Below, piece by piece: positions 1-64,000 of a DNA stretch of 64,000 bases. Position numbers and translations under genes: made by a program. The notes below the pieces were generated by a model. That model did not search any database. It was not told where the DNA came from and saw only the letters and a list, made by a program, of their open reading frames with translations. The stretch covers positions 62,001 to 126,000 of the forward strand of contig NZ_FQWU01000002.1 in NCBI RefSeq assembly GCF_900129765.1, written 5' to 3'. Position 1 is the stretch's first letter. Each line of letters starts with the position of its first letter. This stretch comes from Massilia sp. CF038 (lineage in GTDB: Bacteria > Pseudomonadota > Gammaproteobacteria > Burkholderiales > Burkholderiaceae_D).

Positions 1-1030
1 CAATCAGCACCAGGGCCAGCATCGCTTCGGCAATCGGCGTGGCGCGAATGCCCACGCAGGGGTCGTGCCGGCCAAAGGTTTCGACCAGCACTTCCTTGCC
101 CGCTTTGTCGATCGAGCGGCGCGGGGTGCGAATGGACGACGTGGGCTTGATCGCAATCGACACCGTGATGTCCTGCCCGGTCGAGATCCCGCCCAGCACA
201 CCACCGGCGTTATTGCCGATAAAGCCGGCCGGCGTCAGTTCGTCGCCATGCTCGGAGCCGCGCTGCGCCACCGACTTGAAGCCGGCGCCAATTTCCACGC
301 CCTTGACGGCATTGATGCCCATCATGGCGTAGGCGATGTCGGCATCGAGCTTGTCGTAGATGGGCTGCCCCAGACCGACCGGCACATTGTGCGCCACCAC
401 GTCGATGCGCGCGCCGATCGAGTCGCCGTCGCGGCGCAGCGCGTCCATGGCCTCTTCCATCTGGGTGATCAGGGCCGCATCGGCGCTGGCGGCAAAGAAC
501 GGGTTGTCGTGCACATGGTCGAACGACTGGAACGGCACCACAATGTCGCCCAACTGGCTCATGCAGCCCTTGAACACGGTGCCATACTGGGCCAGCAGCC
601 ATTTTTTGGCGACAGCCGCCGCGCCCACCACTGGCGCCGTCAGGCGCGCCGAGGAGCGCCCGCCGCCGCGCGGATCGCGCACGCCGTATTTATGCCAGTA
701 AGTATAGTCGGCGTGCCCGGGCCGGAAACTCTCGACGATATTGCCGTAATCCTTGCTGCGCTGATCCTGGTTGCGGATCAGGAGCATGATGGGGGTGCCG
801 GTGGTCTTGCCTTCGTAGGTGCCCGACAGGATTTCAACCAGATCGGCTTCCTGGCGCTGCGTCACATGCCGCGAGGTACCTGGTTTGCGCCGGTCCAGAT
901 CGGGCTGGATGTCCGCTTCTGTCAGGGGCAGGCCGGGCGGGCAGCCGTCAATGATGCAGCCAATGGCCGGACCGTGCGACTCGCCAAAGGTGGTAACGCA
1001 GAACAGCTTGCCAAATGAATTGCCGGACAT
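1..1030 (-). CDS. aroC: Chorismate synthase (3' end cut by window edge)
   Basis: Last enzyme of the shikimate trunk: removes phosphate from 5-enolpyruvylshikimate-3-phosphate to give chorismate, using reduced FMN; cytoplasmic. The minus strand read from the ATG at 1028-1030 begins [20 protein letters not shown], the family N-terminal signature, and stays open for about 343 codons to the window edge. The last visible residues, [18 protein letters not shown], match the conserved C-terminal region, so only about 20 residues of the usual ~365 are missing. It is transcribed divergently from the signalling gene that starts at 1243. Family assignment is secure. Confidence 0.96.
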
Positions 1031-1242
1031 GGTCGAAAGAAGAGTGGCGGAAAGGTTAATTCTACCAGCCCCCGCCCGTTTGCTGGCAAAGGCCCCTCGC
1101 GACATGCACGAGAGACAAGTACAATGTCCATGTGTCACTATTTTGCATCGGTTTTTCCGGAATTTGTTTTTCTTAACGTTAATTCGCGCAAGTGCCTGAT
1201 TTCGTGGCATGCTATTGAAAACGCATCCTGGAGAAGTACTAC

Positions 1243-3507
1243 ATGCCCCCATCGAGCACGTCCCCTGACAACACCAGGGACGATCACGACGACCTGGTAT
1301 TTTTGGACGAGCACCCGGCGCCGGCAACGGCGGGCGGCGCTTCCCATGTCTGGCGCGTGATGATCATCGACGACGATGAAGACGTGCATTCGACCACCAC
1401 CTTCGCCCTCGGCAACCTGGACATGCAGCACCGTCCACTTGAATTCGTGCACGCCTATTCCGCCGGCCAGGCGCGTGAACTGCTGCGTACCGAAGCCGAC
1501 ATCGCCGTCATTTTGCTTGACGTGGTGATGGAGCAGGATGACGCCGGCCTGCACCTGGTGCGCTACATCCGCGAGACCCTGAAACTGGCCGACGTGCGCA
1601 TTATTTTGCGCACCGGCCAGCCCGGCTACGCGCCCGAAATCGACGCCATTCGCGATTTCGATATCAACGATTACAAGACCAAGTCCGAGCTCACCCGCAT
1701 CAAGCTGTTTACCACCGTCACGGCAGCCATCCGCTCGTACGAGCAGATTCGCGCCATCAGCGCCAACCGGCGCGGCCTGGACCAGGTGGTGCAAGCCAGT
1801 ACCGAGCTGATGGCCCTGCACGGCGTGCACAATTTTGCCGCTGGCGTGCTGGCGCAGGTGGCCGACATTCTGGCCATGCCGGCCAACGGCGTGCTATGCG
1901 TGCAGGAGTGCGCCGACCCGACCCACCCGGACCAGCTGCAGATTGTGGCCACTGCCGGCGCCAGCCGCCGGCTGGGCACGGGGCTGCTGGGCCAGCGCGA
2001 AGACGCCGCCATCCACGACGCGCTCGAACGCACCATTGCCGCGCACCGCAATATCTACGACGCCGGCTACGTCACGCTCTACTTTGCCGGCAAGGCTTGC
2101 CGCGACTTTGTCGCCTACCTGGTGCTGTCACGCCCGCTCGACGATATCGACCAGCGCCTGCTGGAAGTCTTCTGCAGTAACGTCTCGGTCGGTCTGCACA
2201 ATGTGGAACTGGTCAGCCACCTGCACAATGCCGCTTTCTACGACCAGCTCTCCAAGCTGCCCAACCGCACCCGCCTGGTCGAAATCCTGGACGCCACCCT
2301 GGCCGGCCCTGGCCGCGCCGACGCCACCCTGTCGCTGGTCGACCTGGACCACTTCGCCGAAACCAACGACGCGCTGGGCCACCATTTCGGCGACACCTTG
2401 CTGGTGGCCGTGGCCGGCCGCCTGCAAACGAGCCTGGGCCAGGAATTGACGGTGGCGCGCATTGGCGGCGACATCTTCTCGGTGCTGGGCGACGCCTCGG
2501 CGGTGAATCCGGCCCGCATCCTGGCCCTGTTCGAAGCGCCCTTCCCGATCGACGGCCAGGAAGTCCAGCTGTCGGCCACCCTCGGTCTGGTGCGCCTGGG
2601 CGAGCATGACGGCACCGGCGCCGATGCGCTCAAGGATGCCGACATTGCCCTCAAGCGCGCCAAGCTGCAGCAGCGCGCCGGCCACTTCTACTTCTCGCGC
2701 AGCATGGGCGTGGAAATCCGCGAGCGGGTGCGCCTGATGCACGCGCTGCGCACCGGCTTCAGCAAGGGCGAGCTGTCGGTCATGTACCAGCCGCAGATCG
2801 ATCTGGCCACGCGCCGCCCGGTGGGCGCCGAAGCGCTGCTGCGCTGGTGTGGCGCCGACGGCAAATTCATTTCGCCCGACCGCTTCATCCCGATTGCCGA
2901 GTATTCGGGCCTGATCATCGACATTGGCGAATGGGTGTTGCGCGCCGCCTGCCAGGAAGTGGTGCGCCTGCGCGCGGCCGGCTACCGCGACTTCACCATG
3001 TCGGTCAACGTCTCGCAAGTGCAGTTCCGCCATCCCTACTTCCTTGAAATGCTGCGCTCGGCCCTGACCGACACCAATGCGCCGCCCGAAAACATCGAGC
3101 TGGAGATCACCGAATCGATGGCGATGGAAGAGCCGGACCTGCTGATCAAGATGCTGGCCCAGATCAAGCATACCGGCGTGTCGATCGCCATTGACGACTT
3201 CGGGACCGGCTTCTCCTCGCTGTCGTATCTGCAGCGGCTGCAGGTCGACAAGCTCAAGATCGACCGCGCCTTCGTGACTGAAATCACGGGTTCGGCGCGC
3301 GGCAGCAGCATTGCTGAAATGGTCATTCAACTGGGCCGCAACCTGGGCCTGTCCGTGATTGCCGAAGGCGTGGAAGACGAGCGCCAGGCCCAGATCCTGC
3401 AAGCGCTGGGCTGCCCGATGGCGCAGGGCTTCCTGTTCGCCCGTCCGATGGCGGTGCCGGCCCTCTACGAATGGCTGAGCAACGACGCCCTGCATCGCGC
3501 CGCCTGA
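1243..3507 (+). CDS. Response regulator: REC-DUF3369-GGDEF(degenerate)-EAL c-di-GMP phosphodiesterase
   Basis: 754 aa cytoplasmic regulator. The REC domain (about 37-160) has the acidic pocket IIDDDED, phospho-acceptor D93 in ILLDVVM and K145. A DUF3369 sensor-like region (about 190-340) follows, as in RpfG-type regulators. The GGDEF domain (about 350-480) reads GGDIF at 408-412, so the signature Glu is replaced by Ile and cyclase activity is unlikely. The EAL domain (about 490-750) keeps EALLRW (E530), the NVSQVQF Asn, ELEITES, DDFGTG (651-656), KLKIDR and AEGVE, so c-di-GMP hydrolysis is expected. An upstream TGGAGAAG at about 1230 suits the ATG at 1243. No cognate histidine kinase is adjacent. 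Domain calls are secure; the physiological role is not known. Confidence 0.93.
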
Positions 3508-3630
3508 GGCTTTTCGCCAATTCCTGTGGTTTGAGGGCAACAATTTGGCGGGCTGTGCGCTGCCAGCGGCCCTACTCAGGTAGGATTGTTGCTCATCTCG
3601 GCCCATAGCGGCCACTCTGGGAAATTGGCA

Positions 3631-6600
3631 ATGAGCAGGCTTTCCATTTCGCGTCTTGTAAGCTGCGTATTGCTGTGCGCTGCCGCCTGTGGCATCTGCT
3701 TGCCGGCCCATGCGCTGGACCCGGGCAAGGCCTTCCACCATTACGTGCGCAACATCTGGTCAATTCAGCATGGTTTGCCGCAAATTAGCGTCGGCGCCAT
3801 CGTCCAGGATCAGCAAGGCTACATCTGGGTTGCCACCCAGGCTGGCGTGGCCCGCTTTGACGGCGTGCGCTTTACCATCTATTCGCCGGAAACCAATCCC
3901 GAGCTGCCCGGCGTGCTGGCCCGCTCGCTGCTGGCTGACAGCGCCGGGCGCGTCTGGATTGGCACTTACAAAGGACTGGCCGTGTTTGAAAACGGCCAGT
4001 TCCGCACCATTCCCATTGCCGACCAGGCCCAGTTCCCCGCGCTCGACATCAACGCCCTGGTCGAGGACGAAGGCCGGATCGTGGCCGCCACCAACAATGG
4101 TGTGTTTGACGTCAGTGGCGGCAAGCTGGTGCTGCGGCCGGGCAGTCCGGCGCCGGCCACGTCGCTGCTCAAGAGCGCCGACGGCATTTACGTGGGCACC
4201 CTGGGCGCCGTCACGCGCCTGCAGGGCAGCACGACGACCGTGCTGGCGCTGCCCGAGCAGCTGCGTCAAGGCATGGTTACGCGCCTGGCCGAAGCCCAGG
4301 GCAAAATCTGGGCTGGCACCAGCGTCGGCCTGCTGGTGCGCAGCGGCGAACAGTGGCTGCCTGCCACCACCGATCCGGTGATCCAGAATTCGCCGATTAA
4401 CATGCTATTCCAGGACAGCGACCGCAGTCTGTGGGTCAGCAGCAATGCCGGCGTGGCGCGCTTGCGCGATGGGGTGTTGGCCGAGGTGGTCCCCGAAAAA
4501 AATCCCACTGCCGTCAAGGGCATCATCGCCGCCTTCGAAGACCGCGAGCGCAATCTATGGTTCGGCAGCCAGTGGGTAGGCCTGGTGCGCATGTGGAATG
4601 GCTCGACCCGGCGCCTGTCCGGGGCGGAGGGATTGACCGAGCCGATCGTGTGGTCAGTGGCGCGCGCGCCGGATGGTCGCACCTGGGTCGGCACCAACGA
4701 CGGCTTGTCGGTGTTTCAGGCTGGCCGCTTCAGCCAGGTGCTGCGCGGCGAGCAACTGCCCCACCCCCATGCCTACAATCTGCTGGCCGAGGACGACCGC
4801 ATCTGGGTCGGTACGCGGCGCGGCCTGGTGCTCTACCGTGGCGGCAAGATCGAAACACCGTCCGTGTTTGCGCCCATGGCCAACGCCCAGATCAACGGCA
4901 TTGTGCGCGCCAGGGACAACAGCGTCTGGATTCCCACCAGCGAAGGCTTGTTCCACCTGGTGGGCGAACAGCTCACGCACTACGCCAAAGAAGCGGGCCT
5001 GGCCGACATCCGCGTGCGCCAGATCCGTGAGCTCAAGGACGGCCGCCTGCTCGTTGCCACCCAGGACGGCTTGTACGAAAAACGCGGCGAGCGCTTTGTG
5101 CTGCTCGGGCTCGAACAAGGCTTGCGGCCCAAGATGGACGTCACGTCCGTCCTGGAACTGGCCGACGGCTCGCTCGTCATCAGCACCCTGGCCGAAGACA
5201 CCTATTTATACAACGGTCGCAGCTGGCAGCGTTTCAGCCGCGCCGACGGCTTCCCGCCCAACACCGCCTTCTTCATGGCCGAAGACAATGCGGGCTTCCT
5301 GTGGGAGGCTGGCATCCGTGGCATCACGCGCGCCACCTTGTCCGAAATGCGCCAGGTGCAAAACGGCACCGCCAAAACCGCCTACGCTGAAATGATCCTC
5401 AACGAGCGTGGCGACCGCCGCAGCGGCGAACAGGGTTACTGCTGCAATGGCGCCGGCAATTCCAAGGGCTTCATGGACAGTGCCGGCGTGCTCTGGCTGC
5501 CCAGCCGCGACGGCGTGGTCACCCTCGACACCCTGGGCGTGGCCAAGAACATGACCGCGCCCACCGCCGTGATCGAGCGCCTGCGCGTGCACGAAAAATG
5601 GCAGGATGTGCGGCCTGGCCAGAACCTCAAACTGCCTAGCGACGCGCGCGACCTGGCCTTCGAATTCACCGCCCTGTCGTTCCAGGATCCAGCCAGCGTG
5701 GTGCTGCGCTACCGCCTGCACGGCTACGACAAGGATTGGCGCGAGCTGGCCGCCGGCGCCTCGCGTTCGGTCAATTACACCAACCTGCCAGCTGGCAGTT
5801 ACACCTTCGAGATCAAGGCCAGCAACAATGCCGACGTGTGGAACAAGTCACCGGCCAAACTCGATTTCAGCATCGCCCCCTTGTTCTGGGAGACCGGCTG
5901 GTTCGTCGGCCTGATCGCCGCTGCCCTGCTCGGCACCGTGTATGGCGGCTACCGCCTGCAGCGGCGCAAGCACGAGCGTCAGCGCGCCGAACTCGAACAG
6001 CAGGTCGCCGAGCGCACCCAGCAGCTGCACGTTGCCAATCTGGCACTGGAACTGGCCAGCCAGACCGACCCGCTGACCGGCCTGCACAATCGCCGCTACC
6101 TGAGCAACCAGATTCCCGCCGACCTGGCGTTCTACGAGCGCGAAACCCGGCGCAAGGGTGGCGGCCAGGAGAACACGCTGCTGTTTGCGCTGGTCGATAT
6201 CGACCACTTCAAGAAAGTCAACGATACCCACGGTCACAAGGCCGGCGACCGGGTCCTGCAGCAAGTGTCGGAAGTGCTGCGGCGCCAGGTACGCACGGGC
6301 GACTACCTGGTACGCTGGGGTGGCGAAGAATTCCTGCTCGTGTGCCGCCCCAGCACGCGCCAGTTCGTGCCTGTACTGGGCGAGCGCATCCGGCGCGCCG
6401 TGGAAGAGCACTCCTTCGACCTGGGCGATGGTGTGCATATCTCGCTGACCTGCTCGATCGGCCTGGCCGAGAGCGGCCTGTATCTGAACGGCCAGCAATC
6501 GGTCGGCTGGGAGCAATTGGTCGAACTGGCTGACGCTGCCCTGTACTGGACCAAGGCCAACGGCCGCAACGGCTGGTCGGCGCTGCGGCCACAGCCGAAT

Positions 6601-6747
6601 GTCGATTTCGCCGAACTGATCGAAAAACTGCATCTGGGTGCCCAGATCATGATCGATACTGGCCGCGTCGTCCTGATCAGCTCGGGTGATGAGCTGTCTG
6701 CACAACACGCCGCAGCCCTGGAAGAAGCCGACGACGTTGCAGGATAA
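3631..6747 (+). CDS. Membrane diguanylate cyclase with two-component-regulator propeller and Y_Y_Y domain
   Basis: 1038 aa. I chose the ATG at 3631 because it opens with a signal peptide (MSRLSISRLVSCVLL to PAHA, about 28 aa); the upstream in-frame TTG at 3586 would bury it. The periplasmic part (about 30-660) is a run of Reg_prop beta-propeller repeats (for example GYIWVATQAGVARF and VWIGTYKGLAVF), then a Y_Y_Y domain (about 670-735). A membrane helix lies at about 755-775, followed by a short coiled coil and a GGDEF domain with GGEEF at 897-901. RTGD at 888-891, five residues before it, is an intact I-site, so the protein should make c-di-GMP and be product-inhibited. It follows the EAL gene by 123 bp, which gives a cyclase/phosphodiesterase pair. 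The sensed ligand is unknown; related propellers bind sugars or envelope signals. Confidence 0.93.
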   Translation: MSRLSISRLVSCVLLCAAACGICLPAHALDPGKAFHHYVRNIWSIQHGLPQISVGAIVQDQQGYIWVATQAGVARFDGVRFTIYSPETNPELPGVLARSLLADSAGRVWIGTYKGLAVFENGQFRTIPIADQAQFPALDINALVEDEGRIVAATNNGVFDVSGGKLVLRPGSPAPATSLLKSADGIYVGTLGAVTRLQGSTTTVLALPEQLRQGMVTRLAEAQGKIWAGTSVGLLVRSGEQWLPATTDPVIQNSPINMLFQDSDRSLWVSSNAGVARLRDGVLAEVVPEKNPTAVKGIIAAFEDRERNLWFGSQWVGLVRMWNGSTRRLSGAEGLTEPIVWSVARAPDGRTWVGTNDGLSVFQAGRFSQVLRGEQLPHPHAYNLLAEDDRIWVGTRRGLVLYRGGKIETPSVFAPMANAQINGIVRARDNSVWIPTSEGLFHLVGEQLTHYAKEAGLADIRVRQIRELKDGRLLVATQDGLYEKRGERFVLLGLEQGLRPKMDVTSVLELADGSLVISTLAEDTYLYNGRSWQRFSRADGFPPNTAFFMAEDNAGFLWEAGIRGITRATLSEMRQVQNGTAKTAYAEMILNERGDRRSGEQGYCCNGAGNSKGFMDSAGVLWLPSRDGVVTLDTLGVAKNMTAPTAVIERLRVHEKWQDVRPGQNLKLPSDARDLAFEFTALSFQDPASVVLRYRLHGYDKDWRELAAGASRSVNYTNLPAGSYTFEIKASNNADVWNKSPAKLDFSIAPLFWETGWFVGLIAAALLGTVYGGYRLQRRKHERQRAELEQQVAERTQQLHVANLALELASQTDPLTGLHNRRYLSNQIPADLAFYERETRRKGGGQENTLLFALVDIDHFKKVNDTHGHKAGDRVLQQVSEVLRRQVRTGDYLVRWGGEEFLLVCRPSTRQFVPVLGERIRRAVEEHSFDLGDGVHISLTCSIGLAESGLYLNGQQSVGWEQLVELADAALYWTKANGRNGWSALRPQPNVDFAELIEKLHLGAQIMIDTGRVVLISSGDELSAQHAAALEEADDVAG

Positions 6748-6877
6748 CCCCGAAAGCTTGCTTCCATTGCAAATGAGCAACACGTTCCCTATTGCGGTAG
6801 TGTAAGATTCGTATGTGCGTCTGTCGCACTACAAACAACCTCTCGCCTGTCGATGGCGCCCAGACGGAGTCGTCCGC

Positions 6878-9286
6878 GTGTTACTTGAAGAAATTGCATT
6901 TTTTGTCGTCCTGATCCTGGTCGTGGCGGTCGCCTTTATCATGCTGCGCGGGCGCCGCCGCCCGCCGGAACAGGCACGCGCCCCAAGCACCCACTTCATG
7001 ATCGATGAAGGGGCCCCGCTCGACCCGGCCACCATCGACCAGATGCAGGAAGACCGCCTGCACAAGCTGCGCTCGGCCGCCGACGAAATGGACGCTGCCG
7101 CCACCCGTGCCGGCACCAGCACCTTGATGGACATCCAGTCCATGCTGGACCCGGCCGTCATCTTCCGCGCCGAAGACGAGCGTATTGCCGCCCACATGGC
7201 CGCGCGCGCAGAAGCCGAGCGCATCGCTGCCGAAGCCGAAGCCGAGCGCGCCGAAACGCGCCGCGTGGCCGAAGCGCACACCGCCCGGGTGGCCGCCGAA
7301 AAGAAGGCTGCAGCCGAAGCGGCTGCCGCTGAAGCGGAACTGCGCCGCCGCGCGCGCGACGTCGCCCGCCTGGAAAACACCGACGCCAAGACCATCGCCG
7401 ACGATCAGGCCCTGCGCGACGAAGAACAGCGCGTGGCCGCCGAAGAAGCCGAACGCCTGCACACCAAGATGCTGGCCGAGCAAGCCGCCGCCCGCATCGC
7501 AGAACGGCGCCAGATTGAAGAAGAAGCAGCGCGCCTGGAAGCCCAGCGCGCCATCGCTGAAGCAACTGCCCGCGCAGAAGCGGAGCGTGTGTCGGCAGCC
7601 CACCACGCCGAACTGGCCCGCATGGCGGCGCAAAAACGCGCAGCCGCCCAGGCTGCCGAAGACGAAGCAGAACGCATCGCCAGTGCCCAGGCCGCGGCTG
7701 CCGAAGCCGCCCAGCGTGAAGCGACCAGCGTGGCCGAACGCGAAGCAAGCCGGCTCGAGGCCGAGCGCCCCGCTGCCGAAAAAGAAGCGCAGCGCCTGGA
7801 AGAAGAACGCATCGCTGCTGAAGAAGCGGCGCGCGTGGCAGCCGAACGGGCCGCCGCGCTCGAAGCAGCACGTCTGGAAGCGATGCGCGTGGCCGCCGAA
7901 CTGGCGCAGCGCATCGAGGCCGAACGCATCGCCGCGGCCGAAGAAGCGCGCCTGAAAGCCGAGCAGGAAGCGGCCCAATTGGCCGAGCAGGAAGCCGCGC
8001 GCGTGGAAGCGGCGCGCGTGGAAGGCGAACGACTGGCGGCCGAACAGGCCGCGCAGGCCGAGGCGGCCCGCATCGAAGCCGAACGCCTGGCGGCCATCGA
8101 ACAAGCGCGCCTGGAAGCGGCGCGCGTCGAGGCCGAGCGTCTGGCCGCCGAGGAAGCGGCGCGGGCAGAAGCGGCCCGGATTGAAGCCGAACGTGCCGCT
8201 GCCGCTGAAGCGGCACGGCTCGAAGCCGAACGGCTGGCGGCGCTGGAAGCGGCGCGGATCGAAGCAGAACGCCTGGCGGCGCTGGAAGCGGCCCGCATCG
8301 AAGCCGAACGACTGGCCCAGGAAGAAGCCGCGCGCGTGGAAGCGGCGCGGGTGGCCGCCGAAGAAGCGGCGCGGGTGGAAGCGGCGCGTCTGGCTGCCGA
8401 AGAAGCCGCGCGCATCGAACAGCAGCGCCTGGCCGAAGAACGTGCCGAGCAGCTTGAGCGCGAGCGTTTGGCGGCGGAGGAAGCGGCCCGCGTCGAAGCA
8501 CGCCGCCTGGCCCAGAAAGAAGAAGCACGTCTGGAGGCGAAGCGCATCGCCGACGAACACGAGGCGCGGCGCAACGTCGAAAAACGCGAAGCCGAAGAAA
8601 TTGCCCGCATCGCCGCCGAGCGCAAAGCCGTGGCCGACGCCAAAAAGGCAGAGGAAGAACGCCTGGCGGCCGAAGAAGCGGCGCGCGTCATCGCCGAACG
8701 CCACGCTGCCGCTGAAGCCATGCGCATCGAGGCCGAGCGCGTTGTCGCGGCCGGCAAAGCGCGGGTGGAAGCGAAGCGCATTGCTGCCGAAGCGGCGCGC
8801 GAAGAAGCCGAACGCGCCCAGGCCGAAGCCGACCGCGTGGCAGCCGTGCGCGCGGTCAAAGAATCGGGCGCCGTGCCACCGAAGCCAGCGGCGCCGGTAC
8901 AGAAAGCAGCGGCCGACACCGTGGTGATGATCGCCGACGACTCCAAGGTGGTGCGCGTGAAGACCAACCGCTTCCTGACCAACAACCAGTTCCAGGTGCA
9001 GCAGGCCGAAGATGGCCTGGACGCCGTGCGCCAGATCACCGAGCGTATGCCGGACATTTTGATCACCGACGTCGAAATGCCAGGCATGAACGGCTTCGAA
9101 CTGACAGCGCACATCCGCTCCAGTCCCACGCTCAAGCACATCCCCGTGATCATGATCAGTGCCGAAGAGAGCTACGGCCCCAAGGCCAAGGAAGCCGGCG
9201 TCGACGTGCTGCTCGGCAAGCCCTACGCCGACGACGTCATGCTGTCCCACATCCAGCGCTTCCTGCGCGAAGGCCGCCCCGCCTGA
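6878..9286 (+). CDS. Membrane-anchored Ala/Glu/Arg-rich helical rod with C-terminal receiver domain
   Basis: 802 aa from the GTG at 6878, chosen because GGAG lies 8 nt upstream and the protein then starts directly with MLLEEIAFFVVLILVVAVAF, a membrane helix followed by RGRRR (cytoplasmic side). An upstream GTG at 6815 would only add 21 basic residues. Residues about 100-665 are almost wholly A, E and R with few helix breakers, in places as clean 13-residue repeats (EAARIEAERLAAL). Residues about 680-800 are a full REC domain: IADDSKVV, phospho-acceptor D731 in ILITDVEMPG, the S/T of MISAE and K of LGKPY. There is no output domain. The rod recalls TolA domain II, but a REC tip is unusual. It follows two c-di-GMP genes and may be part of the same pathway (inference). 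Confidence 0.85.
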   Translation: MLLEEIAFFVVLILVVAVAFIMLRGRRRPPEQARAPSTHFMIDEGAPLDPATIDQMQEDRLHKLRSAADEMDAAATRAGTSTLMDIQSMLDPAVIFRAEDERIAAHMAARAEAERIAAEAEAERAETRRVAEAHTARVAAEKKAAAEAAAAEAELRRRARDVARLENTDAKTIADDQALRDEEQRVAAEEAERLHTKMLAEQAAARIAERRQIEEEAARLEAQRAIAEATARAEAERVSAAHHAELARMAAQKRAAAQAAEDEAERIASAQAAAAEAAQREATSVAEREASRLEAERPAAEKEAQRLEEERIAAEEAARVAAERAAALEAARLEAMRVAAELAQRIEAERIAAAEEARLKAEQEAAQLAEQEAARVEAARVEGERLAAEQAAQAEAARIEAERLAAIEQARLEAARVEAERLAAEEAARAEAARIEAERAAAAEAARLEAERLAALEAARIEAERLAALEAARIEAERLAQEEAARVEAARVAAEEAARVEAARLAAEEAARIEQQRLAEERAEQLERERLAAEEAARVEARRLAQKEEARLEAKRIADEHEARRNVEKREAEEIARIAAERKAVADAKKAEEERLAAEEAARVIAERHAAAEAMRIEAERVVAAGKARVEAKRIAAEAAREEAERAQAEADRVAAVRAVKESGAVPPKPAAPVQKAAADTVVMIADDSKVVRVKTNRFLTNNQFQVQQAEDGLDAVRQITERMPDILITDVEMPGMNGFELTAHIRSSPTLKHIPVIMISAEESYGPKAKEAGVDVLLGKPYADDVMLSHIQRFLREGRPA
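8080..8440 (+). repeat. 39-bp coding tandem repeat (13-residue units)
   Basis: Within the helical-rod gene, successive 39-bp units encode EAARLEAERLAAL, EAARIEAERLAAL, EAARIEAERLAQE, EAARVEAARVAAE, EAARVEAARLAAE and EAARIEQQRLAEE. In-frame units begin at 8207, 8246 and 8285. The register loosens on both sides. The 13-residue period differs from the heptad (7) and hendecad (11) periods of ordinary coiled coils. Confidence 0.75.
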
Positions 9287-9287
9287 T

Positions 9288-9347
9288 CTGTCCCATCCCG
9301 GCGCTGCCTTCAGGCGCTGGAATTGGGACAGCGATTGCGATTTTTTT
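9288..9347 (+). terminator. Possible terminator between convergent genes
   Basis: CTGTCCCA (9288-9295) pairs with TGGGACAG (9324-9331), enclosing a smaller GC-rich hairpin. A run of seven T follows about 10 nt later (9341-9347). It sits directly after the stop of the helical-rod gene and before the convergent phzF-like gene. The gap between stem and T-run makes this a moderate call. Confidence 0.45.
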
Positions 9348-9354
9348 CGGGGAA

Positions 9355-10227
9355 TTAAAGAGCGATGCTGCCGTCGATGACGGTGACGCAGTGCCCGCCG
9401 ATCCACGGCGCGCCTGCGCGGTAGTGCACCGCGATCCGGCCGTCACACTGCAAGAGCGTGCCCTGCCGCGCACGGTAGCCACTGGTGTTGCCGTCGGGGA
9501 AGCCTTGTGCTTGCAGCACGCGGGCGATGCAGGCATTGGCGCTGCCCGTGACCGGGTCTTCGGCCAGCTGGCCTTGCTTGGTGAAGAGGGCCCGCACTTC
9601 GTAATCGGCAGGACCGCCCACATCATGCTTGCCGTACATGGCGATGCCCACCACGCCCTGGCGCAAAAATGCGCTCAGACCGGCTGCGTCCACCCGCGCG
9701 TCCAGGCAGGCTTGCGCACTTTTCATGCGCACCACCAGCCAGCCGATGCCCATGGTGGCGATCAGCGGTGGCGGCTCAAAACAGATTTGCTCGCTGTTCA
9801 GGGTGCTCGACAGCGCAGGAAACAGACTGGGATGCAAGGCCTGCAATTGCGCCTCGGGCGAATGGAAGGCAAGCGCGCCGCCCTCGCCCAGATCGATCGG
9901 CACCAGGCCAACGCCACACTCCTGGATCAGCTGCCCTGGTGTTTTGGGACGCAAGCCCGCTTCCAGCAGCGCGTGCGCGGTGCCAAGGGTGGGATGGCCG
10001 GCAAAGGCAAATTCGGCACCGGGCGAAAAGATACGCACCCGATAATCAGCCAACGGCGAGGTCGGCGCCAGCACAAAGGTGGTTTCGGATAAATTGGTCC
10101 AGCGCGCCAGCGCATGCATCTGCGCTTCGGACAGGCCATCCGCATCGAGCACGACGGCCAGCGGATTGCCCAGCAGTGGCACGCTGGTGAAGACGTCGAC
10201 CTGCTTGAATCGGCGTTGCACCAGCAT
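9355..10227 (-). CDS. PhzF family isomerase/epimerase-like protein
   Basis: 290 aa from the ATG at 10225-10227, giving MLVQRRFKQVDVFTSVPLLG, the normal PhzF-family start; the frame is open further upstream but would run into the CBS gene. Features are GNPLAVVLDA, the catalytic-type Glu in NLSETTFV, and GHPTLGTAHA and DPVTGSANAC, the two related half-domain signatures. PhzF itself isomerises dihydro-3-hydroxyanthranilate in phenazine synthesis, but most chromosomal homologues, including this one with no phz genes nearby, have no known substrate. It starts 4 bp after the stop of the upstream CBS gene, so the two are very likely co-transcribed. Confidence 0.9.
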   Translation of the reverse strand: MLVQRRFKQVDVFTSVPLLGNPLAVVLDADGLSEAQMHALARWTNLSETTFVLAPTSPLADYRVRIFSPGAEFAFAGHPTLGTAHALLEAGLRPKTPGQLIQECGVGLVPIDLGEGGALAFHSPEAQLQALHPSLFPALSSTLNSEQICFEPPPLIATMGIGWLVVRMKSAQACLDARVDAAGLSAFLRQGVVGIAMYGKHDVGGPADYEVRALFTKQGQLAEDPVTGSANACIARVLQAQGFPDGNTSGYRARQGTLLQCDGRIAVHYRAGAPWIGGHCVTVIDGSIAL

Positions 10228-10231
10228 GCGC

Positions 10232-10684
10232 TTATTCTTCCTGCGACGCTTCGGCTGGCCAGTCGCGGATGTAAGCCTTGAGCATGCGGTTTTCGAAGTT
10301 TTGCGCTTCCAGCATGGCACGCGCCACGTCGTAGAAGGAAATCACACCGAGCAAGGTGCGCGCATTCATGACCGGCAGATAGCGCGCGTGCTTTTCCAGC
10401 ATCATGCGCCGCACTTCGTTCACTTCGGTATCGGGGGTGACCGTGATCGGATGGTCGTCCATATGCTTGCGCACTGTGTCGGTGCCGATGGCGCCACCGT
10501 TTTTATGCAGGACCTTGATCACTTCGCGGAAGGTCAGCATGCCCACCAGATCGCCAAATTCCATCACCACCAGCGAACCGATGTCTTTTTCGGCCATGGT
10601 GTTGACGGCCTCGACCAGCGGCATGTCCGGAGTGGCGGTGTACAGGATGTTGCCCTTGACTTGCAGAATTTCCGAGACTTTCAT
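10232..10684 (-). CDS. CBS-domain pair protein
   Basis: 150 aa from the ATG at 10682-10684 (MKVSEILQVKGN); earlier in-frame codons lack family similarity. It holds two CBS motifs (about 8-65 and 75-135) and nothing else. Typical segments are PLVEAVNTMAEKDIGSLVVM and HARYLPVMNARTLLGVISF. Stand-alone CBS pairs bind adenine nucleotides and act as energy or nucleotide sensors; the partner is unknown. It is the first gene of a probable two-gene unit with the PhzF-like gene and is divergent from the MetY-type gene 220 bp away. Confidence 0.9.
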   Translation of the reverse strand: MKVSEILQVKGNILYTATPDMPLVEAVNTMAEKDIGSLVVMEFGDLVGMLTFREVIKVLHKNGGAIGTDTVRKHMDDHPITVTPDTEVNEVRRMMLEKHARYLPVMNARTLLGVISFYDVARAMLEAQNFENRMLKAYIRDWPAEASQEE

Positions 10685-10904
10685 GGTGGCCGCCCTTGTC
10701 TGATGAGGTATATGGTGAGTTGTTTTTATAAGCCTTAGCTCCGAATGTAGCGTAAGCTTGGCGAAAAATCCAGCATTGCGACGAATCAAACTTTAGCGGG
10801 ATGATCGATCGACTTCCACGCTATTTTAGCCAGGAAACCATTCTTCTGTGCGGTACGGGCATGCTACGATTCGCGCCATCCCATTTCAACCAGATGAGTC
10901 CACC

Positions 10905-12215
10905 ATGAGCGGTCCTCGATACCCCGGCTTCGACACCATGTCGCTGCATGCCGGCGCCACGCCAGATCCGGCCACCGGCGCACGCGCTACCCCTGTTTAT
11001 TTCACCTCGTCCTTCGCGTTCAAGGATTCCGATCACGCCGCCGCGCTGTTCAACATGGAGCGCGCTGGCCACGTGTATTCGCGCATTTCGAACCCCACCA
11101 ACGCGGTACTGGAAGAGCGCATTGCCGCCTTAGAAGGCGGCGTGGCGGGCATTGCCACCGCCAGCGGCCAGGCCGCCATGTTCCTGGGCCTGGCCACCAT
11201 TGCCGGCGCCGGCTCGCACATCGTGGCCTCGCGCGCTCTTTACGGCGGCTCGCAAAATCTGCTGGGCTACACGCTCAAGCGTTTTGGCGTCGAGACCACC
11301 TTTGTCGATCCGCGCGACCATGCTGCCTGGCGCGCCGCGATCCGCCCGAATACCAAGGTGCTGTTCGCTGAAACGCTGGGCAACCCGGGGCTGGACGTGC
11401 TGGACATCGGTGCCGTGGCCGACATCGCCCACGCTGCCCACCTGCCCCTGATGGTCGACTCCACCTTCACCACGCCCTACCTGCTGCGTCCCTTCGAACA
11501 CGGCGCTGACCTGGTGTTCCACTCAGCCACCAAATTCCTGTGCGGGCACGGCACCGCCATTGGCGGGCTGCTGGTGGATGGCGGCACCTTTGACTGGCAA
11601 GCCGCGTACGACCAGAGCGGGCGCTTTGCCGAATTATGCGAGCCGTATGACGGCTTCCATGGGATGGTGTTTGCAGAAGAATCGACCGTGGGCGCGTTTT
11701 CGCTGCGCGCGCGGCGCGAGGGCTTGCGCGATTTCGGCGCCATCATGAGCCCGCACAATGCCTTCGCCATCCTGCAAGGGATCGAAACACTGGGCTTGCG
11801 CATGGAGCGCCACGTGGCCAACACGCGCAAGGTGGTGGAGTTTCTGCTGACGCATCCGGCAGTTGAATCGGTCTCCTATCCGGAGCTGGAATCGCATCCC
11901 GATTATGCACTGGCCAAACGCCTGCTGCCAAAGGGTTGCGGGGCCGTTTTCTCGTTCAGCCTGAAGGGCGACCGCGCTGCCGGACGCCGCTTTGTCGATG
12001 GACTCAAGGTGTTTTCTCACCTGGCCAATGTGGGCGACGCCAAGTCGCTGGTGATCCATCCCGCCTCCACCACCCATTTCCGGGTCCCGGTCGAGCAGCT
12101 GGCCAAGTCCGGCATTACCGAAGGGACGATGCGCCTGTCGGTTGGACTGGAAAACGTGGACGATCTGATCGACGACCTGGCGCGCGGCCTGAAGCTGTCG
12201 CAGAAGGGAGCCTGA
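10905..12215 (+). CDS. metY: O-acetylhomoserine/O-succinylhomoserine sulfhydrylase (MetY type, PLP)
   Basis: 436 aa Cys/Met-metabolism PLP enzyme that makes homocysteine from an acylated homoserine and sulfide. The start ATG at 10905 gives MSGPRYPGFDTMSLHAG. The PLP-binding Lys is K210 in SATKFLCGHG; other signatures are YSRISNPTN and ASGQAAMF. The length (about 435, longer than the ~390-400 of MetZ) and the GFDTMSLHAG start favour the MetY branch. Acyl-donor preference cannot be read from the sequence. It has a 220-bp upstream region shared with the divergent CBS gene, in which I recognised no SAM or SAH riboswitch. The next gene follows after 2 bp. Confidence 0.9.
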   Translation: MSGPRYPGFDTMSLHAGATPDPATGARATPVYFTSSFAFKDSDHAAALFNMERAGHVYSRISNPTNAVLEERIAALEGGVAGIATASGQAAMFLGLATIAGAGSHIVASRALYGGSQNLLGYTLKRFGVETTFVDPRDHAAWRAAIRPNTKVLFAETLGNPGLDVLDIGAVADIAHAAHLPLMVDSTFTTPYLLRPFEHGADLVFHSATKFLCGHGTAIGGLLVDGGTFDWQAAYDQSGRFAELCEPYDGFHGMVFAEESTVGAFSLRARREGLRDFGAIMSPHNAFAILQGIETLGLRMERHVANTRKVVEFLLTHPAVESVSYPELESHPDYALAKRLLPKGCGAVFSFSLKGDRAAGRRFVDGLKVFSHLANVGDAKSLVIHPASTTHFRVPVEQLAKSGITEGTMRLSVGLENVDDLIDDLARGLKLSQKGA

Positions 12216-12217
12216 GC

Positions 12218-13024
12218 ATGATCGTGACCGTACAAGACCAGGCAGCGTATTTCTATACCGGCGGCAAAGCCTTCGATCCTGCCCGCCCCAGCGCCATCTT
12301 CATTCACGGTGCCCAGAACGACCATTCGGTCTGGGCCCTGCAAACCCGCTATTTTGCCCACCATGGCTTTAACGTGCTGGCGCTTGACCTGCCCGGCCAT
12401 GGCCGCAGCCAGGGCGCGGCAAAACAAAGCGTCGAGGACATGGCCGACTGGGTGCTGGCCCTGATGGACGCTGCTGGCGTGGACAAGGCCATGATGATCG
12501 GCCACAGCATGGGTTCCCTGATCGCGCTGGAAGCATCGCAGCGCGCGCCGGATCGCGTCACCCGAATGGCATTGGTGGGCACCACCTACCCGATGAAAGT
12601 ATCGGACGCGCTGCTTGCCAGCGCGCGTGACGACGAACAAGCCGCAATCGACATGGTCAACATCTTTTCGCACTCGTCGATGGCGCAAAAACCGTCGTGC
12701 CCGGGCCCCGGCTTTTCCACCATGGGGGGCGCGCGCCGCTTGATGCAGCGTATGTCGCAACGCAATCCCGCGCAGCTGTTCTTCACCGATTTCTACGCCT
12801 GCAATGCGTATGCCAATGGTGAACAGGCCGCGCAGGCAGTACGCTGTCCGGTGCTGTTCCTGTTCGGCAGTCTGGACATGATGACGCCACCGCGTTCGAC
12901 CAAAACCCTGACGGCGGCCATCAGCCACGGCAAGGTGGTGCAGGTCGCGGCCGGACACCAGATGATGGCCGAGCAGCCCGACGCCGTGCTCGACGCCTTG
13001 TTTGCCTTTGCCACCGGGAGTTAG
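12218..13024 (+). CDS. Alpha/beta hydrolase
   Basis: 268 aa from the ATG at 12218, 2 bp after the metY-type stop. The alpha/beta hydrolase fold is shown by FIHGAQNDHS (oxyanion loop), DLPGHGRS, the nucleophile elbow GHSMGS (S97), an Asp in GSLDMMTPP and the catalytic His in AAGHQMM. There is no signal peptide, so it is cytoplasmic. The substrate is unknown. Tight packing between metY and the Mpo1-like gene suggests one transcript. Confidence 0.9.
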   Translation: MIVTVQDQAAYFYTGGKAFDPARPSAIFIHGAQNDHSVWALQTRYFAHHGFNVLALDLPGHGRSQGAAKQSVEDMADWVLALMDAAGVDKAMMIGHSMGSLIALEASQRAPDRVTRMALVGTTYPMKVSDALLASARDDEQAAIDMVNIFSHSSMAQKPSCPGPGFSTMGGARRLMQRMSQRNPAQLFFTDFYACNAYANGEQAAQAVRCPVLFLFGSLDMMTPPRSTKTLTAAISHGKVVQVAAGHQMMAEQPDAVLDALFAFATGS

Positions 13025-13026
13025 CC

Positions 13027-13332
13027 ATGACTGAGCGCTATACCAGCTTCAGCGAATTCTATCCGTTTTACCTGACCCAGCATGCCAACCGCATTTGCCG
13101 CCGCACGCACTTCATCGGCAGCAGCGGCGCCCTGGCCTGCCTGGCAGCCCTGGTCGCGACTGGAAACGCCTGGTGGATCGTGGCGGCGCTGGTGTCTGGC
13201 TATGGCGGCGCCTGGATTGGCCACTTCGTCTACGAAAAGAACCGCCCTGCTTCCTTCGCCCAGCCGCTGCTGTCGTTTCGCGCCGACTGGGTCATGTACT
13301 GGCAGATGCTGACGGGTAAGCTGAGCTGGTGA
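13027..13332 (+). CDS. DUF962 / Mpo1-like membrane protein
   Basis: 101 aa small membrane protein starting 2 bp after the hydrolase stop. Two hydrophobic segments (about 30-47 and 48-66) flank a GGAWIGHF motif, and the N-terminal FYLTQHANRICRRTHFIGS is typical of DUF962. The yeast relative Mpo1 is an Fe2+-dependent dioxygenase acting on 2-hydroxy fatty acids; the His residues here are in the expected places, but activity in bacteria is inferred. Its end is 10 bp from the convergent yihY gene. Confidence 0.85.
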   Translation: MTERYTSFSEFYPFYLTQHANRICRRTHFIGSSGALACLAALVATGNAWWIVAALVSGYGGAWIGHFVYEKNRPASFAQPLLSFRADWVMYWQMLTGKLSW

Positions 13333-13342
13333 GGTAATCAGC

Positions 13343-14695
13343 TTAAGCAGCCACCCCAAAGTGGTCTGCCAGCGTCTGATCCAGCCCGCCTTCAACGGCC
13401 TGCTCCACCTGCCGCGCCAGCGCGCTGGTATCGAGCGTCAACGGCGACGTGCCATCCAGATCAAGCGCCTTGGCCGCGTCGGCGGCGGTACCGCTGAACA
13501 CGAACAGGCGGTACACATCGGCCAGCCGCAGCTTGTGCACGTTCACCAGCAAGACCCAGTTGTCCGCGCCTTCGCGCGCCCGCTTGCCCCAGCGCGAGCG
13601 GGTCGTCACATCTTCCTGCACGCGGCCCACCCAGCCCACGCGCAGCATTTTCTCCAGCAGTGTGGTCATTTCGTCGTAGCCAAAACGGGTATGCGCGCGA
13701 ATCGACGCCGACGACACCAGCGCCGTGTCGTTTGCCTGCGCGCTGCCATGCAAGACCTTCAGAATCGCCATGGCGTCGACAAACGCGCCACCTGGCACCG
13801 GCCGATACCACCAGCGCTCGTACTTCACCACCGGCAGCGCGGCCGCGATCAGGGCGCCAATCAAGGTGATCATCCAGGACAGATAGATCCACAGCAGGAA
13901 CAGCGGCAGCGCCGCCAGGGCGCCGTAAATCACTGCATAGGTGGGGAACTGGCGCACGAACATGGCAAACAGGCGCTTGGCGATTTCGAATGCAATCGCT
14001 GCCACCACCCCGCCCCAGACCGCGTCGCGCCAGTCGACGTGGCGGTTCGGCACAGCCATGTACAGCAGCGTGTAGCCACCCGTGGTCAGTGCCACGGAAA
14101 TGAAGGTGTACAGGATGCCGCTGGCCAGCGGGACCGCCTTGGCCAGCCCGCTGGTAGCCACAAACAGCTGCGACGACGCCGAGATCGACAAGCCGAACAG
14201 CAATGGTCCCAGTGTGACCAGGGCCCAGTAAATCACGATGCGCTGTCCCAGCGGGCGCACCCGCTTGACGCGCCAGATCTGGTTGAAGGCGCGCTCGATC
14301 ATCCCCATCATGGCCGCCGAGGTAAACAGCAGCGCCACCGCGCCCACTGCGGACAGGCTTTTGGCCTTGCTGGCAAACTGGGTCAGGTTGGTGACAACGG
14401 TGTTGGCGATCCCCTTCGGCATCATGGTCTGGACGAAGTAGGCATCCATCGACGCGCGGAAGTTGCTGAAGATCGGGAACGTCGTAAACAGGGCCAGAAT
14501 GATCGTCAACAGGGGCACCAGCGCCAGAATGGTCGTAAACGTCAGGCTGCCTGCCACTTGCTGCAGCTTTTCTTCGGTGAGGCGGCGGCGCGCAAAGTAC
14601 AGCAGGTCGCGCGCTTCGCTCCACGTGAGGCCACGGACGACGTCGACGCTGGAGTTGATCATCTGGTTGGTAGAACGGGAAATTTTGGAAAGCAT
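13343..14695 (-). CDS. yihY: YihY/UPF0761 family inner-membrane protein
   Basis: 450 aa. The N-terminal two thirds (about 45-290) is the YihY/BrkB-like membrane domain with about six helices, including TFTTILALVPLLTIILALF and AVGAVALLFTSAAMMGMI. The C-terminal ~150 residues are a cytoplasmic helical region resembling a winged-helix tail, as in longer betaproteobacterial members. The old names BrkB or ribonuclease BN are not supported for this family. The start is at 14695; an internal ATG 11 codons in (MINSSVDVV) is possible. Divergent from wrbA. Confidence 0.88.
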   Translation of the reverse strand: MLSKISRSTNQMINSSVDVVRGLTWSEARDLLYFARRRLTEEKLQQVAGSLTFTTILALVPLLTIILALFTTFPIFSNFRASMDAYFVQTMMPKGIANTVVTNLTQFASKAKSLSAVGAVALLFTSAAMMGMIERAFNQIWRVKRVRPLGQRIVIYWALVTLGPLLFGLSISASSQLFVATSGLAKAVPLASGILYTFISVALTTGGYTLLYMAVPNRHVDWRDAVWGGVVAAIAFEIAKRLFAMFVRQFPTYAVIYGALAALPLFLLWIYLSWMITLIGALIAAALPVVKYERWWYRPVPGGAFVDAMAILKVLHGSAQANDTALVSSASIRAHTRFGYDEMTTLLEKMLRVGWVGRVQEDVTTRSRWGKRAREGADNWVLLVNVHKLRLADVYRLFVFSGTAADAAKALDLDGTSPLTLDTSALARQVEQAVEGGLDQTLADHFGVAA

Positions 14696-14697
14696 GA

Positions 14698-15368
<671 letters not shown>

Positions 15369-15369
<1 letters not shown>

Positions 15370-15764
15370 TGGAAGCGCCAAAATATTTTCACATGGGGGC
15401 CATTGCCAGTCTGGTGCTGCTGATCGTCTGGCTGGTGGCCTGGGAAACCGTGGTCGCGCCGCTGCACCCGGGCTGGTCGTGGGTGGCCCTGAAGGCGGTG
15501 CCGCTGCTCATCCCCCTGGGCGGCGTGATCAAGCGCGATATTTATACCCTGCAGTGGTCGTCCATGGTGATCCTGCTGTACTTCACCGAAGGCGTGGTAC
15601 GCGCCTGGAGCGACCGTGCCGCCATTTCGCAAATCATGGCCTGGGGCGAAATCGTTCTGGTCTGCGTCTATTTCGTGTGCGCGCTGCTGTACCTGCGTCC
15701 ATATAAAAAGGCGGCCAAGCGCATCGCCAAAGAATTGCTCGAAAAGGTCAATTCGGCCAAATGA
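15369..15764 (+). CDS. DUF2069 membrane protein
   Basis: 131 aa integral membrane protein with four predicted helices (about 10-30, 40-58, 64-80, 92-112) and a basic C-terminus (PYKKAAKRIAKELLEKV). DUF2069 proteins commonly sit next to wrbA in betaproteobacteria; no function is known. The start overlaps the wrbA stop by 1 bp and the end overlaps the next start by 4 bp (ATGA), so translation is probably coupled. Confidence 0.85.
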
Positions 15765-17170
15765 CGATGGATTTCCTGGCCCGCTGCCGCGCCATTGCCG
15801 GCACCGATCATGTGCTGACCGCCGCCACCGACATGGCGCCCTTCCTGACCGATTGGCGCGGCCGCTTTACCGGAAGCGCCCTGGCGGTGCTGCGCCCGGC
15901 CGACGTGCAGCAGGTCGCTGCCCTGGTGCGGGCCTGCGCCGACTGGCGCGTGCCGCTGGTGCCGCAAGGCGGACGAACTGGCCTGGTGCTGGGCAGCGTG
16001 CCCGACGCCAGTGCCAGCGCGGTGGTGCTCTCGCTCAGCCGCCTGAACCGCATCCGTTCGCTGGACGCTGTCAATCGCACCATCACGGTCGATGCCGGCT
16101 GTATTCTGCAAGCCATCCAGGACGCGGCCGCGGCCGAGGATTGCCTGTTCCCCCTGTCCCTGGCAGCCGAAGGCAGTTGCACCATTGGCGGCAATTTGTC
16201 GACCAATGCGGGCGGCACTGCCGTACTTCGCTACGGGAATACCCGTGAGCTGTGCCTGGGCCTGGAGGTGGTGACCGCCCAGGGCGCCATCTGGGACGGC
16301 TTGCGCGGCCTGCGCAAGGACAATACCGGCTACGATCTGCGCGACCTGTTCATTGGCGCCGAAGGCACGCTGGGCGTGATCACCGGGGCGGTGCTAAAAC
16401 TGTTCCCGCAGCCGCGCGCCGCACTTGCCGCCATGGTGGCCATCGATACGCCGCGCCACGCGCTGGACTTGCTGCATCTGATGCAAGCGCGCTGCGGTGC
16501 CAGCCTGACCGGCTTTGAATTGATGTCCGACCTGGCCATGCGCCTGGTGGCCACCCATTTCCCGGCCTTGCCCAAACCCTTTACGGCGCGCCACCGCCAG
16601 TACGTGCTGGTGGAAGTGTCGAGCAGCCAATCGTGCGAGCATGCGGTCGAACTGCTGGAAAGCGCCATCGCCGACGCGCTCGAACGCGATCTGGCCGACG
16701 ACGCAGTGGTGGCCACCTCGGTCGCGCAGGCGCGTGGCTTGTGGCAGGTGCGCGAACATATCTCGATGGCCCAGGCTGCCGCCGGCAAGAACATCAAGCA
16801 CGATATTTCCCTGCCCATTTCCCGGATTGCCGACTTCATTAGCAGCACCGACGCCCTGCTGGAGGCCGCCTTCCCGGGCTGCCAGCTGGTGTGCTTCGGG
16901 CATCTGGGCGATGGCAATCTGCATTACAACGTGGCGCCCCCCGAGGGCGCCAGCCATGACGCATTCCTGCTGCATCAGGAGGCGGTCAACCGCATCGTGC
17001 ACGACAGCGTGGCTGCATTCAACGGCTCGATTTCGGCCGAGCATGGCATCGGCATGCTCAAGCGAGACGAGCTGATCCGCTATAAATCCGAGATCGAGCT
17101 GAACATGATGCGTGCGATCAAATCGGCACTGGACCCGCTCGGCATCATGAATCCTGGCAAAGTCCTGTGA
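15761..17170 (+). CDS. FAD-binding oxidoreductase, GlcD / D-2-hydroxyacid dehydrogenase type
   Basis: 469 aa of the VAO/PCMH flavoprotein family. The N-terminal FAD-binding domain includes VPQGGRTGLVLGSVPD and GTIGGNLSTNAGG-like features; the C-terminal domain carries GHLGDGNLHYNV and the closing SAEHGIGMLKRDEL with NPGKVL. Members oxidise D-2-hydroxyglutarate, D-lactate or glycolate; the substrate cannot be fixed from sequence, and no glcE/glcF partners are present, which points to a single-subunit D-2-hydroxyacid dehydrogenase. It starts 4 bp inside the DUF2069 gene. Confidence 0.9.
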   Translation: MTMDFLARCRAIAGTDHVLTAATDMAPFLTDWRGRFTGSALAVLRPADVQQVAALVRACADWRVPLVPQGGRTGLVLGSVPDASASAVVLSLSRLNRIRSLDAVNRTITVDAGCILQAIQDAAAAEDCLFPLSLAAEGSCTIGGNLSTNAGGTAVLRYGNTRELCLGLEVVTAQGAIWDGLRGLRKDNTGYDLRDLFIGAEGTLGVITGAVLKLFPQPRAALAAMVAIDTPRHALDLLHLMQARCGASLTGFELMSDLAMRLVATHFPALPKPFTARHRQYVLVEVSSSQSCEHAVELLESAIADALERDLADDAVVATSVAQARGLWQVREHISMAQAAAGKNIKHDISLPISRIADFISSTDALLEAAFPGCQLVCFGHLGDGNLHYNVAPPEGASHDAFLLHQEAVNRIVHDSVAAFNGSISAEHGIGMLKRDELIRYKSEIELNMMRAIKSALDPLGIMNPGKVL

Positions 17171-17187
17171 ACCCTGGGAGAACCACT

Positions 17188-17619
17188 ATGCAACGTCTGT
17201 TACCTGTTTTAATGCTGTGCCTGCTGCCGCTGGGCGCCTCGGCGCAATCGCTGTATAAATGCCGCATCGATGGCACCCTCACTTATTCCGGATCCCCCTG
17301 CCCCGGTGTGTCCAGTACCGCGGTCGAGGTGCCACCACCGGTCAAGGCGGAAGCGGGGACCGAGCCCGATCTGAAGAAAATGCAGGCCGACGCCACCAAG
17401 CTGCAAAAGGAACGCAACGCCAAGGAGCAATCGCAGGCCAAGCTGGATCAGGCTGCCGCGCGCCTGGCAGAAAGCAAGCGTCAGCGCTGCGGCAAACTGC
17501 GCCTGCAGAAAAAATGGGCCGACGAAGCTGTTGCCGCCGGCAGTGCCAGCGCCAAGGACAAGGCCACCGAAAAAGCGCGCCGCCTGGGCGACCAGCTGCA
17601 GCTCGAATGTCCGTTCTAA
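17188..17619 (+). CDS. DUF4124-containing secreted protein
   Basis: 143 aa from the ATG at 17188, preceded by GGGAG. Signal peptide MQRLLPVLMLCLLPLGASA (1-19), then a DUF4124-type segment SLYKCRIDGTLTYSGSPCPG with two cysteines, then a charged helical tail rich in K, A and Q (about 60-110), and two more Cys near the end. DUF4124 proteins are small envelope proteins of unknown function, common in betaproteobacteria. The last 13 nt overlap the following permease gene. Confidence 0.82.
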   Translation: MQRLLPVLMLCLLPLGASAQSLYKCRIDGTLTYSGSPCPGVSSTAVEVPPPVKAEAGTEPDLKKMQADATKLQKERNAKEQSQAKLDQAAARLAESKRQRCGKLRLQKKWADEAVAAGSASAKDKATEKARRLGDQLQLECPF

Positions 17620-20156
17620 GTCCGCTCTCGCGCTGGCTGCTGTTCGGCGAGTGGCGCGCCCATCCCGTCCGGGCCTTGCTTGCCATTGCTGCCATTGCAG
17701 TCGGGGTGGCGATGGGCTTTGCCATTCACCTGATCAATGCTGCCGCCTTCAACGAGTTTTCCGCCGCGACCAAAAGCCTGGCCGGCGAAGCGGACGTGCA
17801 AGTGGGCGGACGCGAAAAATGGTTCGATGAAGCGATCTACACGCGCCTGGCCGAACACCCATCGGTGCAACTGGCTTCGCCTGTGTTGCTGGTGTACGCC
17901 GGTGTGCCGGGCAAGACCGAACCCTTGCAGGTGGTGGGCGTGGACGCATTTCGTGCAGGTGGCGTCACGCCTGGCTTGCTCGGTGCAACCGCCAGCGGCG
18001 ACCCCGCCGACATCCTGGCCGATGACGCCATCTTTCTGTCGCCAGCGGCATCGAGCTGGCTTGGCCAAAACAATGGCGGCACGCTTAAACTGCGCTCCGG
18101 CACCACCGATTTTAGCCTGCGCGTTGCTGGCTCGGTGCCGCAGGCTCGCCCCGGCCAGCGCATTGCCGCCATGGACATCGCCGCGGCCCAGTACCACTTC
18201 GCCAGAATCGGCCAGTTGTCCCGGGTTGACCTGAAACTGCGCGCGGGCGTGAGTCGCGACGCCTTCGAACAGTCGCTGGCACGTGAGCTGGAACGCGACT
18301 TTCCCGGCCGCTTCGTGGTCTTGCAGCCCAGCGACGGCAAACAGGAAAGCCGCAACAGCGGCATGAGCCGTGCCTATCGCGTCAATCTGACGGTGCTGGC
18401 CCTGGTTGCCCTGTTCACTGGCGCTTTTTTGGTGTTTTCGACCCAGGCCCTATCCGTCATGCGCCGCCGCAGCCAGTTTGCGCTGCTGCGGGTGCTGGGG
18501 GTGCAGCGCAAGCAGCTGCTGCGCCAGGTGCTGCTGGAAGGGGCCAGCCTGGGCCTCGTGGGCGCGCTGGCGGGCATTGGCGGCGGCTACGCTTTCGCCG
18601 CCATCGCCCTGCACTATTTTGGCGCCGACCTGGGCGCGGGCTTTTTCGCCGGTGTGCGTCCGCAAGTGGCTTTCCCGCCCGTGGCCGCGGCCGTGTTCTT
18701 CTCTCTTGGCCTGGGCGTGGCCTTGCTGGGCTGCCTGGCACCGGCCTGGGAAGCGGCGCGCGCCGCCCCGGCCGTGGCCCTCAAATCGGGTAACGATGAA
18801 GCGGCACTGTCGCGCCTTGCCCGCATCTGGCCTTCGCTGGTATGCCTTGCGCTGGCGGGCATGATGGCCTTCGCGCCGCCGGTCTTCGAGCTGCCCCTGT
18901 TTGGCTACCTGGCCATCGGACTGCTGCTCATTGGCGGCATTGGCATGATGCCGCGTCTGGCCGCCAGCGTGTTCACCCTGCTCAACCGGCGCTCCATGCA
19001 GCGCCAGGCCCAGCATCCGGTGCTGGCCCTCACGCTGGCGCGCCTGGCCAACGCCTCCGGCCAGGCGGGTATCGCTCTCGGCGGCGTGCTGTCGAGCTTT
19101 AGCCTGATGGTGGCCATGGCCATCATGGTGTCGAGCTTCCGCATTTCTCTGGACGACTGGCTGGTACGCCTGCTCCCGGCCGATTTGTACGTGCGCGTGG
19201 AGAACAGCGGCAGCGCTGGCGGCATTGGCCCCGCCCAGCAGGCGCAGCTGCGCGCCCTGAATGGCGCCAGCCGCATCGATTTTCTGCGTGCGCGCCCGAT
19301 CACGCTCGACGCGGCCCGTCCCGACGTCGCCCTGCTGGCCCACGCGATTGACGCGGCCGACCCGGGCCGCAACATGCTCATCGAAGGCGCCAGCGCGCCG
19401 ATTCCTGCGGGCGCGCGCCCGGCGTGGGTGTCGGAAGCCATGCTCGACCTGTATGGCACCAGGGTCGGCGGCGATATTCAACTTCCCCTGAACGGCAAGC
19501 TGCAGCGCTTCTTTGTTGCCGGCGCCGTGCGCGACTACGCCAACCAGTCAGGCGCCGTGCATATTCGTCTGGATGACTACCGCGCCCTCAGCGGCGACGT
19601 TCTCGTCAACGACATCGCCATGTGGACGCGCGCCGGCATCGACGCCGACGCGCTCGAGGCGCAGGTACGCGCACTGCCCTTCGGCACGGCGCTCAGTTTT
19701 GCCAAGCCAGGCCAGATCCGCACCATGAGCATGCAAATATTTGATCGCAGTTTCGCCGTCACCTATCTGCTTGAAGCGATTGCCATCGCCATTGGCATGG
19801 CCGGGGTGGCGGCCACCTTCTCGGCCCAGACCCTGGCGCGCTCGAAAGAGTTCGGCATGCTGCGCCATGTCGGCGTCACCCGCGGACAAATTCTGCGCAT
19901 TCTTGCACTCGAAGGCGGCGGCCTGTCGGCGCTGGGCGTGGCCTGCGGTTTTGGCCTGGGCCTGCTGATCAGCCTGATCCTGGTGTACGTCGTCAATCCG
20001 CAGTCCTTCCATTGGTCGATGCAGCTGCATCTGCCGTGGGCGCTGCTGTCGACGGTGGCGGCGGTCCTGCTGGCCGCCTCTGTCATTACGGCCCTGGTGT
20101 CGGGCCGCTATGCGTTGTCCGGCGGGCCGATTCGCGCCGTCAGGGAGGACTGGTAA
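17607..20156 (+). CDS. FtsX/MacB-type ABC transporter permease (two FtsX domains)
   Basis: 849 aa from the ATG at 17607, which lies inside the end of the DUF4124 gene; the frame is open further back but only as an overlap shadow. An N-terminal membrane helix (AVGVAMGFAIHLINAAAF) is followed by a periplasmic domain, three helices with an FtsX core (about 260-400), a central membrane section, a second periplasmic domain and a final FtsX block (about 710-845). This resembles the fused AttFG-type permease. The next gene is an AttH/CrtC-like lipocalin, overlapping by 1 bp, the usual pairing. The dedicated LolD-like ATPase that normally accompanies it is absent from this locus. Confidence 0.88.
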   Translation: MSVLSPLSRWLLFGEWRAHPVRALLAIAAIAVGVAMGFAIHLINAAAFNEFSAATKSLAGEADVQVGGREKWFDEAIYTRLAEHPSVQLASPVLLVYAGVPGKTEPLQVVGVDAFRAGGVTPGLLGATASGDPADILADDAIFLSPAASSWLGQNNGGTLKLRSGTTDFSLRVAGSVPQARPGQRIAAMDIAAAQYHFARIGQLSRVDLKLRAGVSRDAFEQSLARELERDFPGRFVVLQPSDGKQESRNSGMSRAYRVNLTVLALVALFTGAFLVFSTQALSVMRRRSQFALLRVLGVQRKQLLRQVLLEGASLGLVGALAGIGGGYAFAAIALHYFGADLGAGFFAGVRPQVAFPPVAAAVFFSLGLGVALLGCLAPAWEAARAAPAVALKSGNDEAALSRLARIWPSLVCLALAGMMAFAPPVFELPLFGYLAIGLLLIGGIGMMPRLAASVFTLLNRRSMQRQAQHPVLALTLARLANASGQAGIALGGVLSSFSLMVAMAIMVSSFRISLDDWLVRLLPADLYVRVENSGSAGGIGPAQQAQLRALNGASRIDFLRARPITLDAARPDVALLAHAIDAADPGRNMLIEGASAPIPAGARPAWVSEAMLDLYGTRVGGDIQLPLNGKLQRFFVAGAVRDYANQSGAVHIRLDDYRALSGDVLVNDIAMWTRAGIDADALEAQVRALPFGTALSFAKPGQIRTMSMQIFDRSFAVTYLLEAIAIAIGMAGVAATFSAQTLARSKEFGMLRHVGVTRGQILRILALEGGGLSALGVACGFGLGLLISLILVYVVNPQSFHWSMQLHLPWALLSTVAAVLLAASVITALVSGRYALSGGPIRAVREDW

Positions 20157-21208
20157 TGCGTTTTCTTTGGATCTTGCTGCTGCTGGCAGCACAGAGCTGC
20201 TGGGCCTTTGAAGCGGTCACGCCGGGCCGGGTGCTGCGCTTCCCGGCCGATTACGGCGCCCACCCGGAATTCAAGACCGAGTGGTGGTACGTGACTGGCT
20301 GGCTCAATACGGCCGACGGCAAGCCGCTGGGGTTTCAGGTCACCTTCTTCCGCAGCGCCACTGGCCAGGGCAAGAACAACCCCAGCGCCTTCGCGCCGCG
20401 CCAGCTCATTATTGGGCACGCTGCATTGTCCGACCCGGCTGCCGGCAAGCTGGCGCACGACCAGCACGCCGCGCGGGAAGGCTTCCAGCTGGCGTTTTCC
20501 AAACCCGGCAGCACGGATATCAGGCTCGATGACTGGCGCATGAAGCGAGCCGCCGATGGCAGCTACACGGTCAACATCAAATCGAGCGAACTGCAATTCG
20601 ACCTTGTATTGACGCCAACCCAGTCAGTATTGCTGCAGGGCGAAGGTGGCTACTCGCAAAAAGGCGCCGATCCCGGCAACGCAAGTTACTATTACAGCGA
20701 GCCGCAGCTCAAGGTCCATGGCAAAGTCAATGGCAAGGCGGGCCCGCGCACGGTGACGGGCACCGCCTGGCTGGACCACGAATGGTCCAGCCAGGCGGTC
20801 TCGACCGAGGCGGTGGGCTGGGACTGGATTGGCGCCAACCTCGATGACGGCGGCGCCCTGATGGCTTTCCAGGTCAGGGACAAACAAGGTGGTAAACTAT
20901 GGTCGCACGCGATGTTGCGCGACCGTGGCGGCAAAGTGACCCAGTTTGGCCCCGGCCAGGTCAGTTTTACCCCGCAGGCGCACTGGACTTCGCCGCGCAC
21001 CCATGCCGCCTATCCGGTTGCAACCACCATCAAGACCGGGGACACCAGCTGGCAAATCATCCCGCTGCAGCAGGACCAGGAGCTCGATTCGCGCCGCTCC
21101 ACGGGTGCGGTGTACTGGGAAGGCGCGGTGACCATCCAGCGCGACGGCGTGCAGGCCGGACATGGCTACCTGGAATTGGTTGGTTATGTCACGCCCATGA
21201 AACTCTGA
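20156..21208 (+). CDS. AttH / carotenoid 1,2-hydratase-like lipocalin-fold protein
   Basis: 350 aa from the ATG at 20156 (TAATG overlap with the permease). Signal peptide of about 18 aa (MRFLWILLLLAAQSCWA), then two lipocalin-like halves with EWWYVTG (about 41-47), LDHEWSS and WDWIGANLDDG, the hallmark motifs of the AttH/CrtC family. True CrtC hydrates carotenoids, but secreted homologues next to FtsX permeases are not in carotenoid loci and probably handle a lipid or hydrophobic ligand (inference). Confidence 0.88.
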   Translation: MRFLWILLLLAAQSCWAFEAVTPGRVLRFPADYGAHPEFKTEWWYVTGWLNTADGKPLGFQVTFFRSATGQGKNNPSAFAPRQLIIGHAALSDPAAGKLAHDQHAAREGFQLAFSKPGSTDIRLDDWRMKRAADGSYTVNIKSSELQFDLVLTPTQSVLLQGEGGYSQKGADPGNASYYYSEPQLKVHGKVNGKAGPRTVTGTAWLDHEWSSQAVSTEAVGWDWIGANLDDGGALMAFQVRDKQGGKLWSHAMLRDRGGKVTQFGPGQVSFTPQAHWTSPRTHAAYPVATTIKTGDTSWQIIPLQQDQELDSRRSTGAVYWEGAVTIQRDGVQAGHGYLELVGYVTPMKL

Positions 21209-21236
21209 ATTAACACGAATAACGAACAAGAACACA

Positions 21237-23090
21237 ATGACCAACAGCACCACCAGCAGCACCAGCGCCGCCAGCACGATCAGCACGAGCACGAGCACGC
21301 CGCCAGAAGCCAGCCGCAAGGGCAGCCTGTCGGCTTTTAAGGGCCTGCTGCCCTTCCTGCGGCCGTACCGCCGCCATTTCGTCATGGCCGGCATTGCACT
21401 GGTGGTCGCAGCCGGCGCCACGCTGGCCATTCCGGCCGCCTTCAAGCAAATGATCGACCATGGTTTTGGCGCTGTCGCCGGCGCGCAGAACGCGGCCCAG
21501 GTTGACGCCACTTTCCTGGCCCTGTTTGCCGTTGCAACGGTGCTGGGCGTGGCAACTGCGGCGCGCTTTTACACAGTTTCGTGGCTGGGTGAGCGCGTGA
21601 CCGCCGACATCCGCAGCGCCGTCTACAGCCACGTGGTCGACCAGAGCCCTGAATTTTTCGAGACCACCCAGACCGGCGAAGTCCTGTCGCGCATCACCAC
21701 CGACACCACCCTGATTCAGGCCGTGGTCGGCACCAGCATCTCGATGGCCTTGCGGAACATGCTGCTGTTTGTCGGCGGCCTGGTCATGCTGTTTATTACA
21801 AGCGCCAAACTGACCTCCATCATTCTGGTGCTGCTGGTGCTGGTGGTGGTGCCCATCATTCTGTTCGGGCGGCGCGTACGGCGCCTGTCGCGCGACTCGC
21901 AAGACCGCATTGCCGATGCCTCGGCCATGGCCGGCGAAATCCTCAACGCCATGCCAACGGTGCAAGCCTATACCCACGAAAAGCTGGAAGCGCAGCGTTT
22001 TGGCGGCTCGGTCGAAAGCGCGTTTCAAACAGCAATGCGCCGCATCCGCGCCCGCTCGCTGCTGACCATGGTGGCCATCGTGCTGGTGTTCGGCACCATC
22101 GTGTTCGTGCTGTGGCTGGGCGCGCACGCTGTGCTGGAAGGGACCATGACGGGCGGCGATTTAGGGCAGTTCATCTTGTACGCCACCATGGTGTCCGGCT
22201 CGATTGGAGCGTTGTCGGAAGTGATGGGCGAAGCCCAGCGCGCTGCCGGCGCCACCGAACGCCTGCTGGAACTGCTGGCGGCCAAGTCGTCGATCCAGAA
22301 TCCGGCGCGGCCACTGCCGCTGCCAGGTCGCACTGCCAGTGGCGCCTCGCTGTCACTGGCCGACGTGACGTTCTCTTATCCTTCGCGTCCTGAAACGGCC
22401 GCACTGTCGCATCTCTCGCTGTCGATCGCGCCTGGCGAAACGGTGGCCGTGGTCGGCCCATCCGGTGCGGGCAAAACCACGCTGTTCCAGCTGTTCCTGC
22501 GTTTCTACGATCCGCAGAGCGGCGCCATCAAACTCGATGGCATCGACATTAAGCAGCTTGACCTGCACGCGCTGCGCGACGCTATCGGCATCGTCCCGCA
22601 AGACACGGTGATCTTCTCGGCCGATGCGATGGAAAATATCCGCTACGGCCGCGCTGGCGCGACCGACGAAGAAGTCATCGCCGCAGCGCGCATGGCAGCG
22701 GCGCACGAATTCATCGAGCGTCTGCCGCAGGGTTACAAATCGTTCCTGGGCGAGCGTGGCGTGCGCTTGTCGGGCGGGCAGCGGCAACGCATCGCCATCG
22801 CGCGCGCGCTGCTCAAGAATCCGCCGCTGCTGCTGCTGGACGAAGCCACCAGCGCGCTCGATGCCGAATCCGAACGCCTGGTGCAAAGTGCGCTGGAAGC
22901 GGCCATGGTCGGCCGTACCACCGTCATCATCGCGCACCGCCTGGCCACAGTGCAGCGCGCGGACCGGATCATCGTGATGGAAGATGGCAAAATCGTGGAA
23001 ACCGGTACCCATAACAGCCTGGTCGCGTTGGGCGGCATCTATGCCAACCTGGCCGCCCTCCAGTTCCACAACGTCCATATCGCCCATTAA
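21237..23090 (+). CDS. MsbA-like ABC exporter (fused permease and ATPase)
   Basis: 617 aa half-transporter that would act as a homodimer in the inner membrane. Residues 1-28 are a low-complexity Ser/Thr tract (TNSTTSSTSAASTIS), unusual for the family. Six helices span about 40-330. The ATPase domain (about 360-610) has Walker A GPSGAGKTTL, signature LSGGQRQRIAIARA, Walker B LLLLDEATSALD and the H-loop IIAHRL. The type matches lipid or multidrug exporters; the substrate is not determinable. It starts 28 bp after the AttH-like gene and may export something related to it. Confidence 0.92.
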   Translation: MTNSTTSSTSAASTISTSTSTPPEASRKGSLSAFKGLLPFLRPYRRHFVMAGIALVVAAGATLAIPAAFKQMIDHGFGAVAGAQNAAQVDATFLALFAVATVLGVATAARFYTVSWLGERVTADIRSAVYSHVVDQSPEFFETTQTGEVLSRITTDTTLIQAVVGTSISMALRNMLLFVGGLVMLFITSAKLTSIILVLLVLVVVPIILFGRRVRRLSRDSQDRIADASAMAGEILNAMPTVQAYTHEKLEAQRFGGSVESAFQTAMRRIRARSLLTMVAIVLVFGTIVFVLWLGAHAVLEGTMTGGDLGQFILYATMVSGSIGALSEVMGEAQRAAGATERLLELLAAKSSIQNPARPLPLPGRTASGASLSLADVTFSYPSRPETAALSHLSLSIAPGETVAVVGPSGAGKTTLFQLFLRFYDPQSGAIKLDGIDIKQLDLHALRDAIGIVPQDTVIFSADAMENIRYGRAGATDEEVIAAARMAAAHEFIERLPQGYKSFLGERGVRLSGGQRQRIAIARALLKNPPLLLLDEATSALDAESERLVQSALEAAMVGRTTVIIAHRLATVQRADRIIVMEDGKIVETGTHNSLVALGGIYANLAALQFHNVHIAH

Positions 23091-23111
23091 TTTCCCTGAC
23101 ACGGAGCCATT

Positions 23112-24215
23112 GTGACCGACGCCGAATTGCTGCAGCAGTGCCACACGGTGATCCCAGGCCACCGCGCACGCGCGCCTGCCGCAATGTTCGCCGCCATGGC
23201 TGAATGGTGCGAAACCCATCAGATCGCGCATGATGTCTATGGCGATGGCGCGCTGATCGAAGCCTTCGAAGACAAAGTGGCGCGCCTGCTCGGTTTTGAA
23301 GCAGCCGTGTTCTGCATCAGCGGCACCATGGCCCAGGTCACTGCACTGCGGCTGGGCTGCGAAGACCGCGACAGCCGCCTCGTGGCCCTGCATCCCACCT
23401 CGCACATTCTGGTGCACGAAAAATCCAATTACCAGCTGTTCGGCCACTTCAACATGGTGCAGGCAGGCGACCGCCATCGGCCCGCCACCGAGGCCGATCT
23501 GAACGCCATTCCCGACCGCCTGGGCGCCGTCGCGATCGAACTGCCCATGCGCGAAATTGGCGGTCAGGCGCCAACCTGGGACGAGCTGCAAGCCATCAAA
23601 CTGCACTGCCGCCAGCGCAACGCCCACCTGCACATGGACGGCGCGCGCCTGTGGGAGGCGGCTGCCGGCTATGGCCGCAGCGTGACCGAGATTGCAGCCG
23701 GATTCGATTCGGTCTACGTTTCGCTGTACAAGGGCATCGGCGGCCTGGGTGGCGCCATGCTGGCCGGCTCGCGCGACTTGATTGCGCGCGCGGCCGAATC
23801 GTTCCGCAGACAAGGCGGCAATGTGATTCACCGCTCGCCGTATGTGGTGGCGGCAGCCATGCAGTTCGACCAGCGCCTGGCCGCCATGCCCGCCCTGTTC
23901 CGCCGCACCCAGTGGCTGTACCAGCTGCTGCGCGACTTCCCGGCCTTGCGCGTCAACCCGGCCGCACCGCAGGCAAACATGCTGCATCTGCACCTGCCGG
24001 TGGGACGCGAACGCGCGCTGGCGATCCGCAATCAGCTGGCGGAGCAGCATGGCATCTGGATGTTCGGCCGCGCTTCCAACGCCGCCCTGCCCGACACCAG
24101 CGTCGTGGAGCTGTACGTGGGCGACAATCTGGCCAGCCTGCCCGACGACAAGGTACGCGCCGCATTTGCCCTGTTCGAAGGCGCCCTGCGCACCTCAGTT
24201 ACAATCACGCCTTGA
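23112..24215 (+). CDS. Threonine aldolase / beta-eliminating lyase family PLP enzyme
   Basis: 367 aa from a GTG at 23112, with GGAG 7 nt upstream. PLP fold type I: HDVYGDGALIEAFEDKVARL, AVFCISGTMAQVTALRLGC, the Asp-Ala-Arg motif HLHMDGARLWEAA and the PLP lysine in YVSLYKGIGGLGGAML. Closest to low-specificity L-threonine aldolases, which split threonine to glycine and acetaldehyde, but this branch with SLYKGIG is less well characterised. 21 bp after the ABC exporter and 17 bp before thyA. Confidence 0.87.
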   Translation: MTDAELLQQCHTVIPGHRARAPAAMFAAMAEWCETHQIAHDVYGDGALIEAFEDKVARLLGFEAAVFCISGTMAQVTALRLGCEDRDSRLVALHPTSHILVHEKSNYQLFGHFNMVQAGDRHRPATEADLNAIPDRLGAVAIELPMREIGGQAPTWDELQAIKLHCRQRNAHLHMDGARLWEAAAGYGRSVTEIAAGFDSVYVSLYKGIGGLGGAMLAGSRDLIARAAESFRRQGGNVIHRSPYVVAAAMQFDQRLAAMPALFRRTQWLYQLLRDFPALRVNPAAPQANMLHLHLPVGRERALAIRNQLAEQHGIWMFGRASNAALPDTSVVELYVGDNLASLPDDKVRAAFALFEGALRTSVTITP

Positions 24216-24232
24216 CACTTTAAGTAAGCACC

Positions 24233-25027
24233 ATGCGCCAATACCTCGATCTGATGCGCCATGTGAAAGAACATGGCACCGACAAAACCGACCGCACCGG
24301 CACCGGCACCCGCTCGGTGTTTGCGCACCAGATGCGCTTCGACCTGCAGGAAGGCTTCCCCCTTGTCACCACGAAGAAGCTGCACCTGAAATCGATCATC
24401 CATGAACTGATCTGGTTCCTCAACGGCTCCACCAACATCGCCTACCTGAAGGAAAATGGGGTCTCGATCTGGGACGACTGGGCCGACGCCGAAGGCAATC
24501 TGGGGCCCATCTACGGCTACCAGTGGCGCAACTGGCCGACGCCCGACGGCGGCCATATCGATCAGATCACCCAGGTCATGGATCAGATCAAGAACAACCC
24601 GGATTCGCGCCGCATGATCGTCTCGGCCTGGAACGTGGCCGACGTGCCGAACATGAAGCTGCCGCCCTGCCACGCCCTGTTCCAGTTCTACGTGGCCGAT
24701 GGCAAGCTGTCGTGCCAGTTGTACCAGCGCAGTGCCGACATCTTCCTGGGTGTGCCATTCAATATCGCCTCGTACGCGCTGCTGACCCACATGATGGCGC
24801 AGCAGGCCGGTCTGGAAGTGGGCGATTTTGTCTGGACCGGGGGCGACTGCCACCTGTACGCCAACCATATGGAGCAAGTCGACCTGCAGCTGTCGCGCGC
24901 GCCGATGCCGCTGCCGCGACTGGTCATCAAGCGCAAGCCCGACTCCCTGTTCGACTACAAGTTTGACGACTTTGAATTCACCGGTTACGAGCCGCATGGC
25001 CTGATCCGGGCACCGGTGGCTGTATGA
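24233..25027 (+). CDS. thyA: Thymidylate synthase
   Basis: 264 aa, the same length as E. coli ThyA. It converts dUMP to dTMP using methylene-tetrahydrofolate, leaving dihydrofolate for the next gene's product. Clear signatures are [14 protein letters not shown] (phosphate loop), the nucleophile C146 in [32 protein letters not shown] and GDCHLYANH. It overlaps folA by 4 bp (ATGA), the classic thyA-folA pair. Confidence 0.98.
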
Positions 25028-25512
25028 CGCGCGCGCTCACCATGATCGTGGCGCTCGATGCCGAGCGCGGTATTGGCGTTGACAACAAGCTGCCCTGGCA
25101 CCTGCCCGAAGACCTGGCGCACTTCAAGCGTCTTACTTCCGGCCATCCGATCATCATGGGCCGCAAGACCTTCGATTCGATTGGCCGCGCACTGCCGAAC
25201 CGGCGCAATATTGTCATTACCCGCAATGCGGCGTGGGGTCACGATGGTGTCGAGGCGGTCGATTCCTTGGAGGCGGCAATTGCACTGGTGGGCGACGGCC
25301 CGGCTTTCATCATTGGCGGCGCGCAGATTTTTGCCGCATCCATGGATCTGGCCGAGCGCATGATCATTACCGAGATTGACCATACTTTTGCATGTGACAC
25401 CTTCTTCCCAGCACTGCCGGCCGGCCAGTGGAAGGAAACGGCGCGGGACGCGCATCACAGTGAGGCGAATGGCTATGATTACGCGTTCGTGACGTACGAA
25501 AAAGTGAACTAA
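25024..25512 (+). CDS. folA: Dihydrofolate reductase
   Basis: 162 aa, normal length. It reduces dihydrofolate to tetrahydrofolate with NADPH, recycling the by-product of ThyA. Features are [20 protein letters not shown] (substrate loop), [20 protein letters not shown] and [10 protein letters not shown] (NADPH-binding loop). Start overlaps thyA by 4 bp. It is the last gene of the plus-strand run; a palindromic repeat begins 1-2 bp after its stop and may act as the transcript end. Confidence 0.97.
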
Positions 25513-25513
25513 C

Positions 25514-25612
25514 CTCGTCCTCGCGAAGGCGGGGACCTATACCATGTCCCCGAAGTCGTTCAGCATGGTATAGGGCCGGCGCATGCGCCGGCGCCTCCGC
25601 GAGGACGATGTT
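25514..25612. repeat. REP-like palindromic element, copy 1
   Basis: Left arm CGTCCTCGCGAAGGCGGGGA (25516-25535) is mirrored by the outer right arm CGCCTCCGCGAGGACG ending near 25609. ACCATG and CATGGT form an inner pair. The right side also contains the perfect 18-bp palindrome at 25575-25592. Arms match copies 2 and 3 elsewhere in the window. Confidence 0.85.
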
Positions 25613-25672
25613 GGTCTGCTAGTGTGCGCCGCCCGAGCCTGCTTGTAGTTATCCTAATATAAGTTTTTTCAC

Positions 25673-25785
25673 CGGATTGCGGCCTTTTCTGCGAAAATCC
25701 GCTTCTAATTTTTTTCTCGGTGCCGTGAGCGACGTTCTGCCCCCAGGTGGACAGCCCTCACGGCGCTTCGCTTTGGAGCTGTCCA
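25673..25785 (+). promoter_or_regulatory. Structured leader of the decarboxylase gene
   Basis: Three inverted repeats precede the start. CGGATT (25673-25678) pairs with AATCCG (25696-25701) and is followed within 8 nt by seven T (25709-25715), like a terminator. GCCGTGAG (25722-25729) pairs with CTCACGGC (25757-25764). TGGACAG (25748-25754) pairs with CTGTCCA (25779-25785), covering the A of the ATG and closing a loop that holds the GGAG at 25775-25778. The last two helices interleave, so they would form either a pseudoknot or two alternatives. I match this to no named riboswitch; function is inferred. Confidence 0.4.
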
Positions 25786-28037
25786 TGAAATTTCGTTTCC
25801 CTATCGTCATCATCGACGAGGATTTCCGCACCGATAACACGTCCGGCCTGGGCATCCGCGCCCTCGCCGAGGCCATGGAAAAAGAAGGCATGGAAGTACT
25901 CGGCCTGACCAGTTACGGCGACCTGTCGCAGTTCGCGCAGCAGCAGTCGCGCGCGTCGGCCTTTGTGCTGTCGATCGACGATGAGGAATTCGGCGAAGGC
26001 TCCGCCGCGGAGACCGATTCGGCCCTGATCGCCCTGCGCGCCTTTATCAAGGAAATCCGCCACAAGAACTCGGACATCCCGATCTACATCTACGGCGAAA
26101 CGCGCACCTCGCGTCACATCCCGAACGACATTTTGCGTGAGCTGCACGGCTTCATTCACATGTTCGAGGACACGCCAGAATTCGTGGCGCGCCACATTAT
26201 TCGCGAAGCCAAGTCCTACCTCGACAGCCTGGCGCCGCCGTTCTTCCGCGCGCTGGTCAACTACGCCAACGACGGTTCCTATTCGTGGCACTGCCCTGGC
26301 CACTCCGGTGGCGTGGCCTTCCTGAAGTCCCCAATCGGCCAGATGTTCCACCAGTTCTTTGGCGAGAACATGCTGCGCGCGGACGTCTGCAACGCGGTGG
26401 AAGAACTGGGCCAGCTGCTGGACCACACCGGCCCTGTGGCCAAGTCCGAACGCAATGCCGCGCGCATCTTCAACGCCGACCATTGCTATTTTGTGACGAA
26501 CGGCACCTCGACCTCGAACAAGATGGTCTGGCACTCCACCGTGGCGCCAGGCGACATCGTCGTGGTCGACCGTAACTGCCATAAATCGATTCTGCACTCG
26601 ATCATCATGTGCGGCGCGATCCCCGTGTTCCTGATGCCGACCCGGAATCACCTCGGCATCATCGGCCCGATCCCGCTGGAAGAGTTCACGCCCGAATCGA
26701 TCGCACGCAAGATCGAAGCCAATCCGTTCGCACGCGAAGCCGTCAACAAGAAGCCGCGCATTCTGACCATCACCCAGTCAACCTACGACGGCGTGGTGTA
26801 CAACGTTGAAACGCTGCGCGAAATGTTGGACGGTAAAATCGACACCCTGCACTTCGACGAAGCATGGCTGCCACACGCCACCTTCCACGACTTCTACAAG
26901 AACATGCACGCCATCGGCAAGGACCGTCCGCGCGCCAAGGAGTCGATGATCTTCTCGACCCAGTCGACCCACAAGCTGCTGGCTGGTCTGTCGCAGGCGT
27001 CGCAAGTGCTGGTGCGTGAATCGGAATCGGTCAAGCTGGACCAGGACGCCTTCAACGAGGCCTACCTGATGCACACCTCAACCTCGCCGCAGTACTCGAT
27101 CATCGCCTCTTGCGACGTGGCTGCGGCCATGATGGAAGCGCCGGGCGGCACCGCTCTGGTGGAAGAGTCGATCCTCGAAGCGCTGGACTTCCGCCGCGCC
27201 ATGAAAAAAGTCGACGAAGAATGGGGCAAGGACTGGTGGTTCCAGGTCTGGGGTCCGAGCACCTTCAGCGAAGAAGGCATCGGCACCCAGGAAGACTGGA
27301 TGATCCGCGCCGAAGACGACTGGCACGGTTTCGGCAAGCTGGCGCCGGGCTTCAACATGCTCGACCCGATCAAGGCAACCGTAGTCACCCCTGGCCTGTC
27401 GCTCGACGGCGCCTTTGGCGAGACCGGCATCCCGGCTTCCATCGTGACCAAGTACCTGGCCGAACACGGCGTGATTATCGAGAAGTGCGGGCTGTACTCG
27501 TTCTTCATCATGTTCACGATCGGGATCACCAAGGGCCGCTGGAACACGCTGGTCACGGCGCTGCAGCAGTTCAAGGACGACTACGACAAGAACCAGCCGA
27601 TGTGGCGCATTCTGCCGGAATTCGCAGCGGCCAACCCTCGCTACGAAGCGATGGGCCTGCGCGACCTGTGCCAGCAGATCCACGACTTCTACCAGACCTA
27701 CGACGTGGCACGCCTGACGACCGAGATGTACCTGTCGGACATGATCCCGGCCATGAAGCCGTCGGACGCATTCGCCAAGATGGCGCACCGCGAGATCGAG
27801 CGCGTGGCACTGGAAAACCTGGAAGGCCGCATCACCGCCATCCTGCTGACACCTTACCCGCCGGGCATTCCGCTGCTGATTCCGGGCGAGCGTTTCAACA
27901 AGACGATCGTCGACTACCTGCGCTTCGCACGCGACTTCAACGAGCGCTTCCCCGGCTTCGAGACGGACGTGCACGGCTTGGTCAAGCGCGAGGTCGACGG
28001 CAAGCGCGGTTACTTCGTCGACTGCGTCAAACAATAA
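25785..28037 (+). CDS. Arginine/lysine/ornithine decarboxylase (PLP, fold type I)
   Basis: 750 aa from the ATG at 25785 with GGAG 6 nt upstream; an in-frame 36-codon extension (from TTG at 25677) is not expected to be translated. It has an N-terminal wing domain (MKFRFPIVIIDEDFRTDNTS), the PLP core with PGHSGG and the Schiff-base K397 in STQSTHKLLAGLSQ, and the C-terminal domain. Length matches inducible arginine or lysine decarboxylases. The reaction yields agmatine, cadaverine or putrescine and consumes a proton, for acid resistance or polyamine supply. I cannot decide the substrate; no antiporter gene is adjacent. Confidence 0.92.
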   Translation: MKFRFPIVIIDEDFRTDNTSGLGIRALAEAMEKEGMEVLGLTSYGDLSQFAQQQSRASAFVLSIDDEEFGEGSAAETDSALIALRAFIKEIRHKNSDIPIYIYGETRTSRHIPNDILRELHGFIHMFEDTPEFVARHIIREAKSYLDSLAPPFFRALVNYANDGSYSWHCPGHSGGVAFLKSPIGQMFHQFFGENMLRADVCNAVEELGQLLDHTGPVAKSERNAARIFNADHCYFVTNGTSTSNKMVWHSTVAPGDIVVVDRNCHKSILHSIIMCGAIPVFLMPTRNHLGIIGPIPLEEFTPESIARKIEANPFAREAVNKKPRILTITQSTYDGVVYNVETLREMLDGKIDTLHFDEAWLPHATFHDFYKNMHAIGKDRPRAKESMIFSTQSTHKLLAGLSQASQVLVRESESVKLDQDAFNEAYLMHTSTSPQYSIIASCDVAAAMMEAPGGTALVEESILEALDFRRAMKKVDEEWGKDWWFQVWGPSTFSEEGIGTQEDWMIRAEDDWHGFGKLAPGFNMLDPIKATVVTPGLSLDGAFGETGIPASIVTKYLAEHGVIIEKCGLYSFFIMFTIGITKGRWNTLVTALQQFKDDYDKNQPMWRILPEFAAANPRYEAMGLRDLCQQIHDFYQTYDVARLTTEMYLSDMIPAMKPSDAFAKMAHREIERVALENLEGRITAILLTPYPPGIPLLIPGERFNKTIVDYLRFARDFNERFPGFETDVHGLVKREVDGKRGYFVDCVKQ

Positions 28038-28053
28038 GCCGTTTGATAAAAAG

Positions 28054-28086
28054 AGCCCGGCCGCTGCGAAACGGCCGGGCTTTTTT
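28054..28086 (+). terminator. Rho-independent terminator after the decarboxylase gene
   Basis: A perfect 10-bp stem AGCCCGGCCG (28054-28063) / CGGCCGGGCT (28072-28081) with an 8-nt loop, followed by six T. Upstream A-rich sequence means it could also work on the minus strand for the convergent PEP-CTERM gene. Confidence 0.93.
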
Positions 28087-28100
28087 ACGTTTGGAGCGGC

Positions 28101-28667
28101 TTATTTTGCTTTGCGGCGGCGGGCAGCGGCGATGCCTGCCAGTCCCAAACCCATCAGCAGCATCGATGCTGGCTCCGGCACCTGGCCAGGGGTGGTGGCG
28201 GTGTTGGTGAACGAGAAGCTCAGGTCATTGAAATCAAAAGGACCGCCCAGCAGATCTTCAAAGCTGACCAGGGTCGTGTTCAAAGCCCAGTTTTCCTGCA
28301 CGCGGGCGTGGAAGCTATTGTCGGCGTTGCGGCTGGCGGCGCCGGTGTAGTAGTCGGCATTGGTGTTGTTCACGTGCAGGCGGAACACCAGTTCGGTGCC
28401 GAAGGTGAATGCGCCCAAGTCGACCATGCTGCCAACGGGCGAGGTGTGATTGTTGAAGATGAATATGTCGTTGTTGTCGACGCCGTCGTCGGTGACCAGG
28501 TACAGGTCGTTGCTGTAGGACGCCGAGTTGCCTTGGTAGGTAGCGACCACGGCGCCGTTACCGGCCAGTACAGCAAGACCTTCGGTACCAGCGTCGGCGA
28601 TGGGGAAGGCAAAGGCGGCGGCAGGAGCGGCCAGCAGTGCGGCGGCGATGATTTGACGAATTTTCAT
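28101..28667 (-). CDS. PEP-CTERM sorting domain protein
   Basis: 188 aa from the ATG at 28665-28667 (MKIRQIIAAALLAAPAAAFA, signal peptide). The mature part is Asn/Asp/Ser-rich with no recognised enzyme domain. The C-terminus is a textbook PEP-CTERM signal: VPEPASMLLMGLGLAGIAAA followed by RRRKAK, i.e. PEP motif, helix, basic tail. Such proteins are exported by Sec and processed by exosortase at the inner membrane, usually linked to exopolysaccharide or biofilm. A sigma-54 type promoter lies 38 bp upstream. No exosortase gene is in the window. Confidence 0.9.
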   Translation of the reverse strand: MKIRQIIAAALLAAPAAAFAFPIADAGTEGLAVLAGNGAVVATYQGNSASYSNDLYLVTDDGVDNNDIFIFNNHTSPVGSMVDLGAFTFGTELVFRLHVNNTNADYYTGAASRNADNSFHARVQENWALNTTLVSFEDLLGGPFDFNDLSFSFTNTATTPGQVPEPASMLLMGLGLAGIAAARRRKAK

Positions 28668-28704
28668 GGCGGGTGTCTTCCAATAGATTAGTTGCCAGAC
28701 GTAA

Positions 28705-28720
28705 AGCATATCTCGTGCCA
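28705..28720 (-). promoter_or_regulatory. Sigma-54 type promoter of the PEP-CTERM gene
   Basis: On the minus strand the sequence TGGCACGAGATATGCT matches the -24/-12 consensus TGGCACG-N4-TTGCW with one mismatch and has the required GG-N10-GC spacing. The expected start site is about 25 nt before the ATG at 28667. Confidence 0.7.
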
Positions 28721-28793
28721 GCTGTAAATACTGCCAAAGAATCAGGCAGTTACCAATCCGCATAACGGAATGTGTAAAAGTTCCCGACACCCC

Positions 28794-28880
28794 ACATCGT
28801 CCTCGCGGAGGCGGGGACCCATAGCACGCTGAGCGACTTCGGCGACGTGGTATGGGTCCCCGCCTCCGCGAGGACGATGT
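28794..28880. repeat. REP-like palindromic element, copy 2 (perfect arms)
   Basis: The 30-bp arms at 28794-28823 and 28851-28880 are exact reverse complements (core CGTCCTCGCGGAGGCGGGGA), separated by a 27-nt loop. It is the best-preserved copy. Translated, the arms give the GPRLREDD-type peptide often seen as spurious small ORFs. Confidence 0.92.
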
Positions 28881-28887
28881 AGTGGCG

Positions 28888-28911
28888 AAAAAAAAGGCCC
28901 CTTTCGGGGCC
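28888..28911 (-). terminator. Rho-independent terminator of dcd
   Basis: Stem GGCCCC (28896-28901) / GGGGCC (28906-28911), loop of 4 nt, preceded on the plus strand by eight A, i.e. a U-tract when read on the minus strand. It lies 24 bp after the dcd stop. Confidence 0.88.
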
Positions 28912-28935
28912 CTGGCACATTTGGTCGTGGATCAA

Positions 28936-29502
28936 TCAGGTTTTCGGCAGAGTCACCCCATGCTGCCCCTGATACTTCCCGCCGCGATCCTTGTACGAGG
29001 TTTCGCACACTTCATCGCTCTCAAAGAACAGCACCTGTGCGCAACCTTCGCCCGCATAAATCTTGGCCGGCAGCGGCGTGGTGTTTGAAAACTCCAGCGT
29101 GACGTACCCTTCCCACTCCGGCTCGAACGGCGTGACGTTGACGATAATGCCGCAGCGCGCGTAGGTCGATTTGCCCAGGCAAACCGTCAGCACATTGCGC
29201 GGAATGCGGAAGTACTCAATGGTGCGCGCCAGCGCGAACGAATTCGGCGGAATGATGCAGACATCGCTTTTGATATCGACAAACGAATTCGAATCGAAGT
29301 TCTTCGGGTCGACAATCGTGCTGTTGATGTTGGTGAAGACCTTGAATTCGTCGGCGCAGCGGATATCGTAGCCGTAAGACGAGGTGCCGTAAGAGATAAT
29401 CTTGCGGCCATCAGCCTCGCGTACCTGGCCTGGCTCGAACGGTTCGATCATGCCGGTGGCCAGGGCCGTGCGGCGGATCCATTTATCGCTTTTGATTGTC
29501 AT
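28936..29502 (-). CDS. dcd: dCTP deaminase
   Basis: 188 aa. It deaminates dCTP to dUTP, feeding dUMP to thymidylate synthase (thyA is 4 kb away). Characteristic segments are [37 protein letters not shown], the catalytic-type [20 protein letters not shown] region and [10 protein letters not shown]. Near-normal length (E. coli 193). A strong terminator follows its stop; the next gene upstream on the same strand ends outside a 50-bp spacer. Confidence 0.96.
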
Positions 29503-29558
29503 CGCGGAGATTCTCTTAGTGGGGGTGAATTTCCCGCGATTTTACGCGAAAAGTGGCC

Positions 29559-30380
29559 TCAAGTCGCCTGTCTTGACGCCCTGCCCTCGCGCGACGCGAG
29601 CAGGCGCGCAATCATGTCACGCGTCAGCCGCGCCGCCTTTTCAGGCGACTCCATCGGAAACAGGTGCCCGCCTTCGATTTCGCTGAAATACTCTCCCACC
29701 AGCGCACGGGTGGCGGTCAGCCCAGCCTGACGCAGCTCGACCGAGTCTGTCCCGCCCACGAAACCGATCGGCACCGGGTAGTCGTCGTTCATCAGGCTGC
29801 CCAGGTGATGCGGCAAGGCGCGGTAAATTTCGGTCTCGATTTCGCGTTTGAAGCGCAGCTGCACGCCTTCTGGATGCGGCTCCAGTCCGTGCTCAAGATA
29901 GTCGTTCAACACACCGGGGGCCCAGGCCGCAAACATCGGTTTGCTGATGAAATGATCATGGGCGGCCTTCGCATTCGGCCATACGTTGCGCCGCTTCAGC
30001 GAGAATTTGGCCGGCGAAAAATTGTCGCTCCAGGACTGCTTTTTGGTCAGCCGCCACAACATGGCACGCCAGCCGGCCACCACGGGCGAATCGAGCATGA
30101 CAACGCAGCGCACCAGGTCCGGCCGCTGCTTGGCCGCCATCAGGCTCAGCATGCCGCCCAGCGAATGCCCGACCAGGATGACTGGTTCCTTGTACTCTTC
30201 GAGGGCGCTGATCAGGTGTTCCACCAGCTTGGGCCAGCCGTCGGTGACCGGGTAGCGCGGATCATGGCCGTACATGTCGATGGAGCGAATATCAAAATCG
30301 CTTAGATAGTCGAAAAACTTCCGGTAACTGCCAGCGGGGTAGCTATTACCGTGAGAGAAATGAATGATGGGTTTGCTCAT
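29559..30380 (-). CDS. Alpha/beta hydrolase
   Basis: 273 aa, cytoplasmic. Hydrolase features are FSHGNSYPAGSYRKFFDYL, the nucleophile elbow GHSLGG (Ser about 93), an Asp in GGTDSVE and a C-terminal His in EGGHLFPMESPE. It resembles serine hydrolases annotated as putative esterases; substrate unknown. It lies between comEC and dcd on the same strand, with a 63-bp gap after comEC. Confidence 0.88.
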   Translation of the reverse strand: MSKPIIHFSHGNSYPAGSYRKFFDYLSDFDIRSIDMYGHDPRYPVTDGWPKLVEHLISALEEYKEPVILVGHSLGGMLSLMAAKQRPDLVRCVVMLDSPVVAGWRAMLWRLTKKQSWSDNFSPAKFSLKRRNVWPNAKAAHDHFISKPMFAAWAPGVLNDYLEHGLEPHPEGVQLRFKREIETEIYRALPHHLGSLMNDDYPVPIGFVGGTDSVELRQAGLTATRALVGEYFSEIEGGHLFPMESPEKAARLTRDMIARLLASREGRASRQAT

Positions 30381-30443
30381 CGGTAAATTGTAAGGCGATT
30401 CGGGCCGATTCGATTCCTAATTAGAGGGAACCCACTAGTTGTG

Positions 30444-32786
30444 CTAGCGGCCGTACCAGTAGCGCGCATGTTCGCTGCGGTACTGGCGCGGCGCCAGGCC
30501 GGAGGCGGAATCGAGGAGGACCGCCCCTGCCTCGTCGCTGCGAATACGGACAATTCCCAGGCGCTCGTAGCGGGCATATACCTGGGCCTTGGGATGGTGA
30601 TAGCGGTTCCGGTACCCGACCTGGAACAGCGCAACGCGCGGCTGCACCGCTTGCAAAAAAGCCAGGGTCGAGGAAGTGCCGCTGCCATGATGGGGCGCGA
30701 GCAGCACATCGGCGCGCAGGCTGGCCGGCGCATGCGTGACTAGCGCCGCTTCTTGCGCCGCCTCGATGTCGGCTGCCAGTAGCAGCGTGCCGCCAGCAGC
30801 CGTAATGCGCAGCATGCAGCCGCGCGCGTTGGGTTTGAGCGCCGTGTCGGCATAGCTTGCCACCGTCGGTTGCAGCATGTCGAAGGCAACACCATCCCAC
30901 CGCCACGTCTGCCCGGCCACACAGCGCAAGTGCCGCGGGGCCGCTGCCACGATCGGATGATCAAACCACAGCGACGACGCCACCCAGTCAAGCTGGATGG
31001 CGCGCAGCACCTCGAGCGCGCCGCCGGCATGGTCCGCATCGCTGTGGCTGACGACCATGCCGTCCAGACGGTCGATGCCGCGTGCTTTCAGGTAGGGCAG
31101 GATGACCCGGTTGCCGCCATTCGATTCCGGCGAATAGATTGGGCCTGTGTCGTACAGCAGCCGGTGTCCACTGGTCTCGATCAGCAGCGCCATCCCCTGC
31201 CCGACATCGAAGGCGGTCACCTTGAACTGGCCCGGTTCGGGATGCGTTGGCTGGCCGGACAGCAGCGGCAGCCAGGCCACCAGGCCAAGCCAGCGCCGCG
31301 GCCACCCACGCGGCGCCAGCATCCAGATCGTCCCCAGCAGCGCAAAGCAGAACACCCAGGGCTGCGGCGTTGGCGCGCTCCACACCGCGTAAGGCAAGCT
31401 GCTCATCCATCCCAGCGCCTTTGCCAGCAGAGCCACTAGCGCGTGCGCCAGCGACAACAGCAATGTCGACAGGGGCGCAGGGAGCAGACTGCCCGCCAGG
31501 GCCAGCGGCGTGACGACAAGGCTGATCAGGGGGATGGCGAGCGCATTGGCAAACGGACTGGCCAGCGACAACTGCGAGAACAGCAGCATGGTGAGCGGCA
31601 CCAGGCTGACCGTGGCGACAAACTGTGCATGCACGCCAAGGCGCAGGGCCTGCATCAGGCCTGGTCTGCTGCGCGCGATGCGCCCGGTCCCGGCGTACAG
31701 CAGCATCGCCACGGCACCGAACGAAAGCCAGAAACCCGGTGCCAGCACTGCCCAGGGGTCCAGCAGCACCACCACGCCGAGCGCGGCGCACAGCACATGC
31801 GACACGCTGGACAGCCGACCGAACCAGAGGGCAGCGGCCACCACGCACAGCATGTACAGCGTGCGCTGGGCCGGGATGCCAAAGCCGGCCAGCAGCACGT
31901 ACAGCAGCGCAGCCAGTGCCCCGGCCAGGGCCGCCACCTTTTGCGCCGGCAGCAGCAGCGGCAACTGCGCGTTGGTGAAGAAGGAGTGGCGCCACAACGC
32001 CGACGCCAACTGTGCAAACAAGGCGGCTACCATGGTGATGTGCAGGCCAGAGATCGAGATCAAGTGGCCGACACCGGTGCGGTTAAAGATATTCCAGTCC
32101 GACTGGTCGATGGCGCGCTGGTCACCCACCACCAGTGCCACAATGACGCCTGCATATGGCTTGTTCGCCAGTGCATGCTCGATGCGGGCGCGCAGCGCGG
32201 CCCGGCAGCGCTCCACCACATTCGATACAGACCAGGCGAAGCTGTCGATGCGTCCATCGCCTGCTGCCAGGGGACGGACATAGCCTGTGGCGCGCACGCC
32301 CTGCTCCAGCAGCCATACTTCATAGTCGAAGCCGTGCGGGTTGGCGTTGCCGTGCGGGCGTTGCAGGCGCACCGTCAGCTGCCATCGCTCACCCGGCAGG
32401 ACCTGCGTCAGCGGCCCTGCGCCATACCAGGCAAGTGCGACGCGCGGTGGTACCGTCGCATCGCGCTGGCGTACGCCCTCCACCGCAAAATTGAAGCGCA
32501 CACCCTGCTCAAAGCGATAAGGCAGACTGTCGATGGTGCCGGTCAGGTTGAGGTCACGCCCCTCGTCGCTTCGCGCCAGTTCGTGGCCCAGCGCCAAAGA
32601 TGCCAGCAGGGCCGCCCAGCAAAACCCGGCAAGTGCGCCAGCCAGTGCTTTGGCGCTGACGGGCTTCAGGCCGCAAAGCAGTACGGCCACCGCTGCCAGA
32701 GCGGCGCTGGTGGCAGCAGCTGGCAGTTCGGCGCAGGTCTGGAGTAGACCAACACCGCCTGCAAAGCCCAATATCGCGCATCGCAT
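30444..32786 (-). CDS. comEC: DNA internalization competence protein ComEC/Rec2
   Basis: 780 aa inner-membrane protein that passes single-stranded DNA into the cytoplasm during natural transformation. An N-terminal helix cluster and an OB-like (DUF4131) region come first, then the competence domain with many helices (about 215-500; GVGHLISISGLHITMVAALF is a family signature), then a metallo-beta-lactamase domain (about 515-770) with FDVGQGMALLIE, VSHSDADHAGG and LLAPHHGSGTSS. Full length, no frame damage. Gene order tatD-comEC is common in betaproteobacteria. Confidence 0.94.
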   Translation of the reverse strand: MRCAILGFAGGVGLLQTCAELPAAATSAALAAVAVLLCGLKPVSAKALAGALAGFCWAALLASLALGHELARSDEGRDLNLTGTIDSLPYRFEQGVRFNFAVEGVRQRDATVPPRVALAWYGAGPLTQVLPGERWQLTVRLQRPHGNANPHGFDYEVWLLEQGVRATGYVRPLAAGDGRIDSFAWSVSNVVERCRAALRARIEHALANKPYAGVIVALVVGDQRAIDQSDWNIFNRTGVGHLISISGLHITMVAALFAQLASALWRHSFFTNAQLPLLLPAQKVAALAGALAALLYVLLAGFGIPAQRTLYMLCVVAAALWFGRLSSVSHVLCAALGVVVLLDPWAVLAPGFWLSFGAVAMLLYAGTGRIARSRPGLMQALRLGVHAQFVATVSLVPLTMLLFSQLSLASPFANALAIPLISLVVTPLALAGSLLPAPLSTLLLSLAHALVALLAKALGWMSSLPYAVWSAPTPQPWVFCFALLGTIWMLAPRGWPRRWLGLVAWLPLLSGQPTHPEPGQFKVTAFDVGQGMALLIETSGHRLLYDTGPIYSPESNGGNRVILPYLKARGIDRLDGMVVSHSDADHAGGALEVLRAIQLDWVASSLWFDHPIVAAAPRHLRCVAGQTWRWDGVAFDMLQPTVASYADTALKPNARGCMLRITAAGGTLLLAADIEAAQEAALVTHAPASLRADVLLAPHHGSGTSSTLAFLQAVQPRVALFQVGYRNRYHHPKAQVYARYERLGIVRIRSDEAGAVLLDSASGLAPRQYRSEHARYWYGR

Positions 32787-32870
32787 GAATAGGCCCGTAA
32801 TGGGGAAACACCTAGTGTCTTGCGGCGGAGCGGCTGAACGTTTGTGAAATATCTAGCGACCGCCAGATTG

Positions 32871-33674
32871 TCAGGGTTGGAGGAGCCTGCGCAAGCGTGG
32901 GATGGCCACAAAGGCATTGCTCATGGTGGTAGCTTTAACCTGATCCACGTCGATGCCGCGCAATTCGGCCAGCATGGCACCGATGGCAGGCAGCTGCTCC
33001 GGGCTGTTGCGGCCCGGGTGTACCCACGCCGGCGCAATATCCGGCGCATCGGTTTCCAGCACGATGGCCTCCAGCGGCAGCGTTGCGGCCAGACGGCGGA
33101 TCTGCAAGGCGCGCGTGAACGTCATGGCGCCGCCAAAACCCAGTTTGAAGCCCAGGTTAATGTAGGTTTGCGCCTGCTGAAAACTGCCATTGAAGGCATG
33201 CGCGATGCCGCCGGCCGGTGGTATCTGGCGCACATGCTTCAGAACCTGGTCTTGGGAGCGGCGTACGTGCATCAGCACGGGCAGCTCGAACTCGCGCGCC
33301 ATGCGCAGCTGCTCGCGGAAGAAGTGCTCCTGCTTTTCGCGCATCGCCGGTTCGCACAGCAGCGGAATGAAGTGATCGAGACCGATTTCACCAACGGCGA
33401 CAAAGTTCGGGTCGGCCATGGCAGTGCCGATGGCAGCGCGCAGCGCGGCCAGATCCGATTCCTGCGCCTGGGGCACGAAGATGGGATGAATACCCAGACC
33501 GTAACTGGCATTCGGTGCTTGCGCGGCCATGTTGGCGACGACTGCGAAATTGCCTTGCTCAACCGCGGGGATCACGATCATGCCCACCCCGCCCTCGCCT
33601 GCGCGGCGCGCCACGTCCAGCGACTCGGCGCCAAATTCGTGCGCATCAAGGTGGCAGTGGGTGTCGATCCACAT
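32871..33674 (-). CDS. TatD family metal-dependent hydrolase
   Basis: 267 aa TIM-barrel hydrolase. Metal ligands: DTHCHLD at 4-10, the Glu in VGEIGLDHF, and the His of VLMHVRRSQ and HAFNGS, and Asp in LETDAPDIAP. TatD proteins are 3'-5' DNases or RNases active in DNA repair and RNA quality control; this one is nearest the YcfH branch. It starts 5 bp after the lolD stop, so it belongs to the lolCD transcript. Confidence 0.92.
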   Translation of the reverse strand: MWIDTHCHLDAHEFGAESLDVARRAGEGGVGMIVIPAVEQGNFAVVANMAAQAPNASYGLGIHPIFVPQAQESDLAALRAAIGTAMADPNFVAVGEIGLDHFIPLLCEPAMREKQEHFFREQLRMAREFELPVLMHVRRSQDQVLKHVRQIPPAGGIAHAFNGSFQQAQTYINLGFKLGFGGAMTFTRALQIRRLAATLPLEAIVLETDAPDIAPAWVHPGRNSPEQLPAIGAMLAELRGIDVDQVKATTMSNAFVAIPRLRRLLQP

Positions 33675-33679
33675 GATGG

Positions 33680-34363
33680 TCAGGCCTGCGCTTGCAAGCC
33701 GTGTTCGGACAAACGCAGCACGCGGTCGCAGCGCCCGGCCAGCTCGTTGTCGTGCGTGACAATCACAAAGGCCGTGCCCAGGGTCGACGACAGGTCGAGC
33801 ATCAGGTCGAAAATCTGGTTGGCGGTCGCATGATCGAGATTGCCGGTCGGTTCGTCGGCCAGCACACAGGCTGGTTGCGTGACCAGTGCGCGCGCCAATG
33901 CCACGCGCTGACGCTCGCCGCCAGACAACTCGCCCGGCACATGGATCGCGCGTTTGGACAAGCCCACCCGCGCCAGAATCGCTTCGGCCTTTTCCACTGC
34001 GACCGCACGCTTTTCGCGCCTGATCATCAGCGGCATGGCTACATTGTCCAGCGCCGAGAACTCCGGCAGCAGATGGTGGAACTGGTAGACAAAGCCCAGC
34101 GACTGGTTGCGCAAGTCGCCGCGCGCGCTCTCGGACAGGCTGGCAAAGTCATTGCCCAGCAAGGAGACAGACCCGGTGCTTGGCGTATCCAGCCCGCCCA
34201 GTAAATGCAGCAAGGTCGATTTGCCGGAACCGGAGGCGCCGACAATGGCCACGTGCTCGCCGCGCCCGACGCTGAAGTCTACCTTGCTCAGCACCGGAAC
34301 CTGGTAGGCGCCCTGGGTGAAGGTCTTGCCCAGGCCTGCGCACGAAAGAACGGGATTACTCAT
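33680..34363 (-). CDS. lolD: LolD lipoprotein-release ABC ATPase, copy 1
   Basis: 227 aa. ATPase that drives release of outer-membrane lipoproteins from the inner membrane to LolA. Walker [11 protein letters not shown] (about 42-51), LolD motif region, signature [14 protein letters not shown], Walker [12 protein letters not shown] and the switch His in VTHDNELA. About 90% identical by eye to the second LolD at 35633, the difference being mostly at the two ends. Start overlaps the preceding lolC stop by 8 bp. Confidence 0.94.
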
Positions 34364-35621
34364 AGCGCAGCGCCTCCGCCGGCTTCACGCGCGAGGCCGA
34401 ATAGCTCGGATACAGGGTGGCCAGGAAGGCCAGCACCATTGCCACCACACCCACGCCGGCGATGTCGCCAAGGCGTACGTCCGACGGCAAGGTGCTGATG
34501 AAGTAAATATCCTTGGACAGGAAGTGAATGCCGAATAAGCGTTCCAGCGCGGGGATGATCACGTCGATATTAACGGCCACCAGCACCCCGAACCCAACCC
34601 CGAGCGCGGTGCCGGCAATACCCACCAGTGCGCCCTGCACCATGAAGATCTTCATGATCGAGCGCGGCGAGGCGCCCAGCGTGCGCAAAATGGCGATATC
34701 GGCCTGCTTGTCCGTGACCGTCATGACCAGCATGGCTACCAGGTTGAAGGCGGCCACGCCGATGATCAGGCTCAGAATCACGAACATCATTGTCTTCTGG
34801 CTCTGCACGGCCGCGAACCAGATCGTGTTCTGCTTGGTCCAGTCGCGGATGAACAGGTCGCCCGACATGCTTTGCTTGAGTTCCTGCGCCACTTGCGGCG
34901 CCTTGTGCAAGTCCGCCAGCTTGAGACGCAATCCTGCCGGCGCATCCAGATTGGCCACCGACTGCGCGTCGGCCAGGTGCACGAAGGCCAGGCCCGAATC
35001 AAATTCGAAGTGACCCACATCGAAGGTGCCCGAGACAGTAAAGTTGACCATGTGCGGCGCCATGCCGGCAGAATCGGTCTGCGCCGGGGCCACGGCCATG
35101 GTGACCTTGTCGCCCACGTTCAGCGACAGCGCCCTGGCCAGTTCGATGCCCAGCACGATGTTGAATTCGCCGGCGCGCAAAGTGTCGAAGCTGCCCTGGG
35201 TCACATGCTTGGGCACGTCGGACACCTTGCCTTCTTCGGCAGGCAAAATGCCGCGCACAATGGCCGGGCGCATCACGCCGTCGGACATGAGCATGCCCTG
35301 GGTTTCGGCGAACGGCGCCGCCCCCGTCACGGCCGGATTGCGCTGGGCTTCCAGCTGCGCTGCCTGCCAGTTGGGCATGCCGCCGCGGGCGTCGAAGACT
35401 TCAATGTGCGCCAGCACCGACAGCATGCGGTCGGTCACTTCCTTCTGAAAGCCGTTCATGACCGACATCACGATGATCAGGGCGGCCACGCCCAGCGCGA
35501 TGCAGCTGATTGAAATGAGCGAAATGAACGAGATGAAGCTGTTGCGCCGGCTGCGTTTGCCGGCCCGCGTGTAGCGCAGGCCCACGGTCCATTCATACGG
35601 CAAGGTGTCGATAAAACTCAT
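34356..35621 (-). CDS. lolC: LolC/LolE family lipoprotein-releasing permease, copy 1
   Basis: 421 aa inner-membrane permease: N-terminal [20 protein letters not shown], a first helix ([21 protein letters not shown]), a MacB-like periplasmic domain (about 50-250), then three C-terminal helices with FtsX features ([20 protein letters not shown]) and the closing [18 protein letters not shown]. Roughly two-thirds identical by eye to the permease at 36324. The paired LolD overlaps its stop. Confidence 0.93.
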
Positions 35622-35632
35622 AGGGTACTCAG

Positions 35633-36331
35633 TCAGGATTCGGCCGGATGCAGGCCGTGTTCGGTCAGGCGCAGCACGCGGTCGCAGCGGCGCGCCAGTT
35701 CGATATCGTGGGTGACGATCACGAAGGCGGTGCCCAGCGTGGATGACAGGTCAAGCATCAGATCGAAAATCTGCTGCGCGGTGGCCTGGTCGAGGTTACC
35801 GGTCGGTTCGTCGGCCAGCACGCAGCCGGGTTGGGTGACCAGGGCGCGGGCCAGTGCCACGCGCTGGCGCTCGCCGCCCGACAATTCGCCCGGCACATGG
35901 ATAGCGCGTTTCGACAAGCCGACCCGCGCCAGAATCGCCTCCGCCTTCTCGACTGCCACGGCGCGCTTTTCGCGCCGGATCAGGAGCGGCATGGCCACGT
36001 TATCGAGCGCAGAAAATTCGGGCAGCAAGTGGTGGAACTGGTAGACAAAGCCAAGCGACTGGTTGCGCAAGTCGCCGCGCGCGCTTTCCGACAAGGTGGC
36101 AAAATCCTGCCCCAGCAGCGATACCGTGCCGGTGGTGGGCGTATCGAGCCCGCCGAGCAAATGCAGCAGGGTCGACTTGCCCGAGCCCGAGGCACCCACG
36201 ATGGCCACGTGTTCGCCGCGCTGCACATGGAAATCGATCTTGCTCAGCACGGGCATCTGGTATTCGCCCTGGACAAAGGTTTTGCCCAGACCGGTGCAGG
36301 AAAGGACGGTGTCGTTGACGCGGTTATTCAT
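35633..36331 (-). CDS. lolD: LolD lipoprotein-release ABC ATPase, copy 2
   Basis: 232 aa with all ATPase motifs: [35 protein letters not shown] and VTHDIELA. The central ~160 residues are almost the same as in copy 1. It overlaps the upstream permease gene by 8 bp, exactly as in the other copy, showing that a whole lolC-lolD unit was duplicated. It ends 11 bp before copy 1 of lolC. Confidence 0.94.
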
Positions 36332-37592
36332 AACGCAGTGCCTCCGCTGGTTTCACGCGCGAGGCGGCGAAGCTGGGGTAAATGGTGGCAAGGAAGGACA
36401 GCAGCACGGCAATGCCGGCAATGACGAAGACATCCATCCAGTGCATATCGGACGGCAAGGCGCTGAACTGATAAATATCCTTGGACAGGATCTGAATGCC
36501 GACCAGGCGCTCGAAGAATGGGACGATCACGTCGATGTTGAGCGCCACGGCCACGCCAGCCGCTGTCCCGGCAAGGGTGCCGAAAATGCCGATCAGCGAG
36601 CCCTGGATCACGAAGATCTTCATGATCGAATGGGGCGAGGCCCCCAGCGTGCGCAAAATGGCGATATCGGACTGTTTGTCGGTCACGGTCATGACCAGGG
36701 TCGACACCACGTTAAATACCGCCACGGTGATAATCAGCGCCATCACGATCAGCATGACCTTTTTTTCGATCTGCACAGCGGCAAACCAGGTTTTATTCTG
36801 TTTGGACCAGTCACGCACATTCAGTTCGCCCGGCATGCTGGCCTGGAGCGCATCGGCGACGTCGGGCGCCTGGTGCATGTCGGCGATGCGCAGGCGGATG
36901 CCTGACGGCGCGGCCAGCCGTTCCATCTTCTGGGCGTCTTCCATGTGCACAAAGGCCATGCCGGCATCGAATTCATGGTGGCCCGCCTGGAACACGCCCA
37001 CCACATTAAAGGAGCGCATGCGCGGCACCATGCCGGCCGGGGTGACCTGGGCTTGCGCCAGCGCCATGGTGACCTTGTCGCCAATGTTCAGGCCCAGCGA
37101 GCGCGCCAGCGAATACCCAAGCACGATGTTGAACTGGCCCGGCTGCAGTGCATCCAGGCTACCGTATTTGACGGTCTTGGCCACATCCGACACCTTGGGC
37201 TCTTCCGAGGGCAGAATGCCGCGAATCACGGCCGGGCGCATCACGCCATCGCGCAGCAGCATGCCCTGAGTTTGCACGAACGGCGCAGCGCCCTTGACGG
37301 CCGGGTTCTTGAAGGCGTCCTGCATGGTCTTTTGCCAGTCGGGCAGGCCGGCCCCATTCTTGTCCAGCACTTCAATATGCGCCAGCACCGACAGCATGCG
37401 GTCGGTCACATCCTTGCGAAAGCCGTTCATGACCGACAGGACCACGATCAAGGCGGCGACGCCGACCGCGATGCCGGACACGGAAATGAGCGAAATGAAG
37501 GAAATGAAGCTGTTGCGGCCGCTACGCCGGCCAGCGCGCGTATAGCGCAGCCCGACCAGCCATTCGTACGGCATTTGATGGGTGAGACTCAT
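36324..37592 (-). CDS. lolC: LolC/LolE family lipoprotein-releasing permease, copy 2
   Basis: 422 aa, same layout as copy 1: [18 protein letters not shown] start, first helix [17 protein letters not shown], periplasmic domain, three C-terminal helices with [20 protein letters not shown] and the [18 protein letters not shown] end. First gene of the minus-strand unit lolC-lolD-lolC-lolD-tatD. The two permeases could form a LolC/LolE-like heterodimer or two separate homodimers; I cannot tell which from the sequence. Confidence 0.93.
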
Positions 37593-37753
37593 GAGCTCCA
37601 GCAGTGTATTTTAAGTAAGCCCGAAGTGTGCCATACAAAGCACTTCCTTGACAGGGTTGCCACAATTGAATCGCCATGGCATCAAGACTGAAAAAAGGGT
37701 TGAACCCGGCCCCGCCTGCGACAGTCCAATCCTCATTAGCAACGGGAGGACAT

Positions 37754-38944
37754 ATGGCATTCAGCTTATTCGATGCAAAAGGCATCCCGCTTGACCAGCA
37801 GCGCTTCACCTGGCGCGACCTGGTTCAAAAGCCCATCAGCAAACTCGACGACGACGCATTTACGCGGGTGCGCGTCATCCTCATTAACGGGCTCGAGAAC
37901 GAGGCCCTGCGTTTCGGCCACATGGCCGCGCGCTTTAACCGCGAGCTGCGCCTGCCCCTGGCCAAGGTGCGCCGCTGTGAGCAGCACCAGGCCACCATGG
38001 TCAACTGGCTCATCGCCGCCGACCATTCACCGCTGGAAACCACCATCGCCTACGAACAGGTCGCCATCGAGGTCACGGCTGCCATCGCGCAAAAGGAACC
38101 CGACCCGTATCTGGCCCAGGTCTACCGCTTCGGCCTGCTGGAAGACTTCGACCATCTGTACCGCTACTCCGCCCTGCTCGACCGGCTCGAGGGCAAGGAC
38201 GCCAACAACATCCTGCAAAGTTATACCGACGTTCTGCATGGCCGCCCCACCATGGAGCACCATCGCGCGCCCGAGGATGACTTGCGCACGCCGTATGACG
38301 CGAAAAACGCGGCCTTCCTCACCAAGCTGCACGCGCTGACCATAGTGGCAAGCGAATACCAGACCCACGACTACTATATGAATGTCGGCCCCCTGTTTTC
38401 CGATCCCGTGGCGCGCCAGCTGTACGCCGAAATCGCCTCGGTGGAAGAGCAGCACGTCACCCAGTACGAATCCATGCTCGACCCGCAAGAAAGCTGGCTC
38501 GAGCAGTGGTTGCTGCACGAGGCCACCGAGTGCTACAACTATTACAGCTGCGTGGAGCAAGAGACCAATCACCACGTCAAGGCCATCTGGGAACGCTTTC
38601 TCGACTACGAGCTGGGCCACTTTCACATGGCGTGCGAACTATTCAAGCAGTTCGAACGGCGCGATCCGGCCGAGGTTGTCACCACCGACTTTGCGGCGCC
38701 CCTGGAATTTCGCAGTCAGCGCGAGTATGTGCGCAAGGTCCTCGTCAACGAGGTCGACCTGCGCGCCGACGGCACGGCCTTCGTACCGCGCCAGAACGAA
38801 AGCGCAGCGTCCATCCAATATCGCCACCAGCTCAACGCCGACGGTTCCCCCAGCGAAGCGGTGGCCTCGGGCTATGTATGGACGCCCGGCACCGAACTGA
38901 GCCGCAAAAGCATTGCCAGCGCGGTCAGCGACCTCGCGCCCTGA
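37754..38944 (+). CDS. Ferritin-like protein of unknown function, gene A
   Basis: 396 aa from the ATG at 37754, preceded by GGGAGGA; a longer frame start at 37676 has no ribosome site. All-helical and His/Glu-rich, with possible di-iron ligands in ENEALRFGH (about 48-56), SVEEQHVTQYE (about 245-255), LLHEATECYNYY and DYELGHFHMACELF. The order resembles a four-helix ferritin/rubrerythrin core followed by a ~90-residue tail of unknown fold. No signal peptide. The next gene, 22 bp on, encodes a second ferritin-like protein. Ferritin-like fold is my reading from the Glu/His pattern. Confidence 0.7.
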   Translation: MAFSLFDAKGIPLDQQRFTWRDLVQKPISKLDDDAFTRVRVILINGLENEALRFGHMAARFNRELRLPLAKVRRCEQHQATMVNWLIAADHSPLETTIAYEQVAIEVTAAIAQKEPDPYLAQVYRFGLLEDFDHLYRYSALLDRLEGKDANNILQSYTDVLHGRPTMEHHRAPEDDLRTPYDAKNAAFLTKLHALTIVASEYQTHDYYMNVGPLFSDPVARQLYAEIASVEEQHVTQYESMLDPQESWLEQWLLHEATECYNYYSCVEQETNHHVKAIWERFLDYELGHFHMACELFKQFERRDPAEVVTTDFAAPLEFRSQREYVRKVLVNEVDLRADGTAFVPRQNESAASIQYRHQLNADGSPSEAVASGYVWTPGTELSRKSIASAVSDLAP

Positions 38945-38966
38945 ACTCAACCTGAAAGGAAGCACC

Positions 38967-39740
38967 ATGTCTTTACAAAGCACCTCCATGGGCATGAACC
39001 GCACGGGTATCCAGATGTCGCCATTCGACAGCAAGGCCATGCAAACCGTCGATCCGGCCATTGCCAGTACCGATACCGGCGACGAATCGGCCTGCGCCGA
39101 CCTGCGCAACGACTACATCGCCAATGCTGATTCGCTTGGGTCCGTCCCCATGCCGGGCACCTTGCAGGGCGCCGTCACCATGGGCATCAAAATGCTCACT
39201 GGCGACAGTCCGCAAATCTTGCTCGACAAGCTAGGCGAGCGTCTGGCGTTCGAGCGCACGGGCACCCGCCTGTACGATGCGCTGATCACCAAGTGCGAAG
39301 TCATGCTCGATGGCGACATCAGCATGACGATCGAAGACTTGCAGCAAATCCGCGCGGACGAGGCGCGGCACTTCCGCATGATCGCCGAAGCAATCGAGTC
39401 CCTCGGCGGCGACCCCACCTCGCAAACGCCCAGTGCCGACCTGGCCGGGGTCGAATCCATGGGTCTGGTGCAAGTGCTGAACGACCCGCGTACCAGCATT
39501 GCGCAATCGCTGCACGCCATCATTACTGCCGAACTGTCCGACAAGGCTGGCTGGGAGACCCTGGTTGCACTGGCGGACGAACACGAGATCGATAGCATGG
39601 TGGACGACTTCACCGACGCCCTCAACCAGGAGCGTGAGCATCTTGCCCTGGTGCAAACCTGGTACGAGGAAGCGATTGGTCTCACCTACGGCGATGTGGA
39701 GCTCGACGACAACAGCAGCGGCGCCACATCGGCGGTTTGA
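38967..39740 (+). CDS. Ferritin-like protein of unknown function, gene B
   Basis: 257 aa from the ATG at 38967 (AAAGGAAGC upstream). After a ~70-residue polar N-terminus, the helical core has GERLAFERTGTRLYDALI, IRADEARHFRMIAEAIE (ExxH), AIITAELSDKAGWETL and LNQEREHLALVQTWYEE (ExxH), a good four-helix di-iron pattern. No signal peptide or membrane helix. Probably co-transcribed with gene A; bacterioferritin- or rubrerythrin-like stress roles are inference only. Confidence 0.72.
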   Translation: MSLQSTSMGMNRTGIQMSPFDSKAMQTVDPAIASTDTGDESACADLRNDYIANADSLGSVPMPGTLQGAVTMGIKMLTGDSPQILLDKLGERLAFERTGTRLYDALITKCEVMLDGDISMTIEDLQQIRADEARHFRMIAEAIESLGGDPTSQTPSADLAGVESMGLVQVLNDPRTSIAQSLHAIITAELSDKAGWETLVALADEHEIDSMVDDFTDALNQEREHLALVQTWYEEAIGLTYGDVELDDNSSGATSAV

Positions 39741-39820
39741 TGTCGAACAAACTTACACAAAATTTAACTTTTTAGCGAGATTTCCCCTTAAGCCTTTGAA
39801 TCGATAGCAGAAGTCCGCAC

Positions 39821-39836
39821 GGGCACGGCCATTGCT
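39821..39836 (+). promoter_or_regulatory. Sigma-54 type promoter of the second PEP-CTERM gene
   Basis: GGGCACGGCCATTGCT matches TGGCACG-N4-TTGCW with one mismatch; the GG (39822-39823) and GC (39834-39835) are 10 nt apart, as sigma-54 requires. A start site about 12 nt downstream leaves a 25-nt leader containing AAGGGA before the ATG at 39873. Confidence 0.72.
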
Positions 39837-39872
39837 TACCAAGCTATCTTTTCAATCACTTAAGGGAATCTC

Positions 39873-40514
39873 ATGTTCAAGGCAAAACTGGCGCTGTTCC
39901 TGGCATGCATCACCCTGTCGTTTAACGCGTGTGCGGGCTGGGTGCAATTCACTTTTCAAAATGCCGTGCTGGACAACGGCTCGGTGCTGGAAGGGTATTT
40001 CATCCAGGATCTGGAAGACCGTTCCATCGCGTTTTACGAATTCCGTTTCCTGGGCGGCGGCAATCCAGGCATGATCAACATGTCCCCAAGCGGGATCTTC
40101 AACAACATCACCTCGGCTAGCAATAGTCTGCCAGGCACCGGACCGACAAGTTTCAATGCGTTTGATTTGCTAGAGGAGAGCTATTACCACGAAATGGGGT
40201 TCTACTTCAGCGGCGCGGGCGTGGGCGGCATCTATGACTTGAATGGCTACCGTCTGCAGTCGCCCTTGATTTCGGATCCGGAGATCGTGCCCGGCTACTT
40301 CACGATTAGCGGCCAGGTGATTCGCAGCGCGGTCCCCAGCGACATGCTGCTGTATCTGCAAGCGGCGGAAGACAATGGCGAGCTGATCGGTGGCCTCACC
40401 AGAATTATTCCCTCAGGGCAAATTGCAGTGCCTGAGCCAACATCCTTGGCGCTGCTGTTGCTAGGCGCGGCAGCGCTGTTCGGCAGCACCCGACAGGCAC
40501 GCCGCACGCGCTAA
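39873..40514 (+). CDS. PEP-CTERM sorting domain protein
   Basis: 213 aa with signal peptide MFKAKLALFLACITLSFNAC (about 1-21), a Gly/Asn/Ser-rich middle without known domain, and the C-terminal signal VPEPTSLALLLLGAAALFGS followed by TRQARRTR. Expected to be cleaved by exosortase and released or anchored at the cell surface. An AAGGGA ribosome site and a sigma-54 type promoter precede it. Not related in sequence to the PEP-CTERM protein at 28.1 kb outside the sorting tail. Confidence 0.88.
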   Translation: MFKAKLALFLACITLSFNACAGWVQFTFQNAVLDNGSVLEGYFIQDLEDRSIAFYEFRFLGGGNPGMINMSPSGIFNNITSASNSLPGTGPTSFNAFDLLEESYYHEMGFYFSGAGVGGIYDLNGYRLQSPLISDPEIVPGYFTISGQVIRSAVPSDMLLYLQAAEDNGELIGGLTRIIPSGQIAVPEPTSLALLLLGAAALFGSTRQARRTR

Positions 40515-40586
40515 ACGTCCCATGTGCCCGCATTGCGGTATCCGAATGGCATTTTCCTGACCTGCCATTTACCCTACAATGCGGGC

Positions 40587-41609
40587 ATGACTCAAATTAC
40601 GCTTGTTCTTCCCTTCGCCCTTCCCCCTGCCGAACTTGCAGCCGATCTGATCCGCGCCATGAAGGCGCCCGCCCTGGCCGGCCTGCTAGCCCGCTCATCG
40701 CTGCAGGAATTGCCCATTGATGAGACTCAGCGCGTGCTCCCGCACGAAGCCTGGCTTGCGCGCACCCTGTCTCTCGCCAGCGACGGCAGTCCGGCGTTTG
40801 CCGCTGCCGCCATGCGCGGTTTCGGCCTCGATCCTGGTCGCGACAGCTGGTTCATTGTCAATCCCGCGCACGTGGAAATTGCCCGCAGCACCTTGTCGAT
40901 TACCGATCTGCGCCAGCTGCGGCTGTCCAATGTGCATGCCAAAGGCTTGTTTGAAACGGCCAAGCCAGTCTGCGACGAAGCCGGCAAAACGCTGGTCTAC
41001 GGCGACGCCTATACCTGGTTCATGCGCGCGGCCGACTGGACTGGCCTGGAAACGTCTTCGCCCGATGCGGCTGTTGGCCTGAACCTGAACGACTGGCTGC
41101 CAACCGGCCCGGGTGCGGCCGAGTTCCGCAAACTGCAAAATGAAATCCAGATGCTGTGGTTCGAGCATCCCAGCAATGTGGAGCGCGAATCGCGCGGCAT
41201 GGCCTCGATCAACTCGTTCTGGCCATGGGCCTTGTCCGACGCCAGCGCAGCAGTTGCGCCGGCGCCACTGTTTGCCGCGTCGGTCGTGCCATCCTGGTTG
41301 TCGGCCATGGAAAATTGCCCGGCCACCGAACTGCCCAATCCCTTCAGCGGCGACGCCACTGACAGCATTTTGCTGCGCGGCGACCTGAGCGAAGCTGCCA
41401 TTGCGGGTGAATGGTCAGTCTGGCTGGAAAGCATGCAGCGCTTCGAGGACGCCTTGTTTGCACCTGCGCTGGCAGCACTGCGCAACGGCGGCAAAGCCAA
41501 ATTCACCATGGTCATGAGTAACCGCCATGGCCTGCGGCAATTCAGCACCTCGTCATGGGCGCAGCGCGCCTTCTGGCGTTCGCCCAGCCTGGACCGTCTG
41601 CTGCCATGA
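40587..41609 (+). CDS. RpfE-type / phosphoglycerate-mutase-like protein
   Basis: 340 aa from the ATG at 40587 (MTQITLVLPFALPP); the frame extends 21 codons further without a ribosome site. It matches my recall of the RpfE-type regulatory proteins of beta- and gammaproteobacteria (sometimes annotated as 2,3-bisphosphoglycerate-independent mutase-like), with LWFEHPSNVERESRG and INSFWPWA in the middle. Function is poorly known; in Xanthomonas rpfE lies beside recJ in the rpf cluster, and here too it overlaps recJ by 4 bp. Confidence 0.72.
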   Translation: MTQITLVLPFALPPAELAADLIRAMKAPALAGLLARSSLQELPIDETQRVLPHEAWLARTLSLASDGSPAFAAAAMRGFGLDPGRDSWFIVNPAHVEIARSTLSITDLRQLRLSNVHAKGLFETAKPVCDEAGKTLVYGDAYTWFMRAADWTGLETSSPDAAVGLNLNDWLPTGPGAAEFRKLQNEIQMLWFEHPSNVERESRGMASINSFWPWALSDASAAVAPAPLFAASVVPSWLSAMENCPATELPNPFSGDATDSILLRGDLSEAAIAGEWSVWLESMQRFEDALFAPALAALRNGGKAKFTMVMSNRHGLRQFSTSSWAQRAFWRSPSLDRLLP

Positions 41610-43300
41610 CCCGTATTGCCACCCGCCCTTGTTCGTTCCGCACGTCCGAAATGCTGCGCCAGAGTGGCGTGCACCCCGTACTGGCGCGCCTGTACGCGTC
41701 GCGCGGGCTGAGCGACGCGCGTGAACTGTCGAGCGAACTGGCCGCCTTGATGCCACCCTCCGGCCTGCTGCACATCGACGCTGCCGCCGTGTTCCTGGCC
41801 GACGCCATCGGGGCGGGCAAGAAAATGGTGATCGTTGCCGACTACGATTGTGACGGCGCCACCGCCTGCGCGACTGCTTTGCGCGGCTTGCGTGCCATGG
41901 GTGCGACGGTCGACTTCATCGTCCCCAACCGCTTCGAGTACGGCTACGGCCTCACGCCCGAAATTGTGGAACTGACCGCACGCGAAAAATCGCCCGACAT
42001 CATCGTTACGGTCGATAACGGCATCGCCAGCATCGACGGAGTGCTCGAAGCGAAGCGGCGCGGTATCGACGTCGTCATCACCGACCACCACTTGCCGGCC
42101 GACCGCCTGCCCGACGCGCGCGTGATCGTCAACCCCAACCAGCCCGAATGCGGCTTCCCCAGCAAGCACCTGGCTGGCGTGGGCGTGGTGTTCTATGTCC
42201 TGCTCGCGCTGCGCGCAGAACTGCGCCGGCGTGGCGTGTTCGACGCGCAAACCCAGCCCAAGCTGGACAACCTGCTCGACCTGGTGGCCCTGGGCACAGT
42301 GGCCGACGTGGTCAAGCTCGATACCAATAATCGCATCCTGGTCGCGCAGGGTCTCAAGCGCATGCGTGCCGGCCGCATGCACGCGGGCGTGGCGGCATTG
42401 TTCCGCGTGGCCGCAAGACAGGCGCGCACCGCCTCGCCCTTCGACCTGGGTTTCGCCCTGGGCCCGCGCTTGAACGCGGCAGGCCGCCTGGACGATATGT
42501 CACTGGGCATCGAATGCCTGATTACCGACGACGAAGGCCGCGCCTGGGCAATCGCGCAGCAGCTCAACGAAATCAATCTGAAGCGGCGCGAGATCGAAGC
42601 CGAGATGCAGGACGCCGCTCTGCTCCACCTGGACGCCTACGAACCCGCCGAGAGCAATACCATCAGTGTGTTTGATGACAGCTGGCACCAGGGCGTGATC
42701 GGCATTGTCGCCTCCCGCCTGAAGGAAAAGTTCTACCGCCCGACCATCACCTTCGCCCCCGGTAGCGACGGCTGGATCAAGGGCTCCGGCCGCTCGATCC
42801 CCGGTTTTCATTTGCGCGACGCGCTCGACCTGGTATCAAAACGGGCACCGAGCCTGATTGACAAATTCGGCGGCCACGCCATGGCAGCCGGCTTGACGAT
42901 CCGGGCCGATGCCTTTGACGCCTTCTCGGAAGCGTTTGAGGCCGTGGGCCGCGCGTGGCTCAGTGCGCCTCAGCTCGAACGCATCATTGAAACGGATGGG
43001 CCACTGGAAGACGCCTACTACACCACCGAGTTCATCGACCTGATGGATGGCCAGGTATGGGGCCAGGGCTTTGCGCCCCCCGTGTTCTGCGACGAATTCC
43101 GCGTGATCAGCCAGCGCATTCTGAAGGAGCGGCATCTCAAGCTGCAGCTCGAGCGCAATGGACAACGGTACGATGCGATCTGGTTCGGCCACACTGCCTC
43201 GCTGGGCGAGCGTGCGCGCGTGGCATTCCGCCTCGATGCCAATGAATACAACGGCGTCACCCGGGTGCAACTGATGGTCGAACACGCCGAGCCCGTGTAA
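41606..43300 (+). CDS. recJ: Single-stranded-DNA exonuclease RecJ
   Basis: 564 aa from the ATG at 41606, overlapping the upstream stop by 4 bp. A 5'-3' ssDNA exonuclease of the RecF pathway and mismatch repair. DHH-family motifs: VADYDCDGATAC (motif I), VTVDNGIAS (II), VITDHHLP (III, DHH), ALGTVADVV (IV), then DHHA1-type GSGRSIPGFHLRDAL and GGHAMAAGLTI, and a C-terminal OB region. Full length and intact. In related genomes prfB usually follows soon after; here it is 12 kb away. Confidence 0.95.
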   Translation: MTRIATRPCSFRTSEMLRQSGVHPVLARLYASRGLSDARELSSELAALMPPSGLLHIDAAAVFLADAIGAGKKMVIVADYDCDGATACATALRGLRAMGATVDFIVPNRFEYGYGLTPEIVELTAREKSPDIIVTVDNGIASIDGVLEAKRRGIDVVITDHHLPADRLPDARVIVNPNQPECGFPSKHLAGVGVVFYVLLALRAELRRRGVFDAQTQPKLDNLLDLVALGTVADVVKLDTNNRILVAQGLKRMRAGRMHAGVAALFRVAARQARTASPFDLGFALGPRLNAAGRLDDMSLGIECLITDDEGRAWAIAQQLNEINLKRREIEAEMQDAALLHLDAYEPAESNTISVFDDSWHQGVIGIVASRLKEKFYRPTITFAPGSDGWIKGSGRSIPGFHLRDALDLVSKRAPSLIDKFGGHAMAAGLTIRADAFDAFSEAFEAVGRAWLSAPQLERIIETDGPLEDAYYTTEFIDLMDGQVWGQGFAPPVFCDEFRVISQRILKERHLKLQLERNGQRYDAIWFGHTASLGERARVAFRLDANEYNGVTRVQLMVEHAEPV

Positions 43301-43344
43301 CGCGGCAGCGGCTCAGGCAGGCGCCTGTTGCAAAGCAGCCGGGC

Positions 43345-43806
43345 TCAGGGCGCCGGCTTCTTGCAATCGCACAGCGGCTCGCCCTTGTCGAACACAATCT
43401 TCCACTTGCCGGCGGGGTCGCGCCGCCAGATGGAATTGAAGCGCGCAATCAGTTTCCCATCTGGTCCGTACACCGGCCCCGATGATGCAGCAAGTTCGCC
43501 CGATGCCAGCACTTCGACCTGGTCCGGCTCCCACGAGAACGGCGCCTCGGGCTTGTCATAGAACTTCTTCCAGAACGCACCGACGGTTTTCTTGCCATGC
43601 AAGGGCTCGGGCCCGTTGAAGAACACGGCATCATCGGCAACAAAGCTGACGAAACCCGCATGATCACGCGCCTTCATGGTGGCGGCGAAAGCGCGTTCCG
43701 TGTCAGCCACCTGCTTTTTCAGATCCGCATTGCTTCCCGGTGCTGCATGCACCGTACCTAGCCCGCCCAGCAGTCCTGCAATGACGAAAATCTTCGCTAA
43801 ACCCAT
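43345..43806 (-). CDS. Secreted SnoaL-like / DUF4440 protein
   Basis: 153 aa with a signal peptide (MGLAKIFVIAGLLGGLGTVH, cut near AAP at about 22). The rest is an NTF2-like cone fold: DTERAFAATMKARDHAGFVS, VADDAVFFNG, GKKTVGAFWKKFY and RFNSIWRRDPAGKWKIV. Such domains act as small-molecule-binding or hydrolase modules; the function of secreted ones is unknown. Convergent with recJ (44-bp gap). Confidence 0.82.
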   Translation of the reverse strand: MGLAKIFVIAGLLGGLGTVHAAPGSNADLKKQVADTERAFAATMKARDHAGFVSFVADDAVFFNGPEPLHGKKTVGAFWKKFYDKPEAPFSWEPDQVEVLASGELAASSGPVYGPDGKLIARFNSIWRRDPAGKWKIVFDKGEPLCDCKKPAP

Positions 43807-43871
43807 ACCTAGCTCCTACAATTAGGAAACGAAAGAGAAAACGCTCCGAAATCGGCGCGCGCTTGCACTGA

Positions 43872-43906
43872 AACCGGATTTGGAGTATAAAGGTTCCATA
43901 ACCGGA
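43872..43906 (+). promoter_or_regulatory. Possible promoter/operator of the toxin-antitoxin pair
   Basis: AACCGGA occurs twice (43872-43878 and 43900-43906), flanking a TATAA-type -10 (43886-43890), and GGTTCCATAACC (43892-43903) is an inverted repeat. Autoregulation by the antitoxin is expected for such pairs; the exact site is inference. Confidence 0.3.
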
Positions 43907-43917
43907 GGTATCGCACC

Positions 43918-44355
43918 ATGAACCTGGCCTACGCCTACCCAAAAAGCCGTTTCGAACCCGCCGTACTGGTGGACCTGAATGCCCGTGCCGAGCGCGAACG
44001 GCTTTCCAAGTCTGCCCTGATCGGCTTTTTCAAGCTGGTCGCCGCCTGGAAGCTGCGCGACGAAGACGCGCGCGAATTGCTCGGCGGCCTGTCCTCCTCC
44101 ACGTTCTACGAGTGGAAAAAAAACCCGGACCGCGTGCTCGAAGTCGACCGCATCACACGTATATCGTATTTATTGGGCATCTACAAGTGCCTGCACATCC
44201 TTTACGGCGACAAGCTCGCCGACGAATGGATCACCCTCCCGAATAAAAACCCGGTGTTTGGCGGCCGTACGCCGCTGTCGCAAATGCTGGCCGGCGGCTT
44301 GCTGGCCATGCAAATGGTCCGGAAATTGCTGGATGCCCGACGCGGAGGTCTTTAA
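43918..44355 (+). CDS. Antitoxin of the Xre/MbcA/ParS (DUF2384) family
   Basis: 145 aa, ATG at 43918 with GGAGG 9 nt upstream. Helical N-terminal DNA-binding part (about 1-70) with LSKSALIGFFKLVAAWKLRD and the helix-turn-helix-like LLGGLSSSTFYEWKK, then the toxin-binding domain ITRISYLLGIYKCLHILYGD with NPVFGGRTPLSQMLAGG near the end. It neutralises the RES toxin encoded 2 bp downstream and should repress the pair. Confidence 0.9.
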   Translation: MNLAYAYPKSRFEPAVLVDLNARAERERLSKSALIGFFKLVAAWKLRDEDARELLGGLSSSTFYEWKKNPDRVLEVDRITRISYLLGIYKCLHILYGDKLADEWITLPNKNPVFGGRTPLSQMLAGGLLAMQMVRKLLDARRGGL

Positions 44356-44357
44356 TC

Positions 44358-45041
44358 TTGCCCGTCGTTCCCAAACTCACCACACTGCGCCAGTTCGATA
44401 CCTGCCGCCTGATCCCGTCCCGCTTTGCCGACGTTGAAGATTCTGTCCTGGCCCCACTGGCCGACAGCGACGCCGTGCTGCGCGACTTGTTCACGCTCGA
44501 CAATGCCACCAGTGAACGCCTGCGCGGCGAGTACGGCGGGCTGCCCGGCATCGGCGTGGACGAACTGGTCTTTGGCGTACCGAATTTCCGTATCATCAAT
44601 GCGGCCTATACCTACCCGCGCCCGGAAGGCAGCCGCTTCAATGACGGCGAACGCGGCGCCTGGTATTGCGCTTTCGAAGTCGAAACCTCGCTGGCCGAAA
44701 TCACGTTCCACAAGACGGTGGAATACATGGAAATCGACCGTTTCGACGACAGCGTCACCTATCAGGCCATGCTGGCCGACTTCACCAGCATCTTCCACGA
44801 TATCCGCGGCATCGAAGCCTACGAAGGCTGCCTCGATCCAACCAGCTACATCGAGTCGCAGCAGCTGGCCAACGACTTGCTCGACAGTGGCTCGATGGGT
44901 GTGATTTACCCCAGTGTACGGCGCCCGGCCGGCAATTGCCTGGCCTGCTTCCGCCCTGCCCTGGTCGGCAATGTCCGTAAAGGGCAAGCGTATCGCCTGA
45001 CCTGGTCCGGCTCCCCTACGCCCGTGATTGAAACCATTTAA
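44358..45041 (+). CDS. RES-domain toxin (NAD+ phosphorylase type)
   Basis: 227 aa from the TTG at 44358, with GGAGG 9 nt upstream inside the antitoxin end. RES toxins deplete NAD+ by phosphorolysis. The conserved Arg-Glu-Ser pattern is present: PEGSRFNDGERGAWYCAFEV (Arg about 93), SLAEITFH (Glu about 113) and the Ser of GVIYPSVRRPAG near 204. Length suits the family. The rare TTG start would keep toxin yield below antitoxin yield (inference). Confidence 0.88.
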   Translation: MPVVPKLTTLRQFDTCRLIPSRFADVEDSVLAPLADSDAVLRDLFTLDNATSERLRGEYGGLPGIGVDELVFGVPNFRIINAAYTYPRPEGSRFNDGERGAWYCAFEVETSLAEITFHKTVEYMEIDRFDDSVTYQAMLADFTSIFHDIRGIEAYEGCLDPTSYIESQQLANDLLDSGSMGVIYPSVRRPAGNCLACFRPALVGNVRKGQAYRLTWSGSPTPVIETI

Positions 45042-45056
45042 AGCAACAGTCCCAGC

Positions 45057-45377
45057 ATGAAAACCAAACCCGAAAACGATACCGACCTGCGCATCAAGGT
45101 CAACCGTGAAACCGCCCGTCTGCCGTGGTCTGAACTGCAGCGCCATTTTGCCCAGGGCACCGTGATTTACGTCAGTGAGGAACTCGATCTGGTCGATGTA
45201 GCCGTACGCATTTCGCACGACGACAAGGACAATATCGCCAAGTGGATGGCAGAGGGCAAAATCGGCAAGGTATCCGACATCCAGGCGCAGACCTGGACCG
45301 AATCGGACGCTGCGCTATGGACCTCGGTGGTCAGTCCCTTCGTGCTGGTGCAGCCCGAAAAGAAAAACGTGCATTAA
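45057..45377 (+). CDS. DUF2288 protein
   Basis: 106 aa small cytoplasmic protein. It matches DUF2288: ETARLPWSELQRHFAQGTVI, VDVAVRISHDDKDNIAKWM and SDAALWTSVVSPFVLVQPEK. No function is known. It lies 15 bp after the RES toxin on the same strand, but DUF2288 is usually an ordinary chromosomal gene, so membership in the toxin-antitoxin transcript may be chance. Its 3' end overlaps the convergent GNAT gene by 4 bp. Confidence 0.82.
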   Translation: MKTKPENDTDLRIKVNRETARLPWSELQRHFAQGTVIYVSEELDLVDVAVRISHDDKDNIAKWMAEGKIGKVSDIQAQTWTESDAALWTSVVSPFVLVQPEKKNVH

Positions 45378-45841
45378 GCGGCAGCGCGCTGCCCGCTTTG
45401 CCAGTCGGACTGGCGCAGGATAAAGTAAGTATCTTTTTCGTCCTCCCGCTCGACAGTCCAGCCTTGCAGCGCATAAAACTGCGCTGCCCGTGTCCTGGCG
45501 CCGGTACTCAAGCGTACCGCAGGCTGGCCCTGCTCGAACAACCAGCTCACGGCCAGTGCCAGCAAGCGCCGGGCAAGGCCGCGACCTTCGAACGCGGGCG
45601 CGATGAACAAGGCCCAGATCGAGGCATCGGTGCTGTTGGCATACGAAAATCCAACGATGGCCCCGTCGATTTCTGCCACCCAGCCGCGGCCCAGTAAATC
45701 CAGATAGTCCTCGTACATGCGGGTCGTGACGCGGGTGGGGTCGGACAGCACATTTTCCTTCACTGCCAGGCGAATGGCGGACATTGCGGGAATATCGCTG
45801 GGCAGCGCGCGGCGAAAAGATGGTGTTTGAGCTGGCGACAT
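45374..45841 (-). CDS. GNAT N-acetyltransferase
   Basis: 155 aa from the ATG at 45839-45841 (MSPAQTPSFRRALPSDIPAM). GNAT fold: substrate loop, WVAEIDGAIVGFSYAN, and the acetyl-CoA loop APAFEGRGLARRLLALAV with the A-x-G-x-G/A pattern, then AAQFYALQGWTV. The acceptor is unknown. Located between clpP and DUF2288. Confidence 0.88.
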   Translation of the reverse strand: MSPAQTPSFRRALPSDIPAMSAIRLAVKENVLSDPTRVTTRMYEDYLDLLGRGWVAEIDGAIVGFSYANSTDASIWALFIAPAFEGRGLARRLLALAVSWLFEQGQPAVRLSTGARTRAAQFYALQGWTVEREDEKDTYFILRQSDWQSGQRAAA

Positions 45842-45897
45842 TGCAATTCCAAGGTGGAGAACCGGCAGTATAAGGTGGTTTCGGATTCCCGCCACCA

Positions 45898-46512
45898 TCA
45901 GGCCGCCTGACGCGACGTCAACACCCGGTCAATCAAACCATACTCCGCACCCTGGCTGGCCGACATGTAGTTGTCGCGGTCCGAATCCTTTTCAATTTGC
46001 GCCAGCGTTTGCCCCGTCCTTTCGGCCAGAATGGTATTGAGACGATGGCGCTGGTACAGCACTTCACGCGCCTGAATCTCGATATCGGCCGCGACGCCTT
46101 GCGAACCGCCGTGGGGCTGGTGAATCATGATTCTGGCATTGGGCAAGGCATACCGTTTGCCAATGGCCCCGGCAGCCAGCAGAAACGAGCCCATACTGGC
46201 AGCAAATCCTGTGCACAGCGTCGACACATCGGGTTGAATGAACTGCATGGTGTCATACACGGCCATGCCGGCATACACCGAGCCACCTGGCGAATTGATA
46301 TACAGCGAAATATCCTTGTTCGGATCGTCGGACTCCAGAAACAGCAGCTGGGCGACAATCAGATTGGCTGATTGCTCGGTCACCTCCCCCACCAGAAAAA
46401 TCACCCGCTCCTTCAGCAGCCTGGAATAAATATCGAAGGCACGCTCGCCGCGCCCGGTTTGCTCGATCACGGTGGGCACCAGCCCCAGTGCCATGGGATG
46501 AATTACAGTCAT
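45898..46512 (-). CDS. clpP: ClpP protease subunit, orphan copy
   Basis: 204 aa. The catalytic triad is complete: S106 in [10 protein letters not shown]131 in MIHQPHGG and D180 in [26 protein letters not shown] and [10 protein letters not shown] are family hallmarks. So an active peptidase is expected. It is not in the usual tig-clpP-clpX-lon order and no Clp ATPase is nearby, so it is likely a second ClpP. It faces an ECF sigma gene, and its promoter region has an ECF41-like TGTCACA-N17-CGTC motif. Confidence 0.93.
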
Positions 46513-46551
46513 CGTCGTCCTTTTGCGGTAAAGTTGAATTACTGACCGCTT

Positions 46552-46579
46552 GACGTCCCTGCTGATATCCCATGTGACA
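46552..46579 (-). promoter_or_regulatory. ECF41-like promoter toward clpP
   Basis: Minus strand: TGTCACA (46573-46579) then 17 nt then CGTC (46552-46555). The ECF41 consensus is TGTCACA at -35 and CGTC at -10. The spacer is 1 nt longer than in the two other sites of this window. The clpP start is 40 bp downstream. Confidence 0.5.
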
Positions 46580-46600
46580 GAAAAAAATAAATAATTTATG

Positions 46601-46627
46601 TGTCACATAGTGACGATGACAAGCGTC
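46601..46627 (+). promoter_or_regulatory. ECF41-like promoter toward the ECF sigma gene
   Basis: Plus strand: TGTCACA (46601-46607), 16 nt, CGTC (46624-46627), 33 bp before the sigma factor ATG. Back to back with the clpP-facing site, so the two -35 boxes form an 8-bp inverted repeat (46572-46579 and 46601-46608). Suggests autoregulation. Confidence 0.62.
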
Positions 46628-46660
46628 AAGTGGCACCAGCACCCTGCAAGGAGATCGACA

Positions 46661-47350
46661 ATGCAAGCAAGTCCCGATTCTGGCACTGCGCTATTCGCGC
46701 AGATGCGTCCGCGCCTGATTGCCATCAGCTGCCGCATCCTGGGCAGCCAGGCCGAGGCTGAGGATGTGGTGCAGGATTGTTTCCTGAAGTGGCACCGGAC
46801 CAACCAGGCTTTGCTGGCCACGCCGGCAGCCTGGCTCACCACCGTGGTACAGCACCAGTCCATCGACCGTCTGCGTACGCGTGCGCGCGATGATGCCTCC
46901 GCGCACACCGCTACTGAGCTGATCGGGCAAACGCCACCCGCCGCACCCGAGGACGAACTGCTGCGCCGTGACACTCTCGGTCAAGCGCTGGCACATATAA
47001 CGGCATGCCTGTCACGCGCCGAGCAAATGGCGTTGGTACTGCACGAAGCCTTTGACTGCAGCCACGCCGATATCGCAGCAGCCCTGGGCACGTCCACCGT
47101 CAATGCACGCCAGCATCTTGCCCGCGCACGCAGACGGCTCCTGGACAACAGAGACAGTCTGACGCACGAGGAAAAAATGTCACGCGAGCGGATCCGCCAC
47201 TTTCAGGCAGCCATTAACAGCATGGATGTACCTGCCATGGTTACCCTGCTTGCTGGCGAACAGCCTGTCTCCGTATGCGACGTGCCGCGCCATCGCCAGC
47301 GCGATACCTGCGCCAACGACAGCCATTTCCACCTCGCACTGGCAGCGTAG
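46661..47350 (+). CDS. ECF sigma factor with shortened C-terminal extension
   Basis: 229 aa from the ATG at 46661 (AAGGAG upstream). Sigma-2 region: RPRLIAISCRILGSQAEAED and the -10 recognition helix to WLTTVVQHQSIDRLR; sigma-4 region: SRAEQMALVLHEAFDCSHAD to TSTVNARQHLARARRR (about 120-175). Then only the first helix of an SnoaL-like domain (RIRHFQAAINSMDVPAMVTL) before an unrelated end. The ECF41 motifs WLPEP, DGGGK and NPDKL are missing, unlike the second ECF in this window. It may be a truncated ECF41 relative or a separate group. Promoter motif suggests autoregulation and control of clpP. Confidence 0.85.
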   Translation: MQASPDSGTALFAQMRPRLIAISCRILGSQAEAEDVVQDCFLKWHRTNQALLATPAAWLTTVVQHQSIDRLRTRARDDASAHTATELIGQTPPAAPEDELLRRDTLGQALAHITACLSRAEQMALVLHEAFDCSHADIAAALGTSTVNARQHLARARRRLLDNRDSLTHEEKMSRERIRHFQAAINSMDVPAMVTLLAGEQPVSVCDVPRHRQRDTCANDSHFHLALAA

Positions 47351-47359
47351 GCAGGCACG

Positions 47360-47992
47360 CTAAGGCCGCTCCACGAAGCGGGGCCCGACAAAGACCCGCG
47401 TGGCATTGCCCCGCTCGGCCTGCGTGTGACGCAGGCGCCGGTCAGACTTGCCCTGTGCCACCGCCGCGTTTGCCAAATCCGCCAGCTTGCTTGCCAGCAG
47501 GCGCGCAGCGAGACGTTTGTTCGCATGCTGACTGCGCTCGCTTTGCACTTTAACGGACAAGCCACTGCCCACATGCGTGGCGCGAATGGCACTATCGGTC
47601 TTGTTGACGTGCTGTCCGCCAGGCCCGGAAGCACGGGTCGCTTCGTAGCGGATCTCGCCCAGCCCGGCGTCGGCGTCCGGCGGCACAAACGCGCTCCCCG
47701 CGAGGAACCAGTTTTTGCGCTTGTGCAAAGTGCGATAGGGGCTTTCGCATACCCATAGCAAACTGCCGCACCAGCGCTCGGCCAGAAGACGGTCCGCATT
47801 GCCTGAAGCAGGATCTTCCAGCTCCAGCAACACCGAGCGCAATGTGCCCGACACCGGTCCGTCGATTTCTTCGATCAGGCGAACGCTGACCCCGTCCCGT
47901 GCGGCCTCGGCATGAATCACCCTCAGGGCCTTGTGTACGCCGAGACAGCACTCGATGGGACCTGTATTGGCCGTAATTTGCAACCAGATCAT
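47360..47992 (-). CDS. prfH: Peptide chain release factor-like protein PrfH
   Basis: 210 aa from the ATG at 47990-47992, overlapping the rtcB stop by 1 bp. It is a release factor homologue with GGQ at 125-127 in ASGPGGQHVNKTDSAIRATH, the catalytic loop that frees nascent peptides, but lacks the stop-codon-recognition domain of RF1/RF2. PrfH with its RtcB partner is reported to rescue ribosomes stalled by cleavage of 16S rRNA at the decoding site, PrfH releasing the peptide and RtcB resealing the RNA. The stretch ERSQHANKRLAARLL is typical of the C-terminal basic tail. Confidence 0.93.
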   Translation of the reverse strand: MIWLQITANTGPIECCLGVHKALRVIHAEAARDGVSVRLIEEIDGPVSGTLRSVLLELEDPASGNADRLLAERWCGSLLWVCESPYRTLHKRKNWFLAGSAFVPPDADAGLGEIRYEATRASGPGGQHVNKTDSAIRATHVGSGLSVKVQSERSQHANKRLAARLLASKLADLANAAVAQGKSDRRLRHTQAERGNATRVFVGPRFVERP

Positions 47993-49185
47993 TAGCAGCA
48001 CTCCCCACGCGTCTTGTAGGTCAGCACCGGCTTGCTGCGAGCGACCACCCGCGCCAGTCCCGCCCCGACCAGGCAATCGAGAACGCTGTCGACAGTCTTG
48101 TACGCCTGCGGCGCCTCCTCGTAGATCAAACCCCGATCGTTGCAGATCACGCGCCCACCCATTGAGGTGCGGCTCAATTGCGCCGGCGTGGCAATGCGCT
48201 CCAGACGCCCCTTGCAATCGGTGCGCTGCCATTTTCGCCCGGCGCCGTGCGCCAGCGAATGCAGGCTCAATGCGCCAGCGTTGGCGACTGGTGCAAGCAA
48301 GTAGCTGTAGTCGTCGCGCGAACCTGGCAACATGACCGGGCCCAGATCACTTGGTGTGGCCCCCTTGCGGTGCAGCCAGCCCTTCGCACTATCGACTTGC
48401 GCGGGTACAACCGTGTTGTGATTGACCTCAAGCACGGGAACCGCCCCGCAACGCAAACGCTGGCAAATCCGTGCCGCAATCACCCGGCGATTCAGTTCGG
48501 CGAACTGAACAGCCGCATCGTGTTGCGCCAGGTAGGCCAGCGCGTCCGCCGTACCATCAGCCAGGCCTGCATGACTGAATTGATCGACATGGTAACGCAG
48601 TACCGCTTGCCCCAGGCCACGGGAACCGCTGTGCACGAGCAACTGCAAGCGCTTCGGTTCGATTGCTGTTTGCGCCACCGTATCGGCGCATTCGACCTGA
48701 TCGACCACCTGCAGTTCGGCAAAGTGATTACCGCCCCCAATGGTGCCAAGCGAACGCAGATGCGAGGTATCAAGACCGGCGTCCGCCAGCGCGGCCGTCA
48801 GCGTTGCTTTGCGCTGTACTAACAGCGGATCGCGCGCTGTCAGCAGCGCCCACTCATCCTCATCCATGATGCGGTCGAGATTGCCGATCTGCTTGTCGAG
48901 CTTGTCGAGCTTTGCCTTGCTGGCGAGGATATCGGTTTGCCACAAGGCCATGCCGCAGCCGATATCATTGCCAACCAGCGCGGGATAGAAGCGGCCAGTC
49001 GAGAAAAATGCCGCGCCGACCGGGTAGCCCCGACCCGGATGCAGATCGGGCAAGCCCACCACGCGCGCCATGCCAGGCAATTGCGACGTGGTTTTCAGTT
49101 GTTGTACAGCAGCGTCTTCGAGCCAGAGGCGTGCCGACGCGATGATCGCAACGCGATCAGAAATAATTTGAACAAAATTGCCCAT
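47992..49185 (-). CDS. rtcB: RtcB-family RNA ligase (PrfH-associated type)
   Basis: 397 aa from the ATG at 49183-49185; a TTG 15 bp upstream (49200) is the alternative, and neither has a strong ribosome site. RtcB joins 2',3'-cyclic-phosphate and 5'-OH RNA ends using GTP and Mn2+. Metal/GMP features: D74 and C77 in GNDIGCGM, GGGNHF (150-155), H185 in HSGSRG and the guanylylated H313 in AHGAGR. Shorter than E. coli RtcB (~408) and of the PrfH-linked branch by context. Translation is coupled to prfH. No RtcR regulator or rtcA is nearby. Confidence 0.93.
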   Translation of the reverse strand: MGNFVQIISDRVAIIASARLWLEDAAVQQLKTTSQLPGMARVVGLPDLHPGRGYPVGAAFFSTGRFYPALVGNDIGCGMALWQTDILASKAKLDKLDKQIGNLDRIMDEDEWALLTARDPLLVQRKATLTAALADAGLDTSHLRSLGTIGGGNHFAELQVVDQVECADTVAQTAIEPKRLQLLVHSGSRGLGQAVLRYHVDQFSHAGLADGTADALAYLAQHDAAVQFAELNRRVIAARICQRLRCGAVPVLEVNHNTVVPAQVDSAKGWLHRKGATPSDLGPVMLPGSRDDYSYLLAPVANAGALSLHSLAHGAGRKWQRTDCKGRLERIATPAQLSRTSMGGRVICNDRGLIYEEAPQAYKTVDSVLDCLVGAGLARVVARSKPVLTYKTRGECC

Positions 49186-49234
49186 GTGATGCCAATCCAA
49201 AAGATGAAACGAGGGATTGGGCGTGGCGGCGCGC

Positions 49235-49251
49235 GGACGAGGAACTCGTCC
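49235..49251 (-). promoter_or_regulatory. Perfect hairpin between the 19-codon ORF and rtcB
   Basis: GGACGAG (49235-49241) and CTCGTCC (49245-49251) form a 7-bp stem with a 3-nt loop, extended by outer GCGC pairs (49231-49234, 49257-49260). No U-tract follows, so it is not a plain terminator; it may affect message stability or rtcB translation. Confidence 0.4.
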
Positions 49252-49266
49252 TGAAAGCGCTAACGA

Positions 49267-49326
49267 TTAGTGCAGGACGTGACCAGCCAGACCCAGAAAA
49301 GGAGTGTTGGACGTAGTAACTTTCAT
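49267..49326 (-). CDS. 19-residue ORF with strong ribosome binding site, upstream of rtcB
   Basis: ATG at 49324-49326 preceded by AAAGGAGTCACC, the best Shine-Dalgarno sequence in this region (7-nt spacing), reads MKVTTSNTPFLGLAGHVLH and stops at TAA (49267-49269). It has no recognised family. It lies 81 bp before the rtcB ATG on the same strand, with the hairpin at 49235-49251 in between. It could be a leader peptide for rtcB-prfH, a small bioactive peptide, or an unused ORF. The ribosome site is the reason for calling it. Confidence 0.5.
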   Translation of the reverse strand: MKVTTSNTPFLGLAGHVLH

Positions 49327-49415
49327 GGTGACTCCTTTCGTTAAAGTGGGTTGGCTTGCTGAGGTCGGGGATAGTAATTTATTTTTATTCAGATGACAAG
49401 CAAAAAATACACGAA

Positions 49416-49847
49416 TCAACTCGGCGTTTTGCGATAGACCGTCTTGCACAGCGCTTCCGTGTAAAACAGCAATCCGTCCTCCACACTGCCGCGCTTCCAT
49501 GTGACCATGATCGCGTTCGATTTGGTGAACAGCTTGCGTATCGCCTGTTCTTGCGGTGTCTCGCTGGCGGCGCCGTTCGGATGTGCGGTCCGATATTCCT
49601 CGGAGTCGTACATGTCGGCAAAGGGCTGCGCCTTTACCTCGCTACCATTCTTTTGCAGAATCGCCACCACGCCGGACGGTGATTTCACCCCTTTGAAATC
49701 GGGATAATTATCGTAAAGATCTTGCAAGGGAACACAGCCGAGTTGCATGTTCACCGGAAACCAGCCTGGCTCGGCGGCGGCGCTGTGCGTTGCAAGTAGG
49801 AGCGTCGGCAACGCCAGCGTCAGAGACAGGATCAGGCGAACAAGCAT
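49416..49847 (-). CDS. Secreted protein of unknown function
   Basis: 143 aa from the ATG at 49845-49847; an in-frame TTG 4 codons earlier is possible. Signal peptide MLVRLILSLTLALPTLLLAT (cut near AAA at about 28), then a ~115-residue domain with two Cys (in LGCVPLQDLYDNYPDF and EALCKTVYRK). I do not recognise the family. It lies on the same strand between yjgR-like and rtcB, 89 bp before the 19-codon ORF; the spacer is AT-rich and may hold the rtcB promoter. Confidence 0.75.
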   Translation of the reverse strand: MLVRLILSLTLALPTLLLATHSAAAEPGWFPVNMQLGCVPLQDLYDNYPDFKGVKSPSGVVAILQKNGSEVKAQPFADMYDSEEYRTAHPNGAASETPQEQAIRKLFTKSNAIMVTWKRGSVEDGLLFYTEALCKTVYRKTPS

Positions 49848-49895
49848 GGTGACTTTCAAAGATAAGAAAAGAAACGCAACGGCTGCTGCGGGCGT

Positions 49896-51446
49896 TTAAC
49901 GCCGTTTCAGAATGGAACCGAGCACGCCGCGAATAATCTCGCGCCCCACGGTCGAACCAATGCTGCGCGCGGCCGACTTGACCATTGCTTCCATGGGCGT
50001 CTGGCGTTTGCTGCTGCTGCCAAACAAATCGCCCAGCCCGCCAATCATGCCACCAAAGCCGCCCGAATCCGCGGGTGCTGGCGCTGGTTGCGATGCCGGC
50101 GCCCGCTTGGGCACTTCAGCGCGGATCTGCGCCTCTTTCTCGGTCGCTGCCGTTGCAGCTGTGCGGCGCGAAATAATTTCGTAAGCGGACTCGCGGTCGA
50201 CGGTTTTTTCGTACACGCCCGCTACCACCGATTGCGCCAGCGCCGTCTCGCGGGCGGCCGCATCGATCGGACCAATTTGAGATGCAGGTGGCAAGATAAA
50301 GGCACGTTCAACCATATTCGGCCTACCCTTTTCATCCAGGAAGGACACTAGCGCCTCACCCACGCCCAGCTCGGTAATTACCTGCGCCGTATCGATCGCG
50401 GGATTGGGGCGGAACGTTTCGGCAGCCGCCTTGACGGCCTTCTGATCGCGCGGTGTATAGGCGCGCAGCGCATGCTGGACGCGGTTGCCCAGCTGACCCA
50501 GCACGGTATCGGGAATGTCGAGCGGATTCTGGGTAATAAAGAACACGCCCACACCCTTGGAGCGAATCAAGCGCACCACTTGCTCTATCTTTTGCAGTAA
50601 CTGCTTGGGCGCGTCCGTGAACAGCAAGTGCGCTTCGTCGAAGAAAAACACCACCTTCGGCTTTTCCAGGTCGCCTACCTCGGGCAAGTTCTCGAACAAC
50701 TCGGACAGCAGCCACAGCAGGAAGACTGAATACATGGCGGGCGCCATCATCAACTTGTCTGCCGCCAGGATATTGACGATACCCTTGCCACGCGCATCGG
50801 TCTGCAGCAGGTCATCGATATTGAGCATGGGTTCGCCAAAGAATTTGTCGCCGCCCTGCTCTTCAATGGCCAGCAGGCCGCGCTGGATCGCCCCAATGCT
50901 GGCCGCAGAAATATTGCCGTACGTGGTGCGGTAATCGGCTGCATTGTCGCCCACGTTTTGCAGCATGGCGCGCAAATCCTTGGTGTCCAGTAACAGCAGG
51001 CCATTGTCATCGGCGATCTTGAACACCAGTTGCAGCACACCTTCCTGGGTATCATTCAAGTTCAACATGCGCGAGAGCAGCAAGGGCCCCAGATCGGACA
51101 CGGTTGCCCGCACCGGATGGCCCTGCTCGCCAAATACATCCCAGAACGTGACCGGGCAAGCGGCCCAGGCAGGCTCATCAAGCTCAAGCGCCTGCAGGCG
51201 CGTCTTCATTTTCTCCGACGCCGCGCCGGCCTTGGCCATGCCGGACAAATCGCCCTTCACGTCCGCCATGAAAACCGGCACGCCGATATTGGACAGCGAT
51301 TGCGCGATGGTCTGCAAGGTCACCGTCTTGCCGGTCCCGGTCGCGCCGGTGATGCAGCCGTGCCGGTTGACCAGGCTCGACAACATCTCCAGGGACAGCG
51401 CCGGCTTGGCGTTCATGTTTTTTGCGATCGGCAGTGAAACGGACAT
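49896..51446 (-). CDS. HerA/YjgR-like ATPase (DUF853)
   Basis: 516 aa. P-loop ATPase of the VirB4/HerA/FtsK type: Walker A GATGTGKT (about 34-41), Walker [13 protein letters not shown] (about 265-276), [15 protein letters not shown] sensor region and the arginine-rich [14 protein letters not shown]. The C-terminal ~80 residues are Ala/Pro-rich then Gly-rich and end in [18 protein letters not shown]. Matches E. coli YjgR (DUF853, ~500 aa), whose function is unknown. Single-copy housekeeping rather than defence-linked as far as the sequence shows; no NurA nuclease is adjacent. Confidence 0.9.
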
Positions 51447-51482
51447 GGCGGTAACCTTAATATAGAGACAGGAAAGTGTAGC

Positions 51483-52289
51483 TTACTTTGGCCCGCCCAC
51501 GTTCACCATTCCCTTGAAGTCATAGGGAATCACCACCGTGTGGACCTTGCCCTCGGCGATGCCTTCGGCGATCTTCATCTGGGCCTGCGCCTGCATGTAG
51601 CTGATGGCGCCGGCGTTGGCATTCAGCGCGGAAATCCGCTCTGCCTCTTTCTTGGCGATCTGGACTTCGACTTCCTTGGTTTTTTCCTCGTTTTTGGCGC
51701 GTACCAGATTATCGGCACTGGCTTTGACAGCATCGCTTGGCACCATGCTGAATACCCGTACCTGCGAAATGATCACGCCGTTCAGTTTTTCGTCGGCCAG
51801 GGTCTTGCTCATGCTGCTCTGGATTTCTTCTTCGATCTGGGCGCGGTTATCGTTCATGTTCAAGGCCTCGTATTTGCGGGCGGTCTTGTACACGGCATTG
51901 CGCGCGGTCTGGTAAATATACTGGTGCATCAGATAGATATCGCCGGAGTTGTCCACCATATGGAAGGAGCGGCTCTTGTTGATATACAGGTCAGATACGG
52001 CCGAAGGCACGATGTTATAGACCACGCTGATATCAAAATCCTTCATGGTTGAATTGTCCGAGGCCAGCGGGTTCAAATCGCGCACATCGACGCTGACATC
52101 CTTGATCGGGAAGGTGAGCACCTTGCCGATCACGGTTTGATTGAAACTGCCGGCCACCAGCTCCGTGCCTTCTATCGTTTTATCAAAATTGACGCGCAGG
52201 CCGACTTCGCCGGTTTCAACAATGGTGCAGCCGGAGGTGGCCAGACCAACACACATCGCAACCGCCACCACTGGAATCAATTTCTTCAT
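51483..52289 (-). CDS. SPFH/prohibitin-like lipoprotein
   Basis: 268 aa. Lipoprotein signal MKKLIPVVAVAMCVGLATSG then Cys21, so it should be lipidated, unlike most SPFH proteins which have a membrane helix. The SPFH/Band 7 domain (about 22-200) includes GEVGLRVNFDKTIEG and VRDLNPLASDNSTMKDFDI, then a coiled segment with NEEKTKEVEVQIAKKEAERI. Similar to the prohibitin-like proteins found in some phages and chromosomes. It follows the YjgR-like gene by 36 bp on the same strand but upstream, so they may share a transcript. Confidence 0.88.
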   Translation of the reverse strand: MKKLIPVVAVAMCVGLATSGCTIVETGEVGLRVNFDKTIEGTELVAGSFNQTVIGKVLTFPIKDVSVDVRDLNPLASDNSTMKDFDISVVYNIVPSAVSDLYINKSRSFHMVDNSGDIYLMHQYIYQTARNAVYKTARKYEALNMNDNRAQIEEEIQSSMSKTLADEKLNGVIISQVRVFSMVPSDAVKASADNLVRAKNEEKTKEVEVQIAKKEAERISALNANAGAISYMQAQAQMKIAEGIAEGKVHTVVIPYDFKGMVNVGGPK

Positions 52290-52424
52290 TTTTCGCTTTC
52301 AAGTGAAATTTTTGCGCGCACAAGCGCGCTTCTAGAAGGCAACATTACCTATATACTGTGTAAATGTAAAGACGGCTTGCCCCGACACCACATTTGATCG
52401 TCAACTGCCATTTTTGGAGTAATT

Positions 52425-52988
52425 CTGAACACTGAAACGCTGCGTATATCGCCAGACATCGCGCTTGTTCCTGTCTCACTCAGCCATGCCAACGCCTTGT
52501 CCACCCTGGTCCAAGAGAATCAAGCGCATCTGAAGACCTACATGCCCCGGCTTTGCACCTTGAACACGCCGGAAGCAGCCCAACACCACCTTCGCCAAGC
52601 GATCGACAGTGCCGCAAAAGACGAATTATGCGAATGGCATATTTTTTCTGGCGACCAGCTCTGTGGCGCTGTCCGCATCCACCAATTTGAACCGCACAAC
52701 CGCAAAGCCGCCATCGCCTACTACATCGGCGCAGGCCAGCAGGGTGGCGGACTGGCGACCAAGTCGGCACGCGCCGTACTGGCTTACTGCTTCCGGCGGC
52801 TGGACCTGAACCGGATCGAACTGCGCTGCGCGGCCGACAACCTGGCCAGCCAGCGCGTGGCAAAGCGGCTTGGCTTCACCTGGGAAGGCATGCTGCGCCA
52901 GGCCGAACTCAATAACGGTGTGTTCATCGACCACTTCATCTACAGCCTGTTGCGCCAGGACGCCAACGCCCTGCTTCAATCGGCGTGA
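52425..52988 (+). CDS. RimJ/RimL-like GNAT acetyltransferase, probable non-AUG start
   Basis: 187 aa if translation starts at the CTG at 52425, 5 nt after GGAG (52416-52419). Family homology (NTETLRISPDIALVPVSLSH, then NALSTLVQENQAHLKTYMP) begins right there, yet no ATG, GTG or TTG exists in frame between the upstream stop at 52395 and the TTG at 52497. The TTG would delete the first beta strand. The acetyl-CoA loop is QQGGGLATKSARAVL; NLASQRVAKRLGFTWEG is the C-terminal signature. Acceptor unknown. The ATT at 52422 is a less likely start. Confidence 0.8.
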   Translation: MNTETLRISPDIALVPVSLSHANALSTLVQENQAHLKTYMPRLCTLNTPEAAQHHLRQAIDSAAKDELCEWHIFSGDQLCGAVRIHQFEPHNRKAAIAYYIGAGQQGGGLATKSARAVLAYCFRRLDLNRIELRCAADNLASQRVAKRLGFTWEGMLRQAELNNGVFIDHFIYSLLRQDANALLQSA

Positions 52989-53440
52989 GGATGGTGCTTC
53001 ATCGCGTGCGCCAGCACCGCCATCAGATGCGCACTGCGGGCCGGATCGGGCGCATACCCTAGCGTGCCGTACTGCAGGTATTGGGCAAGCTGCTGCAGCG
53101 CCTCGGGATGTTCGCGCTCGGCCGCGCGTTCGAGCCAGCCGCGCGCCTGCGCCTCGTCTCTGGCGCACCCCTCCCCTGCGGCCAGCATGTAATGGAGCGT
53201 GAACATGGCCTCGGGATGGCCTGCTTCGGCCGCCGATGCAATCAGCGCGCAAGCCTTGACAGGATCGCGCGCCACGCCAATGCCCTGCCGCGTCATGCGT
53301 CCAAGATCAAACCGCGCCGCGGCAGACCCTGTGGCCGCTGCCGCGCGCACGGCGGGGAGATCACCCGGCTCCAGCGGCCGCGCCACGGCCTGGCTCAGCG
53401 CCAGGCCAAGCAAGGCGGCGGAAATCCAGCCGGCTTTCAC
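52976..53440 (-). CDS. Secreted Sel1-repeat protein
   Basis: 154 aa with signal peptide MKAGWISAALLGLALSQAVA, then about three Sel1-type helical repeats: AARFDLGRMTRQGIGVARDP, AAEAGHPEAMFTLHYMLAAG and RAAEREHPEALQQLAQYLQY. Sel1 proteins scaffold protein-protein contacts in the envelope. It starts 4 bp before the stop of the cyclic phosphodiesterase gene (ATGA), so they are co-translated. Its 3' end overlaps the GNAT gene on the other strand. Confidence 0.85.
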   Translation of the reverse strand: MKAGWISAALLGLALSQAVARPLEPGDLPAVRAAAATGSAAARFDLGRMTRQGIGVARDPVKACALIASAAEAGHPEAMFTLHYMLAAGEGCARDEAQARGWLERAAEREHPEALQQLAQYLQYGTLGYAPDPARSAHLMAVLAHAMKHHPHAD

Positions 53441-55428
53441 TTGGACAGATCGATCTGATACAGAGAAAAGCCCTTGCCCTGGCCGTCATCGGCGCGCAGC
53501 AGCGAGACGTTGTCCAGTCCCGCGTCGCGCGCCAGTGGCAGCACATCCGGTGCCGAGCGAAACACCACTGGTCCAGCGGTGCGCACTTTGGCAAAGCGCC
53601 AGGTGCGCTGACGGCCAAACGCCTCGCGCGTGAGCGACTTGGTCTTGCGAATGTAGGCGATCAGCACATCGCGGTTGGTATCCGGCGCCGCAATGACAGT
53701 CTTGCTGCCATCGAGGCCAGGGAAATTGCCGCCACCACTGGCGCGGTAATTATTAGTGGCGACCAGGAAGGCAGCGTCGTCCCGCACAGGCTTGCCACGA
53801 TAAGCCAGGTGAGTGATGCGTTCGCCCACGGGGCGGGTCAGGTCGATCTCGAAACTGATGTCGCTCGATGTGGGCATATCAAAGTTGAAGGCCGGGTAGG
53901 ACGGGTTGATCAGTTCCTGGGCTTCGCTTTTGGCCGGATCGATGGTGTTGAAGCGGGTGGCGGAGCGTTCCAGCCAGGCTTTTAACTGCGCGCCATCGAC
54001 CTTGACCGCATACAGCGTATTCGGATACAGATACAAGCCCGCCGCGTTATTGAGCGCCATTGGTCCCGCCGCCACATCGGTAAAGTCGGCGGCGCCGGCA
54101 AAGCCGGTCTTGAAAGGCGACGCCATTGACAGCACCGGCAGCCTGGCATACTTGGGCAGCCCTGCCTTGACGGCGCGGCGCACATAATCGGCCTGCGCGG
54201 CATTCACCACGGCCAGGGCGGAAACGTCGCCCACCTCTGCAAAGTACGACGACATCCGGAATTTGGTCTCGCCCACGGGCGTTTTGACGTACGCGATGGT
54301 TGCCTCATGTTCTTGCGCGACCAGCGCCGCGATGGAGGCATCCGCTGCCACATACGTTTTATCATCGAGCTTTGCCGCGCGCGCCTCGACAGTGGTCCGG
54401 CTCTTGTCGACGACCCAGCGTTCGCCATCGTGCGTGAGGTGCAAACCAATCACGCCCAGGTGTTTGCCGAACATATTCGCCATCACCGTCGGCACGCCAT
54501 TCACCAGGCCCTTGGCTTTGTCCACACCGGGTAAATTGAATTGGGCCGTTTTGCTGGCGGCGTTGGGGAACACGTCGTGCGAGTGGCCGATCAGCATCGC
54601 GTCAATGCCTGGCACCTTGGCCAGATGCCAGTTCCCGTTTTCCATGGTGGGTGAATAGGCGCTGTCATCGAGCCCGCCGTGCGAAATGGCGACGATCAAA
54701 TCGGCGCCCTTGGCCCGCATCTCGGGAATGAATTTGTTCGCGCTTTCGCGCAAACCTTCGGTATAGACCTTGCCGTCCAGCCAGCGCTTGTCCCAGGCCA
54801 GGATGGTGGGCGGCGTAAAGCCGATGATGCCGACTTTGAGTGTCATGGTGGCCGGCTTGCCATCGGCGCCGGTCACGGCGATCTGCTTGTCGATGATGCG
54901 GTAAGGCGCAAACAGGGGCTGTTTCGATTTGATGCTGTATACGTTTGACAGCACCTGCGGGAAGCTCGGTCCGGCGCAGCGCGGCTTGGTTGGATCGACG
55001 CCGGCGACATCGAAGCGATTACCCGTCACCTGCGACAAATAGGCCAGGCCGTAATTGAATTCGTGGTTGCCGATGCCGCCGCCGTCAAAGCCCAGCGCGT
55101 TCATGGCTTTATAGACCGCCAGGGTCTTGTCGCAGCCAAGCGGCTTGACCAGCGCCTCGTAGTCGGCCAATGCCGTGCCCTGAATGGTGTCGCCATTGTC
55201 AAACAGCAGATTGTTCGGGTACTGCTTGCGCGCCTCGGCGATCAAGGTGGCGGTTCGGTCCAGACCCAGCGACGGGTCGGGCGCGAGGCGGAAGTAGTCG
55301 TAGCCGAGGACATTCGAGTGGACGTCGGTGGTTTCGAGCAGGGCCACCACGGCGGTGGAACCTGGGGTGACCGCACTGGCTTGGGCGCACAGCAGCGCAG
55401 CGAGGGAAATGCAAAATTGATAACGCAT
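53437..55428 (-). CDS. cpdB: Periplasmic 2',3'-cyclic-nucleotide 2'-phosphodiesterase/3'-nucleotidase
   Basis: 663 aa from the ATG at 55426-55428 (signal peptide MRYQFCISLAALLCAQASA); the frame continues 16 codons upstream. Metallophosphatase domain (about 24-330): LLETTDVHSNV, DNGDTIQGTALA, GGIGNHEFNYG, ISHGGLDD and GHSHDVFPN supply the metal ligands. 5'-nucleotidase C-terminal domain (about 370-640) with ATNNYRASGGGNFPG. It hydrolyses 2',3'-cyclic nucleotides to nucleosides for scavenging. Length near E. coli CpdB (647). Overlaps the Sel1 gene. Confidence 0.93.
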   Translation of the reverse strand: MRYQFCISLAALLCAQASAVTPGSTAVVALLETTDVHSNVLGYDYFRLAPDPSLGLDRTATLIAEARKQYPNNLLFDNGDTIQGTALADYEALVKPLGCDKTLAVYKAMNALGFDGGGIGNHEFNYGLAYLSQVTGNRFDVAGVDPTKPRCAGPSFPQVLSNVYSIKSKQPLFAPYRIIDKQIAVTGADGKPATMTLKVGIIGFTPPTILAWDKRWLDGKVYTEGLRESANKFIPEMRAKGADLIVAISHGGLDDSAYSPTMENGNWHLAKVPGIDAMLIGHSHDVFPNAASKTAQFNLPGVDKAKGLVNGVPTVMANMFGKHLGVIGLHLTHDGERWVVDKSRTTVEARAAKLDDKTYVAADASIAALVAQEHEATIAYVKTPVGETKFRMSSYFAEVGDVSALAVVNAAQADYVRRAVKAGLPKYARLPVLSMASPFKTGFAGAADFTDVAAGPMALNNAAGLYLYPNTLYAVKVDGAQLKAWLERSATRFNTIDPAKSEAQELINPSYPAFNFDMPTSSDISFEIDLTRPVGERITHLAYRGKPVRDDAAFLVATNNYRASGGGNFPGLDGSKTVIAAPDTNRDVLIAYIRKTKSLTREAFGRQRTWRFAKVRTAGPVVFRSAPDVLPLARDAGLDNVSLLRADDGQGKGFSLYQIDLSK

Positions 55429-55484
55429 AGTCAGGGATGTGAGATTCGGTGCGCTGATCATATCCCAGGTCAGCACTCCCCACT

Positions 55485-55586
55485 ACATCGTCCTCGCGAA
55501 GGCGGCGGTGCGACGCCTCGCGACCCATGGCAAGTTAAGCAACTTCGGGGACATGCTATAGGTCCCCGCCTTCGCGAGGACGATGT
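55485..55586. repeat. REP-like palindromic element, copy 3
   Basis: Right arm 55557-55586 matches the reverse complement of the family arm over 30 bp; the left arm starting at 55485 agrees for its first ~20 bp (ACATCGTCCTCGCGAAGGCG) and then diverges. It lies between the divergent cpdB and prfB. Confidence 0.85.
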
Positions 55587-55642
55587 TTCAGGGGCACGGG
55601 CCATCCTTCAAACCCCGCACTCTCACTCCAGCGCCGCTGGGG

Positions 55643-55648
55643 TATAAT
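55643..55648 (+). promoter_or_regulatory. Candidate -10 box of prfB
   Basis: Perfect TATAAT 41 bp before the prfB ATG. No convincing -35 is visible at 17 nt. A GGAACGCC just before the ATG is a weak ribosome site. Confidence 0.5.
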
Positions 55649-55688
55649 CGAAGGTTCGATTTAACCAATTCAAGAAGACCGGAACGCC

Positions 55689-56793
55689 ATGGAAGCCGAA
55701 CGCATCAACGCACTGTCCGCCCTGCTCAACGACCTGACCGAACGTCAGGCCGAACTTCGGAGGTATCTTTGACTTCGATAAAAAGTCAGAGAAGCTCGAA
55801 CAGGTCAACGAAGAACTAGAAGATCCAACCGTCTGGAACGATCCGAAGCGCGCACAAGATCTCGGCAAAGAGAAAAAAGCGCTGGAAGCGGTCGTCCACA
55901 CCCTGATCAAGGCCGCCAACGACCTGACCGACGCCAACGACCTGTTTGCCATGGCGCGCGAAGAAAACGATGGCGACACGCTCGAAGCGGTCGTGGCCGA
56001 CGCCGACACCATCAAGGGCGTCATCGAAGGCATGGAATTCCGCCGCATGTTCAGCGGCCAGCTCGACGCCAACAACTGCTTCATCGACATCCAGGCTGGC
56101 GCCGGCGGTACCGAAGCCCAGGACTGGGCCTCGATGCTGCTGCGTCAGTATGTGCGCTACTGCGAACGCAAGGGCTTCAAGGTCGATATCATGGAACAGT
56201 CCGACGGCGAGGTTGCCGGCATCAAGACCGCGACCCTGAAGGTCGAAGGCGAATACGCCTATGGCCACCTGCGCACTGAAACCGGCGTACACCGCCTGGT
56301 GCGCAAGTCGCCGTTCGACTCGGCCAACGGCCGCCACACTTCGTTCACCAGCCTGTTCGTGTACCCGGAAGTGGACGACTCGATCGAGATCGACGTCAAT
56401 CCTGCCGACATCCGCGTCGACACCTACCGCGCGTCCGGCGCCGGTGGTCAGCACATCAACAAGACCGATTCCGCAGTGCGCATGACGCACGCGCCGACCG
56501 GGATTGTGGTCCAGTGCCAGAACGACCGCAGCCAGCACCGCAACCGCGCCGAAGCGATGGAAATGCTCAAGGCCAAGCTGTACGAGCACGAACTGCGCAA
56601 GCGCATGAGCGAGCAGCAGAAGCTGGAAGACTCCAAGACCGACGTGGGCTGGGGCCACCAGATCCGCTCCTATGTGCTGGACCAGTCGCGCATCAAGGAC
56701 TTGCGTACCAACTTCGAGACCGGCAATACCAAGGGCGTGCTGGACGGCGACCTGGACGACTTCATCTCGGCCTCGCTGAAGCAAGGTGTGTAA
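55689..56793 (+). CDS. prfB: Peptide chain release factor 2 with programmed +1 frameshift
   Basis: 367 aa after a +1 shift: 27 codons from the ATG at 55689 to CTT (55767-55769), then T 55770 is skipped and reading resumes at 55771. RF2 reads UGA/UAA stops; the in-frame UGA at 55770-55772 lets it control its own synthesis. Motif: a Shine-Dalgarno-like CGGAGG (55758-55763), TAT, CTT TGA C. The GGQ peptidyl-hydrolysis motif is at 252-254 in [15 protein letters not shown]. Length as in E. coli (365). It is not a pseudogene. A HAD gene and lysS follow. Confidence 0.97.
55758..55773 (+). other. prfB programmed frameshift site
   Basis: CGGAGGTATCTTTGAC: an internal Shine-Dalgarno, 3-nt spacer, slippery CTT, in-frame TGA and a following C, the canonical RF2 autoregulatory signal. 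Confidence 0.96.
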
Positions 56794-56796
56794 GCG

Positions 56797-57456
56797 ATGA
56801 CCAAGCGCGCATTCATCTTTGACATGGACGGCACGATCGTCGACAACATGTCCTTTCACACGGCATCCTGGATCACGTTCTTCCAGCGCCGCGGCAAGGC
56901 GATTGATGCCGACGAATTCTTTCGCACCACCGCAGGCCGCCAGGGCAAGGAGATCATCCGTTCGCATCTCGGCGACGAGCTGCCGGACGAAGAAGTCCAT
57001 GCCCTGAACCTGGAAAAGGAATCGGTCTACCGCGAGCTGTACGAACCGCACCGCAAAACGGTGGACGGTTTCGACGACTTGGTTGCACAAGCCAAGCTGC
57101 GCGGCGTGGCGCTGGCCGTGGCCACGGCCGCGCCCAACGCAAACATCACGTTCACGCTGGACGGGCTGGACCTGCGCCGCCATTTCGACCATGTCGTCGG
57201 TGCCGCCGATGTTGCGCGCGGCAAGCCGCATCCAGACGTATTCCTGCTGGCGGCCGAACGCTGCGGCGTCGCGCCCGAGCATTGCATCGTGTTTGAAGAC
57301 GCGCCGCTGGGCGTGGAAGCGGCGCGTCGCGCAGGCATGCGCTGCGTGGTGCTGACGACCACCCTGCCCGCCACCGCCTTTGCCGAATTCGACAACGTGA
57401 TTCATATCGCCAGCGATTTTTCGCAGCTGACGATCGACGAACTGTTCCCTGCATAA
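56797..57456 (+). CDS. HAD-superfamily phosphatase (beta-phosphoglucomutase-like)
   Basis: 219 aa, 3 bp after prfB. HAD motifs: D9 and D11 in FIFDMDGTI, AVATAAPNAN (motif II Thr), GKPHPDVFLLAAER (motif III Lys) and CIVFEDAPLGVEAARRAG (motif IV acids). Cap domain of the alpha-helical type I. Likely a sugar phosphate phosphatase; the substrate is not known. Often sits between prfB and lysS in this lineage (recall, not checked). Confidence 0.9.
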   Translation: MTKRAFIFDMDGTIVDNMSFHTASWITFFQRRGKAIDADEFFRTTAGRQGKEIIRSHLGDELPDEEVHALNLEKESVYRELYEPHRKTVDGFDDLVAQAKLRGVALAVATAAPNANITFTLDGLDLRRHFDHVVGAADVARGKPHPDVFLLAAERCGVAPEHCIVFEDAPLGVEAARRAGMRCVVLTTTLPATAFAEFDNVIHIASDFSQLTIDELFPA

Positions 57457-57483
57457 CCCAACAAAAACCGAACGACACCCATC

Positions 57484-59016
57484 ATGACTACGGATAACCT
57501 AGACCAAGCCGCTGCTCCAGCCGACGAAAACAAGATCATCGCCGAGCGCCGCGTCAAACTCGCTGCCATCCGCGAAAAAGGCATCGCTTTCCCGAACGAC
57601 TTCCGCCCGCAGCACAAGGCGGCCGATCTGGTGGCGCAATATGGCGAGAAAACGCGCGAGGAACTCGAAGAGAACGTCGTGTCGGTGGTCATGGCTGGCC
57701 GCATGATGCTGCACCGCGAAGCGGGCAAAAAAGCGGTGTTTGCGGTGCTGCAGGATTCGTCCGGCCCGCGCGCCGACGGCCGCATCCAGATTTACGTCAC
57801 GCTCGACGCCACCGGCGAAGCGGCCATGGAAGCGTTGCGCACCTACGACCTGGGCGACATTCTGGGTGTCGAAGGCACGCTGTTCAAGACCAAGACCGGC
57901 GAACTGACCGTCAAGGTCGCGCAACTGCGCCTGATCACCAAGTCGCTGCGTCCGCTGCCAGACAAATTCCACGGCTTGGCCGACCAGGAGACCAAGTACC
58001 GCCAGCGCTATGTCGACATGATCATGAGCGAAGAGACGCGCCGCACCTTCAAGGCCCGTACCGCCGCCATGTCTTCGATCCGCCGCTTCATGGAAAAGCA
58101 CGACTTCATGGAAGTGGAAACGCCGATGCTGCATACCATTCCTGGTGGCGCCGCGGCCAAACCTTTCATCACCCACCACAACGCGCTGGACATGGAAATG
58201 TTCCTGCGTATCGCTCCCGAGCTGTACCTCAAGCGCCTGGTGGTGGGCGGCTTTGACCGCGTGTTCGAAGTGAACCGCAATTTCCGCAACGAGGGTGTCT
58301 CGCCGCGCCACAATCCGGAATTCACCATGATGGAGTTCTATGCGGCCTACACCGACTACCAGTGGATCATGAACTTTACCGAAGAAGTCATTCGCCAGGC
58401 CGCAGTCGATGCGCACGGCACCGCAGTGCTGACCTATGGCGGGCGCGAGCTGGACTTGTCCAAGCCATTCCACCGCATGACCATCGTCCAGGCGATCAAC
58501 AAGTTCGCGCCGCATTACACCCATGAACAGCTGCACGACATGGCTTTCCTGACGGCTGAACTGCTCAAGTTCGGCGTCAAGCCATTCTCGACTTCCGGCC
58601 TGGGCGCACTGCAGCTGTCGCTGTTCGAAGAAACCGCCGAAGCGCAGCTGTGGGAGCCGACCTTCATCATCGACTACCCGGCCGAAGTGTCGCCACTGGC
58701 GCGCGCCTCTGATACCACCGCCGGCATCACCGAACGCTTCGAACTGTTCATGGTGGGCCGCGAAATCGCCAACGGCTTCTCGGAGCTGAACGACGCCGAA
58801 GACCAGTCAGCCCGCTTCCTGGCGCAGGTTGCAGCCAAAGACGCAGGCGACGAAGAAGCCATGTTCTACGACGCCGACTACATCCGTGCGCTGGAATACG
58901 GCATGCCACCAGCCGGCGGTTGCGGCATCGGCATCGACCGCCTGATGATGTTGATCACCGACTCGCCAAACATCCGCGACGTGATCCTCTTCCCGCACTT
59001 GCGCCGCGAAGAGTAA
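57484..59016 (+). CDS. lysS: Lysyl-tRNA synthetase (class II)
   Basis: 510 aa charging tRNA-Lys. N-terminal OB-fold anticodon-binding domain (about 60-170), then the class II core: motif 1 region [18 protein letters not shown], motif 2 [20 protein letters not shown] and motif 3 [15 protein letters not shown]. Full length (E. coli 505). 27 bp after the HAD gene and followed by a strong terminator, closing the prfB transcript. Confidence 0.98.
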
Positions 59017-59020
59017 GATA

Positions 59021-59049
59021 AAAGGGCTCCTGAGGGAGCCCTTTTTTTT
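59021..59049 (+). terminator. Rho-independent terminator of lysS
   Basis: Stem AAGGGCTCC (59022-59030) / GGGAGCCCTT (59034-59043) with a 3-nt loop and eight T. Ends the prfB-HAD-lysS unit. Confidence 0.95.
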
Positions 59050-59073
59050 GTATCGCATATTGACAGGGACCGC

Positions 59074-59619
59074 ATGAAAAACTTACTGGCCAGCGCACTG
59101 ATTTTCTCCGCACTGAGCGCACTGCTGCCCGCGGCCCTTGCGGCCCCGGCCACCGCCACGGAGGACCGGGAACGTATTCTGCAAATCGTCGACAGCTATC
59201 GCAACGCCATCATCAAGAAGGACCGTGACACCTTTCTCAAGCTGTTTTTCGGCGGCGCAGTACCTTTTATTGGCGTGACCACCGACCAGAGCCTCGAATG
59301 GGAAAACGCCAACAAGCGCAACGCCAGCGCACCGGATGGCGCCAAGCTGTACACCTCAAGCAATCCAAAAAAATTCATCGACGGGATCGTCAACAACCCA
59401 CTGCCCGTCGAACAGACGAACGACAAGGTCAAGATCGACACTGACGGCGATGTGGCCCAGGTCTGGTTCGACTACACCTTCATCGAGAACGGCTACAAGT
59501 CCAACTGGGGCAAGCAATCCTGGCAAATGGTGCGCGACAAGGACGGCTGGAAGATCAACGCGGTCATCTGGTCGATGGAGTTCAATCCCGCAGCCCCACC
59601 CCAGCGGTCACGAAAATAA
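59074..59619 (+). CDS. Secreted NTF2/SnoaL-like protein
   Basis: 181 aa with signal peptide MKNLLASALIFSALSALLPA (cut near AAL about 23). NTF2-like domain: ILQIVDSYRNAIIKKDRDTF, FFGGAVPFIGV, KVKIDTDGDVAQVWFDYTFI and SWQMVRDKDGWKINAVIWSM. Function unknown. Second protein of this fold in the window after the one at 43.3 kb; the two are not close homologues. Confidence 0.82.
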   Translation: MKNLLASALIFSALSALLPAALAAPATATEDRERILQIVDSYRNAIIKKDRDTFLKLFFGGAVPFIGVTTDQSLEWENANKRNASAPDGAKLYTSSNPKKFIDGIVNNPLPVEQTNDKVKIDTDGDVAQVWFDYTFIENGYKSNWGKQSWQMVRDKDGWKINAVIWSMEFNPAAPPQRSRK

Positions 59620-59620
59620 C

Positions 59621-59634
59621 CGGTCTTTAGACCG
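59621..59634. other. Short perfect palindrome before the catalase-like gene
   Basis: CGGTCTTTAGACCG, a self-complementary 14-mer just after the NTF2-like stop. It has no T-run, so it may be an operator or message-end hairpin. Confidence 0.35.
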
Positions 59635-59714
59635 CGTCCTCTAACGAACGCACTAGGGCGCGCGCTAGACTGTTGTCTCCGATGCAATACCACGAACAAG
59701 GTAAAGGGGACCGC

Positions 59715-60806
59715 ATGACCGAGTACATTCGCTACCACGACGCGCTGGAGCAAAAGCAGGAAAACGAAGACGCCATCATTGACGCCGTGGTCGCCTCCAT
59801 GATGCGGGTGAATGAACGCGTGTTCGACAAGCACCGCCACGCCACGCGCGATGCCCATGCCAAGAGCCACGGTGTGCTGGTGGGCGAAGTGACCATCTAC
59901 GACCAACTGCCTGCGCATCTGGCCCAGGGTGTGTTTGCGCGCCCCGCCACCTACCCCGTGGTACTGCGCCTGTCGACCGCGCCTGGCGATGTACACAGCG
60001 ACAAAGTGCCCTCCCCGCGCGGCATGGCAATCAAAATGCTGGGCGTGCAGGGCCACCAGTTTCTACCTGAACGGCAGCAGGCCAGCACGCAGGACCTGCT
60101 ACTGGTGAACCATCCCGTCATCGCCTTTGGACACGCCGCAGCCTACCTGCAAACCCAGAAGCTGCTGGAAAAGCACATGGACGATTCGGACACCACCAAG
60201 CGCATTTTTGCGGCGCTGGCGCGCGGCGGCAGCAAGGCGCTGCACGCCTTTGGTATCGAAAACCCGACCATCGATACTGTCGGCGCGCCCAACACCCACA
60301 TCCTGGGCGAGACCTTCTTCAGCATGGCGGCAGTGCGCTATGGCGACTACGTGGCCAAGCTGTGCGCCGCGCCGCTGTCGGCCAACGTACGCGCACTGAC
60401 AGGTCAGCTTATCGACAACGACGCCGGCGACTCCGCCCTGCGTGATCTGGTGGTCGACTTCTTCCGCCACCAGGGCGCCGAGTACGAGCTGCGCGCGCAG
60501 CTGTGCACGGGCACCGACAAGATGCCGATTGAAGACGCATCCATCGACTGGCCGCAGGATCTGTCGCCGTATCAGCCAGTGGCGCGCCTGACGATCCCGC
60601 CGCAAGAGGCATACAGCCCGGCGCGGCGCGTGTTCGCTGACGACATTCTGTCATTCAACCCGTGGCACTGCATAGACGAACACCGACCGCTGGGGTCGAT
60701 CATGCGGGCGCGCATCAAGGCCTACGAGGCTTCATCGGTATTCCGGCACCACATGAACGCCCAGCCGCGCATTGAAATTGACGACATCAGCCAGGTACCA
60801 CGCTGA
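59715..60806 (+). CDS. Catalase-family haem protein
   Basis: 363 aa from the ATG at 59715 (AAAGGGGA upstream); the frame start at 59673 has none. Single-domain catalase-like proteins like this one are much shorter than the ~480-aa true catalases. The distal His is in RDAHAKSHGVLVGEV (about 51-55), substrate channel VLRLSTAPGD and KVPSPRGMAIKMLGV follow, and R-x-x-x-Y haem-ligand candidate RIKAYEASSVF is near the C-terminus. Such proteins often prefer peroxidase-type reactions with organic substrates. Part of an oxidative-stress neighbourhood with the AhpD-like gene. Confidence 0.85.
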   Translation: MTEYIRYHDALEQKQENEDAIIDAVVASMMRVNERVFDKHRHATRDAHAKSHGVLVGEVTIYDQLPAHLAQGVFARPATYPVVLRLSTAPGDVHSDKVPSPRGMAIKMLGVQGHQFLPERQQASTQDLLLVNHPVIAFGHAAAYLQTQKLLEKHMDDSDTTKRIFAALARGGSKALHAFGIENPTIDTVGAPNTHILGETFFSMAAVRYGDYVAKLCAAPLSANVRALTGQLIDNDAGDSALRDLVVDFFRHQGAEYELRAQLCTGTDKMPIEDASIDWPQDLSPYQPVARLTIPPQEAYSPARRVFADDILSFNPWHCIDEHRPLGSIMRARIKAYEASSVFRHHMNAQPRIEIDDISQVPR

Positions 60807-60812
60807 CGCCAG

Positions 60813-61250
60813 TTACAGCGCCGGCATCTTGCCAAAGCCGATGGCAAGACGGTTCCAGCCGTTGATGGTGGAGATCAGCACGGTCAGATCCACCATTTCC
60901 TGTGCGCTGAAGTGTGCCTTGAGCGCCTCGAAATCGGCGTCGTGCGGGTGCTGCTGTGCGATGCCCGTCATCTGCTCGGTCCATGCCAGGGCCGCGCGTT
61001 CGCGTTCGGTAAAAAATGGTGTATCGCGCCACACGCTCACCGCATACAGACGGCGCTCAGTCTCGCCATCCTTGCGTGCATCTGCCGCATGCATGTCGAC
61101 ACAGAAGGCGCAGCCGTTCAACTGCGAGCTGCGCAAGCGCACCAGTTCGGCCAGGGGCTTCTCGATGCTCGACTCCGCGAGATAGGTCTCAAGTGCCATC
61201 CATGCCTTGATGGCTTTCGGCGAGGCGGTATAAAAATTGAGGCGTTCCAT
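60813..61250 (-). CDS. AhpD-like / carboxymuconolactone decarboxylase family protein
   Basis: 145 aa. Contains the redox CxxC with upstream Glu and downstream His: SSQLNGCAFCVDMHAADAR (Cys about 50 and 53, His about 57), the alkylhydroperoxidase D-like signature, and AALAWTEQMTGI. Such proteins reduce peroxides or quench reactive compounds with an external donor. It is divergent from an ECF41 sigma factor 100 bp away and carries a perfect TGTCACA-N16-CGTC promoter, the usual ECF41 target arrangement. Confidence 0.9.
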   Translation of the reverse strand: MERLNFYTASPKAIKAWMALETYLAESSIEKPLAELVRLRSSQLNGCAFCVDMHAADARKDGETERRLYAVSVWRDTPFFTERERAALAWTEQMTGIAQQHPHDADFEALKAHFSAQEMVDLTVLISTINGWNRLAIGFGKMPAL

Positions 61251-61290
61251 GATGCGTCCTTTTTCAAAGTGGTTTACAGTTTGCTTTTAT

Positions 61291-61312
61291 TCGTCTTACA
61301 TGGATTAGACGA
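61291..61312. promoter_or_regulatory. Inverted repeat in the AhpD-like/sigma intergenic region
   Basis: TCGTCT (61291-61296) and AGACGA (61307-61312), separated by 10 nt. It overlaps the -10 box of the ECF41-type promoter, so it could be an operator or simply reflect two CGTC boxes on opposite strands. Confidence 0.4.
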
Positions 61313-61334
61313 AACGGCCGCTCCTCTTGTGACA
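61308..61334 (-). promoter_or_regulatory. ECF41-type promoter of the AhpD-like gene
   Basis: Minus strand TGTCACA (61328-61334), 16 nt, CGTC (61308-61311): an exact match to the published ECF41 promoter pattern, located 58 bp before the ATG at 61250. Confidence 0.75.
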
Positions 61335-61350
61335 GCCAAGGCAAAAAACA

Positions 61351-62238
61351 ATGAAAAATACTTCGACAAGTGCGCTGACCGAGTTTCAACGCATGCGCCC
61401 GCGCATGTTCGGCATTGCCTACCGCATGCTCGGGTCGCGCGCCGATGCCGACGACATGGTGCAGGAAGCCTGGCTGCGCTGGAGCGGCGGCGAAGCCCCG
61501 CCCAATCTGGCCAGCGTCGATGCCTGGCTGGTCACCATCGTCACCCGGCTGTGCATCGACCGTCTGCGTGGCTTGAAGCAGGAACGCGAAGATTACATCG
61601 GCCCGTGGCTGCCGGAGCCGCTGATCACCCACGAAGCCGACTCCCCTGAAATGCGGCTGGAACTGCTCGGTGATGTATCGACCGCCTTTATGCTGATGCT
61701 CGAGCGGCTAGGACCAGAAGAACGCGCAGTCTTCCTGCTGCATGACGTATTTGACTTTGATTATGTGGACATTGCCGCCATCATGGGCAAGAACGAAGCG
61801 GCCTGCCGCCAGCTGCTGCACCGCGCGCGCGAACGGGCCCAGACCGACAAACAGCGTTTTGCGGTAGACCCTGCGGTGCATCTGGATGTGCTGGGCCGCT
61901 TTGCCCAGGCCATGCGTAGTGGCGACCGCGCCCTGATGGCCAGCCTGTTCACGGGCGACGCCATCTTCTCCGGCGACGGTGGGGGCAAGGTGCTGGCGAC
62001 GATGCGCGTGGTGGTGGGTGCGGATAAAATTGCGCGCTTCTACGCCAGTTTTGCCGAACGCCACCCGCAGATCGCCTTTGAAAGCGCGACCATCAATGGC
62101 TTGCCGGGATTGCTGGGCACAGTCAACGGCAAGGCCGACACCGTGATGTCGTTTGCCTTCGAGGGTGCGCGCATCAGCGCCATCTACATCGTACGCAATC
62201 CCGACAAGCTAGCGCTTGCCGGGACCGCGTTCGCATAA
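61351..62238 (+). CDS. sigJ: ECF41-family sigma factor (SigJ-like) with SnoaL-like extension
   Basis: 295 aa. Sigma-2 (about 15-80) with AYRMLGSRADADDMVQEAWL, sigma-4 (about 110-165) with LGPEERAVFLLHDVFDFDYV, then an SnoaL-like domain. All three ECF41 motifs are present: WLPEP at 86-90 in the linker, DGGGK at 209-213 and NPDKL at 283-287. The fused C-terminal domain replaces a separate anti-sigma factor, so activity is controlled within the protein. Divergent from its predicted target, the AhpD-like gene. Start as given; no strong ribosome site. Confidence 0.93.
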   Translation: MKNTSTSALTEFQRMRPRMFGIAYRMLGSRADADDMVQEAWLRWSGGEAPPNLASVDAWLVTIVTRLCIDRLRGLKQEREDYIGPWLPEPLITHEADSPEMRLELLGDVSTAFMLMLERLGPEERAVFLLHDVFDFDYVDIAAIMGKNEAACRQLLHRARERAQTDKQRFAVDPAVHLDVLGRFAQAMRSGDRALMASLFTGDAIFSGDGGGKVLATMRVVVGADKIARFYASFAERHPQIAFESATINGLPGLLGTVNGKADTVMSFAFEGARISAIYIVRNPDKLALAGTAFA

Positions 62239-62241
62239 GGC

Positions 62242-63612
62242 TTACTGGATCACCTTGTAGCAAGGCGTATAGGTTTTACCAGGCAGCTTCATGCGGCTTT
62301 GCGCCACGAACGATGACAGCAGTGCGTCCATCGGCCCCATCACGGCCGGATCGCCGTGGATTTCGAAGTGACCGAATTTTTCGATGGCGCGAATGCCCTC
62401 GTCCTTGACGTTACCGGCCACCACACCCGAGAACGCGCGCCGCAAGTTGGCAGCGAGCAGATGCTTCTCCTGATTCTTGTGCAGGCTCAGGTTGCGCATG
62501 TTTTCGTGGGTGGGCTTGAACGGGCGCTGGAATTCTTCGTCGATCTTGAGCAGCCAGTTGAAATAATACGCATCGCTGCGCGACTTGCGGAATTCGCGCA
62601 CCTGCTTGATCCCCTGCTGCATCTCGCGCGCCACCATTTCGGGATCGTCGATGATGATCTTGTAGCGCTTTTGCGCTTCCTCGCCCAGGGTATCGGCGAT
62701 AAACTGATTAATCTGGATGAAGTAATCGCGCGCTGTTTCAGGGCCCGTGAAAATCAGCGGATACGGCATGTCGGCGTTATCCGGATGGAGCAGGATGCCC
62801 AGGATGTAGAGAATCTCCTCGGCCGTGCCTGCGCCGCCCGGGAACACGATAATCCCGTGACCGGTGCGGACAAACGCTTCCAGGCGCTTTTCGATATCGG
62901 GCATGATGACCAGATCATTGACAATCGGGTTGGGCGACTCCGCCGCAATAATGCCCGGCTCGGAAATGCCCAGATAGCGCCCGCGCGCCAGGCGTTGCTT
63001 GGCATGGCCAATGGTGGCGCCCTTCATTGGTCCCTTCATTGCGCCCGGGCCGCAACCGGTACAAATATCCAGGTCGCGCAAGCCCATCTGGTAGCCCACT
63101 TCCTTCGAATAGTTATATTCGACCCGGTTAATCGAGTGGCCGCCCCAGCACACCACCAGATTCGGGTTGCGCTGCGGCTGCAGCACGTTCGCATTGCGCA
63201 GAATATGGAAGACCGAATCGGTGATGCCTTCGGTGCGCGTCATGTCGAACTTGGGGTTGTCATTGACTTCGCTGCTGATGAACACAATGTCACGCAACAC
63301 GGCAAACAGGTGCTCGTGGATGCCCTTGATCATCTTGCCATCGACAAAAGCGATCGCAGGTGCGCCTTTTATTTCCAATTTGATGCCGCGTTCGCGCTGA
63401 ACGATGCTGATTTCAAACGATTTGTAGCGTTCCAGCAGCTCCTTGCCATCATCGATGGAGCTGCCGCAGTTAAGCACGGCAAGCGCGCAGTTACGGAAAA
63501 TCTGGTACAGGCCGCCCTGGCTGGTGTCGAGGAGTTTGAAGACTTCCGCTTTGGAGAGTACTTCCAGCTGGCCTTCCGGGGAAATCAGGGTATCGACAAC
63601 GTCGTGTTCCAT
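62242..63612 (-). CDS. ppnN: Pyrimidine/purine nucleotide 5'-monophosphate nucleosidase PpnN (LOG family)
   Basis: 456 aa from the ATG at 63610-63612, 9 nt after AAGGA; another ATG 3 codons upstream (63621) touches that ribosome site and is less likely. It cleaves the N-glycosidic bond of NMPs and is controlled by (p)ppGpp in E. coli. LOG motif: VFPGGAGTAEEILYILGIL (PGGxGTxxE) and GCGPGAMKGPMKGA. The N-terminal extension LYQIFRNCALAVLNCGSSID and C-terminal domain match long PpnN/YgdH. A degenerate ECF41-like box lies upstream. Confidence 0.93.
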   Translation of the reverse strand: MEHDVVDTLISPEGQLEVLSKAEVFKLLDTSQGGLYQIFRNCALAVLNCGSSIDDGKELLERYKSFEISIVQRERGIKLEIKGAPAIAFVDGKMIKGIHEHLFAVLRDIVFISSEVNDNPKFDMTRTEGITDSVFHILRNANVLQPQRNPNLVVCWGGHSINRVEYNYSKEVGYQMGLRDLDICTGCGPGAMKGPMKGATIGHAKQRLARGRYLGISEPGIIAAESPNPIVNDLVIMPDIEKRLEAFVRTGHGIIVFPGGAGTAEEILYILGILLHPDNADMPYPLIFTGPETARDYFIQINQFIADTLGEEAQKRYKIIIDDPEMVAREMQQGIKQVREFRKSRSDAYYFNWLLKIDEEFQRPFKPTHENMRNLSLHKNQEKHLLAANLRRAFSGVVAGNVKDEGIRAIEKFGHFEIHGDPAVMGPMDALLSSFVAQSRMKLPGKTYTPCYKVIQ

Positions 63613-63869
63613 AGTGCGCATTCCTTGTGTGGTTCCTAAAGTTCAATCTAGTCTGCAATGCCAATATACGACAAGTCAAGACAGTGCGTGGCGGAGTTTA
63701 TATTGTGCATGTGACAGCGCATTTACACGCGCATCTAGCACACTTTGCAAAAAGTGGCTGGGCATGACCGATTTACATTAGAATGCAGCCCTATTGGAGC
63801 GCCGGGGCCACAAGTTCTGGTCTTCATAATAACAATCCATCCCCATAACCATAATCCAGGAGATACCGG

Positions 63870-64000
63870 ATGAGCGGTACCACTTCAACACCGAACAAGG
63901 AAGTCGTCATTCCCGAGTTTAAGCAGATCATGGGGCACCCTAGCCCCCTGTGGATGCTGTTCATGACCGAATTCTGGGAGCGATTCGCTTTCTACGGCAT
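63870..64000 (+). CDS. POT family di-/tripeptide transporter (5' end only)
   Basis: 43 codons from the ATG at 63870 (CCAGGAGAT upstream) to the window end. GHPSPLWMLFMTEFWERFAF then YG is the N-terminal signature of proton-coupled oligopeptide transporters (ExxERFxYY-like TEFWERFAFYG in helix 1). The rest lies outside. It is divergent from ppnN. Confidence 0.9.
   Translation, partial: MSGTTSTPNKEVVIPEFKQIMGHPSPLWMLFMTEFWERFAFYG

Follow-up and report, generated by a model that had tools for sequence, protein, structure and literature searches.

A conserved short leader ORF upstream of RtcB2-PrfH operons is predicted to act as a ribosome-mediated attenuator

The rtcB-prfH operon of Massilia sp. 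CF038 is preceded by a 19-codon open reading frame (ORF) that, with a probability of roughly 65%, we read as a ribosome-mediated attenuator of the two downstream genes, resembling the Pseudomonas aeruginosa leader PA5471.1 in position and logic. The ORF lies in the window, a stretch of 64,000 nucleotides (contig NZ_FQWU01000002.1, positions 62,001 to 126,000), and its features are collected in Table 1 in window coordinates. RtcB2-PrfH mends 16S rRNA cut at A1493/G1494 (PMC9223846), and such a leader would bear on how this repair gets switched on after ribosome damage.

Family profiles and gene adjacency identify the pair in the window as an RtcB2-PrfH operon. The rtcB product scored 521 bits against TIGR03073 (release_rtcB; cut-off 271.8) and the prfH product 265 bits against TIGR03072 (release_prfH; cut-off 166.65), with rtcB directly upstream and its 3' end overlapping the 5' end of prfH by 1 bp. 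This overlap, the intact GGQ and the intact RtcB active-site residues had been pointed out in an earlier note on this DNA, and both the ORF reading and an alignment of 17 sequences including the window's, in which the RtcB motif residues (e.g. C77, H185, H256, H313) were invariant, agree. Beyond the operon, about 2.3 kb past the prfH end, lie genes for an Xre/MbcA/ParS-type antitoxin and, after it, a RES-domain protein (43918-45041, plus strand). An RF1/RF2-type release-factor gene (351-aa frame, about 56080-56667, plus strand) lies about 8 kb from prfH; five genus relatives (G094, G125, G138, G531 and G537) carry an RF1/RF2-type gene about 6-16 kb from theirs.

The leader is set apart by its ribosome site. 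An AAAGGAG ends five bases 5' of its ATG, and the corresponding anti-Shine-Dalgarno (anti-SD) duplex of -8.5 kcal/mol ranked first among the 258 ATGs in 44-53 kb and 16th among the 2104 of the whole window, compared with a weak -3.9 kcal/mol at rtcB; prfH reached -7.3. The earlier contention that the short ORF has the best ribosome site of the region, and rtcB a poor one, is thereby upheld. A linker of 81 nt separates the leader from rtcB. We found no second copy of the leader stretch elsewhere in the same genome, and the two other rtcB-like genes of that genome, which served as a control, lack an SD-led short ORF in their upstream 300 nt. The possible promoter upstream is weak evidence, since two sigma-70-like sites were found in the scanned 4 kb compared with 1.1 (sd 1.0) in shuffles. 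Searching window positions 46000-51500 with Rfam 15 returned one match, below its gathering score and elsewhere in rtcB, and none on the leader, while at gathering scores 20 relatives returned three tRNAs and nothing else; the leader would represent an RNA family missing from the Rfam 15 results at these thresholds.

Table 1. Features of the rtcB-prfH operon and its leader, in window coordinates
Feature	Position	Strand	Basis
Possible promoter TTGTCA-17-TACTAT, sigma-70-like	49371-49399	minus	9/12 consensus matches; weak alone
Leader Shine-Dalgarno region GAAAGGAGT (segment 1, P1 5' arm)	49331-49339	minus	sequence, fold, duplex search
19-codon leader ORF MKVTTSNTPFLGLAGHVLH, stop TAA	49326-49267	minus	ORF with SD; homologues by position
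P1 3' arm ACTCCTTTT, anti-SD-like, within leader codons	49297-49305	minus	duplex search, unconstrained fold
Segment 2 TGGGTCTGGC, 5' arm of 2:3, within leader codons	49286-49295	minus	RNAalifold stem in A3, window MFE
7-bp perfect hairpin GGACGAG-TTC-CTCGTCC, probable spacer	49251-49235 (arms 49251-49245/49241-49235)	minus	sequence
Segment 3 GCCACGCCCA, 3' arm of 2:3; last three bases also needed by P4	49218-49227	minus	RNAalifold, folds
P4 5' arm CCAATCC	49214-49220	minus	sequence
P4 3' arm GGATTGG, SD-like stretch before rtcB	49192-49198	minus	sequence
rtcB (RtcB2 type), 397 aa	49185-47992	minus	ORF and family profile match
prfH, 210 aa, GGQ intact	47992-47360	minus	ORF and family profile match

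Conservation of the leader was assessed over loci gathered by PrfH searches and by a profile search of contigs with an RtcB alignment (84,980 species), the latter contributing the best 80 of 460 relatives by similarity, so that the sampling leans toward close relatives. Genomes with a prfH above the cut-off numbered 9 out of 17 in the genus, 18 out of 399 in the order, 6 out of 369 in the class and 11 out of 249 in the phylum; they numbered 24 out of 218 in the family of G951, probably Pseudomonadaceae, and 32 out of 246 in that of G1101, probably an enterobacterial family. Of the 80 contig-search loci, 77 had a PrfH match at E 1e-10. Leaving out prfH matches under the cut-off (L009-L031, L050-L061, L070-L079) gave 176 candidate loci (L002-L008, L032-L049, L062-L069, L080-L222), from which five without a recognisable rtcB, two without a start and repeats of the last 150 nt were removed, leaving 140 distinct loci. 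An ORF of 11-24 codons with AGGAG or GGAGG within 300 nt upstream of rtcB was found in 130 of these 140, compared with 4 of 700 dinucleotide-shuffled upstream regions. Among the ten misses of this strict rule, four have a weaker SD spelling (L090, L102, L108, L198), the leaders of L007 and L207 lie past the 300-nt limit, L171 is doubtful, and in L163, L164 and L170 we found no leader upstream of rtcB. The short ORF upstream of rtcB-prfH, whose conservation the earlier note had named as its check, is conserved, and we regard it as a real regulatory leader. A looser rule gave 136 leaders; setting aside L162 and L171 as doubtful left 134, and removing leaders at least 85% alike left 61 representatives.

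Several loci depart from the common arrangement. Two Massilia loci (L094, L096) and that of P. aeruginosa PA7 (L132) have leader and rtcB with no PrfH match within the stretch examined. In L007 an insertion carrying an inverted GGACTTACGCAAAA/TTTTGCGTAAGCCC pair sits between leader and rtcB, giving a linker of 230 nt. L190 combines an in-frame TGA in prfH with an altered segment 3 (GGCATGCC), a pattern that would fit joint decay of the gene and its switch. RtcB matches occurred in 96 plasmid records, 17 of the 20 listed being from E. coli or Klebsiella, and the one plasmid stretch that we read for a leader, from an IncC plasmid of Klebsiella (L225), carries leader MQNTSTSFAGLVR, rtcB and prfH beside sul1. 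Phages gave 321 records with RtcB matches, every one below 60% identity.

Three stems within the leader and linker appear relevant to control of rtcB: P1, which joins the leader SD to leader codons; 2:3, which joins leader codons to the segment before rtcB; and P4, which encloses the rtcB SD-like stretch. For the window, P1 pairs 49331-49339 with 49305-49297 at -11.3 kcal/mol (p 0.065 against shuffles), 2:3 reached p 0.035 in the duplex test, and P4 alone did not rise above shuffles (p 0.37); 2:3 and P4 share 49220-49218. Over the 61 representatives the mean z against shuffles was -1.93 for P1 (32/61 at p<=0.05) and -1.96 for 2:3 (35/61), and P4 was the weakest of the three (mean z -0.78; 13/61). 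By group, P1 reached p<=0.05 in 28 of 44 representatives of the largest group, in 4 of 15 of the Oxalobacteraceae type, to which the window belongs, and in 0 of 2 from Comamonadaceae; the corresponding figures for 2:3 were 9 of 15 in the Oxalobacteraceae type and 0 of 2 in Comamonadaceae. Each arm also paired better with its own partner than with swapped ones (mean z -0.82 for P1 and -0.82 for 2:3). Because the duplex searches began at ORF base 14, P1 was in part bound to fall outside the reach of a ribosome sitting on the AUG. In place of the window's P4, relatives show AATTCC/GGAATT, ATTTCC/GGAAAT or ATCCT/AGGAT by eye.

Alignments point to the same long-range stem. We used two, A2 with 41 of the 76 loci having linkers of at most 105 nt (12 loci, that of PA7 among them, were excluded by hand) and A3 with 18 Oxalobacteraceae-type loci out of 23 (dereplication left 19, and L090 was omitted), and in both RNAalifold, run without a given structure, returned 2:3 as the sole stem. 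Pairing holds in 95.5% of the A2 cells; the covariation score there, 0.226, compares with 0.129 (sd 0.015) in shuffles, none of 500 being as high, although kinship of the rows alone can beat shuffles in such a test; slid controls scored 0.085 or less. Both-side changes occur in three of the six pairs, for example from GC to AU in seven rows; two of the five measures, both-side changes (104/500) and further pair types (172/500), did not beat shuffles. In A3 the UGGG and UGG bases of 2:3 are kept in 17-18 of 18 rows, and most core columns are invariant, which leaves slim covariation. Compared across these loci, the conservation of P1 and 2:3 is well supported and that of P4 weakly.

The unconstrained fold of the window contained P1, 2:3 and the 7-bp hairpin (z -1.67, equalled or bettered by 12 of 200 shuffles), and because P1 and 2:3 abut in the window they can coexist. 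The hairpin had been described before as perfect and as a candidate for control through melting; it is indeed present and perfect, and the regulatory role is not borne out. It is predicted as a consensus hairpin in a 15-sequence Oxalobacteraceae-type alignment and is absent from the A3 consensus, and by eye relatives have hairpins of other sequence at its place or short linkers without one. The hairpin is therefore probably a spacer, with P1, 2:3 and P4 as the switching stems. Two Massilia-type loci (L008, L120) carry a second stem, CGACCC/GGGTCG, that lengthens P1; at -23.0 and -24.0 kcal/mol, theirs were the strongest among the 15 duplexes listed.

We calculated how accessible the rtcB start would be under constrained folding, using a ribosome-sized block on the leader AUG or stop as a crude model of the ribosome. 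The mean opening energy over the 61 representatives was 11.17 without a block, 9.80 when the block sat on the AUG and 12.28 when it sat on the stop; the stop value exceeded the AUG value in 53 of 61, and opening was easier with the AUG block than without a ribosome in 51 of 61. Scrambling segment 2 abolished the stop-AUG difference (-0.14, compared with +2.48 intact; Wilcoxon 2.8e-11). Group means kept the same order, AUG easiest and stop hardest, in all three groups (104, 18 and 12 loci), and 11 of the 134 loci showed the opposite order by a margin above 0.3 kcal/mol. Values for the window itself ran in the same direction and were small (12.49 with none, 11.99 at the AUG, 12.26 at the stop, in kcal/mol). 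Stem 2:3 is well supported across loci; in the window, where it has three bases in common with P4 and the calculated switch is small, leader codons, downstream segment and the region before rtcB may be linked by mutually exclusive stems. That translation of the leader sets rtcB-prfH output, as the earlier note had supposed, is thus predicted through RNA structure, and the part of the proposal that invoked melting of the 7-bp hairpin is not supported.

The attenuator that we favor would work as follows. Healthy ribosomes, loading at the very strong SD of the leader, would translate the whole short ORF and terminate at its stop; while there they would cover segment 2, blocking 2:3, so that P4 would shut the weak rtcB site and little repair protein would be made. 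A ribosome that initiates without moving on, whether through a damaged decoding centre, an antibiotic or a missing charged tRNA, would sit on the SD and AUG, where it would block P1 and free segment 2 to pair with segment 3. Stem 2:3 would then compete with P4 over the shared bases, and rtcB-prfH would be translated. With no ribosome, P1 would keep segment 2 occupied, and the switch would therefore respond to a stuck ribosome and not to mere emptiness. We infer that the device operates in the Massilia source species, that it acts at the translational level and that cleavage of the decoding centre is a natural trigger. More tentatively, and short of an even chance, one ancestral RNA switch may guard RtcB2-PrfH across beta- and gammaproteobacteria, sensing ribosomes that initiate and do not elongate, which is the lesion that RtcB2 and PrfH repair; P1 would tell jammed from idle, and control of MexXY in P. 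aeruginosa would be a later use. If the leader is a general damage sensor of this kind, its trigger could be read with one reporter in E. coli, and the drug adaptation through armZ and MexXY would be a side effect of an alarm for ribosome repair.

Segments 2 and 3 could instead serve transcription attenuation, where the state of leader translation would determine whether an intrinsic terminator or an antiterminator forms. For P. aeruginosa this model has been published (PMC12057347, PMC13041342); the 2:3 logic would suit it as well, and Rho-dependent versions may also be compatible. Between the window's leader and its rtcB our scan found no terminator-like site, and such sites occurred in 7 of 134 leader-linkers compared with 10 of 134 mononucleotide shuffles, a weak negative, as the scan may be insensitive: it also finds no terminator in the leader of P. 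aeruginosa PA7, a species for which one is proposed. P4 encloses the rtcB SD, which suits translational control, and we regard transcription attenuation as unlikely, if still a serious contender.

In erm and SecM-type leaders the nascent peptide itself arrests the ribosome, and were the peptide of the present leader to do so, RNA pairing would be secondary. The leaders form three main groups, most being of the CTTTGCAGG type, with a PFLGLAG type in Oxalobacteraceae (the window's own) and a SLWAGSAVAGL type in Comamonadaceae, and conservation of the peptide within groups (PFLGLAG; TLCRSRLA; SLWAGSAVAGL) is what arrest would lead one to expect. A GC(A/G)G nucleotide motif, found in 94 of 136 leaders and missing from 42, is read in one shared frame in 80 of the 94, which also suits arrest, and in another frame in the remaining 14, which does not; the leaders as a whole thus show two frames and no single conserved peptide. 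In P. aeruginosa, codons 3 and 4 of PA5471.1 affect control, so that codon identity can matter, and they do so when tRNA end maturation is defective (PMC13041342). Within the window's genus, however, an indel shortens the ORF (MQKLNTTAPFLGLAG) while the bases that follow stay similar, and stem 2:3 covaries. Because the commonest motif is read in two frames, RNA pairing is, on this comparison, conserved more than the leader peptide, and arrest by the peptide appears improbable. The view of the leader as conserved for its peptide was dropped on account of the second frame. The earlier note had looked to a conserved short ORF with synonymous-biased changes: the ORF is conserved, and a purely peptide-level signal is not seen in the wider set, the common motif being read in two frames. 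We also considered a mimic of the 16S 3' end and set it aside because stem 2:3 accounts for the bases.

Plain translational coupling, with the leader delivering ribosomes or keeping the mRNA open and sensing nothing, would fit the excellent leader site next to the poor rtcB site (-3.9 kcal/mol) and the short linkers of 53-75 nt in many Enterobacterales-type loci. Across loci, however, linkers span 47-274 nt, which is long for coupling, translating the leader is calculated to close the rtcB start and not to open it, and in P. aeruginosa interrupted leader translation raises downstream expression (PMC13041342); we hold coupling to be very unlikely. Equally hard to credit is a leader that senses specifically the loss of the 16S 3' end and not a jammed ribosome; on that view ribosomes without this end would fail at the leader and start instead at rtcB, whose site is weak. 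In its favor are the contrast between a very strong SD at the leader and a weak one at rtcB, and the position of the A1493/G1494 cut (PMC9223846) 5' of the anti-SD. Against it, the calculated opening of rtcB is easier when a ribosome occupies the AUG than when none is present (51/61), and the known armZ inducers include aminoglycosides and chloramphenicol (PMC12057347), drugs that are not rRNA-cutting toxins.

The attenuator reading places the leader beside PA5471.1, a published 13-aa antibiotic-responsive leader that precedes armZ-PA5470 (PMC12057347, PMC13041342, PMC3516279). As PA5471 (ArmZ) is termed an RtcB-like ligase and PA5470 is prfH (PMC12057347), a leader peptide has already been described for this gene pair, and the earlier note was wrong to state that none had. 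In position the two leaders agree, PA5471.1 preceding an RtcB-family gene that is transcribed together with a release-factor gene, and the window leader is likewise a short ORF with a strong SD upstream of an rtcB-type gene. Stalling or interruption of its translation is reported to raise armZ and full translation to keep armZ off (PMC12057347, PMC13041342), in agreement with the direction that we calculated. A similar rule found the leader of P. aeruginosa PA7 (MIQFSTLCRLRLA), with 13 codons, Gln 3, Phe 4, a strong SD and the CTTTGCAGG motif, and from the matching length and the Gln 3/Phe 4 pair we infer that it is PA5471.1. The two leaders also differ: PA5471.1 is published as transcription attenuation feeding MexXY efflux, whereas the window leader has 19 codons, PFLGLAG and an 81-nt linker in which a terminator-like site was not found. 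A 2025 review states that leader control of an anti-repressor appears unique to MexXY (PMC12057347), and among the open-licence papers that our searches listed, no title or abstract opening describes the leader outside P. aeruginosa. The breadth of the leader over RtcB2-PrfH operons and its RNA-level anatomy look unreported in the searchable literature.

The same gene pair as in the window makes up the operon of E. coli ATCC 25922, where knockout and complementation of the genes showed that RtcB2-PrfH protects from colicin E3; the main text of that report contains no occurrence of "leader", "upstream" or "hairpin" (PMC9223846). An unannotated leader (MTNPLSMTLCRPFQD) precedes rtcB in one E. 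coli record, which is not that of ATCC 25922, and E. coli K-12 (L224, 740-980) keeps the same leader ORF before a broken ykfJ-prfH. The K-12 linker has extra sequence relative to that of L223. The window leader belongs to the PA5471.1 kind, and what looks new is a device tied widely to RtcB2-PrfH operons and not to MexXY control. In leaders of the erm and trp type, the place where a ribosome stands on a short ORF decides which of the exclusive RNA stems forms, and the present leader would be like them in that respect. It differs from them in that the start codon seems to be the position that counts, with the peptide free to vary between groups.
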